DNA of 37,303 bases from a virus: positions 1-37,303 of IMG/VR virus record IMGVR_UViG_3300040806_001299; one strand, 5' to 3'. The position numbers were made by a program, and so were the translations under genes. Shown piece after piece: positions 1-37,303 of this stretch. Within the stretch, counting starts at the first letter, position 1. Every line of letters starts with the position of its first letter. The notes beneath the pieces were generated by a model. That model was not told the origin of the DNA, searched no databases, and saw nothing but the letters and a program-made list of their open reading frames with translations.

Positions 1-260
1 AATGGAAATTAAGCTCTGCTATAAAACATATAACGCCAAGTTAACGCTTGGCGCTATGCGTTCATTTCATGAACAAACAGGTCTAGACTTGTGGTATACG
101 TTGCTCAGGTTTGCAGATGTTTACATCAAAACTAAAGGGTCGGACGATTTAACAAGGCTTGTTAGTTTGTATTCTCTAATTGACTTTGACACAGCTGCAA
201 AGCTTATTCATTGCTTAATAAGAAAAGAGGATACAATACCGCTTGATGAAATTGCGGACG
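1..260. repeat. Left copy of the 260-bp contig-end repeat
   Basis: Bases 1-260 recur at 37044-37303 with four differences (100, 101, 115 and 133 here; 37143, 37144, 37158 and 37176 there). All four are third-position or Leu TTG/CTG changes that leave the protein unchanged. The simplest reading is a circular or circularly permuted genome assembled past its own start, with the ends drawn from two slightly different population members. The repeat lies wholly within a coding gene, so it does not look like a dedicated packaging terminus. Confidence 0.9.
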
Positions 261-406
261 CTATGTTTAGGGTTGGCTGGAAAGTGTCAGACGATCAAGA
301 TGAATTTTGCGAGCCATGGCCTCTGGTTATTTGTAAAATAGCGTTTGACGTTGACAAAATGTTTAGTGCTGGAGCTAAAAAAAAAGACAATACAAAGCAT
401 CAATAG
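2..406 (+). CDS. Tail assembly chaperone, short (G-like) product
   Basis: A 134-residue protein directly after the tail tube gene and directly before the tape measure gene. In siphoviruses this slot holds the chaperone that coats the tape measure during tail assembly (lambda gpG). The sequence itself is not one I recognise; the call rests on position and on the frameshift signal. Codons 126-128 are a run of nine A (377-385), and the -1 frame opens exactly there and runs to 624. In circular order its start codon overlaps the tail tube stop (TAATG). The same gene reappears truncated at 37045. Confidence 0.75.
   Translation: MEIKLCYKTYNAKLTLGAMRSFHEQTGLDLWYTLLRFADVYIKTKGSDDLTRLVSLYSLIDFDTAAKLIHCLIRKEDTIPLDEIADAMFRVGWKVSDDQDEFCEPWPLVICKIAFDVDKMFSAGAKKKDNTKHQ
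377..385 (+). promoter_or_regulatory. Slippery A9 run for programmed -1 frameshift
   Basis: Nine consecutive A, read in frame as AAA AAA AAA and followed by G, provide an A AAA AAA type slippery site. The stop at 376-378 in the -1 frame and the open extension afterwards bound the slip to this run. Confidence 0.75.
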
Positions 407-624
407 CCGGTGAATTAAAAGAGTTTTCATTCGACTATTGGTTTTTTTATAAGCATTTAGTTAAAGAGTTAAAGATTGCTCCATCTGAATTTTGGGGTAT
501 GGATTACAAAGAAGTATCTATGCTTTTTGATGAACTTGATGCGAGTAAAATAGATATAACAGTCATGCTCAATTTTGAGCGAGAACTAAACGGAGCTAGC
601 AAAGAATGGCTAAAGAAAGATTGA
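385..624 (+). CDS. Tail chaperone frameshift extension (GT-like, -1 frame)
   Basis: There is no start codon of its own. It is the -1 reading frame entered from the A9 run at 377-385 of the preceding gene, giving 79 extra residues and a fusion of about 207 residues. The -1 frame has a TAA at 376-378, immediately before the A run, so the slip must happen within the run. The extension is free of stops, rich in aromatic and charged residues (EFSFDYWFFYKHL near its start), and ends at 622-624, overlapping the tape measure start at 606. This matches the G/GT arrangement conserved in long-tailed phages: the extension recruits the tail tube protein to the coated tape measure. Frameshifting itself is inferred. 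Confidence 0.8.
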   Translation, partial: RQYKASIAGELKEFSFDYWFFYKHLVKELKIAPSEFWGMDYKEVSMLFDELDASKIDITVMLNFERELNGASKEWLKKD

Positions 625-2489
625 TAGTAGAGCTAGACGCCAAGTCTCAAAAGCTAGAATCCGCGTTAAAATCAACAAACAGCAAATTAGATCAGCTTGA
701 AAACAAAGCCAGTAAAGGCTCTAAATCACTAACAGCATTGAGCATAACAGGAAACGCAGCCGCCAAAGGTGTTAGATCTGTTGGTAGTGCCGCCAAGATT
801 GGCGCTCAAGCTGTAACCGCTTTAGCCGCTGCCGTTGGGGCTGCTGCTGCTGCATCTTCGCAGTATGCAAAAGAATTAAAAATAAATTCAGATCTTACCA
901 AAACAAGTATCGAGGAAACTCAACTTTTAGCCGGCGCTTACAACTCAGTAGGCTTTAGCATCGAAAAGATGGGAGATATTTCAAAAGACACCAGTGAAAA
1001 GATTGGTGATTTCTTGAATACTGGTGGCGGCGGATTCATGGATTTTGTTGATGCCATGCAGCTTACTGAAAGTGAAGCTGTTAGCATGGCAAAAACATTT
1101 CAAGGAATGTCTGGAAATGATGTGTTAGCCGAAATGGTTAGGCAAATGGAAGCCGCAGGCGTTAGTTCTGAGCAAATGAGCCACGCACTAGAGGGTATGG
1201 CGAGCGACACGACTAGGCTTATACCGCTGCTTTCAAACGGCGCTAGCGAAATGAATCGATTAAAGAGTGAAATTGCACAAACCACAACAATTCTAAGCGA
1301 GTCAGATGTTACAGCACTTGAGGAAATGAGTGGGAATTTCTCATCTGTCTATCAAACATTTAAAGGTACACTTGGCAAAATATCGGTTGAGTACAAAGAT
1401 GAAATAAATTTAATGCTTGAGTCAACTCAGGAGGGTTTAAAATTCATCGGTGACGAGTTTGCCAGCGGTGCATTTACCCAAAGATTCAACGCATTTCTTG
1501 ATGCTTACTCTAACGCGTGGTCTGTAGCTCTTGGTGATACTGGGAGCATGTTCAATGATTTAGAAGTTGACTGGTCTGGACTCGCTGAGGATATGGCTAA
1601 GATATGGCTTAATTTCTCTCTAACGCTACCGATTACATTGAAAAAAGCCGGTATGCAGGCTGTGGAATTCTTCAATGACATTATTGATGAGATAATGATA
1701 AAGGTTGGAGAAGCAAACGTTTTAATGCAGCAAGGCTTGGAAAGTATTGGTATTGGTGGTGATGTTGCTGGCGCTGAGGCTACTCTAGAGAAATGGAAAG
1801 TTGAGATAGAGGCGCGAGACCAAAAAGCAGATGCCGAAATACAAGCTCTTGAGCGAGAGAAGCAAGCTATTATAGAAAAGTTTGTTTTAGAGCAAGAGCT
1901 AGCTAACGAAGCAAGAGAAAATTACGCTAATGACGCGCAAGCAAGAATTGATTTAGCAAACAAGGAATATGAAGAAGAAAAAAAGCGGCTAGAAGATAGG
2001 CGCAAAAATAAAGAAAAAGAAAACAAGAAAGAAAAAAAGGAAGGAAAGGAAAAGGAAAAGGACAAAAAAGACGAGGGTAAACTCGAATCTGATTTGGCTA
2101 ATCAATCAATACAGCTTGCAAACTACGTCTTTGGAGAGAATAAAGCAATATCAGCAACAACGGCATTTATCAACACGGCACAAGGTGTCACCAAAGCATT
2201 GTCAGAGCAAAACTATGCAGGCGCTGCGATAACTGCGGCAACTGGTGCTGTGCAAATATCATCAATATTGAGTGCTGAAAAAGGTAGCGGCGGAGCGCCA
2301 AGCGCACCTAGCGCAAGCGCACCACAACAGCAAGACTTTCAACCGGAAACAAGTACACTAGATGTAACCGAGCAAGTGGCTGGCGAAGTCGTTACAACTC
2401 AACGCTTAATACTTAGCACAGAAGATGGTGAGGATATATTCTCAGGCTTTATTCGTGGCGTGCAGAGCGTGCGCGCAAGAGGTTTATAA
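606..2489 (+). CDS. Tape measure protein
   Basis: A 627-residue protein in the tape measure slot, right after the frameshifting chaperone. It begins with coiled coil (residues 1-45) and has a hydrophobic Ala-rich segment around 65-86, possibly membrane-inserting during DNA ejection. A long helical middle leads to an extreme Lys/Glu-rich stretch around 455-495, then another hydrophobic small-residue region and a Pro/Ala/Ser-rich tail. The tape measure sets tail length; by the usual rule of about 1.5 angstrom per residue this predicts a tail of roughly 90-100 nm. No lytic transglycosylase or peptidase domain is apparent. Its start overlaps the frameshift extension by 19 bases and its stop shares a base with the next start. 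Confidence 0.88.
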   Translation: MAKERLIVELDAKSQKLESALKSTNSKLDQLENKASKGSKSLTALSITGNAAAKGVRSVGSAAKIGAQAVTALAAAVGAAAAASSQYAKELKINSDLTKTSIEETQLLAGAYNSVGFSIEKMGDISKDTSEKIGDFLNTGGGGFMDFVDAMQLTESEAVSMAKTFQGMSGNDVLAEMVRQMEAAGVSSEQMSHALEGMASDTTRLIPLLSNGASEMNRLKSEIAQTTTILSESDVTALEEMSGNFSSVYQTFKGTLGKISVEYKDEINLMLESTQEGLKFIGDEFASGAFTQRFNAFLDAYSNAWSVALGDTGSMFNDLEVDWSGLAEDMAKIWLNFSLTLPITLKKAGMQAVEFFNDIIDEIMIKVGEANVLMQQGLESIGIGGDVAGAEATLEKWKVEIEARDQKADAEIQALEREKQAIIEKFVLEQELANEARENYANDAQARIDLANKEYEEEKKRLEDRRKNKEKENKKEKKEGKEKEKDKKDEGKLESDLANQSIQLANYVFGENKAISATTAFINTAQGVTKALSEQNYAGAAITAATGAVQISSILSAEKGSGGAPSAPSASAPQQQDFQPETSTLDVTEQVAGEVVTTQRLILSTEDGEDIFSGFIRGVQSVRARGL

Positions 2490-3256
2490 TGATTATAACT
2501 TATACTAACGTGTTAAAAGGTGTGATTCCAAGCGTTGTTGTTGGCGCTGGAACTGACTTACCGCAAAATTTAACTAGCGACGACTTTAGCACAAACTATG
2601 AAGCATCAACACCAAATTCAATGCAAGTAAGTTTTGGTTCGACAGAAACTATAAATTACTTCGCTTGCGCTGGAATTGACTTAGCATCGCCAGATAAACA
2701 AAACGCGTTTATTCGTGTTTTTGATGGAATAGAATCAAGCGCAAACCTTGTTGCTAGCGTTGAGTTTAATCGAAATCGTCCTGTTGTTGTAACATTTGAG
2801 CCTCGCGCATTTACTGACTTGCGTGTGAAGTTCGAGTCTAGAGTAGGCAATCCACTGGTAACATACTGTGCGGCTGGTATGTCGTTTGAAGTGCCTAATA
2901 GCGGTGAAAATGCTGGCTATTCGCGTGCACCATATCGACGCGGAGTGAAGCAGAGAACAACAGTTAACAGCATTGCAGCACCAATAAGCACACTATCAAA
3001 AGCAGTACCGCTGAAAGGCTCACTATCACTTGCAAATATGAAAAATGATTTTACATTTGGAGTATGGCAGGACTTTTTAGATTTTGCCGCTGATGGAAAT
3101 TACTGGTTTGTGCAAGAGCGAGAATCGGAAGCTGACATATCAAACAACTCTGCTTATATGTGTTACAATCTCAAAGGTAATGATGTTAAAGCGCATCCGC
3201 AAACGCGCACATTGAATAACATTAACGCTAACTGGGATATTTACAACGGCTTATGA
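2489..3256 (+). CDS. Minor tail protein (distal tail region)
   Basis: A 255-residue protein immediately downstream of the tape measure with overlapping stop and start (TAATG), the usual place for the distal tail protein or the first tail-tip protein. The sequence is beta-rich with no signal peptide or membrane segment and ends in a motif-poor region. The family is not recognised. Role inferred from gene order: it would cap the tube and connect it to the hub protein encoded next, whose start overlaps its last codons by 4 bases. Confidence 0.65.
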   Translation: MIITYTNVLKGVIPSVVVGAGTDLPQNLTSDDFSTNYEASTPNSMQVSFGSTETINYFACAGIDLASPDKQNAFIRVFDGIESSANLVASVEFNRNRPVVVTFEPRAFTDLRVKFESRVGNPLVTYCAAGMSFEVPNSGENAGYSRAPYRRGVKQRTTVNSIAAPISTLSKAVPLKGSLSLANMKNDFTFGVWQDFLDFAADGNYWFVQERESEADISNNSAYMCYNLKGNDVKAHPQTRTLNNINANWDIYNGL

Positions 3257-5574
3257 CAGCAAAAAGACATTATACAATTGTTGAATTACAGCTACCAAAA
3301 TCCAATAGCGGTTTTGGTACGCCTAAGAGCGGAAATGGCAATGTGTCTGGTGTTAATTTGTATATGTTTACAAATTACAATAAGCCAATACGTAAAAGTG
3401 ACATTGCATATTTAAGCGATTCTGGCGCTGATGTTATAGGTGGCGTTAAAAAGTGCGTTGTTGGAATTAGCGAAAACACAACAAAGCTACAGCCAGAAGT
3501 TGGCCTTGCCATTCGGGCCAGCGGCTCAGTACAGCTTGTTGATGCTGTAAATTTTGGAGACCCAAATCCATTTGCTCCAGATGTGGATGAGGAAGTTGCG
3601 GCGCAGGGAACATTTTTTCAGAAATTAAAAGCCAGAAATTACTTTGCTAACAATCCAGTAAAAATACACAACTTTTGCGAAGTCGACGGTTATTTTGAGA
3701 CCAGACACTATTTAACTGATGGTTTCAGTAGCGACGGCAAAGGGAAATGGACGCTAAAACTAAAAAGCGAATTAAGCCGCGTTGACATTGGCGAAGCTGT
3801 TTGGCCCAAAGAAGAATACGGATATTTACGACAAGACATTGACGAAACAACAACTACTTTGTTGGTTGACCCAGACATTATCTATCAAATTGATGATGTT
3901 ATACGCATCGGTGATGAGCTTTTTAAAATAACCAACATAGCCAGCGTAGGAACTTCAAGCGCGCAGTTAACAGTGCAAAGTAGGGGTTCATCGATACAGT
4001 TCGATGGTGATACTTATTCTCGCACTAGAGCCGAAAGCCATAGCGCAGGAGATCAAATATTTAAATGCTACGTATCGCGTAATGAGCATATAGCAGACCT
4101 ACTTTATAATGTGCTGCTTGATGTTGGCATACCATCAATAAGACTACCTTATGCTGAGTGGGTGGCAGAGATTGACACTTGGCTGGCTGGCGTAACTGTA
4201 AAAACGATATTTTATGAAAGCATGAGTGTTGATGCTGCTTTAAAAATGTTTTTAGAGCCTTACATGCTTAACACTTGGTATGACGAAGTGCAGCGCAAAG
4301 TCAAAGTTTCAGCCGTTAACGTTTGGAAAGAATCAGACGTTGTTTTGACAGAAGGTAATGAAATTGACTTTGAAAGCATAAAGGTAAAGGACGAAGAAAA
4401 CCTTAGAAATACGCGCTCAGTAATTGTTTACAACAAAGATTACTTAACAGATCCAGAAGAAATACCAAGCTACAAAAATGCTTCGACGTTTATAAAACCT
4501 GAGCTTGAGCTTGATTCTGCTTTTGGTGAGTCAAAAATAAAAGATTTTGGCTTTAATTACATTATCAATAATACTGCAGCTGATTTGCTTGTTAACCGCA
4601 CAACCAATAGATTTTCTGACCCGCGTAGATTTACTTGGAAAACGCAGGAAGTTAAGCTTAATTATAAAGTCGGTGATGTGGCAACAATAAACACTGAATC
4701 AATCGTTGACTTTAACGGATTGCCAAGCACAATTTCGCGCGCTCAAATATTGCAGATTAAACCAAAATATTCCGACTTTGGCAGAGAGTATCAAGTTGAA
4801 GCTCTTAGTTATGAACCGTCATTTGCAGACAATACCGAAATAGTTATCTCTGGCTCAGTGTCGAATATAAACCTTTATACTCAGTATGCAGGTGCGCCTG
4901 CCGGAGCTGTAACGATTACATTTATATTTGACAATGTTACAGCTAAAAGTAACACAACATCGACACCATCTATTGTTGCGGGTAATTTTGCCGCAGGCTC
5001 TAAAATAATTATAATCATGGCAAACGGTAGCCCGTTGATGTCTAAGGGTGGTGACGGTGCTCAGGGTGAAAAGGCCAGTTATGATTACGAATACAATAGA
5101 TGGCGCTTAACTCCAGTGTTACCCGGTGAAAATGGCGGCACTGTTTATGATGCTCAAGGAGTTGACACGGATATTTATTTTAGCGGCCCAACTCCAAGCG
5201 CAGCCTATCCAATTGCTGACGGTTATATTATTGCTCCAAGCGGTGGTGATGGTGGATTTAAAAACACAATACCAGATTTAAACAGTGATTCACTTGACGG
5301 CGTTATTGCTGCTGATGGCGGTGACGGCGGTGACGGCAGTTCGCCTGGTATTGGTGGCGTAAATGGTCAAGTAATATCGCAGAAGGGTGGAAAGATTGGC
5401 TCTAACGGTAAGACTGGAACAAGCGACAGATTGACTGGTAGCTTTGGGCAAAATGGCAAAGATAACGACTCTCAAGGCGGTATAGCTGGCAAAGGTGTTG
5501 TTGATAGTGGCGCTACAGTTCAATTCTTTGGCTCTAACTCGATTAGATACATAAACGGCACAGGAGATCATTAA
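3253..5574 (+). CDS. Tail tip/hub protein with glycine-rich C-terminal region
   Basis: A 773-residue protein, the largest in the window. Residues 1-600 form a mixed alpha/beta region consistent with a central tail hub. They include a segment around 195-260 with repeated short beta-type motifs (for example IYQIDDVIRIGDELFKI) like those in other siphovirus tail-tip proteins. From about 600 to 773 it becomes rich in Gly, Asp, Asn and Ser (GGDGG, GGDGGDG, SKGGDGAQGEK), resembling the polyglycine-type tips of some phage adhesins. The gene overlaps the previous one (ATGA) and precedes the fibre genes by 1 base, so it probably forms the platform for the fibres. The precise family is not certain. Confidence 0.68.
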   Translation: MTAKRHYTIVELQLPKSNSGFGTPKSGNGNVSGVNLYMFTNYNKPIRKSDIAYLSDSGADVIGGVKKCVVGISENTTKLQPEVGLAIRASGSVQLVDAVNFGDPNPFAPDVDEEVAAQGTFFQKLKARNYFANNPVKIHNFCEVDGYFETRHYLTDGFSSDGKGKWTLKLKSELSRVDIGEAVWPKEEYGYLRQDIDETTTTLLVDPDIIYQIDDVIRIGDELFKITNIASVGTSSAQLTVQSRGSSIQFDGDTYSRTRAESHSAGDQIFKCYVSRNEHIADLLYNVLLDVGIPSIRLPYAEWVAEIDTWLAGVTVKTIFYESMSVDAALKMFLEPYMLNTWYDEVQRKVKVSAVNVWKESDVVLTEGNEIDFESIKVKDEENLRNTRSVIVYNKDYLTDPEEIPSYKNASTFIKPELELDSAFGESKIKDFGFNYIINNTAADLLVNRTTNRFSDPRRFTWKTQEVKLNYKVGDVATINTESIVDFNGLPSTISRAQILQIKPKYSDFGREYQVEALSYEPSFADNTEIVISGSVSNINLYTQYAGAPAGAVTITFIFDNVTAKSNTTSTPSIVAGNFAAGSKIIIIMANGSPLMSKGGDGAQGEKASYDYEYNRWRLTPVLPGENGGTVYDAQGVDTDIYFSGPTPSAAYPIADGYIIAPSGGDGGFKNTIPDLNSDSLDGVIAADGGDGGDGSSPGIGGVNGQVISQKGGKIGSNGKTGTSDRLTGSFGQNGKDNDSQGGIAGKGVVDSGATVQFFGSNSIRYINGTGDH

Positions 5575-5575
5575 A

Positions 5576-5935
5576 ATGTGCGAACCAATTTACGACGTGT
5601 GCGTCATAGCTGGCACTGATTACTATACAGACATTGAATTACTTATGGCTGATGGTACTCCGATTGATTTACTTGGCGCTACTGTAGAATCTCAGCTACT
5701 TGAAACTGATACATCATTAACAAAAGTTGCTGACGTAACTGTAACTATTTTGTCTGCGCTAGAGGGTAAGATTAGGCTTTCGCTAACAAAAACTCAAACT
5801 CAAGACTTACTACCAGTCGCGAGCGAACTTGCAAGCAAAAACTTTGTTTCTGACGTACTTGTTAATTATCCAACTGGCACATCTGAGGTTTTTGTAAGAA
5901 TTAACTATAAAGTTGAGCAGGGGCGTACCAGATGA
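5576..5935 (+). CDS. Small tail/baseplate protein, BppU N-terminal-like
   Basis: A 119-residue, beta-strand-rich protein between the hub gene and the fibre genes. The pattern of a beta sandwich with 'DIELLMADGTPIDLLGA', then 'GKIRLSLTKTQT', then a final 'EVFVRINYKVE' strand resembles the Ig-like domains found at the N-terminus of baseplate upper proteins that anchor receptor-binding proteins. I infer an adaptor between tip and fibre. Its stop overlaps the start of the next gene (ATGAG at 5932). Confidence 0.55.
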   Translation: MCEPIYDVCVIAGTDYYTDIELLMADGTPIDLLGATVESQLLETDTSLTKVADVTVTILSALEGKIRLSLTKTQTQDLLPVASELASKNFVSDVLVNYPTGTSEVFVRINYKVEQGRTR

Positions 5936-7563
5936 GAATTGTAAATGTTTACGAAGGTGAGCTTGGCGATACTGGCACAGCCGGAATTGATGGCGCTGGA
6001 GTTGATGACATTGGATACACAGAATTGTCAAATCCTGTTTTGGACTTGTTTCGAAACAATAAAAAATCTGTAATTGGTGACATAACAGCATCAAGAGCCA
6101 GTGCTGCTTCAATCATTGATAGATACGGTAACAACTTATACTTGCCAGCGTCAACAATTGACAATCAATTGACATACTCAGAAGATTTTAGTCAGTGGAC
6201 TGATATAGCTAGTAGTTGGACATTGCTAGCAACTGGAATTTCAGATCCGCTGGGCGGAAGCAACGCATCAACAATAAGAATTGATCAAGATAACGGTCAA
6301 TTAATGCTTGGTCTTCCGTACAGCGTTCCAGTTTCTGGCACTTATACAGGATCATTTTGGATTAAAAATAACACTGGAACTGTGACTGAAATATCAATCC
6401 AAAAAGACGCAAATGCAGAAATACAAGTAATACCAATTACTGTTACAGGCGCTTGGCAAAGAGTATCCATAAGCTATGCCGAGGACGCAAATGGCACTTT
6501 TTACATAAATGCTCGCGGAACAGTTGGTACAACTTTTGATTTATTTGGCGCTCAAGTTAACACTGGCTCAGCTCTAACTGATTATTTGAAAACAACAGGC
6601 TCTACAGTTTCACAGCCTTTTGCCGGTGAAGTTTTGCGACAAAATCAACTTGGTGCATTAATCGAGCCTCAGGAACAAAACTTACTAAAATATAGTGAGG
6701 ACTTATCTCAGGCGTCGTGGGATATTGCCGGTGCTGATTTATCGGCATGCGATGAAGTTGATATATTCGGCAAGATAAATCAAAACACAAAACTAACATT
6801 TACAAGCACATCAGTAACAGTCGGGCAGTCAGCGACAATAACAGCTGGACAGCAATACACGCTAAGCTTTTGGGTTAAATCGCTAACAGCAAATATTGCT
6901 TCAATAGTTGCTAATGTTGGTGGAATAGTATCGGACATTGATATTGAAAATCTAACAACAGACTTTACAAGAGTATCGGCAACAATAACGGCTGGCAGTT
7001 TGCAAAGTTTTAGCGCATCAGTTACAGCGGAATCCGCTGGCGATATTGTTGTAACTGGTTTTCAGTTAGAGTTTAATTATTTATCAAGCTACACAGAGAC
7101 AGCGCAATTTCCAACTACACGAGCAGCTGATATTGTATCGGTTGACTACGAAAGATTGCCGCTTGGCAATATGCCGTTTACAGTTGTTATGACGCTTAAT
7201 GAGCCTTTTGAGTCAGCATCTGACAAATTTGTATTCAGCAACGGTGATGCTGACGAGTTTAGTGCGAAAATATCTGGCGGTAATTTTGTTGTTACTAATG
7301 GTGCTACTACATTAAGCGTTGATGGTTCAAGGAAAAAATATGAAATAATTTCTGACGGCTCAACAATGATTGTTTACTCCAACTCAGAGTTGCTTGGTAG
7401 TGTTGCGCTTAATTCGCCGAATAGTACAATTGTATCATCGCTATTCATCGGTTGTGACGGTTCAGCAAATCAGCTGGCTGGCTATTTGCAGCTATTTAAA
7501 ATTTACGATAAGGCCCTAACATTTAATCAAATTAGGAGCTTAAGAGGTTCAAGCTATGAGTGA
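5932..7563 (+). CDS. Tail fibre 1: collagen-like anchor, two carbohydrate-binding-like modules, LamG-like C-terminus
   Basis: 543 residues. Residues 9-24 hold a short Gly-X-Y stretch (GELGDTGTAGIDGAG), followed by a helix-prone anchor (NPVLDLFRNN, about 34-43). Two beta-sandwich modules begin with related signatures (LTYSEDFSQW near 84; LLKYSEDLSQASW near 247), a motif common at the start of fibre carbohydrate-binding-like modules. The C-terminal 140 residues resemble a LamG/concanavalin fold (MPFTVVMTLNEP ... GYLQLFKIYDKALT). It is the last but one gene of the tail operon and overlaps its paralogue by 8 bases. Likely a receptor-binding fibre; the ligand is unknown. Confidence 0.75.
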   Translation: MRIVNVYEGELGDTGTAGIDGAGVDDIGYTELSNPVLDLFRNNKKSVIGDITASRASAASIIDRYGNNLYLPASTIDNQLTYSEDFSQWTDIASSWTLLATGISDPLGGSNASTIRIDQDNGQLMLGLPYSVPVSGTYTGSFWIKNNTGTVTEISIQKDANAEIQVIPITVTGAWQRVSISYAEDANGTFYINARGTVGTTFDLFGAQVNTGSALTDYLKTTGSTVSQPFAGEVLRQNQLGALIEPQEQNLLKYSEDLSQASWDIAGADLSACDEVDIFGKINQNTKLTFTSTSVTVGQSATITAGQQYTLSFWVKSLTANIASIVANVGGIVSDIDIENLTTDFTRVSATITAGSLQSFSASVTAESAGDIVVTGFQLEFNYLSSYTETAQFPTTRAADIVSVDYERLPLGNMPFTVVMTLNEPFESASDKFVFSNGDADEFSAKISGGNFVVTNGATTLSVDGSRKKYEIISDGSTMIVYSNSELLGSVALNSPNSTIVSSLFIGCDGSANQLAGYLQLFKIYDKALTFNQIRSLRGSSYE

Positions 7564-8848
7564 TCCAATTGAGATTATAGACGCTAAAAGCAACAAAAAC
7601 ACACTGGTAATTCAGCGCGTTGGAATGAAAGGCGCGAAAGGCGATGACGGCGCTATTGGTACAGGGTTTAATAGCGTTAGGCGTGAAAAGATAGACAATC
7701 CTATCTTGTGGCTATTTAAAAAAAATAAAATAGCAGAAACAATATATCCTAATAATGACGCATCAGACCTATCAATATTAAGAACATCAGAAAAGCGCTA
7801 TATTGATAAATACGGAGTTCTGAAAGTTGCCGCTAACAATGAGTTGCCAGAAACTATTGATGGTTATTTGATCGAGCCAGCAGGAACTAATCTTGTTTCG
7901 CGCTCGGAAGAAATACAAAACGCCGCATGGACCAAGGGGGCTGATTACACAGTAACCGGTAATACTTTGGATATTGCAGATCCATACGGCACTAATTTAG
8001 CGACAAAATTTGAAGCTGGAGCAGCACCTGGGACTTACGCCATTACACAAGCGATAACATCAACTGCAGGATTTCATAGCGGATCAATTTTCATTTACGT
8101 GCCAACCCAGGCCGGTTTAAATGACTTTGGTGTCAAGTTTTACTTTGGCAGCGACGAGGAAAGCGTGATCGGATTAACCGAATTTGATAAGTGGGTTAGA
8201 GTTTCCGCGCCTGTCGACTCAGTTTCGCCATTCGACTTTAAGTTAGGTATAGTTAAAAATGGTGTTGCCAAGCCTGATTTAATTGACTTTTATCTGTTTG
8301 GAGCGCAGGCAGAAAAAAGCATGATTGCAACAAGTTATATAAAAACAGCGGCAACAACAGCTGCAAGGACTGGCGACAGTGTTACGTGTGACGCTTATAA
8401 CAACATGCCGAATATGGCAGAGCCATTTTCTTTTGGTTTAAATGTAAATGTAGACTCAAATCAAACAAGCTCGGCTGTATCTTATATAATCTCATTCGAT
8501 GAAATAGGATCAGTATTTGCCTCATCAAGCCTGGTGAAGCAGACTGATGGCTCTTACTTGTTTAGATACGCGGACGAAACAAATATTAATGACATGGCAT
8601 TTAATAGTCCATTTGACCAAATTGTAACTCTGGTAATAACATTTGACGGATCAAACTTAAAAGCATACATGAACGGGCAGGAGGTTGGCGAGTTTCTTGG
8701 CGTCACAGCAAAGCCAATAAGCGATACAGCATCAAAAGTATTTATTGGTAGACCAATAGGTGCAGCCAGCAATCAATACAACGGTAATTACAGCAACTTT
8801 CGAGTATGGGACTTTGCACTAACACCGGATGAGGTTAGGTACTTATAA
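7556..8848 (+). CDS. Tail fibre 2: paralogue of the preceding fibre
   Basis: 430 residues with the same plan as the preceding gene. It has a Gly-X-Y stretch at about 23-37 (GMKGAKGDDGAIGTG), an anchor motif 'NPILWLFKKN', one carbohydrate-binding-like module starting at 'LVSRSEEIQNAAW', and a C-terminal LamG-like domain (MAEPFSFGLNVNV ... YSNFRVWDFALTPDEV). One module is missing relative to fibre 1, which fits tandem duplication followed by module loss or gain. It is the last gene of the late rightward operon; a bidirectional hairpin follows at 8851-8869. Probably a second receptor-binding or accessory fibre. Confidence 0.75.
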   Translation: MSDPIEIIDAKSNKNTLVIQRVGMKGAKGDDGAIGTGFNSVRREKIDNPILWLFKKNKIAETIYPNNDASDLSILRTSEKRYIDKYGVLKVAANNELPETIDGYLIEPAGTNLVSRSEEIQNAAWTKGADYTVTGNTLDIADPYGTNLATKFEAGAAPGTYAITQAITSTAGFHSGSIFIYVPTQAGLNDFGVKFYFGSDEESVIGLTEFDKWVRVSAPVDSVSPFDFKLGIVKNGVAKPDLIDFYLFGAQAEKSMIATSYIKTAATTAARTGDSVTCDAYNNMPNMAEPFSFGLNVNVDSNQTSSAVSYIISFDEIGSVFASSSLVKQTDGSYLFRYADETNINDMAFNSPFDQIVTLVITFDGSNLKAYMNGQEVGEFLGVTAKPISDTASKVFIGRPIGAASNQYNGNYSNFRVWDFALTPDEVRYL

Positions 8849-8850
8849 AA

Positions 8851-8869
8851 AAGGCGCTTTAAGCGCCTT
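8851..8869 (-). terminator. Terminator between convergent tail and exported-protein genes
   Basis: AAGGCGC (8851-8857) pairs with GCGCCTT (8863-8869) around a 5-base loop. Read on the minus strand it is followed by six T (complement of 8845-8850), making a good leftward terminator that overlaps the stop codon of the minus-strand gene. On the plus strand only a weak T tract follows, so termination of the tail operon may be partial. Confidence 0.75.
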
Positions 8870-9851
8870 ACTCTATTAAGTTAACTGTACGCCCATTAGG
8901 TGACGCGTTCTGACTTGCAACAAGTAGAGGTTGTTCGGAATGAAACTTAACAGCGATATGATAGTTGCCGGTTAATCCGCAATAGTCGAGAATATCTGCG
9001 CCAGTCAAATTAATTGCCTCATATTTATTTAAATATCCGTAGTCATATTCGCACTTTTGAATATCAGATGCGCCAGGGCCAGACTTTGTAAACAGCGCCG
9101 TGATGATTAACTGCGAATCTTTTGGCGTGTTATTTTGCAGTTTATAAAAAGTATACCAGCTCGAATTGTCAGCAAAGGAATATCCGTAATTAACACTGTA
9201 AGTCTCATAGCTTGACTTAATGTTGAAAAGTACATCATTATCAATGTTTGCATTTAATCCGCGCTGAGTGGCGTTTGAGATTGTTACAACGTAATCTGTA
9301 TGTTGCACTTCAATGTTTGGATAAAATCGCACAGGTGAGTTAATTAAAGCCGTTCCGCTGTATCGCTCACGGTCTGAAATATCAAATGCAATTTCATGGT
9401 ATCCGCCAAGGTAATAATCAGCATCGCTAACGAGCGTTACAAAGCCATCATCAGCATTAAAGCGCAATGAATCAATGGCTGTTATTTTGCGTTTAATATC
9501 GTTTATTTCTGTGTTGTTAATTTTAATTATGCCGACATCAACATCACCATTAACGTTTACATTTTGCGAGCTTAGTACCAAGTTTGTTACTGGTGGAATA
9601 ATTACATCATCGTGAGTCTTAAACACTATTTCATTATCTGTCATATAAACAAAGTCAGACGCGGTTAATGTAAACTCAGGATAGTAGCTTAAATCAATGC
9701 CAGTTAATTTAATGTGAATGTATGAGTTTGGCTCAATGTCTAAATTGTGTGTCATCTCATGGTTAAACACCATTGATAACGGCATATGCTGGCTTTCAAT
9801 TGTTTTTGCTAACAAATTAAAAGACATAAGTAAGATTAATATATATTTCAT
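8868..9851 (-). CDS. Exported protein of unknown function with signal peptide
   Basis: A 327-residue protein on the opposite strand to the flanking tail genes. The N-terminus is a textbook Sec signal: M-K-Y, a hydrophobic core (ILILLMSFNLLA), then 'KTIES', with cleavage probable near residue 15-17. The mature part is beta-rich, has no internal membrane segment and contains few cysteines (a C-E-Y pair region and 'DYCGLTG' near the C-terminus). I do not recognise the family. It is a stand-alone unit with its own downstream terminator and a separate hairpin upstream, typical of an added ('moron') gene. A secreted or periplasmic phage product could act on the host envelope, for example superinfection exclusion, but that is inference. 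Upstream GAGAG serves as ribosome binding site. Confidence 0.7.
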   Translation of the reverse strand: MKYILILLMSFNLLAKTIESQHMPLSMVFNHEMTHNLDIEPNSYIHIKLTGIDLSYYPEFTLTASDFVYMTDNEIVFKTHDDVIIPPVTNLVLSSQNVNVNGDVDVGIIKINNTEINDIKRKITAIDSLRFNADDGFVTLVSDADYYLGGYHEIAFDISDRERYSGTALINSPVRFYPNIEVQHTDYVVTISNATQRGLNANIDNDVLFNIKSSYETYSVNYGYSFADNSSWYTFYKLQNNTPKDSQLIITALFTKSGPGASDIQKCEYDYGYLNKYEAINLTGADILDYCGLTGNYHIAVKFHSEQPLLVASQNASPNGRTVNLIE

Positions 9852-9873
9852 TTTAGATTACTCTCGTTAATAA

Positions 9874-9891
9874 AAGGGGCTTTCGCCCCTT
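9874..9891 (-). terminator. Leftward terminator after the recombination operon
   Basis: AAGGGGC (9874-9880), loop TTTC, GCCCCTT (9885-9891). On the minus strand it is followed by TTTTA. It lies between the coiled-coil gene and the exported-protein gene and would separate their transcripts. Confidence 0.65.
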
Positions 9892-9926
9892 GGTTTGGTA
9901 TACCGCATCCATGCTATTTTAAACTG

Positions 9927-10910
9927 TTAAAAATTAGAGTTTACAAAAAGAATTTCACCACCTGCAATTGCGTTGCAGATAGAAATTGCCTGCTCTTTTG
10001 TTACATTTGCAATATCAATCATTTGCTTTGCTGCTTCATTTCTGTTTTTTGTGCGCGTTTGACGGGCTTTTTGTTCAGCCTCTGCTTTTTCTTTCGCAAT
10101 GCGCTCAGCATCTTCCTTTGCTTTTTGCTCTGCTTCGATTCGCTCGCGCTCTTGCTTTTCAGCTAGCAGCTTCATTTCTTCTGCGTGTTTTACTTCTGCT
10201 TCTTTACGCTCGATTTCACGCTGTCTTTCAAGCTCAAGCATTTCAATTCTTCTTTTTTCTTGTGCAGCTTCAAATTCAGCCTTTTCTTTTGCCTCTTGAA
10301 TTTCGCGCTGCTGGCGCTCGATTTCACGCTGCTTAGCTTCCATTTCTTCTTGTTGCTTTTTCATTTGCTCAAACTGAATCTTCTGAGTTAGTGATGATGA
10401 TAACTGTGAAATTGTAACGTTAAGCTTATCGATATAATTATCCAATCGCGCACCAAAGAAGTCAGGGCAAACATCAACATCTTGAAGAGAATCAATAACA
10501 CCCTGAATTGAATCTGAGTTAACATCAGGGTTTGCGCTATAAATTAAATATTGATCTAACTCATCAAATCGAGCTTGAACCGCCTGCGCTGCTTCTTCTT
10601 TTTTACGCTTAATTTCTGCGTCATGTTCTTTGTATGCGTCCTTGTGCGGTTTCTCAACAGCTTCAATCAAAGTTAAAAGCTCTTTCTTTTTACCATCAAG
10701 GAATTTACACGCATCCCAAAACGGCGACTTAATTTCCTTGTGCGCTGCTTCCAGCGCCTTTCTCATTGGCATAGTATTATCTAGTACGAATCGCTTTGAT
10801 GCGTTGTAACCGTCTTTTGTTGACATGTCAGGGATAAAGTTACCAAGCTCTGCGACAGCATCAACATCAGCCATAACTTTATCAAATTTTGCTAAATCAT
10901 AATTACTCAT
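9927..10910 (-). CDS. Coiled-coil protein of the leftward recombination operon
   Basis: 327 residues. Residues 1-115 are helical with a conserved-looking 'DGYNASKRFVLDNTMPMRKALE' style segment. Residues about 185-290 are an unbroken, highly charged coiled coil rich in Glu, Lys, Gln and Arg (repeats such as 'EMEAKQREIERQQREIQE'). The C-terminal 40 residues look globular. The architecture resembles DUF1351-type phage proteins, often found beside single-strand annealing or exonuclease genes. It follows the putative annealing protein by 7 bases and has a good site (AGGTGATTT then ATG). Inferred role: partner in phage recombination or DNA processing. No nuclease motif is visible. Confidence 0.6.
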   Translation of the reverse strand: MSNYDLAKFDKVMADVDAVAELGNFIPDMSTKDGYNASKRFVLDNTMPMRKALEAAHKEIKSPFWDACKFLDGKKKELLTLIEAVEKPHKDAYKEHDAEIKRKKEEAAQAVQARFDELDQYLIYSANPDVNSDSIQGVIDSLQDVDVCPDFFGARLDNYIDKLNVTISQLSSSLTQKIQFEQMKKQQEEMEAKQREIERQQREIQEAKEKAEFEAAQEKRRIEMLELERQREIERKEAEVKHAEEMKLLAEKQERERIEAEQKAKEDAERIAKEKAEAEQKARQTRTKNRNEAAKQMIDIANVTKEQAISICNAIAGGEILFVNSNF

Positions 10911-10917
10911 AAATCAC

Positions 10918-11640
10918 CTATTTGTTGTTTAGTTTATCAATTGTTTCTTGTGCTACAGCGTAAAGATTTTGCTGTAGTTCGCTTTTAGTATCATCACTAA
11001 TATTCAAAATATTTAACTTTTGCATTAAGCGGTTATCAACACCGTTTGTGACAGTTGTAACGACGTTTGCATTGGTTAGCATCTTGATAGCTTCAATTTC
11101 TTTATTAAGCCAGCTCTGGCACTCAGTAAGCTTTATATCAATTGCTTTTTCTCGGTTTTCAGCATGCTCAATTTGAGATTCCATTTCACGAAGATTTTTG
11201 TAATCGTAATCATCAAACAGACCCATGAAAATATCAGCATTAAAACCAAGCTCAGAAAGCACCTTACTCACAGCTGATGTCCTTACCTTTTTATCCGCTT
11301 CATCATCAATTTTTAAATAACCTTTACCGCCTTTTGTGATGTAAGCCATGGTTTCAGTTGCACCCATAGGCAGTTCACCACGCTCACCATTATGAATATA
11401 AAAGAAAGTAGCTCTGTAAATCAACAGTGTTGTACTACCTATTTCTTTATATTCAAAGCTTTCACTGCCTGGCACAGTTCCCCAAAACTTACCGCGCGGG
11501 CCAAATGCCTTTGTTGCCATCTTTTGCTGATACGTTGGTGTAATACTTGTAAAAGTACGCCCGTTTACGGTTGCTGGCTTTGTATACTTTGTGTTGGTTT
11601 TTTCAACCGACTCCCAAAGAGCCAAGTTATCATTACTCAT
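10918..11640 (-). CDS. Putative single-strand DNA annealing protein (Rad52/Sak3-like)
   Basis: 240 residues. The N-terminal half carries the pattern 'SITPTYQQKMATKAFGPRGKFWGT', then a beta-rich 'TLLIYRATFFYIHNGERGELPMGA', then 'VRTSAVSKVLSELGFNADIFMGLFDD'. This is the layout of the Rad52-like phage annealing proteins (Sak3/Erf type): an FGP-G-WG motif followed by a D/T-A-x-x-K-x-L-x-x-LGF-x-x-DIF helix. Such proteins anneal complementary single strands during phage recombination. The C-terminal 90 residues are helical. The operon partners are an HTH-like regulator and a coiled-coil protein. No companion exonuclease (lambda Exo or YqaJ) is visible nearby. Confidence 0.62.
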   Translation of the reverse strand: MSNDNLALWESVEKTNTKYTKPATVNGRTFTSITPTYQQKMATKAFGPRGKFWGTVPGSESFEYKEIGSTTLLIYRATFFYIHNGERGELPMGATETMAYITKGGKGYLKIDDEADKKVRTSAVSKVLSELGFNADIFMGLFDDYDYKNLREMESQIEHAENREKAIDIKLTECQSWLNKEIEAIKMLTNANVVTTVTNGVDNRLMQKLNILNISDDTKSELQQNLYAVAQETIDKLNNK

Positions 11641-11643
11641 AAA

Positions 11644-11850
11644 TCACCCGTTAATCGTATATTTTAATTCTTTACCAAATGCTTTAAACATTTCAGCGAT
11701 AACAACACAGCTAACACCGCGACCTTGATAATAGCTGTTTACTGTTGTTGGGTTAAACTTGATGCCTTTACTGCATAAAAACTTATGCAACTGCACAGCG
11801 CTAGTAATACCGTTTAATTCGCATTGCTCTCTTAATAATTCTAAATACAT
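11644..11850 (-). CDS. Small HTH-like protein heading the leftward operon
   Basis: 68 residues. Residues 15-48 (SAVQLHKFLCSKGIKFNPTT ... YYQGRG) have the spacing of a Cro/CI-type helix-turn-helix, followed by a helix 'CVVIAEMFKAFGKEL'. It is the first gene of the leftward operon, directly downstream of a promoter whose -10 region coincides with a perfect palindrome (11873-11884). It could be a Cro-like autoregulator, but no lysogeny partner is visible. GAGG precedes the ATG. Confidence 0.55.
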   Translation of the reverse strand: MYLELLREQCELNGITSAVQLHKFLCSKGIKFNPTTVNSYYQGRGVSCVVIAEMFKAFGKELKYTING

Positions 11851-11872
11851 ATAAACCTCGCTTGTTTGTGTT

Positions 11873-11884
11873 GCTAAATTTAGC
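11873..11884. promoter_or_regulatory. Palindromic operator candidate
   Basis: GCTAAATTTAGC is a perfect 12-bp palindrome lying on the -10 region of the leftward promoter and 23 bp upstream of the HTH-like gene. Position and symmetry suggest a repressor site, perhaps for that gene's own product. Confidence 0.5.
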
Positions 11885-11905
11885 GATTATAAAAACCAGT
11901 GTCAA
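11877..11905 (-). promoter_or_regulatory. Leftward early promoter
   Basis: On the minus strand TTGACA (complement of 11900-11905) is separated by 17 bp from TAAATT (complement of 11877-11882). A perfect -35 and a fair -10 at ideal spacing sit upstream of the HTH-like gene and the recombination genes. Confidence 0.65.
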
Positions 11906-11941
11906 CCACTTTTTTAATAAATTAATTATTTAATAAACTAG

Positions 11942-11969
11942 TTGACTTTATTTTTATATAGCTTATATT
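11942..11969 (+). promoter_or_regulatory. Rightward early promoter
   Basis: TTGACT (11942-11947), 16 bp, TATATT (11964-11969). Its -35 lies 36 bp from that of the leftward promoter, giving a lambda PL/PR-like back-to-back arrangement. Transcription would start near 11976 and run through the leader hairpins. Confidence 0.65.
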
Positions 11970-11983
11970 CGTACTTGAACATT

Positions 11984-12004
11984 AACTAATAGAGCAAATT
12001 AGTT
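11984..12004 (+). other. Leader hairpin 1
   Basis: AACTAAT (11984-11990) and ATTAGTT (11998-12004) form a 7-bp stem with a 7-base loop, near the expected 5' end of the early rightward transcript and followed by a few T. It could be an RNA structure or a protein site. Confidence 0.45.
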
Positions 12005-12020
12005 TTTGTTATGTCGATTA

Positions 12021-12049
12021 GCCGCAGCTTACATAGTGCGGCATTTTTT
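12021..12049 (+). terminator. Terminator-like hairpin in the early leader
   Basis: GCCGCA (12021-12026), 10-base loop, TGCGGC (12037-12042), then A and six T. It has intrinsic-terminator form but sits between the early promoter and the first gene, just before the AAGGTGAG ribosome site. It therefore looks like an attenuator or a point of antitermination control. Confidence 0.7.
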
Positions 12050-12060
12050 AAGGTGAGATT

Positions 12061-12366
12061 ATGATTTTAAAAGTGCAACAAGTTACAGAAGGGCAAATAG
12101 AAAGCCTGGCTAATCAGGTTATCTGCGATGGCGCAACATTAATGGTTATTAAAAATCATCTTGGCGTACCGTCAACAGTGTGCGAGTTTGTTCGCAATGA
12201 CGCTATAGGCGAAACCATCCACAAAGATTACGCATCAGAAGTATTGCTCGGCGTTATGGATTATAGAATAGATATTCGCTCATCATACGAAGCCAGTTTG
12301 ATTGATTACACAATAGAGCGTATTAACCACTGGTTAAATGACGGTTATCAATTGGAGGTTAAGTGA
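12061..12366 (+). CDS. Early protein of unknown function
   Basis: 101 residues, first gene of the rightward early operon, with a strong site (AAGGTGAG) 5 bases before ATG. Mostly helical with no membrane segment. A central 'ATLMVIKNHLGVPSTVCEFV' segment could be a weak helix-turn-helix, though not convincingly. Its stop shares a base with the next start (TGATG). Confidence 0.7.
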   Translation: MILKVQQVTEGQIESLANQVICDGATLMVIKNHLGVPSTVCEFVRNDAIGETIHKDYASEVLLGVMDYRIDIRSSYEASLIDYTIERINHWLNDGYQLEVK

Positions 12367-12467
12367 TGGAATTTTTGGTTTATTTGTTAATTGGATTCGC
12401 TTCATCGCTTATTTTCCAGTGGTGCTTGTTCTTTTTGTTTGTAAAAATTAAAAAAGGCGCTAACTAA
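12366..12467 (+). CDS. Small single-span membrane protein
   Basis: 33 residues: MEFLVYLLIG, a continuous hydrophobic stretch rich in Leu and Phe to about residue 26, then a basic end (KIKKGAN). The start overlaps the previous stop and the stop overlaps the next start, so it is tightly coupled. Typical of very small early phage membrane proteins that target host functions; the function is unknown. Confidence 0.6.
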   Translation: MEFLVYLLIGFASSLIFQWCLFFLFVKIKKGAN

Positions 12468-12622
12468 TGGACTTACACGGCCTAGAAAAAGGCACTTTCA
12501 CAATGCTTTGCTGGTGGATTGGATTGCTAACTATATACAGCAACATAGCAAGCTTTAATTTAACCGCTGGCGCTATTAGTGCGCTAGCTTATGTTTTTAT
12601 AACCTGGAAATGGATGGATTGA
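12467..12622 (+). CDS. Small membrane protein
   Basis: 51 residues with two hydrophobic segments (FTMLCWWIGLLTIY at about 11-24 and AGAISALAYVFIT at about 34-46), ending in WKWMD. Start and stop are linked to neighbours (TAATG before, TGAATTATG after), which supports translation. The function is unknown. Confidence 0.6.
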   Translation: MDLHGLEKGTFTMLCWWIGLLTIYSNIASFNLTAGAISALAYVFITWKWMD

Positions 12623-12625
12623 ATT

Positions 12626-12985
12626 ATGAAATTAACAGATGAACAAATCGCAGAGTTAGCGCCGGAATGGGCTACGCATTATCGAGAAAGCATTACAGCA
12701 GTTGTGTTTGAGTCTGTTAGAAGGTATCAAGTTTTCGCAGGTGGTGTATTTAGCCAAAGATACCCACAATACTGCGTAAGTGAAGATGCAAAACCGTTAC
12801 CTAAAAAGAAGTTTGATATTACCGAGCATGAATTTAGTGATATTTACAAGGACGCAGAAAAAGTAGATCCATCAATTTTAGATGTTAAATTCTGGCTTGC
12901 TGATAGGGAAGATTTAACCCTAAATAAAAAAGACGCAATAGCATTAGCAAAGCATTTTAAGCTAACTGAGGATGACTTGAAATGA
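12626..12985 (+). CDS. Early protein of unknown function
   Basis: 119 residues, acidic, soluble. The N-terminal 50 residues are helical; the C-terminus (NKKDAIALAKHFKLTEDDLK) resembles a small helix-turn-helix tail. No family recognised. The last codons overlap the next gene by 4 bases (ATGA). Confidence 0.7.
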   Translation: MKLTDEQIAELAPEWATHYRESITAVVFESVRRYQVFAGGVFSQRYPQYCVSEDAKPLPKKKFDITEHEFSDIYKDAEKVDPSILDVKFWLADREDLTLNKKDAIALAKHFKLTEDDLK

Positions 12986-13185
12986 ACCTAACAATACCAA
13001 ACGCTGAAAAGCTATCTTTATTCGAGCTACAAGCTTGCGTAAGCGCATTTAAAACATCAGTTAAGGCAAAGACACCAAGAGGCGGCAAAAAGCTTTACAA
13101 GCGCGGCTCAGACTTTCAACATGAATGCGATGTATTAATTAAACGAACCACAGAGCGTGGTAATTATATAGCGGAGGTTAAGTGA
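12982..13185 (+). CDS. Small basic early protein
   Basis: 67 residues, strongly basic middle (KAKTPRGGKKLYKRGSDFQ), no membrane segment. Start and stop overlap both neighbours by 4 bases (ATGA), a tightly coupled early cassette. The charge would suit nucleic acid binding, but the function is unknown. Confidence 0.65.
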   Translation: MNLTIPNAEKLSLFELQACVSAFKTSVKAKTPRGGKKLYKRGSDFQHECDVLIKRTTERGNYIAEVK

Positions 13186-13364
13186 TGTACACGCTAGGAG
13201 AAATAAACCAAATTATTTTAGATGAATACCAAAGCATGGATTTAACAGAGGAGGAGTTAGTTAAAAGTGTTGGGGCAATATTCGCATCGATATGTCATAA
13301 CCTTGAGATAGAGAAATTTGAGACCAACGAAGTTTTAATAGAGATAAAAACAAAAGGCGCATAA
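13182..13364 (+). CDS. Small acidic early protein, last of operon
   Basis: 60 residues, acidic and helical (DLTEEELVKSVGAIFASI). The final codons form the left arm of the terminator hairpin at 13356-13371, confirming it as the end of the operon. No family recognised. Confidence 0.65.
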   Translation: MMYTLGEINQIILDEYQSMDLTEEELVKSVGAIFASICHNLEIEKFETNEVLIEIKTKGA

Positions 13365-13377
13365 CAGCGCCTTTTTT
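13356..13377 (+). terminator. Terminator of the first rightward early operon
   Basis: GGCGC (13356-13360), loop ATAACA, GCGCC (13367-13371), followed by six T. The stop codon of the upstream gene lies in the loop. Confidence 0.85.
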
Positions 13378-13547
13378 ACTATCCGTTCACTTTCACTCAT
13401 GTTTCACAACATTAGTTCAGTATTTGCTACTTAACGCTGTAGCGCGAGATTTATCACCAAACCTTAGTAACTAACTTCATTTCTGAACATTTGCCGTTAT
13501 TGGCAAATTTAATTATATACCTCTTGCATAAAATAACAAACAACCTA

Positions 13548-13575
13548 TTGCGTACGTACAATATAAATGTATAAT
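13548..13575 (+). promoter_or_regulatory. Promoter of the RHH-like gene and replication operon
   Basis: TTGCGT (13548-13553), 16 bp, consensus TATAAT (13570-13575). The -10 lies inside the right arm of the inverted repeat described separately, implying repression by occlusion. A good AAAGGA site (13593-13598) precedes the ATG at 13605. Confidence 0.7.
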
Positions 13576-13583
13576 GTACTTAC
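13552..13583. promoter_or_regulatory. Imperfect inverted-repeat operator over promoter
   Basis: GTACGTACAATATA (13552-13565) and TATAATGTACTTAC (13570-13583) are reverse complements at 12 of 14 positions around a 4-base centre. The right arm contains the -10 box. This is a good candidate operator for the RHH-like protein encoded 22 bp downstream. Confidence 0.6.
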
Positions 13584-13604
13584 AACTTAACAAAAGGATA
13601 AATT

Positions 13605-13802
13605 ATGAAACCGTTAAACGTTAGATTCCCTGACACAGCAAAGCTAAAAATTAATGACATTGGCGAAGCGTTGGATTTATTTAATTCAGATGTTGCACGA
13701 GCAGCTTTGATGATTGGCCTAGAAAAAATACAGGCGCTTGGTTCTCGTGATAAGCAAGAGGCTATTAATTTAGTTATCAGTAAGAACCTAAAGTGCAAAT
13801 AA
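13605..13802 (+). CDS. Small ribbon-helix-helix-like DNA-binding protein
   Basis: 65 residues. An N-terminal strand (PLNVRFPD) is followed by two helices (LKINDIGEALDLFN; SDVARAALMIGLEKI), the layout of Arc/MetJ-type ribbon-helix-helix repressors, which bind palindromes as dimers of dimers. A 14-bp inverted repeat overlaps its own promoter, fitting autoregulation. A hairpin follows at 13806-13826. It probably controls entry into the replication operon (inference). Confidence 0.6.
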   Translation: MKPLNVRFPDTAKLKINDIGEALDLFNSDVARAALMIGLEKIQALGSRDKQEAINLVISKNLKCK

Positions 13803-13805
13803 AAA

Positions 13806-13826
13806 AGCCAGTGGGTCAGACTGGCT
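13806..13826 (+). terminator. Hairpin after the RHH-like gene
   Basis: AGCCAGT (13806-13812) pairs with ACTGGCT (13820-13826) around a 7-base loop. Only a short, interrupted T tract follows, so it may be a weak or partial terminator letting some transcription reach the replication genes. Confidence 0.5.
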
Positions 13827-13861
13827 AATTGTTTGTAACAGTGCAACCGGAATTATAAACC

Positions 13862-14503
13862 ATGAAAGAGAAAAAATCATTTCTTTTGCATATTGATAGT
13901 TTGGATATATTGCAAAAGCTAACAGATGAGCAGGCTGGAAAATTATTTAAAGCTATCGCATCGCATCACAATGGTTCTGATTATGAGCTTGATGATTTGC
14001 TTGACTTGGTATTCACGCCATTTAAGAACCAATTCATAAGAGACCTTGAGAAGTACAAAAAAGTCAGTGAAAAGAGGGCTTTAGCTGGAAAGAAAGGCGG
14101 AAAGCAAAAGCAATCAAATCTAGCAAATGCTAGCAAATGCAAACAAAACCTAGCAAATCTAGCAGATAGTGATAATGAAAGTGATAGTGATAGTGATAGT
14201 GATAAAGATATAAATACTTTAGATCAATCAAAGATTGCTCGCGCACAACTGGAAGAAGATGCTTTCGAATACTGGTGGAAAGAATACCCGAAGAAGGTAG
14301 CCAAACAATCAGCCTTGAAAGCTTGGAAAAAAGTGATTAAGAAAATGGATGACGAAACTGTAACCGAATTAACCAATCACATTGTTAATGATGTTAAGTT
14401 AAGACTTGACGACCTGGCGACTGGAAGTGATAAGTTTATAGGCTTTGACAGACTTCACCCGACAACATATTTAAACCAAGAGCGATATAACGATGATATT
14501 TGA
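13862..14503 (+). CDS. Replication initiator-like protein (DUF6291/O-like)
   Basis: 213 residues. The N-terminal 75 residues (SFLLHIDSLDILQKLTDEQAGKLFKAI ... VFTPFKNQFIRDLEKY) match the DUF6291 pattern of phage replication proteins. A basic segment (KKGGKQKQ), a low-complexity linker with Asn/Ala/Lys and Ser-Asp repeats (about 80-118), and a C-terminal domain with 'EYWWKEYPKKVAKQSALKAWKK' follow. That last motif is common in O-like loaders preceding a DnaB gene. It overlaps the helicase gene by 11 bases. Probable role: origin recognition or helicase loading. The linker is encoded by clustered short repeats (14121-14210) that might serve as origin iterons. Confidence 0.72.
   Translation: MKEKKSFLLHIDSLDILQKLTDEQAGKLFKAIASHHNGSDYELDDLLDLVFTPFKNQFIRDLEKYKKVSEKRALAGKKGGKQKQSNLANASKCKQNLANLADSDNESDSDSDSDKDINTLDQSKIARAQLEEDAFEYWWKEYPKKVAKQSALKAWKKVIKKMDDETVTELTNHIVNDVKLRLDDLATGSDKFIGFDRLHPTTYLNQERYNDDI
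14121..14210. repeat. Clustered short repeats in the initiator gene (candidate origin)
   Basis: TAGCAAAT occurs at 14121, 14131 and 14151, with the variant TAGCAGAT at 14160. The first three are spaced in multiples of 10 bp, one helical turn. Immediately downstream is a run of GTGATA repeats (about 14169-14206). Lambda-type phages place origin iterons inside the O gene; a low-complexity linker alone is the alternative. Confidence 0.45.
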
Positions 14504-15812
14504 TAACGCAAACACGCTATTCAGCACGGCGCTAATCAATGGAGTGTCACCGAGCCTGCGTGATGCCCTAGCAATGATTGATGCTGAAATGCTTGATAAC
14601 CCAACTCAAGGGTTATTGTTAAACACAATCAAGTCAATGGATAACTTCAACGTATCAATTAGCCTAATGTCTGTTGCCGAACAACTGGAAGGCAAAATAG
14701 ACTTTGGCGATTTGGCGCAAATAACTAAAGATTACATACCAACACGCGACCCAATGCGCGAAGCTATGGCAATAATCAACATGCACAACGACAAACTTGC
14801 ATTGATTGATTTAAACCAGATTATCAGCAAAGTTTCATCTGGCAGACCATTTGATCGCGAAGAAGTTAGTCACAAGCTAAATCAGTTAAGCTCGATTCTA
14901 GCGCCTCAGAGTCAATCTAAGCCGCGTTCTTTCCATGAGTATGCTGAATCGTACGTTAGTGTGCTAGAAAGCCGTCAGAGCGCACCACAGGACGCATATT
15001 TAGATATTGGCTTAGATGTTTTGATTGAAAAAATATCTTTGATTGTTCTTGGTGGTCAGCCTGGAATGGGTAAAACAGCACTAGCGCTCTACATAAATGA
15101 CTACGTTGCAAAGCAAGGTAAAAAGGCGCTTATGTTCAGCCTTGAGATGGACGGCTGCCAATTGTTCGAGCGACAAGTAAGCGCATATTCAAAAATACCA
15201 ACTGATAGGCTGATGCGTATTGATTTCGGTGAATATGATTTGTCCGATACTCAATGGGGCGTTATTGGCAGCTCGATGAAAGGCTTGTCAGAATTACCGA
15301 TTTACATTGATGACGACCCTAAATTAACCGTTCCTTTGCTTGTTAAAAAGTGCAAGGAATTTAAAGAGCAGCATCCAGACTTAGCGCTAATCACAATTGA
15401 TTATTTAACGTTGATGAAAATGCCGGACGCAGCTCGCAGGGATTTGGCAGTTGGTGAAGCAACGCGGATTATGAAAGTTTTGGCGAAAGAAATTAAAACG
15501 CCAATCCTGCTTTTATCTCAGTTAAACCGTGACGCAGATAAAGCGTTAAGAGAGCCAAGAAATTCAGACTTGCGCGATTCTGGAAGCATTGAGCAAGATG
15601 CGGACGTGATTATATTCCCATACCGCGAAGAAGTTCATCAGCCAGACACAATAAACAAAGGTTTGGCTAAAATAATCAAATCAAAAGTTCGAAACGGAAA
15701 GGTGGGTAATTATATTCTCGGCTTTGAAAATGGATCATTCAAGCAACCGTTTAAGGAGTGGCAAGATGAAAAGCCAGAAGAAGAACAGAAGTTTGCAAGA
15801 AAGAAGTTTTAA
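14493..15812 (+). CDS. DnaB-like replicative helicase
   Basis: 439 residues, close to DnaB length. An N-terminal helical domain (about 1-130) leads to a RecA-like ATPase. Walker A GGQPGMGKT is at 187-195. A Walker B-type 'LALITIDYLTLM' follows near residue 300, and the diagnostic DnaB motif 'SQLNRDADKALREPRNSDLR' with 'SGSIEQDADVIIF' comes later. It unwinds DNA at the phage fork. No phage polymerase or primase is evident, so host Pol III and DnaG are presumably recruited. Coupled by overlap to the initiator gene upstream. Confidence 0.93.
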   Translation: MIFDNANTLFSTALINGVSPSLRDALAMIDAEMLDNPTQGLLLNTIKSMDNFNVSISLMSVAEQLEGKIDFGDLAQITKDYIPTRDPMREAMAIINMHNDKLALIDLNQIISKVSSGRPFDREEVSHKLNQLSSILAPQSQSKPRSFHEYAESYVSVLESRQSAPQDAYLDIGLDVLIEKISLIVLGGQPGMGKTALALYINDYVAKQGKKALMFSLEMDGCQLFERQVSAYSKIPTDRLMRIDFGEYDLSDTQWGVIGSSMKGLSELPIYIDDDPKLTVPLLVKKCKEFKEQHPDLALITIDYLTLMKMPDAARRDLAVGEATRIMKVLAKEIKTPILLLSQLNRDADKALREPRNSDLRDSGSIEQDADVIIFPYREEVHQPDTINKGLAKIIKSKVRNGKVGNYILGFENGSFKQPFKEWQDEKPEEEQKFARKKF

Positions 15813-15856
15813 CGGCACTAGACCAAAACATTTAACAATAGATTTATAGGTGATAT

Positions 15857-16174
15857 ATGTGTGAATGCGTAAAAGGTAAAAAATGCTATACGGTTGTTTT
15901 CGGTAAAATCACTGAAAGCGAGATTGTTAACGAAACACCGAAAGGCTACAGAGTGAAGAATGGTAAGAATAGATACGAGCATATGGTTTATAAGATCCGC
16001 ACTTATTCTGGATGGTTGTCGGCTGATGAGCGTTATTTTTACACCGAAAAAACAGTATTAAACCACGATGAAGCTTTGAAAATATGCAATGATCAAATTA
16101 TGTGCATGGAAAACTATTACATGGCAAAGCTAAATAAAATACAAGCCCTTAAAAATAAATTTATAGGTGAATAA
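15857..16174 (+). CDS. Unknown protein
   Basis: 105 residues, good ribosome site (AGGTGATAT before ATG). Starts MCECVKGKKC, with two N-terminal cysteine pairs. The rest is mixed beta then helical. I recognise no family. It sits between helicase and NinG in the nin-like region. Confidence 0.7.
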   Translation: MCECVKGKKCYTVVFGKITESEIVNETPKGYRVKNGKNRYEHMVYKIRTYSGWLSADERYFYTEKTVLNHDEALKICNDQIMCMENYYMAKLNKIQALKNKFIGE

Positions 16175-16175
16175 G

Positions 16176-16754
16176 ATGAAACAAGCAAAGCAAAAAAAGT
16201 GCAAGCAATGTAAATCACCATTCACACCATTTAATTCAATGCAGAAAGTTTGTGGCGCTCAGTGCGCCCAAGCTTTTGCTGTATCTGAACGTGAAAAGAA
16301 AGAAGCCAAAGCAAAAAGCGATGAAGTTAAGCGAGTGCGCCAGAAGCTAAAACAGATAAGTATGAAAGATAGGCCAAAAGCCATGCGTGCGGCTCGTGAG
16401 GCGTTTAACGCATTCATTAGGTATCGTGACAAGGATTTACCATGTATAAGCTGCCAGAGGCACCACCAAGGTCAATATCACGCAGGGCACTACAAAACAA
16501 AGGGCGCTCATCCTGAGCTTGAATTCCACGAGGATAATTGTCACAAGCAATGTGCTCCATGCAACAATTATTTAAGCGGTAACATTGTTAATTATCGCCC
16601 CAATTTAATTGATAAAGTCGGACTGGAAAAGGTTGAATGGATTGAAGGTTCTCACGAACTTAAAAAATACACAGTTGATGAGCTATGGCAAATACGCGAC
16701 ACATACAAAGCTAAATTAAAAGAGTTAAAAGCGCTTGACTGTGATATGAATTAA
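16176..16754 (+). CDS. ninG: NinG/Rap-like recombination protein
   Basis: 192 residues from ATG 16176, chosen over the in-frame GTG at 16167 because AGGTGA (16165-16170) is correctly spaced from the ATG. An N-terminal zinc-binding region (KCKQCKSPF ... VCGAQCAQAF) and a central basic helix come first. An HNH-type endonuclease-like core follows (LPCISCQRHH, HAGHYKTKG, NCHKQCAPCNNYLSGN). This matches NinG of lambda, the structure-specific endonuclease that processes recombination branches. It lies downstream of the replication genes, as in the lambda nin region. Confidence 0.92.
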   Translation: MKQAKQKKCKQCKSPFTPFNSMQKVCGAQCAQAFAVSEREKKEAKAKSDEVKRVRQKLKQISMKDRPKAMRAAREAFNAFIRYRDKDLPCISCQRHHQGQYHAGHYKTKGAHPELEFHEDNCHKQCAPCNNYLSGNIVNYRPNLIDKVGLEKVEWIEGSHELKKYTVDELWQIRDTYKAKLKELKALDCDMN

Positions 16755-16770
16755 ATATATATTTCATATC
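16743..16770. promoter_or_regulatory. Inverted repeat before small RHH-like gene
   Basis: GATATGAA (16743-16750) and TTCATATC (16763-16770) are perfect 8-bp inverted repeats around a 12-base AT-only centre that contains the ninG stop. They directly abut the ribosome site AGGAGG (16771-16776). This could be an operator for the downstream protein or an mRNA hairpin controlling its translation. Confidence 0.5.
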
Positions 16771-16781
16771 AGGAGGTAGTA

Positions 16782-16952
16782 ATGGCAAAATATAAACAAA
16801 TAGATTTTCAAAGCGAAGAATTAGTAAAAGCAATCCAGCTTTACGCTGACGAAAACACAGAGGGTAATTTTAATTTAGCGGTTCGCCAGTTATGCAAAAA
16901 TGGCGTTGGATTTAACAAGAAATGCCGGTCACGTTGCCCGGTTGGTAAATAA
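16782..16952 (+). CDS. Small ribbon-helix-helix-like protein
   Basis: 56 residues with a very strong ribosome site (AGGAGGTAGTA before ATG). 'YKQIDFQSEELVKAIQLYADE' then 'NFNLAVRQLCKNGVGF' fits a short strand plus two helices, the RHH fold, and the C-terminus is basic with two cysteines (KKCRSRCPVGK). The adjacent palindrome (16743-16770) supports DNA or RNA binding. Function otherwise unknown. Confidence 0.6.
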   Translation: MAKYKQIDFQSEELVKAIQLYADENTEGNFNLAVRQLCKNGVGFNKKCRSRCPVGK

Positions 16953-16964
16953 ATAGGTGGATGT

Positions 16965-17384
16965 ATGAAATTGATAAAAAACACCCAAAAAGAAGTTAGC
17001 TATAAATATCTGCAAGTAGATGTTGATCCGCGATACTGGGAAGATGCAGAGATTAATGGCGAGTCAGATGAAGAAGGTAGTAACGTTCCGTTTAAAATTG
17101 GCTCTCAGTGGAAGCCATTGATAGATCTTGAAAGTGGCAGTGTTGTTGGTTGGCCTAACGGCGTTACTGCTTCATTTTATTTTAAAGTTTGTGATGCTGG
17201 TGACTATTACCTTTTAGACGAAAGTAAAAATGTTGTTGCAACACACAATAACTATTATGTACCTAACGGGTTACTTTGCTATGGCGATAATGGTTTTGGT
17301 GATTACATTATTTTTTCAGTCGATGAAAGTGGTAAAATTATCGGGTATGAAAAGCCAGATTTAGAGCCAGAACATTGGGATTAA
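16965..17384 (+). CDS. Unknown acidic protein
   Basis: 139 residues, beta-rich and acidic, no signal peptide or membrane segment. AGGTGG precedes ATG closely. It contains motif-like 'DVDPRYWEDAEING' near the start. No family recognised. Confidence 0.7.
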   Translation: MKLIKNTQKEVSYKYLQVDVDPRYWEDAEINGESDEEGSNVPFKIGSQWKPLIDLESGSVVGWPNGVTASFYFKVCDAGDYYLLDESKNVVATHNNYYVPNGLLCYGDNGFGDYIIFSVDESGKIIGYEKPDLEPEHWD

Positions 17385-17426
17385 AAAACTTCAAACTAAC
17401 ACCAGCTATGCTACCTGAGTTAAAAA

Positions 17427-17864
17427 ATGGCTAAATACAACTTAACAAAAAATGCTGGCGGGGTTTTCACGCCAGCTAGCGACCTAGAAGCTAAGCGCTT
17501 AGAGCGGTTAAAAACTGGTTGTGTGTTTGAGGTTGAGATAGTCCAGCGTAGGAATCCAAAATTCCACGGTAAAGTTTTTGCTTTTTTTAACTACGTTTTT
17601 GAATGCTGGCATCAAGGTCACGAGTTTCATGATGAAGATAAGCAATTTAACGAGTTTAGAAAGCAGTTAACTATACTGGCAGGTTTTCACGATGAGCTTT
17701 ACGATATTGGTGGGAATCTAAAGTTAGAAGCGAAATCACTTGCTTTTGATAAAATGGAGCAAGAAGAATTTGAGCAATGCTATAACGCATTGATACGAGC
17801 TGCAATCGTTAATGTTCCAGCGGTTGCAGATGACGAAAACAGATTATTATCATTTTTTAATTAG
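17427..17864 (+). CDS. DUF1367 family protein
   Basis: 145 residues. The pattern 'LTKNAGGVFTPASDLEAKRLERLKTGCVFEVEI' then 'RNPKFHGKVFAFFNYVFECW' matches DUF1367, a family found in lambdoid and related phages beside replication and recombination genes. Its biochemical role is not established. It lies 9 bases before the SSB gene and may take part in replication or recombination. Confidence 0.82.
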   Translation: MAKYNLTKNAGGVFTPASDLEAKRLERLKTGCVFEVEIVQRRNPKFHGKVFAFFNYVFECWHQGHEFHDEDKQFNEFRKQLTILAGFHDELYDIGGNLKLEAKSLAFDKMEQEEFEQCYNALIRAAIVNVPAVADDENRLLSFFN

Positions 17865-17873
17865 GATATAAAA

Positions 17874-18389
17874 ATGGCATCAAGAGGAATTAATAAGGTT
17901 ATACTTGTTGGTAATGTAGGGCAAGATCCAGAAGTGCGCTACATGCCAAATGGCGGCGCGGTAGCAAATCTTACACTAGCAACAAGTGAAAGCTACAAAG
18001 ATAAAAACACAGGCCAGCAAGTTGATAAAACCGAATGGCACAAGGTTTCCTTCTTTGGCAAGCTGGCGGAAATTGTAGGCGAGTATGTCCGAAAGGGATC
18101 GCAAATTTACATTGAAGGTAAATTGCAGACTCGCAAATGGCAAGACCAGCAAGGTCAAGACCGCTACACAACTGAAATTATTGTTGATGGCTTTAGTGGT
18201 GTTATGCAAATGTTAGGTGGTAAAAATGAACAGGCAAATCAAAACAACCAGCGGCAAAACCAGCAGCAACAAGGAGGCTTTAACAACCAGCAGCAAGGTG
18301 GCTTTAACCAACAACAAAACCAAGGCTTTGCGCCGCAGCAACAGCAAGGTGGATTTGCACCGCAGCAAGGTCAAAGCCAGCAATTTTAA
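17874..18389 (+). CDS. ssb: Single-stranded DNA-binding protein
   Basis: 171 residues. The N-terminal 110 residues are a classical SSB OB fold ([64 protein letters not shown]). A Gln/Asn/Gly linker with about five QQGGF-like repeats follows. The protein ends in GQSQQF rather than the usual acidic DDDIPF tip that binds host repair and replication proteins; only the final Phe is kept. It coats single strands during phage replication. Ribosome site AGGATA. Confidence 0.95.
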
Positions 18390-18394
18390 TTAAA

Positions 18395-18408
18395 GCGCCT
18401 TCGGGCGC
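18395..18408 (+). other. Stable UUCG hairpin after ssb
   Basis: GCGCC (18395-18399), TTCG loop, GGCGC (18404-18408). No T tract follows, so it is not a standard terminator. It may stabilise or help process the mRNA between ssb and the next gene. Confidence 0.5.
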
Positions 18409-18420
18409 AATAGGTGAATT

Positions 18421-19002
18421 ATGAAATTTAGTGAAATTGTTGAAAAATTAAAACCAGTTTACGCAAAGATTGATGAGCAGCGCTTAAATATTATATTTGA
18501 GTTTTTTATCTTGCCAAAAGAGTGTGAGACGGCTCAGCGAGGCGCTAAGATTATAAAAGACAAGTACGGCATAGTTATTGGTCATCGCCAGCTATCAAGG
18601 TGTTTAAGTGCGTTAAAAAAGATGGGCTACGAAGTCGCTCCGCCGATTAATCGAACAATGACTAAGCAGCAATATATTGATGAGGTCAGTAAAACGTCAC
18701 GGTCATCTATTGAGGTTATAACTGCAATCTACAGCAATCTAGCTAGTAACACTCGCAAGAGTAACCACTTAATGGCTAAGTCTCTAAGTACAGATACAAA
18801 GGAGTTTAATGTTCAAACTGTCAAGAATATTAACCATCTTTTCATTGGTTTGGGATTAAAAGTTAAACCAGTTAGAAATCAAAAATTGGACGGCGTAAAA
18901 GGGCGAAAGCTTGGAACTGTTGAAGGTGATGGCGTTGTTAGATGGAATCCAGAGCACAAGCTAATGCCAGAAGCATTTAAGCATCTTGATAATGCGTGGT
19001 AA
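18421..19002 (+). CDS. Unknown protein with HTH-like N-terminus
   Basis: 193 residues, site AGGTGAATT before ATG. Residues 38-72 (AQRGAKIIKDKYGIVIGHRQ ... SALKKMGYEV) look like a winged or helix-turn-helix region, and the middle is basic. The C-terminus, RWNPEHKLMPEAFKHLDNAW, shares the 'WNP ... K-H/N-L ... W-stop' ending with the next gene and the mini-ORF at 19760. Possibly a regulator; not identified. Confidence 0.65.
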   Translation: MKFSEIVEKLKPVYAKIDEQRLNIIFEFFILPKECETAQRGAKIIKDKYGIVIGHRQLSRCLSALKKMGYEVAPPINRTMTKQQYIDEVSKTSRSSIEVITAIYSNLASNTRKSNHLMAKSLSTDTKEFNVQTVKNINHLFIGLGLKVKPVRNQKLDGVKGRKLGTVEGDGVVRWNPEHKLMPEAFKHLDNAW

Positions 19003-19007
19003 TAACT

Positions 19008-19319
19008 ATGAATCGTTTAGAGGCAATAGAAAAGGCGGCAGGCAAAAAAGGTAATGAGCTAATAGCTGAATTTGTTTTTGATGTATGCGTTGACCGCCCT
19101 GAACGATTATCCACGGCAGAGATAGTAGATAGACTTGAGTGCGTTGATGTATTCACTAATAAAGAAACCGTAAATATATTTATCAGGAAGTATATCGAAT
19201 ACGGCTTTTGCGTTGGTGAGCAACCAGAGACTAGAGATAATGATTTTACTGGTTCATTAAACTGGAATCCAAAACCAATAAACTTCTCTGGTATTAAAAA
19301 CTTAAAAGGAACATGGTAA
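19008..19319 (+). CDS. Unknown protein, shares C-terminal motif
   Basis: 103 residues from ATG 19008 (an in-frame GTG at 18996 would overlap the previous gene; neither has a clear ribosome site). Helical, with a possible winged-helix region (STAEIVDRLECVDVFTNKETVNIFIRKYI). Ends NWNPKPINFSGIKNLKGTW. The last codons (AAA GGA ACA TGG TAA) supply the AAAGGA ribosome site of the next gene. Confidence 0.6.
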   Translation: MNRLEAIEKAAGKKGNELIAEFVFDVCVDRPERLSTAEIVDRLECVDVFTNKETVNIFIRKYIEYGFCVGEQPETRDNDFTGSLNWNPKPINFSGIKNLKGTW

Positions 19320-19763
19320 ATGAGTGATTTAAATATAAAACCAATTTTGGAATGGTTTCAACAGGCAAAGCCAGAGCCAGACATTGAGGACATCTGCGTT
19401 CAAATTGGTTGTCATTATGAAGAAGTTGCAGAGATGTCTGAATCTTTTGGGTGTTATGGTTTATCTAGTCATATCTCGCAAATATCAAATCAATTTAAAG
19501 ATAGATATAGCGGAATGGTTTACAAACTTGATTGCAATAATGATTTTAACAGAGTTAAGGTTCTTGATGACTTATGCGATCAAATTGTAACTGCAATCGG
19601 CGTGGCTTATATGCTTGGTTTTGATATTGAAAAAGCGCTAGCAGAAGTTAACCGCTCTAACTGGTCTAAGTTTGTTGATGGCAAGCCTGTATTTAACGAG
19701 CAAGGCAAGATTGCAAAACCTGATAGTTATTCGCCACCTGAATTAAAGGAGTTTATCAAGTGA
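19320..19763 (+). CDS. MazG-like nucleotide pyrophosphohydrolase
   Basis: 147 residues. 'CHYEEVAEMSES' supplies an EExxE metal-binding motif near residue 35-40. 'VLDDLCDQIVTAIGVAYMLGFDIEKALAEVNRSN' with '...GKPVFNEQGKIAKPDSYSPPEL' is the typical C-terminal half of MazG/PRA-PH-like phage enzymes, which hydrolyse (d)NTPs to monophosphates or lower (p)ppGpp-related stress signals. In phage it likely clears damaged or modified nucleotides, or dampens starvation responses. ATG follows the TAA of the previous gene. Confidence 0.78.
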   Translation: MSDLNIKPILEWFQQAKPEPDIEDICVQIGCHYEEVAEMSESFGCYGLSSHISQISNQFKDRYSGMVYKLDCNNDFNRVKVLDDLCDQIVTAIGVAYMLGFDIEKALAEVNRSNWSKFVDGKPVFNEQGKIAKPDSYSPPELKEFIK

Positions 19764-19816
19764 ACCCAAAGCCGTTAACTAAAAATCAATTTAAACATTT
19801 AAAGGGAGCTTGGTAG
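19760..19816 (+). CDS. 18-codon mini-ORF sharing the KxLKxxW ending
   Basis: GTG start overlapping the previous stop (GTGA), then NPKPLTKNQFKHLKGAW and TAG. The ending matches those of the two genes upstream of the MazG-like gene. Its final codons (AAG GGA GCT TGG TAG) contain the ribosome site for the GTG start at 19816. It may be a translated coupling peptide or the surviving tail of a lost gene. Confidence 0.4.
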   Translation: MNPKPLTKNQFKHLKGAW

Positions 19817-20208
19817 TGAAGCGAATAAACATTAAAACGATGCACTTGCCAGACTGTACTGTAGGTGTACTGTCTTTTTGCGGATTGCGGTTATTCACTC
19901 TTGAATTGCCATGGATTGATAATGAAAAAAATGTGAGCTGCATACCTCGCGGAATTTACAGGGCGTACATTAGAAACTCACCAGCTAATGGTTACGTTTT
20001 AGAGCTTCTAGAAGTGCCAAACAGAACTCACATTCAAATTCACTCAGGCAATTTCACTCATCAAATAAAAGGCTGCATACTTGTTGGTGATTCTATAAAA
20101 GATATAAATCAAGATGGTGTGCCAGACGTAACAAACAGCAAGACCTCACTTGCTAAGCTGTTAAATAAAATTGGCATTGATGAGCAGGTCGAAGTTTGCA
20201 TTGAGTAA
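19816..20208 (+). CDS. DUF5675 family protein, candidate lysis-associated cell-wall protein
   Basis: 130 residues from GTG 19816, supported by AAGGGAG at the correct distance; the TTG at 19810 is less likely. 'LFTLELPWIDNEKNVSCIPRGIY', 'EVPNRTHIQIHSGNF', 'KGCILVGDSI' and 'INQDGVPDVTNSKTSLAKL' match DUF5675, widespread in phages and of unproven function. The order CIPxGxY ... IHSGN ... GCI recalls L,D-transpeptidase (YkuD) enzymes. The gene occupies the endolysin slot just before a small membrane protein and a holin, and no other endolysin is visible. A cell-wall role is inference. Confidence 0.72.
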   Translation: MKRINIKTMHLPDCTVGVLSFCGLRLFTLELPWIDNEKNVSCIPRGIYRAYIRNSPANGYVLELLEVPNRTHIQIHSGNFTHQIKGCILVGDSIKDINQDGVPDVTNSKTSLAKLLNKIGIDEQVEVCIE

Positions 20209-20227
20209 ATATAGAGAGCGTGAAAAA

Positions 20228-20350
20228 ATGCTAGTTAAGCAATATAGAAACAAAAAGACAAAGCAGAGTAAGTTTAAATTTACTTTGTTTTGCATCGCGG
20301 CTTTTGTTGTTGTAAGCCTGGTTGTTTTATTTGGGTTTATTGGGGGTTAA
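20228..20350 (+). CDS. Small single-span membrane protein in the lysis region
   Basis: 40 residues: a basic N-terminus (VKQYRNKKTKQSKFKF) then one membrane span (CIAAFVVVSLVVLFGFIGG). The N-in topology predicted by the basic residues and the position two bases before the holin suggest a lysis accessory, for example a pinholin- or antiholin-like protein. No family recognised. Confidence 0.6.
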   Translation: MLVKQYRNKKTKQSKFKFTLFCIAAFVVVSLVVLFGFIGG

Positions 20351-20352
20351 AT

Positions 20353-20853
20353 ATGGACTGGAAAAACACACTAAACAGCATTGCACCGACAATAGCCACA
20401 GCTTTAGGTGGGCCATTAGCTGGTGCTGCTACAAAGTTTATTGGTGATAAGTTGCTAGGCAATGAAAATGCAAGCGAGCAAGATATTAGCGATGCTGTAT
20501 TGAGTGCTAGTTCCGCTGACTTAGCCAAGCTAAAGCAAATGGATTTAGAATTCAAAGCTGAAATGAAAAAGCTTGATGTTGATGTCTTTGAGATTGAAGC
20601 AAAAGACAAGCAGGATGCTAGAAAGAATCACAAACGCTCTAACATGCCAGCAATTCTTAGTATTGGATTAACGGTTATAGTTTGCGTGATTGTATTCTTA
20701 TTGTTTTGGCTAGAGCCGCCAGAGGGTGCGCGTGAGGTGCTTTACATGCTTCTTGGTATGGTACTGAAAGAATGGGGCGGTTCAATGCAATACTGGTTTG
20801 GTACAACTCGAAGCAGTAGTGATAAGACAGAGTTAATAAAAGGTTCAAAATGA
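20353..20853 (+). CDS. Holin, 3-TM family (GTA_holin-like)
   Basis: 166 residues from ATG 20353 after a GGGGG site; upstream in-frame sequence belongs to the preceding small gene in another frame. The N-terminal amphipathic or hydrophobic 'TLNSIAPTIATALGGPLAGAA', a helical charged middle (EIEAKDKQDARKNHKRS), the membrane span 'MPAILSIGLTVIVCVIVFLLFWL' and a third hydrophobic 'VLYMLLGMVLKEWG' match the 3-TM holins named after gene transfer agents. It forms the membrane lesion that triggers lysis. Overlaps the next gene by 4 bases. Confidence 0.8.
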   Translation: MDWKNTLNSIAPTIATALGGPLAGAATKFIGDKLLGNENASEQDISDAVLSASSADLAKLKQMDLEFKAEMKKLDVDVFEIEAKDKQDARKNHKRSNMPAILSIGLTVIVCVIVFLLFWLEPPEGAREVLYMLLGMVLKEWGGSMQYWFGTTRSSSDKTELIKGSK

Positions 20854-21026
20854 GCGATAACGTAGAAAGTGTAGACTTTGGCGTAAAGACTGGTGCAGTT
20901 GCAGACTTTGAGCGAGAAATGGAAAAGGTTATTTGGCAATACGCAGAACATATGACAGTAGCGGAGTTGCTTGGAACGATAGAGTGTGTAAAATACAAAG
21001 TAATCAACACCATTGACTACTGTTGA
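20850..21026 (+). CDS. Small acidic protein after the holin
   Basis: 58 residues, no membrane segment, acidic, ends TIDYC. The start overlaps the holin stop (ATGA) and the terminator at 21053 follows, so it closes the lysis operon. Function unknown. Confidence 0.65.
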   Translation: MSDNVESVDFGVKTGAVADFEREMEKVIWQYAEHMTVAELLGTIECVKYKVINTIDYC

Positions 21027-21052
21027 TGTCCTAAAAATATACTTGATCAAAC

Positions 21053-21079
21053 AAAGCGCTGCGCTAACAGCGCTTTTTT
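21053..21079 (+). terminator. Terminator of the lysis operon
   Basis: AAAGCGCTG (21053-21061), 6-base loop, CAGCGCTTT (21068-21076), T run to 21079. A strong 9-bp stem. Confidence 0.88.
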
Positions 21080-21080
21080 A

Positions 21081-21110
21081 TTGCACAAAATAAAGTTGCA
21101 ATGTTAAATA
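21081..21110 (+). promoter_or_regulatory. Promoter with extended -10
   Basis: TTGCAC (21081-21086), 18 bp, TAAATA (21105-21110) preceded by TGT. It lies just after a terminator and upstream of the clamp-like gene. An overlapping alternative uses TTGCAA at 21096. Confidence 0.5.
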
Positions 21111-21159
21111 TATAGGTATACACTCAGTAAAAATACACAATAAACAAACAAGGTGAATT

Positions 21160-21708
21160 ATGAAAATAGATACGTGCAAATTGAGAGCTGCGGACGCATT
21201 TAGAGCGAAAGGCGATATTAGGAATTACTTAAACGGAATTAGAATAAACAATAATTACATACAAGCAACAAATGGGCATATTGCAATACAAATGGATAGC
21301 GGAGTAAAAACAAGGCTTGACGTTATCGTTAGGTTTAAAGGGAAAATCCCACCCAAGTCTCAAAAAACAAAGCTTGAGTTTAGTAAGGGTAAAAATATTG
21401 CATACCATTATGATTCGCTAGGTGAGTTAATATCAGCTCAGGTTTTTGATATTGAGGATGGTAAGTACCCGCAATTTGAAAGAATAATTCCTGAAAAAAT
21501 GGTTAAAGGTAGCCAATTCCCACCGCTAAATATAGATTACATGGCAGTAATAAAAAAAGCTTTTCCAAGAGAAAGTTTCATGGCTGTTAGGCCTATTAAT
21601 TACGATAAAAACAAAGCGGTAATTTATGAAGTGACAGAGTTTCAAAAGCACCTTTACGGAAACCCAGTTATCATAATTATGCCTACTAGATGGGTGATGA
21701 ATAAATGA
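21160..21708 (+). CDS. Short sliding-clamp-like protein (DnaN-related)
   Basis: 182 residues, half the length of a bacterial beta clamp (about 366). 'YLNGIRINNNYIQATNGHIAI' (23-43) matches the clamp repeat pattern of a strand pair ending in A-T-D/N-G-H. 'FDIEDGKYPQFERIIPE' (96-112) is the DGKYP ... IP motif, and the C-terminus 'NPVIIIMPTRW' resembles the 'IMPMRL' end of DnaN. It therefore seems to hold one to two clamp domains. It could form a phage clamp by oligomerising or interfere with the host clamp (inference). AGGTGAATT site before ATG. Confidence 0.65.
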   Translation: MKIDTCKLRAADAFRAKGDIRNYLNGIRINNNYIQATNGHIAIQMDSGVKTRLDVIVRFKGKIPPKSQKTKLEFSKGKNIAYHYDSLGELISAQVFDIEDGKYPQFERIIPEKMVKGSQFPPLNIDYMAVIKKAFPRESFMAVRPINYDKNKAVIYEVTEFQKHLYGNPVIIIMPTRWVMNK

Positions 21709-21881
21709 CACCATCACAATACATAAAATCAAAAACCAGCCACCTAAAAGCTAACGTAACTATTCAAATGGTAGCTGATAGCGTAGATAAAAGCCGTCAA
21801 ACGGTGGCTAACTGGTACAAAACAAACCCCAAGCTATTAGATGCTTGCATATTAAAAACAATTAAAGATTTAAGTGAGTGA
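21705..21881 (+). CDS. Small HTH DNA-binding protein
   Basis: 58 residues. 'VTIQMVADSVDKSRQTVANWYKTNPKLLD' is a clear helix-turn-helix with the recognition helix 'SRQTVANWYK'. The start overlaps the clamp-like gene stop (ATGA). Probably a Cro-like or MerR-less phage regulator; the operator is unknown. Confidence 0.7.
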   Translation: MTPSQYIKSKTSHLKANVTIQMVADSVDKSRQTVANWYKTNPKLLDACILKTIKDLSE

Positions 21882-21884
21882 ATT

Positions 21885-21935
21885 ATGATTAACTGGCTAA
21901 TAACTAACATGCTAATGGGTGGATATGATGAATAA
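21885..21935 (+). CDS. Possible 16-residue leader peptide
   Basis: MINWLITNMLMGGYDE, starting 3 bases after the previous stop and ending inside the start region of the next gene. The small size makes it uncertain; overlap on both sides and 'GAATT' before ATG favour translation. Confidence 0.3.
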   Translation: MINWLITNMLMGGYDE

Positions 21936-22185
21936 GAACGCAATTACAGTAATAGACCAAGAGCTTATTGATAATATTGAATTATCAATCAATAGAAATG
22001 ACGGCTATTTTGATAGCTCAAAAGTAGAAGAACTGATTACCATGGCTAAAGACCTAATAGAGATTAACGAAGAGCTAACTAAGCGTGAGCAGAAGGTGTT
22101 AAGTTTAATTAATGATGGCTCATGGAATGGATATAACGCAGTTGATGTTATTGATGCTCTAAATGTAATTTTAAAAGGTGAATAG
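21925..22185 (+). CDS. Unknown small acidic protein
   Basis: 86 residues from ATG 21925 (ATG 21928 is equally possible; the GTG at 21919 lies within the GGGTGG ribosome site and is unlikely). Helical and acidic, with 'VEELITMAKDLIEINEELTKRE'. Stop 22183-22185 is followed closely by the next gene. No family recognised. Confidence 0.6.
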   Translation: MMNKNAITVIDQELIDNIELSINRNDGYFDSSKVEELITMAKDLIEINEELTKREQKVLSLINDGSWNGYNAVDVIDALNVILKGE

Positions 22186-22187
22186 TA

Positions 22188-22385
22188 ATGAATGATGTGG
22201 AATTAAGCCCAAAGCTTGATAGATTGTTTGATGATAATACTGTTGATAACGACTTTATTGCTCATCCTGATTTTGTTTACGATAAATTGCTAGAGCTAGA
22301 GTGTGAAATCAAAAAACTCCAAGCTGAAAACGCAGAGCTTAAAAAGCAACTTAGCGAAGCGTATAAACACACATTTCAAGTGTAG
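22188..22385 (+). CDS. Small leucine-zipper-like protein
   Basis: 65 residues. The C-terminal half (KLLELECEIKKLQAENAELK) is a parallel coiled coil with Leu/Ile heptads. AAGGTGAATAGTA precedes ATG. Likely a dimer; function unknown. Confidence 0.6.
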   Translation: MNDVELSPKLDRLFDDNTVDNDFIAHPDFVYDKLLELECEIKKLQAENAELKKQLSEAYKHTFQV

Positions 22386-22429
22386 CGAAAAAGCCTCTTA
22401 ACGGGGGTTTAACTTAAAAGGTGAATATC

Positions 22430-22636
22430 ATGAGCGATAGAATCTCAATCAACAACAAACCATGTAAATATAGATTCAATTACGAAAGGTTTAAATTTGC
22501 TTACAATACGGCAGGTGAATTAGCACAGTTGATTTATGCTAATTGCAAGGTTGTGGAAAACCCATATGAACCACAAACAAGCGAGTATGAAGAATTTAAC
22601 GAGACTATTTACTCACTTCAAAACAAATCCTATTAA
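22430..22636 (+). CDS. Unknown small protein
   Basis: 68 residues from ATG 22430, chosen because AAGGTGA (22417-22423) is ideally spaced; the in-frame GTG at 22421 lies inside that site. Soluble, Tyr- and Asn-rich. No family recognised. Confidence 0.6.
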   Translation: MSDRISINNKPCKYRFNYERFKFAYNTAGELAQLIYANCKVVENPYEPQTSEYEEFNETIYSLQNKSY

Positions 22637-22661
22637 CTAGGCTTTAACTTTAATATATAAT
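22633..22661 (+). promoter_or_regulatory. Promoter of the membrane-protein cluster
   Basis: TTAACT (22633-22638), 17 bp, consensus TATAAT (22656-22661), 18 bp before the ATG at 22679. Confidence 0.55.
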
Positions 22662-22678
22662 AAAGAGGATTTTAACTA

Positions 22679-23200
22679 ATGGAGATTGAAGCATGGGCAC
22701 AGGCTCTCAGCGTCCTCGCGACGAAGGCGACAAAGATAAAAAGTAATATCATCAATGATGATTTAATATTTTACTCGCTCTATGTGCTAGTAATGGCTAT
22801 TGGGGCGAGGTTTAAAATAGAAACTGCAAAACCTTCAAAAGTCCTACCGTTAGTTTTATCCCTTTTATTTTGCCAGCTTGCGTATACGTTAATGCTCAAT
22901 GAAAAAGAATCAAACTACTACATAATAACTACAATGTTTTACGTGCAAGCAATGTTTTACTATTCTAAGCTAAATTTAAAAACAGCAATAGCTTGTGCTA
23001 TCATGGCGTTATATCTTTTTACAATGTCACGGGAAGCGGCCTATTATGAGAATTATGGATCATCCTTTAGCGATGTACTTCACGATTCTTATTGGATGGT
23101 TATATTCCTACTTCATTGTATTATCTGCGCTTCCTTTTTTTCTAGACGTGAATACAAGAGAGCTTACATGGGGCTGCGTTCATGTGTACGTGGCACTTAG
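22679..23200 (+). CDS. Polytopic membrane protein of unknown function
   Basis: 173 residues with four or five hydrophobic segments: IFYSLYVLVMAIGA (about 35-50), VLPLVLSLLFCQLAYTLML (about 57-75), YYIITTMFYVQAMFYY, TAIACAIMALYLFTM and MVIFLLHCIICASFF. The C-terminus is basic. The last 155 bases also encode the membrane protein of the next gene in another frame. Possibly a lysis or host-membrane protein; no family recognised. Confidence 0.6.
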   Translation: MEIEAWAQALSVLATKATKIKSNIINDDLIFYSLYVLVMAIGARFKIETAKPSKVLPLVLSLLFCQLAYTLMLNEKESNYYIITTMFYVQAMFYYSKLNLKTAIACAIMALYLFTMSREAAYYENYGSSFSDVLHDSYWMVIFLLHCIICASFFSRREYKRAYMGLRSCVRGT

Positions 23201-23303
23201 ATTGATTGAAGGGCTGTATTTGCTATACTATCGTATAAGATACAGACAAATGCTAACTTTTAAATATGTCGAACCAGAACGAGATAACAGAACTTCGCAG
23301 TGA
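23046..23303 (+). CDS. Two-span membrane protein overlapping its neighbours
   Basis: 85 residues if started at ATG 23046 (GGGAAG at 23031-23036 is a passable site); the frame is open from 22995. Spans: YFTILIGWLYSYFIVLSALPFF and CVHVYVALRLIEGLYLLYY, then basic RIRYRQ. It overlaps the upstream gene by 155 bases and the downstream gene by 38. Overlapping small membrane genes are common in lysis cassettes, but a frameshift error splitting one gene in two is an alternative. Confidence 0.5.
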   Translation: MRIMDHPLAMYFTILIGWLYSYFIVLSALPFFLDVNTRELTWGCVHVYVALRLIEGLYLLYYRIRYRQMLTFKYVEPERDNRTSQ

Positions 23304-23655
23304 TATTAAAGAGCAAACAAAAGAGATTGCTAACTTAACTACAAGCATCACTCAGTTAGTTGAAAGCTATAAATACCACAAAGAAGTAACAGACAGCCAC
23401 ACGCAAGAGATTAAAGTTTTGCATGAAGCTAACAATAATACAGATGCAAAGTTCAACGAATTCTTACTTGAATACAAGCCAGTCTTAGATCAGGCAAAGG
23501 CAAGTAACGAAAAGTACAAAGATACACTATCAGAAGCAAAGAAGTTTTTTGATGGTAGAAGCATTACAAAGCAAAGAGCGATTACAGCTGTTGTTTGTGC
23601 ATTTTGCATTGCGGTAGGCGCTAAAGCACCAGATGTATTAAAATTATTTATGTGA
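23266..23655 (+). CDS. Coiled-coil protein with C-terminal membrane anchor
   Basis: 129 residues. Residues 1-90 are heptad-rich coiled coil (ITELRSDIKEQTKEIANLT...), then a basic 'KKFFDGRSITKQRA' and a terminal span 'ITAVVCAFCIAVGA'. A tail-anchored coiled coil of this size in a membrane-gene cluster could be a lysis regulator or spanin-like part, although classical i-spanins anchor at the N-terminus. Terminator follows at 23675. Confidence 0.65.
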   Translation: MSNQNEITELRSDIKEQTKEIANLTTSITQLVESYKYHKEVTDSHTQEIKVLHEANNNTDAKFNEFLLEYKPVLDQAKASNEKYKDTLSEAKKFFDGRSITKQRAITAVVCAFCIAVGAKAPDVLKLFM

Positions 23656-23674
23656 TTAAACCCGACAAGACCAC

Positions 23675-23697
23675 AGCCAACTAGTTTGGCTTTTTTT
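23675..23697 (+). terminator. Terminator of the early/middle block
   Basis: AGCCAA (23675-23680), loop CTAGT, TTGGCT (23686-23691), T run to 23697. Confidence 0.82.
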
Positions 23698-23713
23698 ATA
23701 TCTGTGTTAATAT
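23686..23713 (+). promoter_or_regulatory. Promoter overlapping the terminator
   Basis: TTGGCT (23686-23691), which is also the right arm of the terminator, 16 bp, TAATAT (23708-23713) preceded by TG at 23705-23706. Confidence 0.4.
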
Positions 23714-23766
23714 GATTACACAGCAATTCACTCTAATTGTTTTTGTTGATTCATAATTCACCTTGA

Positions 23767-23796
23767 AGCCCAATTTTCACAAGTTGGGCTTTTTTT
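23767..23796 (+). terminator. Second tandem terminator
   Basis: AGCCCAA (23767-23773), 10-base loop, TTGGGCT (23784-23790), T run to 23796. Together with 23675 it insulates the late genes. Confidence 0.82.
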
Positions 23797-23812
23797 ATGC
23801 CTATGTTAAAAT
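23784..23812 (+). promoter_or_regulatory. Candidate late promoter before terminase
   Basis: TTGGGC (23784-23789), again the terminator right arm, then exactly 17 bp to TAAAAT (23807-23812) with TG at 23804-23805. It lies 42 bp before the small terminase gene. Confidence 0.55.
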
Positions 23813-23853
23813 ATACAAAAGAACTGAGTTCAAACATTTTCTAATAGGGTTAG

Positions 23854-24246
23854 ATGATGAAATTAACCAACAAGCAAGACGCCTTTGTTAAGGCTTATTT
23901 GCTAAATGGTTTCAATGCAACACAGGCAGCTATAGAGGCAGGGTATTCAGAAAAAACCGCGTACTCTATAGGTAATGAGAACCTGAGCAAACCTGAAATC
24001 AAGAAAGCAATAGAAGAACACCAAAAAAAATCAAACGAAAACTTCGCGTGGTCTAAGCAGAAGAAACTGGAAATGTTGGAGCGCGTAGCTATTCAGTGCT
24101 CACACGATAGCGAAGAAAAGGGTATGTTAAACGCCCAGGCTGTTATAGCTGCAATTAAAGAGCATAACTTAATGCAGGGTGATAATGCGCCAACACAAAC
24201 AGAAAACACGCACAAGATTATCCCAGCTGACGATACTGAATGGTAG
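23854..24246 (+). CDS. terS: Terminase small subunit
   Basis: 130 residues. 'LTNKQDAFVKAYLLNGFNATQAAIEAGYSEKTAYSIGNENLSKPEIKKAIEEH' is the classic small terminase HTH domain (Terminase_2 type) that recognises the packaging site. A helical oligomerisation region and a tail reaching into the large subunit gene follow. The ATG at 23857 would give a protein one residue shorter. First gene of the late block; overlaps the large subunit by 7 bases. Confidence 0.92.
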   Translation: MMKLTNKQDAFVKAYLLNGFNATQAAIEAGYSEKTAYSIGNENLSKPEIKKAIEEHQKKSNENFAWSKQKKLEMLERVAIQCSHDSEEKGMLNAQAVIAAIKEHNLMQGDNAPTQTENTHKIIPADDTEW

Positions 24247-25478
24247 ACCTTCGCAAGTTTCAGCAACACGTAAAAGACAAGTCGCCGGCATTCGTACCTT
24301 TATTTACTCACAAGCACAGGTACGAAGTTGCGTGGGGCGGTGCTGGTAGCGGTAAATCTCATATTGTAGCTAGAAAGCTACTTTATAGAATGCTGCAGGA
24401 GTCACACGTAAAGCACAATATACTAATTATTCGTAAAGTTGACCGCACCATTAAAAAGTCCACCTGGACGCTAATGAAAAACATCATTAGCAAATGGGGT
24501 CTAACTGACCAGTTTCACTTTAACCAGACTGACCGCACCATGATATGGAAGGAAAGCGCCTCTCAGTTTATGTTTAGCGGCTTGGATGATGTTGAAAAGC
24601 TAAAGTCTATCGAGGGCGTGACGAGCATCTGGTGTGAAGAAGCGACCGAGCTTTTGCAAGAGGACTTTGAGCAGCTTGATTTGCGCCTACGTGGTGAGCA
24701 TGGGTGTTTAAAGCAAATAACCTTAACTCTTAACCCAATAAGCGAGCAACACTGGATTAAAAAAATATTCTTTGATGATCCAATTGATGATGTGTTTACA
24801 CTCAAGACAACTTACCTTGACAACTCATTTATTGATGATGAATACAAACTGGTAATGGGGAACAAGAAGAAGTCAAATCCTCGCTATTACAACATTTATG
24901 CTTTGGGTAACTGGGGTACGGCAGAAGGTCTTATATTCAATAATGTTACCCAGCGATTAATCAAAGAGGATGAGCTTATCGGGCTTGATTGTATACAGGG
25001 CTTAGACTTTGGTTACACTAACGACCCTACATCGTTTAATTTAAGCTACATCGACAGAAAGAATAAGCGCCTATTTGTATATGACGGATTCTATGAGAAA
25101 GGAATGAGCAACGAGCGCATTGCGGAGCGGATGAAAGAGAAGCTTGTTCATAGGCATATGACCACAGCAGATAGCGCAGAACCAAAATCAATCGACAGTT
25201 TGAAAAGCAAAGGAATAAGAATAGAGGCAGCCAAAAAAGGCAAAGACTCAATTAATGCTGGTATCGACTTCTTAACAGAGTACGAAATAATAATAAATGC
25301 TCATCTAGTTGAATTTATGACCGAAGCTCTGAATTACTCATGGGATATTGACAAGAAAACAAACAAACCGACAAACAAACCTATTGATGACTTCAATCAT
25401 TTTTGGGATTCACTTAGATATGCGACTGAAAAATATCACGCTCGCGGCAACTCTCGAAGATTTGCTATGCGTAACTAA
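24240..25478 (+). CDS. terL: Terminase large subunit
   Basis: 412 residues, PBSX/Terminase_3 type. Walker A GGAGSGKS is at 33-40, and a Walker B-like 'SIWCEEATEL' follows near 130. The nuclease domain starts at 'IQGLDFGYTNDPTSFNL' with a later 'TTADSAEPKSIDSLKSKGI'. It packages DNA into proheads and cuts it. This class often packages by headful or cos; the contig gives no clear terminus. Confidence 0.95.
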   Translation: MVDLRKFQQHVKDKSPAFVPLFTHKHRYEVAWGGAGSGKSHIVARKLLYRMLQESHVKHNILIIRKVDRTIKKSTWTLMKNIISKWGLTDQFHFNQTDRTMIWKESASQFMFSGLDDVEKLKSIEGVTSIWCEEATELLQEDFEQLDLRLRGEHGCLKQITLTLNPISEQHWIKKIFFDDPIDDVFTLKTTYLDNSFIDDEYKLVMGNKKKSNPRYYNIYALGNWGTAEGLIFNNVTQRLIKEDELIGLDCIQGLDFGYTNDPTSFNLSYIDRKNKRLFVYDGFYEKGMSNERIAERMKEKLVHRHMTTADSAEPKSIDSLKSKGIRIEAAKKGKDSINAGIDFLTEYEIIINAHLVEFMTEALNYSWDIDKKTNKPTNKPIDDFNHFWDSLRYATEKYHARGNSRRFAMRN

Positions 25479-25487
25479 GGTGTTAAA

Positions 25488-25517
25488 ATGAACAATATTA
25501 TAGTATCGGACTTTTAA
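25488..25517 (+). CDS. 9-codon leader ORF before the portal
   Basis: ATG AAC AAT ATT ATA GTA TCG GAC TTT TAA, preceded by a good site (AAGGTGTTAAA). It ends 2 bases before the portal ATG, which has no ribosome site of its own. This suggests reinitiation coupling. Confidence 0.4.
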   Translation: MNNIIVSDF

Positions 25518-25519
25518 AA

Positions 25520-27058
25520 ATGGCTACAGAATTAAGCAAAGGCAAGCTAAGCGAGCCAGATTCGAATTATTGCGAACAGTCTCACTTATGGAAACAGGTG
25601 CGAGCATGTATCGCTGGCAAGTATGAAGTAGACAAGTTAAAGACGTGCCTTCCGCAGCCGTATGATACAGGGCTTTATATTTATAGTGGCATGACTGATG
25701 AGCAGATCAATCACGCAAAGCGATGCCAGCAAATAAATATTAACAAGTCGGCAGCTTATTGGAATCGAGCGAGATTCTTCAATGCCACAGGTAGAACATT
25801 TGAATCTCTTGGTGGTATGATTTGGTCGCAAGAGCCAGAAGTCGAGTTGGATGCTAGCGTTGCTTATCTTGAGAAGAACGCAAACGGTTCTGGTATGGGT
25901 TTGCGTGATGTTGCTCAGTGCATTACTGATGAAAACGTTTCATTGGGTAGACTTGGCGCTCTTGCTGATATGCCAGAAAATCAAAGTGCACTAACTCGCC
26001 AACAAATGGAAAGTGGAGAAAATGCAGCTCGCATTGTCATGTATAAAGCTGAAAGCATTGTTTACTCGCGCACAGATAAAAGTGGTAATCTTGTTGAGGT
26101 TAGACTTGTTGAAGTTCACCAAGAAGAAAAACCAATGGGCGAAGGCGCTCTTGCTTATTGCATAAACATAGAAAACGTTATTTACACTAGACAACTAGTA
26201 ATGATTGACGGTGTTTATCACAACCGCCTATTTAATGATAAAGATGAGTTGATTTCAGATGTAATCCCGTTCGCTAACAATTCAGCGTTTAACTTTATTC
26301 CATTTCAGTTTTTTGGTGCTGATAAAAATACACATGAATATGGTAAGATCCCACTTTATGACTTGGCTAGCCAAAATATAGGCCATTATGGGTATGATGC
26401 AGACAATAGGACTCATTTGCACTATTGGGCATCAGGCATAACAAACGTATTTACAAGCATGGATGCAATGCAGTTTTACGAGCTTAACCCTAATGGATTG
26501 GATTGTAGTCCTGGCGGCTCAAATCAACTTGGTGCTGATGATAGGGTTGAATACTTGCAAAGCACATCTGATGGCGCAGTTTCCAGTGAAATGGAAAAAG
26601 ACGAGAGGCGCATGATTATGCTTGGCGCTCAATTAGTACAAGAAGCTAACACAAATCAAACTTTAGGCGCTAAAGAAATGGAGTTTGGCGCAAGCGTATC
26701 GACACTAAAACGCATCACTCACAATTGCTCAAAAGGTATCGAGAATTTAATTAACTGGTGCGCCATGTTTATGGGTTCAAGCGGTGAGTCAACTTACAAA
26801 CTAAACACTGATTTTGTAACTGACAACATGACACCGGAAATGATTAATGCTCACTTTGCGCTTGTTCAAGGCGGTGTACTGCCAGTTGAAACAATTTACG
26901 AGACAGCGCGAAAGGCTGAGCTGACAAAGCTTGATAATCAAGAAATTGCAGACTTAGCGCGCGAATCTGATTTGGGTATGAATGGTGAGTCAGAAGAAGT
27001 TGCGCGACTACGAGCTGAAAACGAAGCATTACGCGAGCAATTAAATGGCACTGAATGA
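25520..27058 (+). CDS. Portal protein (DUF4055 type)
   Basis: 512 residues. 'GMIWSQEPEVELDASVAYLEKNANGSG', 'IPFQFFGADKNTHEYGKIPLYDLASQNIGHY' and 'ALVQGGVLPVETIYE' are typical of DUF4055 portal proteins, which form the dodecameric ring through which DNA enters and leaves the capsid. A C-terminal coiled coil (EEVARLRAENEALREQL) ends the protein. It follows the terminase and overlaps the head morphogenesis gene by 14 bases. Confidence 0.9.
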   Translation: MATELSKGKLSEPDSNYCEQSHLWKQVRACIAGKYEVDKLKTCLPQPYDTGLYIYSGMTDEQINHAKRCQQININKSAAYWNRARFFNATGRTFESLGGMIWSQEPEVELDASVAYLEKNANGSGMGLRDVAQCITDENVSLGRLGALADMPENQSALTRQQMESGENAARIVMYKAESIVYSRTDKSGNLVEVRLVEVHQEEKPMGEGALAYCINIENVIYTRQLVMIDGVYHNRLFNDKDELISDVIPFANNSAFNFIPFQFFGADKNTHEYGKIPLYDLASQNIGHYGYDADNRTHLHYWASGITNVFTSMDAMQFYELNPNGLDCSPGGSNQLGADDRVEYLQSTSDGAVSSEMEKDERRMIMLGAQLVQEANTNQTLGAKEMEFGASVSTLKRITHNCSKGIENLINWCAMFMGSSGESTYKLNTDFVTDNMTPEMINAHFALVQGGVLPVETIYETARKAELTKLDNQEIADLARESDLGMNGESEEVARLRAENEALREQLNGTE

Positions 27059-28166
27059 TGATTTAGTTGCGATTTACTCGCAGCATCAAATCTATTTGCA
27101 GAAGGTTGCGGCTAAATATGGCAATGATGTCGTTCCACACCTTGAGCGTATCCAATCTGGTGTAAATGATATATTCGAGCATTACCGAGGAATGAACTTA
27201 ACGCCTAAGCGCGAGGAAAGAATTAAGGCTCAGATTAACGAGCTTACACGCTTAGAGCTGCAAGATTACATTAAGAATTTAAAGTCCGATACTAAAGGTG
27301 TTGGCGAATACGAAGCGCAGTTTGCAGCACGCACTCTTGATGACATTATAGAGTCAGATGATTTTAATGCTGTGGTACCGACAGCTACACAGGTAAACAC
27401 ATTAGCCATAGCATCGCCTATAAAGCTAGGTGAAAACAATTTTATTACGTATAACACGATGATGCGTAATTATTGGCAGAAATGGACTGATGAAATAGAC
27501 GCTATTGTTCAGCAGGGCTTTTTAGCTGGCGGCACAATACAAGATATTCAATCGCGAGTAATGCAAGCCATGCAGTTAGAAGGTGAGGTTTCTAAAACCG
27601 CGCTGTCACGCGCTAAGCGCTCAGCAAGAGCTATTGCTATAACTGGTATTAACCATTACTCAAACCAAGCAACAATAGCTTTTGTTGATGTTAACGATGA
27701 TGCGTTGATTGGTTATCGGTCTATATCTGTTCTGGACTCTAGAACAAGTCAGCAATGCAGGAGCTTAGATCAAGAGTTTGCAGCAAAGGATGATGCTAAG
27801 GCATTGGCAAGGATAAAAGCTCCGAGCCATCCGAGTTGCAGAAGAAAGCTTGTTTATGAAGTCGCTGACAAATACAAGTTTGATGACGAAGATTTGCAGC
27901 GCTCATCGAATTTTAGGATTGATGGTAAACTAGACCCGAAACCAGTTAAGAGTGGTCAGCGATACTATGATTACATGGCTAAGCTATCAGCTAAAGACCA
28001 GGACGCGATACTTGGGCCAACTTTAGGCAAGGCATTTAGAAAGCTAAATGACCCGGACAAGTTTGCTAAGCTAACAATTGATTCGCTCGGCAATCCGTTA
28101 ACTATCACAGAATTAAAGCAGCGCGACAACGAATTAAGTCGCATACTTAAACAACAGAAAGGCTGA
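27045..28166 (+). CDS. Head morphogenesis protein (Mu gpF / SPP1 gp7-like)
   Basis: 373 residues. The C-terminal domain holds 'RAIAITGINHYSNQATIAF', 'VLDSRTSQQCRSLDQEFA' and 'KAPSHPSCRRKLVYEV', the conserved D-x-R-T-S-x-x-C ... P-x-H-P-x-C-R pattern of minor head proteins that sit at the portal and may be injected. The N-terminal half is helical. It overlaps the portal by 14 bases, the usual order. Confidence 0.9.
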   Translation: MALNDDLVAIYSQHQIYLQKVAAKYGNDVVPHLERIQSGVNDIFEHYRGMNLTPKREERIKAQINELTRLELQDYIKNLKSDTKGVGEYEAQFAARTLDDIIESDDFNAVVPTATQVNTLAIASPIKLGENNFITYNTMMRNYWQKWTDEIDAIVQQGFLAGGTIQDIQSRVMQAMQLEGEVSKTALSRAKRSARAIAITGINHYSNQATIAFVDVNDDALIGYRSISVLDSRTSQQCRSLDQEFAAKDDAKALARIKAPSHPSCRRKLVYEVADKYKFDDEDLQRSSNFRIDGKLDPKPVKSGQRYYDYMAKLSAKDQDAILGPTLGKAFRKLNDPDKFAKLTIDSLGNPLTITELKQRDNELSRILKQQKG

Positions 28167-28194
28167 GCCTTTTAAATACCTAGAGGGTAACACT

Positions 28195-28884
28195 ATGACG
28201 TTTGATTTATCTAAAGTTGAAGGTTTATCGGAAGACCAAATTGCAGCAATTACAGCGCAGCATAATACAGCAGTTGAGCAAGAAACGGCTGGTCTTGTGA
28301 ATAAAACACAAGAGCTATTGAACGAAAAGAAGACTGTTCAAGCTACAGCGCAAGAGCAAGCTCAAGCATTAGAGCAAGCGCGACAAGCGGCAGTAAAAGC
28401 GGAAGAAGAAAGATTAAAGCTAGCTGGTGATATGGACGGATTAAAGTCTCACTACGAAAGCCAACTTGCGGAGCAGACAGCAATCGCTCAGCAAGAGGCG
28501 CAAAACGCAAAGCAAGCACTTGAAAGAGATAGGAAAAACACAGCCTTAAATGGCGCTTTATCGCTAATTCACGATGACTTCAAAGACGTGTCAAGTGCTT
28601 TATTGGATTCAATGATTAAAATTGATTATAATGAACAAGGCGAAGCATTAACAAAATTTATGAAAGATGGTAATGTTGTCGCTAATAGCGTTGATGAGTT
28701 CAAAGGTTGGGCTGCTGAACAAGATTCGTTTAAGCGCATTATGAATGGTGTCAATTCAAGTGGCGCAAATTCAACAGGCGGAAATGGTGGCGGAGCCTCT
28801 AGTTTTGCTGGTAAACAATATTCAGAGATGAGTGCGGCAGAAAAAACAGCTTACCTATCTCAAGTTAAAACTATTAGAAACTAG
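28195..28884 (+). CDS. Scaffold-like protein
   Basis: 229 residues. Residues 20-125 form an Ala/Gln/Glu-rich coiled coil, followed by a short globular part ('NGALSLIHDDFKDVSSALLDSMIKI'), a Ser/Gly linker (SSGANSTGGNGGGASS) and a helical C-terminus (YSEMSAAEKTAYL). Length, coiled coil and position before the capsid gene fit a capsid scaffold. No protease gene is visible, so the scaffold may exit intact. Confidence 0.8.
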   Translation: MTFDLSKVEGLSEDQIAAITAQHNTAVEQETAGLVNKTQELLNEKKTVQATAQEQAQALEQARQAAVKAEEERLKLAGDMDGLKSHYESQLAEQTAIAQQEAQNAKQALERDRKNTALNGALSLIHDDFKDVSSALLDSMIKIDYNEQGEALTKFMKDGNVVANSVDEFKGWAAEQDSFKRIMNGVNSSGANSTGGNGGGASSFAGKQYSEMSAAEKTAYLSQVKTIRN

Positions 28885-28895
28885 GAGAAACGAAA

Positions 28896-29849
28896 ATGGC
28901 TTTAGGTGATTTTCAAATCTTTAATGATTACGCATACCGCGCGTTCGCTGTAACATTGCAGGGAAACGTGCAGTTATTTAATCAAGGAACACGCGGCGCT
29001 ATTGTGTTGGACACAATGGCATTTGCAGGTGATTTACATCAAAAGGCGGCTTTTGAAAACTTAAGTTCGCTTGTTGGCAACCGAAACCCAGCATCAACCG
29101 CAGCTGCAACAACTCACGCCCTTAAAGAGTTACTAAAAATCGACACTAAAGTCGGTTGGGGCACTCCAAACATTGAGTACACAAATACATCATTTGACTG
29201 GACTAATCGAGATCCTAAAGAAGCAGGCCGTTTATTTGGCGAAGATATTGCTCAAGGTGCTTTATGGTACATGCTTAACTCTGCGCTTTACAGTGCTGTA
29301 GCTGCAATTGATGATGCAGATGTAACATATGACGGCACAGCTGGCACAGCGAGCTTAGATTCACTAAATGCTGGCGCTGCAAAGTTTGGCGATCGTCAAA
29401 TGCAAATTGCTGCATGGGTTATGCACTCTAAATCAATGAATGATATTTGGGGTAACTCGTTACAAAACTCAAACCGACTATTTGAATTTGGCAATGTTGC
29501 TATTGTTTCAGACCCATTTGGCCGACCTTTAGTTTATACGGATTCTGATGCTCTATTCTTTGATAATGCAGGTACTAACAACTATCACCAGTTGGGCTTG
29601 GTTGCTGGCGGTATCTCAGTGCAAGATCAAGGTGATATGCGCTCTTATGAAGATCTCGACTTGTCAGAAGAAAATGCCAAGCAAATTATGAAAGCCGAAG
29701 GTTCTTTTGGTTTGGGTATCAAAGGTTATACATGGGATAAGACTGTGACAAAACCGAATGATGCAGCATTGGCTAATGCAGCAAACTGGAGTCGTGTTAC
29801 TGACTTAGGTCACAAAGATACAGCCGGCGTAATTGTTACAACACTTTAA
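28896..29849 (+). CDS. Major capsid protein
   Basis: 317 residues, ribosome site AGGAGA. Starts MALGDFQIFNDYAYRAF, with 'GTRGAIVLDTMAFAGDL', 'AGRLFGEDIAQGALWYMLNSALYSAVAAI', 'WVMHSKSMNDIWG' and 'FGNVAIVSDPFGRPLVYTD'. The latter two are the strand and loop patterns seen in the P-domain of HK97-fold capsids. The position directly after the scaffold fits. There is no obvious N-terminal cleavage region. Confidence 0.88.
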   Translation: MALGDFQIFNDYAYRAFAVTLQGNVQLFNQGTRGAIVLDTMAFAGDLHQKAAFENLSSLVGNRNPASTAAATTHALKELLKIDTKVGWGTPNIEYTNTSFDWTNRDPKEAGRLFGEDIAQGALWYMLNSALYSAVAAIDDADVTYDGTAGTASLDSLNAGAAKFGDRQMQIAAWVMHSKSMNDIWGNSLQNSNRLFEFGNVAIVSDPFGRPLVYTDSDALFFDNAGTNNYHQLGLVAGGISVQDQGDMRSYEDLDLSEENAKQIMKAEGSFGLGIKGYTWDKTVTKPNDAALANAANWSRVTDLGHKDTAGVIVTTL

Positions 29850-29858
29850 GGAGGTGTT

Positions 29859-30026
29859 ATGTCTAACAAGAAATTATATAAAAAAAGCGATGTAGTTTTA
29901 ACTTATGATGACAAAAAAGTAACAGCGGCATCATTTGAATTACACGACTTTAAAGATAAAGAAGTTTCTGGCGAAGATTACTACGTTGCCAAAGCAATTA
30001 AGCTTGGCGCAAAAAAAGCGAAATAA
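29859..30026 (+). CDS. Small basic capsid-adjacent protein
   Basis: 55 residues with a near-perfect site (AAGGAGGTGTT before ATG). Lys-rich, beta-type (KKLYKKSDVVLTYDDKKVT), ending GAKKAK. Position right after the capsid gene and strong translation suggest a decoration or stabilising protein, which is inference. Confidence 0.7.
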   Translation: MSNKKLYKKSDVVLTYDDKKVTAASFELHDFKDKEVSGEDYYVAKAIKLGAKKAK

Positions 30027-30052
30027 TAAAAGCCAAAACGTAAACCAAAAAA

Positions 30053-30074
30053 AGCCGCTGAATAGTGGCTTTTT
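30053..30074 (+). terminator. Terminator after the capsid genes
   Basis: AGCCGCT (30053-30059), loop GAAT, AGTGGCT (30064-30070; one G-T pair), extended by flanking A and T runs; T tract to 30074. It would lower expression of downstream surface genes relative to the capsid. Confidence 0.72.
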
Positions 30075-30094
30075 ACTTATGCGGACATTAGAAC

Positions 30095-30760
30095 ATGAGT
30101 AATACAAGAGACGGGCTATTAGCTCAAATTATTGTCGCACTAGGCGGCACAGTGAGAAACCATAATAACAGAAATATGCTACTAGAAGATTGGCGCGACG
30201 CTGTTGGAGGTGGAGCACCTACAGAGAGGTGGTATTTCTCTGGTAATGGTGTAGACCAATACATAAATCTAGCAAATGAAATTTCACTGTCTGGCGATTT
30301 TGAATTTAAAGCATACTTAGAGAGAAACACAACAAGTGCAACTGCTATTTTTGGTGGCACAAACCTCAGTAGGTGTTACGAGCAAGTAGATGGGAGAATA
30401 GAGATAGCTGACAGCGCAGGGATTAATATTAATGGCGTCCTAACCGACATAGCTAATGGAGAGTTATACTATTTGGAGCTGAAAAGAGTTTCCGGAACTA
30501 TATCAGCATACGTAAATGGTGAGTTTAAGGGGGATGGAACCTACAGCGATACTGTAAGTATAACTGGTATCATGAGGCCGCAAGTAATAACCAAATTGCG
30601 CACAGGTAGGGTTTATAACGTAGTTATAATTGACAATGGAACTGAAGTTTTAAACATGCCGCTAGATGATAGCTTTGCAAACAACCCTACAGCAAGGAAC
30701 ACAGTCGGCGATAATGCTACAATCATAAATGCAACGGGGGCATCATGGACTCTAGAGTAA
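30095..30760 (+). CDS. LamG/concanavalin-like surface protein
   Basis: 221 residues. An N-terminal helical 'DGLLAQIIVALGGTV' precedes a beta-sandwich: 'ERWYFSGNGVDQYINLANEI', 'DFEFKAYLERN', 'YYLELKRVSGTISAYVNGEF', 'RVYNVVIIDNGTEVLNMPLDDS'. This is the usual LamG-type strand pattern with the closing 'GR-V-Y-N' motif, as in the tail fibres of this phage. It lies among head genes, so it may decorate the capsid or bind host or mucus glycans (inference). Confidence 0.72.
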   Translation: MSNTRDGLLAQIIVALGGTVRNHNNRNMLLEDWRDAVGGGAPTERWYFSGNGVDQYINLANEISLSGDFEFKAYLERNTTSATAIFGGTNLSRCYEQVDGRIEIADSAGININGVLTDIANGELYYLELKRVSGTISAYVNGEFKGDGTYSDTVSITGIMRPQVITKLRTGRVYNVVIIDNGTEVLNMPLDDSFANNPTARNTVGDNATIINATGASWTLE

Positions 30761-31038
30761 TAGAAAAGCACGCTTTTATTCCGCTAGCCTTGTATGATGA
30801 GCATTCACAAATAAGGCCTAACGCTGTCAGTATTGGCAATAGTAAAGTTATCACTTACGCTGAAAGCGAAAAAGGTTCGATGAGAGCGCTAGCTGAGTCT
30901 ACTGGATTTGAGATTAAAGAAGATCAAACAGTTGATGCAGTTATCGCGGCTATCGAGTTAGGCATTGATGCTATTTACGTTACATCAACTCAACAAGCAA
31001 GAGAGGTTGCTTATCATTTTGGAGGTGTTGACGAATGA
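30745..31038 (+). CDS. Unknown small protein
   Basis: 97 residues, overlapping the LamG gene by 16 bases and the next by 4 (ATGA). It has an alpha/beta pattern (VDAVIAAIELGIDAIYVTSTQQ) without known motif. Not recognised. Confidence 0.65.
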   Translation: MDSRVIEKHAFIPLALYDEHSQIRPNAVSIGNSKVITYAESEKGSMRALAESTGFEIKEDQTVDAVIAAIELGIDAIYVTSTQQAREVAYHFGGVDE

Positions 31039-31208
31039 CACGCAACGAGCTGTTAAATCTCATTGGTATTGCATACGGTTTACCAGACGATGACTGTTGG
31101 AGAAATTGCGAGCTAGATAGAATCATAAACATCTTATCTGGCGGAACTGTTACACCATCAGTCACAATGAATGGCAAGCTTCGACAGATACTTGCTTTAA
31201 CTGTATAA
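31035..31208 (+). CDS. Unknown small protein
   Basis: 57 residues, coupled by overlap to the previous gene; GGAGGTG upstream. It resembles the N-termini of neighbouring surface genes: a short helix (NELLNLIGIAYG) then 'DCWRNCELDRIINIL'. It may be a small adaptor. Its stop lies 2 bases before the structured non-coding region. Confidence 0.6.
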   Translation: MTRNELLNLIGIAYGLPDDDCWRNCELDRIINILSGGTVTPSVTMNGKLRQILALTV

Positions 31209-31210
31209 TG

Positions 31211-31320
31211 ATTTTGCGGTTGCCTTGGCAGGGCCGCAAAATGTGGAGCGCTCCCGACCTACTGCCAATACTGCCAATCACTAAGGAATAACGCTCAAAG
31301 GATGAGCTTGCCTGCCAAGG
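31211..31320. other. Highly structured non-coding element
   Basis: No gene lies in 31209-31345. A 9-bp perfect stem, ATTTTGCGG (31211-31219) with CCGCAAAAT (31234-31242), encloses a 14-base loop. CCTTGGCAGG (31223-31232) is the exact inverted repeat of CCTGCCAAGG (31311-31320), so it can alternatively close a 100-base domain. Inside that domain are the perfect palindrome GGAGCGCTCC (31245-31254), a tandem direct repeat ACTGCCAAT (31261-31269, 31270-31278), and the hairpin GCTCA/TGAGC (31293-31307). The first stem and the long-range pairing are mutually exclusive, as in a switch. I do not recognise the RNA class. Confidence 0.65.
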
Positions 31321-31345
31321 TTGTTTGACATTGGAGAAATGACAA

Positions 31346-32590
31346 ATGTCTATAAGAAATAAACAACTTGAAGAAATATTGTCAGCAATACAATCTGACT
31401 CTGGATTGGTTGGTAGAGTTAATGTAACTAGCGCGGCTGATTTATCTGGCACACTGGATTCAACCAAAGAATATTTTATTGATGGCGTTATTGATATGGG
31501 CAGCCAGTCTATCGAAGTTCCTGCTGGCGGATTATATTTATCTGGCTATAATTTCGATACATCAAAATTAATTTCAAGCGCAGATAATTACACAATGTTT
31601 ACATCACCAGCTGGTGGTAGCGGAAATATCCTTGGTAAAGATCTAACTTTTACAGTAAGCGGCGCTGGCTCATCATTGTGGGGCATAACTGGCGCTACAG
31701 GTGATGAAGCGATAGAGTTTGACAAAGTAAACTTTAATGATTGCACATCACTTGGATTCATTGATGACTATAGGCAGTATCTGGAGGTTGGTTCTGGCAG
31801 ATTTGGCGGCACGCCGGCTTTAGAATTTAGGGGCGCTTGGAGCGGTGCAAGGATTTCTACGTCAATTGTTCGTGGATTATCTAACTTATCTTCTATATTT
31901 AAGGCTGGAACTGGGTTAACTATGAGCGGTAGATTCATCACAGATATTAACTGTGACCTACCAGCCACAGGGGCACTTACTGACCTTGGAGAAGCAAATA
32001 TACTTAATGATGAGTCAATGGTTTTGCAAGGGGCGTTTATAACTCGCTCCGGTGTTGTTGATCCAACTGATGCAGGCATTACACCAAATATCAGTGCAGA
32101 CTCTGTTAAGTCAAACTGGGATTCTAACACCGGTGTAGCCAACACAAACAAGTATATAAAATCAATTTTAAGCACTGCGGTTGAAACTGTAATATCCGCC
32201 ATTGATACTTACACGCCATTACTGGGAACGTTTACAGTTGAAAAGGCGGTGCATTTTGACCAGCCATCAAACGGTGAGTTTCAGTGCTTAACTGGCATAG
32301 GTGACTATCTAATAACAGGTGACTTTGCAATACAAGGTACAGCAAATAACGTTATTGATGTCAGGGTTACAAAATCAACTGATGGCGGTTTAACTTACCC
32401 TACAGAACTAAATCACATATCAAGAACTGTAAATAACCTAGTTGGGCCAGATGACGTTGCGTTTTTCCCACTTAACTTTATTGCGAATCTAGCGAAAGGT
32501 GATAGGGTTAGAGTTGAGATAGAGAATAAAACGTCTAGCGATAATGTCACCGCTAGACAAGACAGCTTTATCATACTAACAGAAGTATAA
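31346..32590 (+). CDS. Large beta-rich surface/fibre protein
   Basis: 414 residues. A short helical N-terminus (NKQLEEILSAIQ) precedes a long Gly/Ser/Asp-rich, beta-helix-like region (YFIDGVIDMGSQSIEVPAGGLYLSG ... FDKVNFNDC...), then a beta-sandwich C-terminus (VEKAVHFDQPSNGEFQCLTG ... GDRVRVEIENK). The pattern is that of head fibres or receptor-binding proteins. GGAGAA precedes ATG, directly after the structured element, so that element may be its 5' UTR. Confidence 0.68.
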   Translation: MSIRNKQLEEILSAIQSDSGLVGRVNVTSAADLSGTLDSTKEYFIDGVIDMGSQSIEVPAGGLYLSGYNFDTSKLISSADNYTMFTSPAGGSGNILGKDLTFTVSGAGSSLWGITGATGDEAIEFDKVNFNDCTSLGFIDDYRQYLEVGSGRFGGTPALEFRGAWSGARISTSIVRGLSNLSSIFKAGTGLTMSGRFITDINCDLPATGALTDLGEANILNDESMVLQGAFITRSGVVDPTDAGITPNISADSVKSNWDSNTGVANTNKYIKSILSTAVETVISAIDTYTPLLGTFTVEKAVHFDQPSNGEFQCLTGIGDYLITGDFAIQGTANNVIDVRVTKSTDGGLTYPTELNHISRTVNNLVGPDDVAFFPLNFIANLAKGDRVRVEIENKTSSDNVTARQDSFIILTEV

Positions 32591-32618
32591 AAAAAGCCCA
32601 AAAAGCAAAACACATACC

Positions 32619-32647
32619 AAAAGCGATAAGCCATATTATCGCTTTTT
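32619..32647. terminator. Bidirectional terminator at the accessory insert edge
   Basis: AAAAGCGATAA (32619-32629) and TTATCGCTTTT (32636-32646) form an 11-bp stem with a 6-base loop and T tracts on both strands. It serves the rightward surface genes and the leftward cassette ending at 32675. Confidence 0.82.
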
Positions 32648-32674
32648 CAACTTTGCAAAACGGTTTTAATTCCT

Positions 32675-32833
32675 TCACTTGCTTCCCTTAAATTTATCAA
32701 ACTCAGATTTACTAACACGCTCACCATTAATGCGGTAAGTAACCTGCTTAGACTTCACATTATTACGTGCTGCAATCTTCCAAATCTCATCACAGCGCAC
32801 TTGTTCATTACCACCAAAATTACCTTGTAACAT
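32675..32833 (-). CDS. Unknown small protein, leftward accessory operon gene 4
   Basis: 52 residues: MLQGNFGGNEQVRCDEIWKI then a basic helical end (SKSEFDKFKGSK). AGGTGATTT precedes ATG, the same ribosome box used elsewhere in this phage. Last gene before the bidirectional terminator. No family recognised. Confidence 0.6.
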   Translation of the reverse strand: MLQGNFGGNEQVRCDEIWKIAARNNVKSKQVTYRINGERVSKSEFDKFKGSK

Positions 32834-32836
32834 AAA

Positions 32837-32968
32837 TCACCATATCCAATTAATAATAATATCTAAAACCTTTGGCCCAACTAAAACATAGCCAATCGCA
32901 AAGCCAATCATTAAACACAACATAACATAAGTTGCATATTCAAAAACAAAATCAATAAATTTAATCAT
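32837..32968 (-). CDS. Single-span membrane protein, leftward accessory operon gene 3
   Basis: 43 residues with a hydrophobic core (YVMLCLMIGFAIGYVLVG) and an amphipathic end (ILNIW-type). AGGAGGTG precedes ATG. It overlaps the upstream gene by 8 bases. Function unknown. Confidence 0.6.
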   Translation of the reverse strand: MIKFIDFVFEYATYVMLCLMIGFAIGYVLVGPKVLDIIINWIW

Positions 32969-33128
32969 CCCACACCTCCTTAATTGTATCAGATTCAAGT
33001 TTTCGCATTTCGTGTTTGGCTTTTAATTCTGCGTAATATTCGACTTTCGCCTTTTCGTAATCCTTTTGAGCCTGCTTAATCATATTGATTCGGTTGCGTT
33101 CAATTTCTAAATCTTGCTCAGTTATCAT
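32961..33128 (-). CDS. Small charged helical protein, leftward accessory operon gene 2
   Basis: 55 residues, almost wholly helical and charged (QAQKDYEKAKVEYYAELKAK), likely a coiled coil. AGGTGATTT precedes ATG. It is linked by overlaps to genes on both sides. Confidence 0.6.
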   Translation of the reverse strand: MITEQDLEIERNRINMIKQAQKDYEKAKVEYYAELKAKHEMRKLESDTIKEVWDD

Positions 33129-33439
33129 AAATCACCATTTACCTTCATAGAATAAAGCATAAAATCAATAGCTGAACACTCGTGCGCAACAACCATTTCT
33201 TTTTTTACTGTTTGAAGCCTTGCCGCGTTTATGGCTGAGCAATTATCAACTATCAATATGTAATTACCAATTTTCACGTAACAAATTAACTCACCATCAG
33301 AGATAAATCTAACTGGCTCGACAATATCAATTTCAGTAAAGCCAAAAAGTGTTCCACCATCCTTGTGCCAGTTAATATTATAGATAAAACCTTCACAAAG
33401 CATGCCGTGGTACAGGGCGCTAGTTATTGTAAGTTTCAT
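33125..33439 (-). CDS. Unknown protein, leftward accessory operon gene 1
   Basis: 104 residues, beta-rich (IYNINWHKDGGTLFGFTEIDI; LICYVKIGNYILIVDNC), soluble, four cysteines. AGGTGAATT precedes ATG. It heads a four-gene leftward operon inserted between capsid and connector genes, divergent from the rightward accessory genes. No family recognised. Confidence 0.65.
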   Translation of the reverse strand: MKLTITSALYHGMLCEGFIYNINWHKDGGTLFGFTEIDIVEPVRFISDGELICYVKIGNYILIVDNCSAINAARLQTVKKEMVVAHECSAIDFMLYSMKVNGDL

Positions 33440-33595
33440 AATTCACCTCGTTTGTTTTTTATCACTATAAACACGTATAAATAATTTATCTAGCGAATTA
33501 AATCGATTAAACAGATAATCGGTAATCGAAAAAATGAATTGGATATTTTTACAAGCTTGCGAAATAATAACATCAACAAAACAGAGAGGTGATTT
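33440..33595. promoter_or_regulatory. Divergent control region of the accessory insert
   Basis: About 155 bp between divergent genes. Rightward candidate: TTGGAT near 33537, 18 bp, AATAAT near 33562. Leftward candidate: TATAGT-type -10 in the complement near 33466. Both are weak matches. The region also carries a 17-base copy of the 3' end of the downstream gene (33553-33569). Confidence 0.4.
33553..33569. repeat. 17-base direct repeat, upstream copy
   Basis: AAGCTTGCGAAATAATA here is identical to 33911-33927, which encodes the end (KLAK-stop) of the next gene. In frame it would read Y-K-L-A-K-stop. This suggests the tail of a lost upstream paralogue. Confidence 0.6.
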
Positions 33596-33925
33596 ATGAG
33601 TAAAGAATACGAAATACACGCAGATTGCGAAAATACATACATTGGAATACTTGGTGTTGCATCAATAAACATACCAACGAAGGAGCTTGCTTCTGGCTTG
33701 AGAGATGGTGTCGAATCATTTTTTGATCTTAATTCAGATGGCAGTGTCACAATAGCATCATATATAGAGTCTTCTTTGTACGAAGATGATCTTTTAATTG
33801 GAAAAGAAAAAATAGATGTAGCAGATTGGATTATTACTGCATCTGATGGTAGTGATGATATAAAGAATGCCTTAAGCGCTATAAAAATAATCGAAAAGAA
33901 ATTGCTTGATAAGCTTGCGAAATAA
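33596..33925 (+). CDS. Unknown accessory protein
   Basis: 109 residues, acidic, with beta-type 'YIGILGVASINIPTKELASG' and a helical end (NALSAIKIIEKKLLDKLAK). AGGTGATTT then ATGAGTAAA, repeated before the next gene. No family recognised. Confidence 0.6.
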   Translation: MSKEYEIHADCENTYIGILGVASINIPTKELASGLRDGVESFFDLNSDGSVTIASYIESSLYEDDLLIGKEKIDVADWIITASDGSDDIKNALSAIKIIEKKLLDKLAK

Positions 33926-33951
33926 TAGACTAAACATTTAAGGAGTGATTT

Positions 33952-34371
33952 ATGAGTAAAAAAGAAAGAAGTAGCGCGCACGTTGATTCAGTTGAGCTGC
34001 TTGAGTTTATATTCCCAACCCATTTTGGCCTTAGCGATTCAGAGGAATACAACATAAGCAGCAAAGGAATAAGTAACAGCTACATGTTTCTTGACTTTAA
34101 AAATAATGGCTTTGCGCTTGTTAATGTATTTAGCATACTACTGCAGAGGAAAGTGAAATACAAAGAGCTTAACTTTGCAGCTCTTGAGGTTTTTGCAGGG
34201 CTTTTGCCAGAGACAGGTGATTTCATTTGCGGAATAAGTCGGGGACATGAAACGGCAATGGTAGACATAAATACACCAAAAGGCATTAACTTGTTCGCCA
34301 GAAAAGGAACGGAAGCCGAGCTTGCTGAATGCAGAAAGAACGTAGGATTCACACCAATACTGGTTAAGTAA
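33952..34371 (+). CDS. Unknown accessory protein
   Basis: 139 residues, mixed alpha/beta, no membrane segment. 'SYMFLDFKNNGFALVNVFSILLQRK' and 'GDFICGISRGHETAMVDINT' are its most regular parts. The start context (GTGATTTATGAGTAAA) is identical to that of the previous gene. No family recognised. Confidence 0.6.
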   Translation: MSKKERSSAHVDSVELLEFIFPTHFGLSDSEEYNISSKGISNSYMFLDFKNNGFALVNVFSILLQRKVKYKELNFAALEVFAGLLPETGDFICGISRGHETAMVDINTPKGINLFARKGTEAELAECRKNVGFTPILVK

Positions 34372-34374
34372 ACT

Positions 34375-34785
34375 GTGTATAAATTCAAAAACAAAACCAC
34401 AAGCGAAGTAATAACAACGCCATACCTGGCAGAAGCGGAAGAATACCGCAGCAACATTAATTATATAGAGGTGAATATGAAACCAGTATACACAAAAGAA
34501 ATGCATGAGCGCGGTGAATGGCCGCCGGTTGGGAGCATTGTTAATTACTGCGTTGATGAAGTTGAGGTTTTAATCAATAAACCAGACACTGATGGCTGTA
34601 TAATTATCATTATGAGAGGTGAGTATTTGCCAGTAAAGATTGATAAAATAAAACCAATCCCAACAATTGAAGATGATGTTGCCGGCATTATTCATCAGTT
34701 TTGTGATGAATTAACATTTAAAGATTCAAATATTGCAGCAAAGCAAATCTTGAACAAATACAACATAACACCAAAAGACAGCTAA
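34375..34785 (+). CDS. Unknown accessory protein, possible two-start gene
   Basis: 136 residues from GTG 34375. An in-frame ATG at 34477 has an excellent site (GAGGTGAAT), while the GTG has none, so a 102-residue form from 34477 is likely the main product. The first 34 residues (MYKFKNKTTSEVITTPYLAE...) read like a complete small protein, suggesting a fusion or a nested start. The C-terminal part is beta-rich then helical. No family recognised. Confidence 0.55.
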   Translation: MYKFKNKTTSEVITTPYLAEAEEYRSNINYIEVNMKPVYTKEMHERGEWPPVGSIVNYCVDEVEVLINKPDTDGCIIIIMRGEYLPVKIDKIKPIPTIEDDVAGIIHQFCDELTFKDSNIAAKQILNKYNITPKDS

Positions 34786-34787
34786 AT

Positions 34788-34816
34788 TTCAAACAACCGA
34801 AAAGTAATGTTATACT
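34788..34816 (+). promoter_or_regulatory. Promoter of the connector/tail operon
   Basis: TTCAAA (34788-34793), 17 bp, TATACT (34811-34816) with an extended TG at 34808-34809. It resembles the promoters at 21081 and 23784 and sits upstream of the connector gene. Confidence 0.5.
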
Positions 34817-34818
34817 TA

Positions 34819-34846
34819 AGTCAAGTTGAACAGCTTGGCTTTTTTT
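34819..34846 (+). terminator. Terminator abutting the connector start codon
   Basis: AGTCAAG (34819-34825), 8-base loop, CTTGGCT (34834-34840; one G-T pair), T run to 34846. The ATG of the next gene begins at 34847 with no space for a ribosome site. Confidence 0.65.
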
Positions 34847-35389
34847 ATGCCTTTAATTGTAGAAGATGGAACAGTTGTTCCTAACGCTGATAGTTTTTTA
34901 TCTTTAGTTGACGCTAGAGCGCTTGCGGCTAATTACGGAATCACATTACCAACTGATGACACTGACGCAGAAGTTAAGTTGCGTCTTGGCTATAATTATT
35001 TATTGACGCAAGAATCTCAACTATCAGGTCAACGAGTAAGCTCAGAGCAAACTGGTATTTATCCGCGACAAAATGCTTACGCAAATTGCTTTCTTGTTGA
35101 CAGCGATGTGATACCTCAAGAAGTTAAATTAGCTCAGCTATACAGCACAGACGCAATCAACTCTGGCTTGGATGTAAACGAAACAAGCGACGGAAGTCAG
35201 CTAGAGTCATTTGAGGTTGTTGACGTTTACAAAGAGTCATATAAAGCATCGTCAAGCACAACTTTCAACACTCGAATTAAGGGTGCTATCAATGCACTTA
35301 ACCCGCTAACCAAAAGCTACTTATCTAAAGTTTGCGGTCTTGGCTCTGGCGGCGGTTTATATCGCGGAAGCATGGGGTATTTACCGTAA
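34847..35389 (+). CDS. Head-tail connector protein (DnaT-like family)
   Basis: 180 residues from ATG 34847 (MPLIVEDGTVVPNADSFLSL), the typical start of the 'putative DnaT-like' phage family, which sits between capsid and tail genes and probably acts as an adaptor. 'LDARALAANYG' and 'GYNYLLTQESQLSG' support this. A TTG at 34826 would add 7 residues. No Shine-Dalgarno precedes the ATG. Overlaps the next gene by one base. Confidence 0.75.
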   Translation: MPLIVEDGTVVPNADSFLSLVDARALAANYGITLPTDDTDAEVKLRLGYNYLLTQESQLSGQRVSSEQTGIYPRQNAYANCFLVDSDVIPQEVKLAQLYSTDAINSGLDVNETSDGSQLESFEVVDVYKESYKASSSTTFNTRIKGAINALNPLTKSYLSKVCGLGSGGGLYRGSMGYLP

Positions 35390-35769
35390 TGGCTAGCAGT
35401 GATATTCGCGCTAAGATTGCGAAAGGCTTAAAAAAAGCAGTAGCAAAAACTGGCTCTAGCGCTAGTGAGCCTGTTTACCTTGTGCAAAAAACCGTTACGC
35501 CTGGCAATCCTTTATCACCTGGAACTGTAACATCAAATGATGTTTTACTAAAAGATGCGATATTCAAATCATACGACAAGAATTTAAATGACTCGAACAT
35601 CAAAACAGGTGATAGGCAACTTGTATCGCAATACGACGTACCAATTAAAACTGGTGATGTTGTAAAGCAGGGCGCAACTACCTATCTAGTTATAAGCGTT
35701 GATGAGCGAGCGCCAACAAGCGATACTTTAATTTATTTTGCACAATGCAGGGTTAGCGGTAATGCTTAA
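35389..35769 (+). CDS. Head closure/neck protein
   Basis: 126 residues from ATG 35389 (TAATG overlap with the connector); an upstream in-frame TTG lies in the connector gene and is rejected. Beta-rich: VYLVQKTVTPG, YDVPIKTGDVVKQGATTYLVISV. Size and position fit the stopper or head completion slot (lambda gpFII / SPP1 gp16 type). Family not certain. Confidence 0.65.
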   Translation: MASSDIRAKIAKGLKKAVAKTGSSASEPVYLVQKTVTPGNPLSPGTVTSNDVLLKDAIFKSYDKNLNDSNIKTGDRQLVSQYDVPIKTGDVVKQGATTYLVISVDERAPTSDTLIYFAQCRVSGNA

Positions 35770-36196
35770 GGGTAGAAAGCGGCTAGATGCTGCAATAAAA
35801 GAGCGGATAGAGGCGCTTAATATTGGTGTTAAGTCTATTTACTTTGAGGCGCTTAAAGCTATTGTCAAAATGACACCAGAGGATAAGGGGCGAGCAATCC
35901 AAGGCTGGTTTTTGAGTGTTGCAAATCCATCAAGCGCACTGACTGGCGGCGGTGTTGCTCAGCTCTCAAAGATGCCAAAAAACGTTCTTGGTAAAAAAAT
36001 ATTCTTTACTAACAGCACACCTTACATTAACAAGCTTGAGTATGGCGGATTTCCAAGCCCTGTAAAGAAAGGTAGTTGGGATAAGGTAAGCGAAAGTTAC
36101 GTTAAACTTTCCGCTAACGGTTTTAGTGAGAAAGCACCAAATGGTTTTGTTAGAGTTAACTTAAAGCGTGCACAAATGAAGATTAAGCAATTATGA
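35762..36196 (+). CDS. Tail completion protein (HK97 gp10-like)
   Basis: 144 residues from ATG 35762, overlapping the previous gene by 8 bases. 'FFTNSTPYINKLEYGGFPSPVKKGSWDKV' and 'KAPNGFVRVNLKRA' match the tail-completion/gp10 type motif (N-x-x-P-Y-x-x-x-x-E-Y-G and A-P-x-G-F-V-R). It joins tail to head. Confidence 0.78.
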   Translation: MLKGRKRLDAAIKERIEALNIGVKSIYFEALKAIVKMTPEDKGRAIQGWFLSVANPSSALTGGGVAQLSKMPKNVLGKKIFFTNSTPYINKLEYGGFPSPVKKGSWDKVSESYVKLSANGFSEKAPNGFVRVNLKRAQMKIKQL

Positions 36197-36639
36197 GCCA
36201 TAAAGCGATTAGAGATACAATTTTAAATCATGCACTGACTAACTTGCCTGCTGGAATAACAGATCAAGATATTGTTTTCGATGGCCAGTCGCTTGATTCT
36301 CAGCTTGGAAAGTCTAGCTTTTTAGCGTTTTATTATGCTCCAGTTGATGCGCCTAGAACTGCAAAAAACATTGAAAGCTCAAAGCAAAATGAGGGCTTTT
36401 TTCAGATTTCATGCTACACAGCTAGAAACGACTCAGCAGGCGGTGTAACAAATTACGACAATGATTTACTAGCCTTGGTTGACTCAATACAGTCAGCATT
36501 CGACCAAGTTAATCAAATAACTTATAATGGTCAGGAAGTAAGCATAACAGATGTAAGAGCTAATCAAATGCAATATGACGACTCTTACATTAAGCAAGAT
36601 GTAACAATTGATTTTATAGCATATACAGCGAGGATTTAA
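36193..36639 (+). CDS. Tail terminator protein (DUF4128-like)
   Basis: 148 residues. 'AIRDTILNHALTNLPAG', 'GFFQISCYTARNDSAGG' and 'DVTIDFIAYTARI' fit the DUF4128/gpU-type terminator that caps the tail tube. Start overlaps the previous gene (ATGA). It lies directly before the tube gene. Confidence 0.78.
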   Translation: MSHKAIRDTILNHALTNLPAGITDQDIVFDGQSLDSQLGKSSFLAFYYAPVDAPRTAKNIESSKQNEGFFQISCYTARNDSAGGVTNYDNDLLALVDSIQSAFDQVNQITYNGQEVSITDVRANQMQYDDSYIKQDVTIDFIAYTARI

Positions 36640-36640
36640 C

Positions 36641-37045
36641 ATGGCTGAAGAAATTAACGGCACAAACGTCATTATTCAAAAAGGTTCACCAGCAGCTGAG
36701 ATTGTTGGTCAGGCAGAGATTACGCACACTATTGGCGGAACGCCGATTGATATTAGTAATAAATCAGCTGGTGACAACATACTTCTATTAGATGGCGAAG
36801 TTTCATCTCAACAGCATGTTTTTAGCGGCACTTGTGTTTATAATAGTGACACTGAGTTTCAAGCAATGCTTACGGAGTCATTAACTTGTACTCAAGATGA
36901 TTACACGATCACATACCCAGGCACAACGCCAGTAACATTCACAGGTAAGTTTGCGCCAAGCGGAGTAGCTATTGCATCACCTCATGGCGACAAGGTTACA
37001 GCAACCTTTACATTAAGCTCATCTGGCGCTGTGACTAAATCGTAA
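36641..37045 (+). CDS. Major tail tube protein
   Basis: 134 residues, beta-rich. 'NGTNVIIQKGSPAAEIVGQAEIT', 'DISNKSAGDNILLLDGEV' and a C-terminal 'GDKVTATFTLSSSGAV' strand pair match the TP901-1-type tail tube pattern (D-x-S-x-K-x-x-x-G). It polymerises around the tape measure. Its stop shares a base with the chaperone start (TAATG). Confidence 0.83.
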   Translation: MAEEINGTNVIIQKGSPAAEIVGQAEITHTIGGTPIDISNKSAGDNILLLDGEVSSQQHVFSGTCVYNSDTEFQAMLTESLTCTQDDYTITYPGTTPVTFTGKFAPSGVAIASPHGDKVTATFTLSSSGAVTKS

Positions 37046-37303
37046 TGGAAATTAAGCTCTGCTATAAAACATATAACGCCAAGTTAACGCTTGGCGCTAT
37101 GCGTTCATTTCATGAACAAACAGGTCTAGACTTGTGGTATACACTGCTCAGGTTTGCGGATGTTTACATCAAAACGAAAGGGTCGGACGATTTAACAAGG
37201 CTTGTTAGTTTGTATTCTCTAATTGACTTTGACACAGCTGCAAAGCTTATTCATTGCTTAATAAGAAAAGAGGATACAATACCGCTTGATGAAATTGCGG
37301 ACG
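37044..37303. repeat. Right copy of the 260-bp contig-end repeat
   Basis: Matches 1-260 at 256 of 260 positions. See the left copy for interpretation. Confidence 0.9.
37045..37303 (+). CDS. Tail assembly chaperone, truncated by contig end
   Basis: 86 complete codons of the gene seen whole at 2-406, with four synonymous substitutions. It has no stop because the window ends. It is the same gene on a circular genome rather than a second locus, and it confirms the order tube, chaperone, tape measure. Confidence 0.85.
   Translation, partial: MEIKLCYKTYNAKLTLGAMRSFHEQTGLDLWYTLLRFADVYIKTKGSDDLTRLVSLYSLIDFDTAAKLIHCLIRKEDTIPLDEIAD

Follow-up and report, generated by a model that had tools for sequence, protein, structure and literature searches.

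A candidate cis-regulatory leader with alternative pseudoknots precedes interchangeable accessory genes in a marine phage and its relatives

Phage morons are genes that possess their own promoter and terminator. Pseudoknots have been described in few phage mRNA leaders. The leader of T4 gene 32 contains an H-type pseudoknot upstream of the ribosome site, and a 2010 review considered this to be perhaps the sole viral pseudoknot that functions in translational autoregulation (PMC3014915). A different arrangement is found in the immunity leader of satellite phage P4, where the CI RNA pairs with the seqA and seqC sites of its own leader, leading to termination (PMC4825925). Binding sites for CsrA are hairpins that expose GGA in the loop, and these are usually paired (PMC4333381).

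The window analysed here is the whole of an IMG/VR virus record of 37,303 bases, representing a marine phage whose major capsid protein shows 78% identity to its counterparts in the Pseudoalteromonas phages HS2 and BS5. The element is located 3' of the capsid gene, among accessory genes and upstream of the head-tail genes. It precedes a gene at 31346 that probably has a role in capsid decoration, judging from its position after the capsid gene. A Pfam search with the encoded protein gave no match, and since structure prediction returned a pLDDT of 39, with the fold not resolved, the label "fibre-like" applied to this gene in the initial annotation is unproven. This accessory gene resembles a moron in having its own promoter-like site and a terminator-like hairpin after it, but differs in its long structured leader, which recurs by plan. 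Alignable leaders are present in four more contigs (L007, L059, L060 and L061), making five close leaders with the window. The features of the locus are as follows:

31035..31208, plus strand: upstream gene of 57 aa, the 3' end of which falls within the promoter
31181..31209, plus strand: sigma-70-like promoter TCGACA-17-TATAAT, 11/12 positions matched
31211-31219/31234-31242, plus strand: 5'-terminal hairpin S1 of the leader, 9-bp stem, loop of 14
31224..31231, plus strand: anti-repeat CUUGGCAG within the S1 loop, complementary to R1-R3, identical in all five close leaders
31223-31232/31311-31320: 10-bp inverted repeat, the left arm being the S1 loop
31245-31254, plus strand: palindromic hairpin P, GGAGCGCTCC
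31260-31277: exact 9-base tandem repeat TACTGCCAA
31262..31268, plus strand: repeat R1, CUGCCAA, complement of the S1 loop
31271..31277, plus strand: repeat R2, CUGCCAA, likewise complementary to the S1 loop, unchanged across the five close leaders
31293..31307, plus strand: hairpin H3, GCTCA-AAGGA-TGAGC, between R2 and R3; stem identical in all five close leaders, loop AAGGA or GAGGA
31312..31319, plus strand: repeat R3, CUGCCAAG, with 10-bp pairing including flanks in the window
31323..31347, plus strand: hairpin H4, UUUGACAUU-GGAGA-AAUGACAAA at 31324-31346, whose loop carries the ribosome site GGAG
31346..32590, plus strand: downstream accessory gene, PHROG 16509, a family without assigned function
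32619..32646, listed on the minus strand: terminator-like hairpin after the accessory gene, recognised from sequence, with a T-run on both sides

The promoter is the best and only plus-strand site of such quality in the window; a second 11/12 match (TTGGCA-16-TATAAT, 18517-18490) is found on the minus strand. Its TATAAT box is identical in all five close leaders, being retained in L061 despite a different upstream gene. Transcription is predicted to start at approximately 31216, inside the first stem S1, and no sense-strand terminator-like site (a G+C-rich hairpin with a T-run) was detected between 31209 and 31345 on the plus strand. The element looks like the beginning of a transcript with this predicted start. 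Its previously proposed extent (31209-31345) does contain the structures, but the unit starts at the promoter, at 31181 rather than 31209.

All of the structures named in the initial annotation are present where it had placed them, and the element itself is genuine. Both the tandem and the inverted repeat exist, although the tandem units and the right arm of the inverted repeat turn out to be the same motif, CTGCCAA, which occurs in three copies (at 31262, 31271 and 31312), each complementary to the loop. Because the left arm of the 10-bp repeat is the S1 loop, an H-type pseudoknot can accommodate both S1 and the long pairing, and the competition that had been envisaged between this repeat and the 9-bp stem is not required. 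In principle, the S1 loop can select among the three repeats. Hairpin H4, which had not been noted previously, includes the AU of the start codon in its stem.

Chance expectation was assessed with 3000 dinucleotide shuffles of the 137 nt. Inverted repeats of at least 10 arose in 0.3% of shuffles, hairpins of at least 9 with a loop of up to 20 in 0.9%, two inverted repeats of at least 9 in 0.03% (with no instance among 547 tiles of the window) and an exact 9-base tandem in 0%, while a 10-nt palindrome alone appeared in 13% and hence is not rare. The view that the pairing exceeds chance is borne out by shuffles and tiles for the inverted repeats, the hairpin and the tandem, but not for the palindrome, which is unremarkable when taken alone. 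Folding, which had been suggested as a check, gave a nested minimum-energy structure of ordinary stability (z of +0.44 for the plus strand and -1.6 for the minus strand), as is to be expected if the key pairing is a pseudoknot.

Among the close leaders, a 27-nt stretch surrounding the ribosome site is invariant across all five, and the remaining leader shows 75-86% identity. The S1 stem of L007 carries a G-C to A-U double change and also a U.G to C-G change, and the pairing between R3 and the loop retains 8 pairs in every close leader, in L060 by means of U.G and G.U. The palindrome is GGGAGCGCTCCC in L007, L059 and L061 as opposed to GAGTAGCTACTC in L060, where the probability of a 12-nt palindrome in that spacer is 0.0017. 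On this comparison, S1, the long pairing (S2) and the palindrome are kept by compensatory or G.U changes. A column-wise test for covariation, another of the checks suggested beforehand, was not significant with the five alignable sequences (110 of 500 shuffles reach the observed value). The RNAalifold consensus of these leaders missed the pseudoknot, and the L060 palindrome is out of register in the alignment. A further contig of 6149 bases (IMGVR_UViG_3300040751_002455) is 100% identical to positions 30654-36802 of the window, and so does not represent an independent relative.

The leader is retained with two upstream and three downstream gene types. In L061 the upstream gene is different, and homology to the window sets in at the promoter, at 31198; in L007 and L060 it is the downstream genes that are different, and homology stops at 31388 and 31377 respectively, within the first 15 codons. 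Since the neighbouring genes differ while the -10 box and leader are kept, the segment made up of promoter, leader and first codons behaves like a movable cassette in front of exchangeable genes. No such leader precedes most of the homologues of the downstream gene, to which it is therefore not essential. The proposed search for homologues that have lost the pairing thus has a two-sided outcome: the leader is missing from most of them, but those leaders that exist keep the pairing with other letters.

Database searches are consistent with the original impression that the element belongs to no recognised RNA class, as no Rfam 15 family reached its gathering threshold, whether the window or L007, L059, L060 and L061 were searched. 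Searches for similar DNA in phages and plasmids yielded nothing above chance, and an exact-pattern search of host genomes gave 40 scattered matches with no common group, which we take to be chance. A covariance model (R1) found no further strong copy in cultured phages and 369 genomes, a set that may hold few or no genomes of the host genus.

Searching for relatives via the capsid gene and two upstream genes provided none or few loci, and the downstream protein provided 80. When these 80 loci were searched with a covariance model, only weak matches were seen beyond the close family (L075, L076, L082), the best scoring 23 bits (L118). Seven distant loci found via the downstream gene family are without recognisable sequence similarity but have a common plan, consisting of a -10 box, a hairpin, a palindromic hairpin and at least three repeats complementary to the loop, followed by the gene:

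L083: S1 loop UGAGGG; palindrome GGTCGCGCGACC; repeats CCCUCA, UCCCUCG and CCCUCA
L131: loop UGAGGG; palindrome TGACTAGCTAGTCA
L110: loop UGAAGGG; TGAGTCGCGGCTCA; extra repeat copies
L118: loop GUGAAGGGG; recognised by eye only
L153: loop GGUGAGAGG; palindrome GCTAGCGCTAGC
L134 and L140: loop UUGUUGGGA; palindromes CTGTCGACAG (L134) and ATGTGCACAT (L140)

The palindrome is at the equivalent place in six of these, and their -35 boxes appear poor by eye. Distances of the repeats from the -10 box are nearly constant (R1, 46-52; R2, 57-64; R3, 74-81, or 96-102 with an intervening hairpin), and each leader offers its own loop 2-6 sites, although the excess of repeats over shuffles is weak in L060, L134 and L140. 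The loop codes are mostly self-specific. None of the seven distant leaders contains a site for the window loop. G.U pairs allow the UGAGGG loop to match the UGAAGGG leaders as well, and for the L134/L140 loop the window family offers one or two weak sites.

This plan was first spotted by eye in several loci and the scanning program was written afterwards. It ignores sequence and scores a -10-like box, a hairpin, a palindrome close behind and at least two exact loop complements. Scores of at least 22 were obtained in the 600 nt upstream of 6 of 70 homologues versus 2 of 210 shuffles, and when 767 kb were scanned on both strands all eight hits of at least 26 proved to be leaders (three from the close family and five distant), the shuffled maximum being 25. 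The window has a plan score of 36 with no second hit, and six cultured phages gave one borderline score of 22 (BS5) and nothing convincing.

Our best reading is that of a phage cis-regulatory leader that would control interchangeable accessory genes through alternative pseudoknots. We assign a probability of about 0.6 to the element being the ~130-nt 5' leader of a separate transcript for the gene at 31346, which it would regulate through docking of the loop on the repeats. Among the functions suggested in the initial annotation, a cis-regulatory RNA is supported by the promoter-like site at the 5' edge, the compensatory pairing, the ribosome site in the last hairpin, the lack of a sense-strand terminator-like site before the gene and the recurrence of the plan in other phages. 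Comparison supports a function at the RNA level; the pseudoknot in the cell, the step that is controlled, any trigger factor and any role in trans are inferred. RNA polymerase would initiate at about 31216 and S1 would fold first, exposing the anti-repeat in its loop. As R1, R2 and R3 emerged, during or after transcription, the loop would dock on one of them to form a pseudoknot enclosing P. The docked repeat might then decide access to the ribosome site in H4, protection or stability of the 5' end, or whether transcription continues, and the leader would thereby set the expression of a freely exchanged gene independently of the main late transcript.

In most leaders the repeats are, by eye, partly complementary to the ribosome site (CCAAU/AUUGG in the window, where the site lies in H4, CCUCA/UGAGG in L083 and UCCCU/AGGGA in L118, with L153 a poor case), which favours translation control. 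On the other hand, C-rich, G-poor repeat tracts (L153, L083 and L134) and U-runs after the repeats (L083 and L131) favour attenuation. The potential for an H-type pseudoknot, retained in all five close leaders, recalls T4 gene 32; in that case gp32 binds a leader with a single pseudoknot and, after it, an unstructured A+U-rich stretch, whereas here one loop has three alternative partners and there are extra hairpins. A leader type that recurs before exchangeable genes with its letters replaced, and with the loop still matching three repeats, would constitute a further regulatory RNA class, if true. Because such leaders conserve pairing rather than sequence, they would be missed by ordinary sequence and Rfam searches and may be commoner than is apparent.

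It is possible, though we regard it as unlikely, that the element is instead a transcription attenuator of the P4 immunity type, whereby the S1 loop (like seqB) would pair with the repeats (like seqA and seqC) of the same or another transcript so that transcription would end early, perhaps through the action of Rho on the C-rich tract of repeats; a trans-acting S1 RNA might also arise by processing. A segment that has its complement at more than one place within its own leader, as seen here in the loop and its three repeats, follows the logic of P4 (PMC4825925), and the C-rich tracts, U-runs and mostly self-specific codes point in the same direction. P4, however, has two sites, one on each side of the CI RNA, whereas here there are at least three and all are downstream of the loop. 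Moreover, the P4 leader controls replication genes by termination, in contrast to the structural-region accessory gene present at this locus, and no sequence relation was noticed. The repeat tract of the window is not G-poor (C 0.28, G 0.21), and the 3' end of a stand-alone RNA is not evident, which also argues against the phage-encoded sRNA that had been put forward. The leaders appear to mix P4 and T4 gene 32 features, and we have assigned them to neither class. A further and doubtful reading is that these leaders form a new class of phage RNA in which each lineage has its own loop/repeat code, the leader recognising its own kind in cis and in trans as an RNA password that would switch capsid-decoration genes and set the compatibility of co-infecting phages.

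It is improbable that the leader acts as a host CsrA/RsmA binding site, with translation repressed by CsrA through the GGA of the H3 loop and that of the H4 loop, which lies over the ribosome site. All five close leaders keep a GGA in each of two hairpin loops as well as one single-stranded AGGA, but this likeness to CsrA/RsmA-repressed leaders is confined to the window family and not general among distant leaders; GGA is common at ribosome sites, and the match between loop and repeats would be left unexplained. A DNA site for surface-gene exchange, or a shared block that merely guides homologous recombination, is about equally improbable: homology between phages does begin or stop at the element edges (31198 in L061, 31377-31388 in L060 and L007), yet such a site has no need of pairing kept by G.U, replaced letters, a promoter or an invariant ribosome site. 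What stands of the suggested recombination site is a passive block of shared sequence with genes swapped at its edges, a site-specific site being unsupported; passive guidance of recombination may operate alongside an RNA function. A packaging signal, also suggested, found no support. Finally, it is extremely improbable that the element is a self-cleaving ribozyme related to RAGATH-5 (RF02685), as the weak resemblance over 53 nt (at best 22.5 bits across the whole 53-position model, E 0.063 over all Rfam, with matches also in L059 and L061) is far under the gathering score of 50, is absent from L007 and L060, which keep the reported pairing, concerns a different helix that has non-standard pairs here, and is accompanied by matches in 8 of 14 control genomes at loose E-values.

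Several other observations were made in the surrounding region. Three adjacent accessory genes share related short N-termini (30095-30211, 31035-31145 and 31346-31400; RN.LL..I) while their bodies differ, and this shared stretch may be a capsid-docking peptide; in L061 the first of the three genes is reduced to a 39-aa N-terminal piece. Contig L015 shows 86% identity to the window up to the scaffold gene, followed by an unrelated-looking major capsid protein (28767-30029) and homology again from 30030, which suggests a swap of the capsid gene itself. In L110 (2455-2503) only a short gap separates the downstream gene from its neighbour; the ribosome site there is similar, GACGTTGGAGAAATTGAAATG, and the leader is absent; this junction resembles the L061 site minus the leader. 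A tRNA search found none, and the window encodes an SSB at 17874-18389 and two successive tail-region proteins with Laminin_G_3 (concanavalin-like) domains (5932-8848). The small-gene region contains a direct repeat (33523-33607 and 33888-33963, 74% identical), relatives of which occur in L007, L015, L060 and L061; a short match to it in inverted orientation lies at 21139-21165 of the window.
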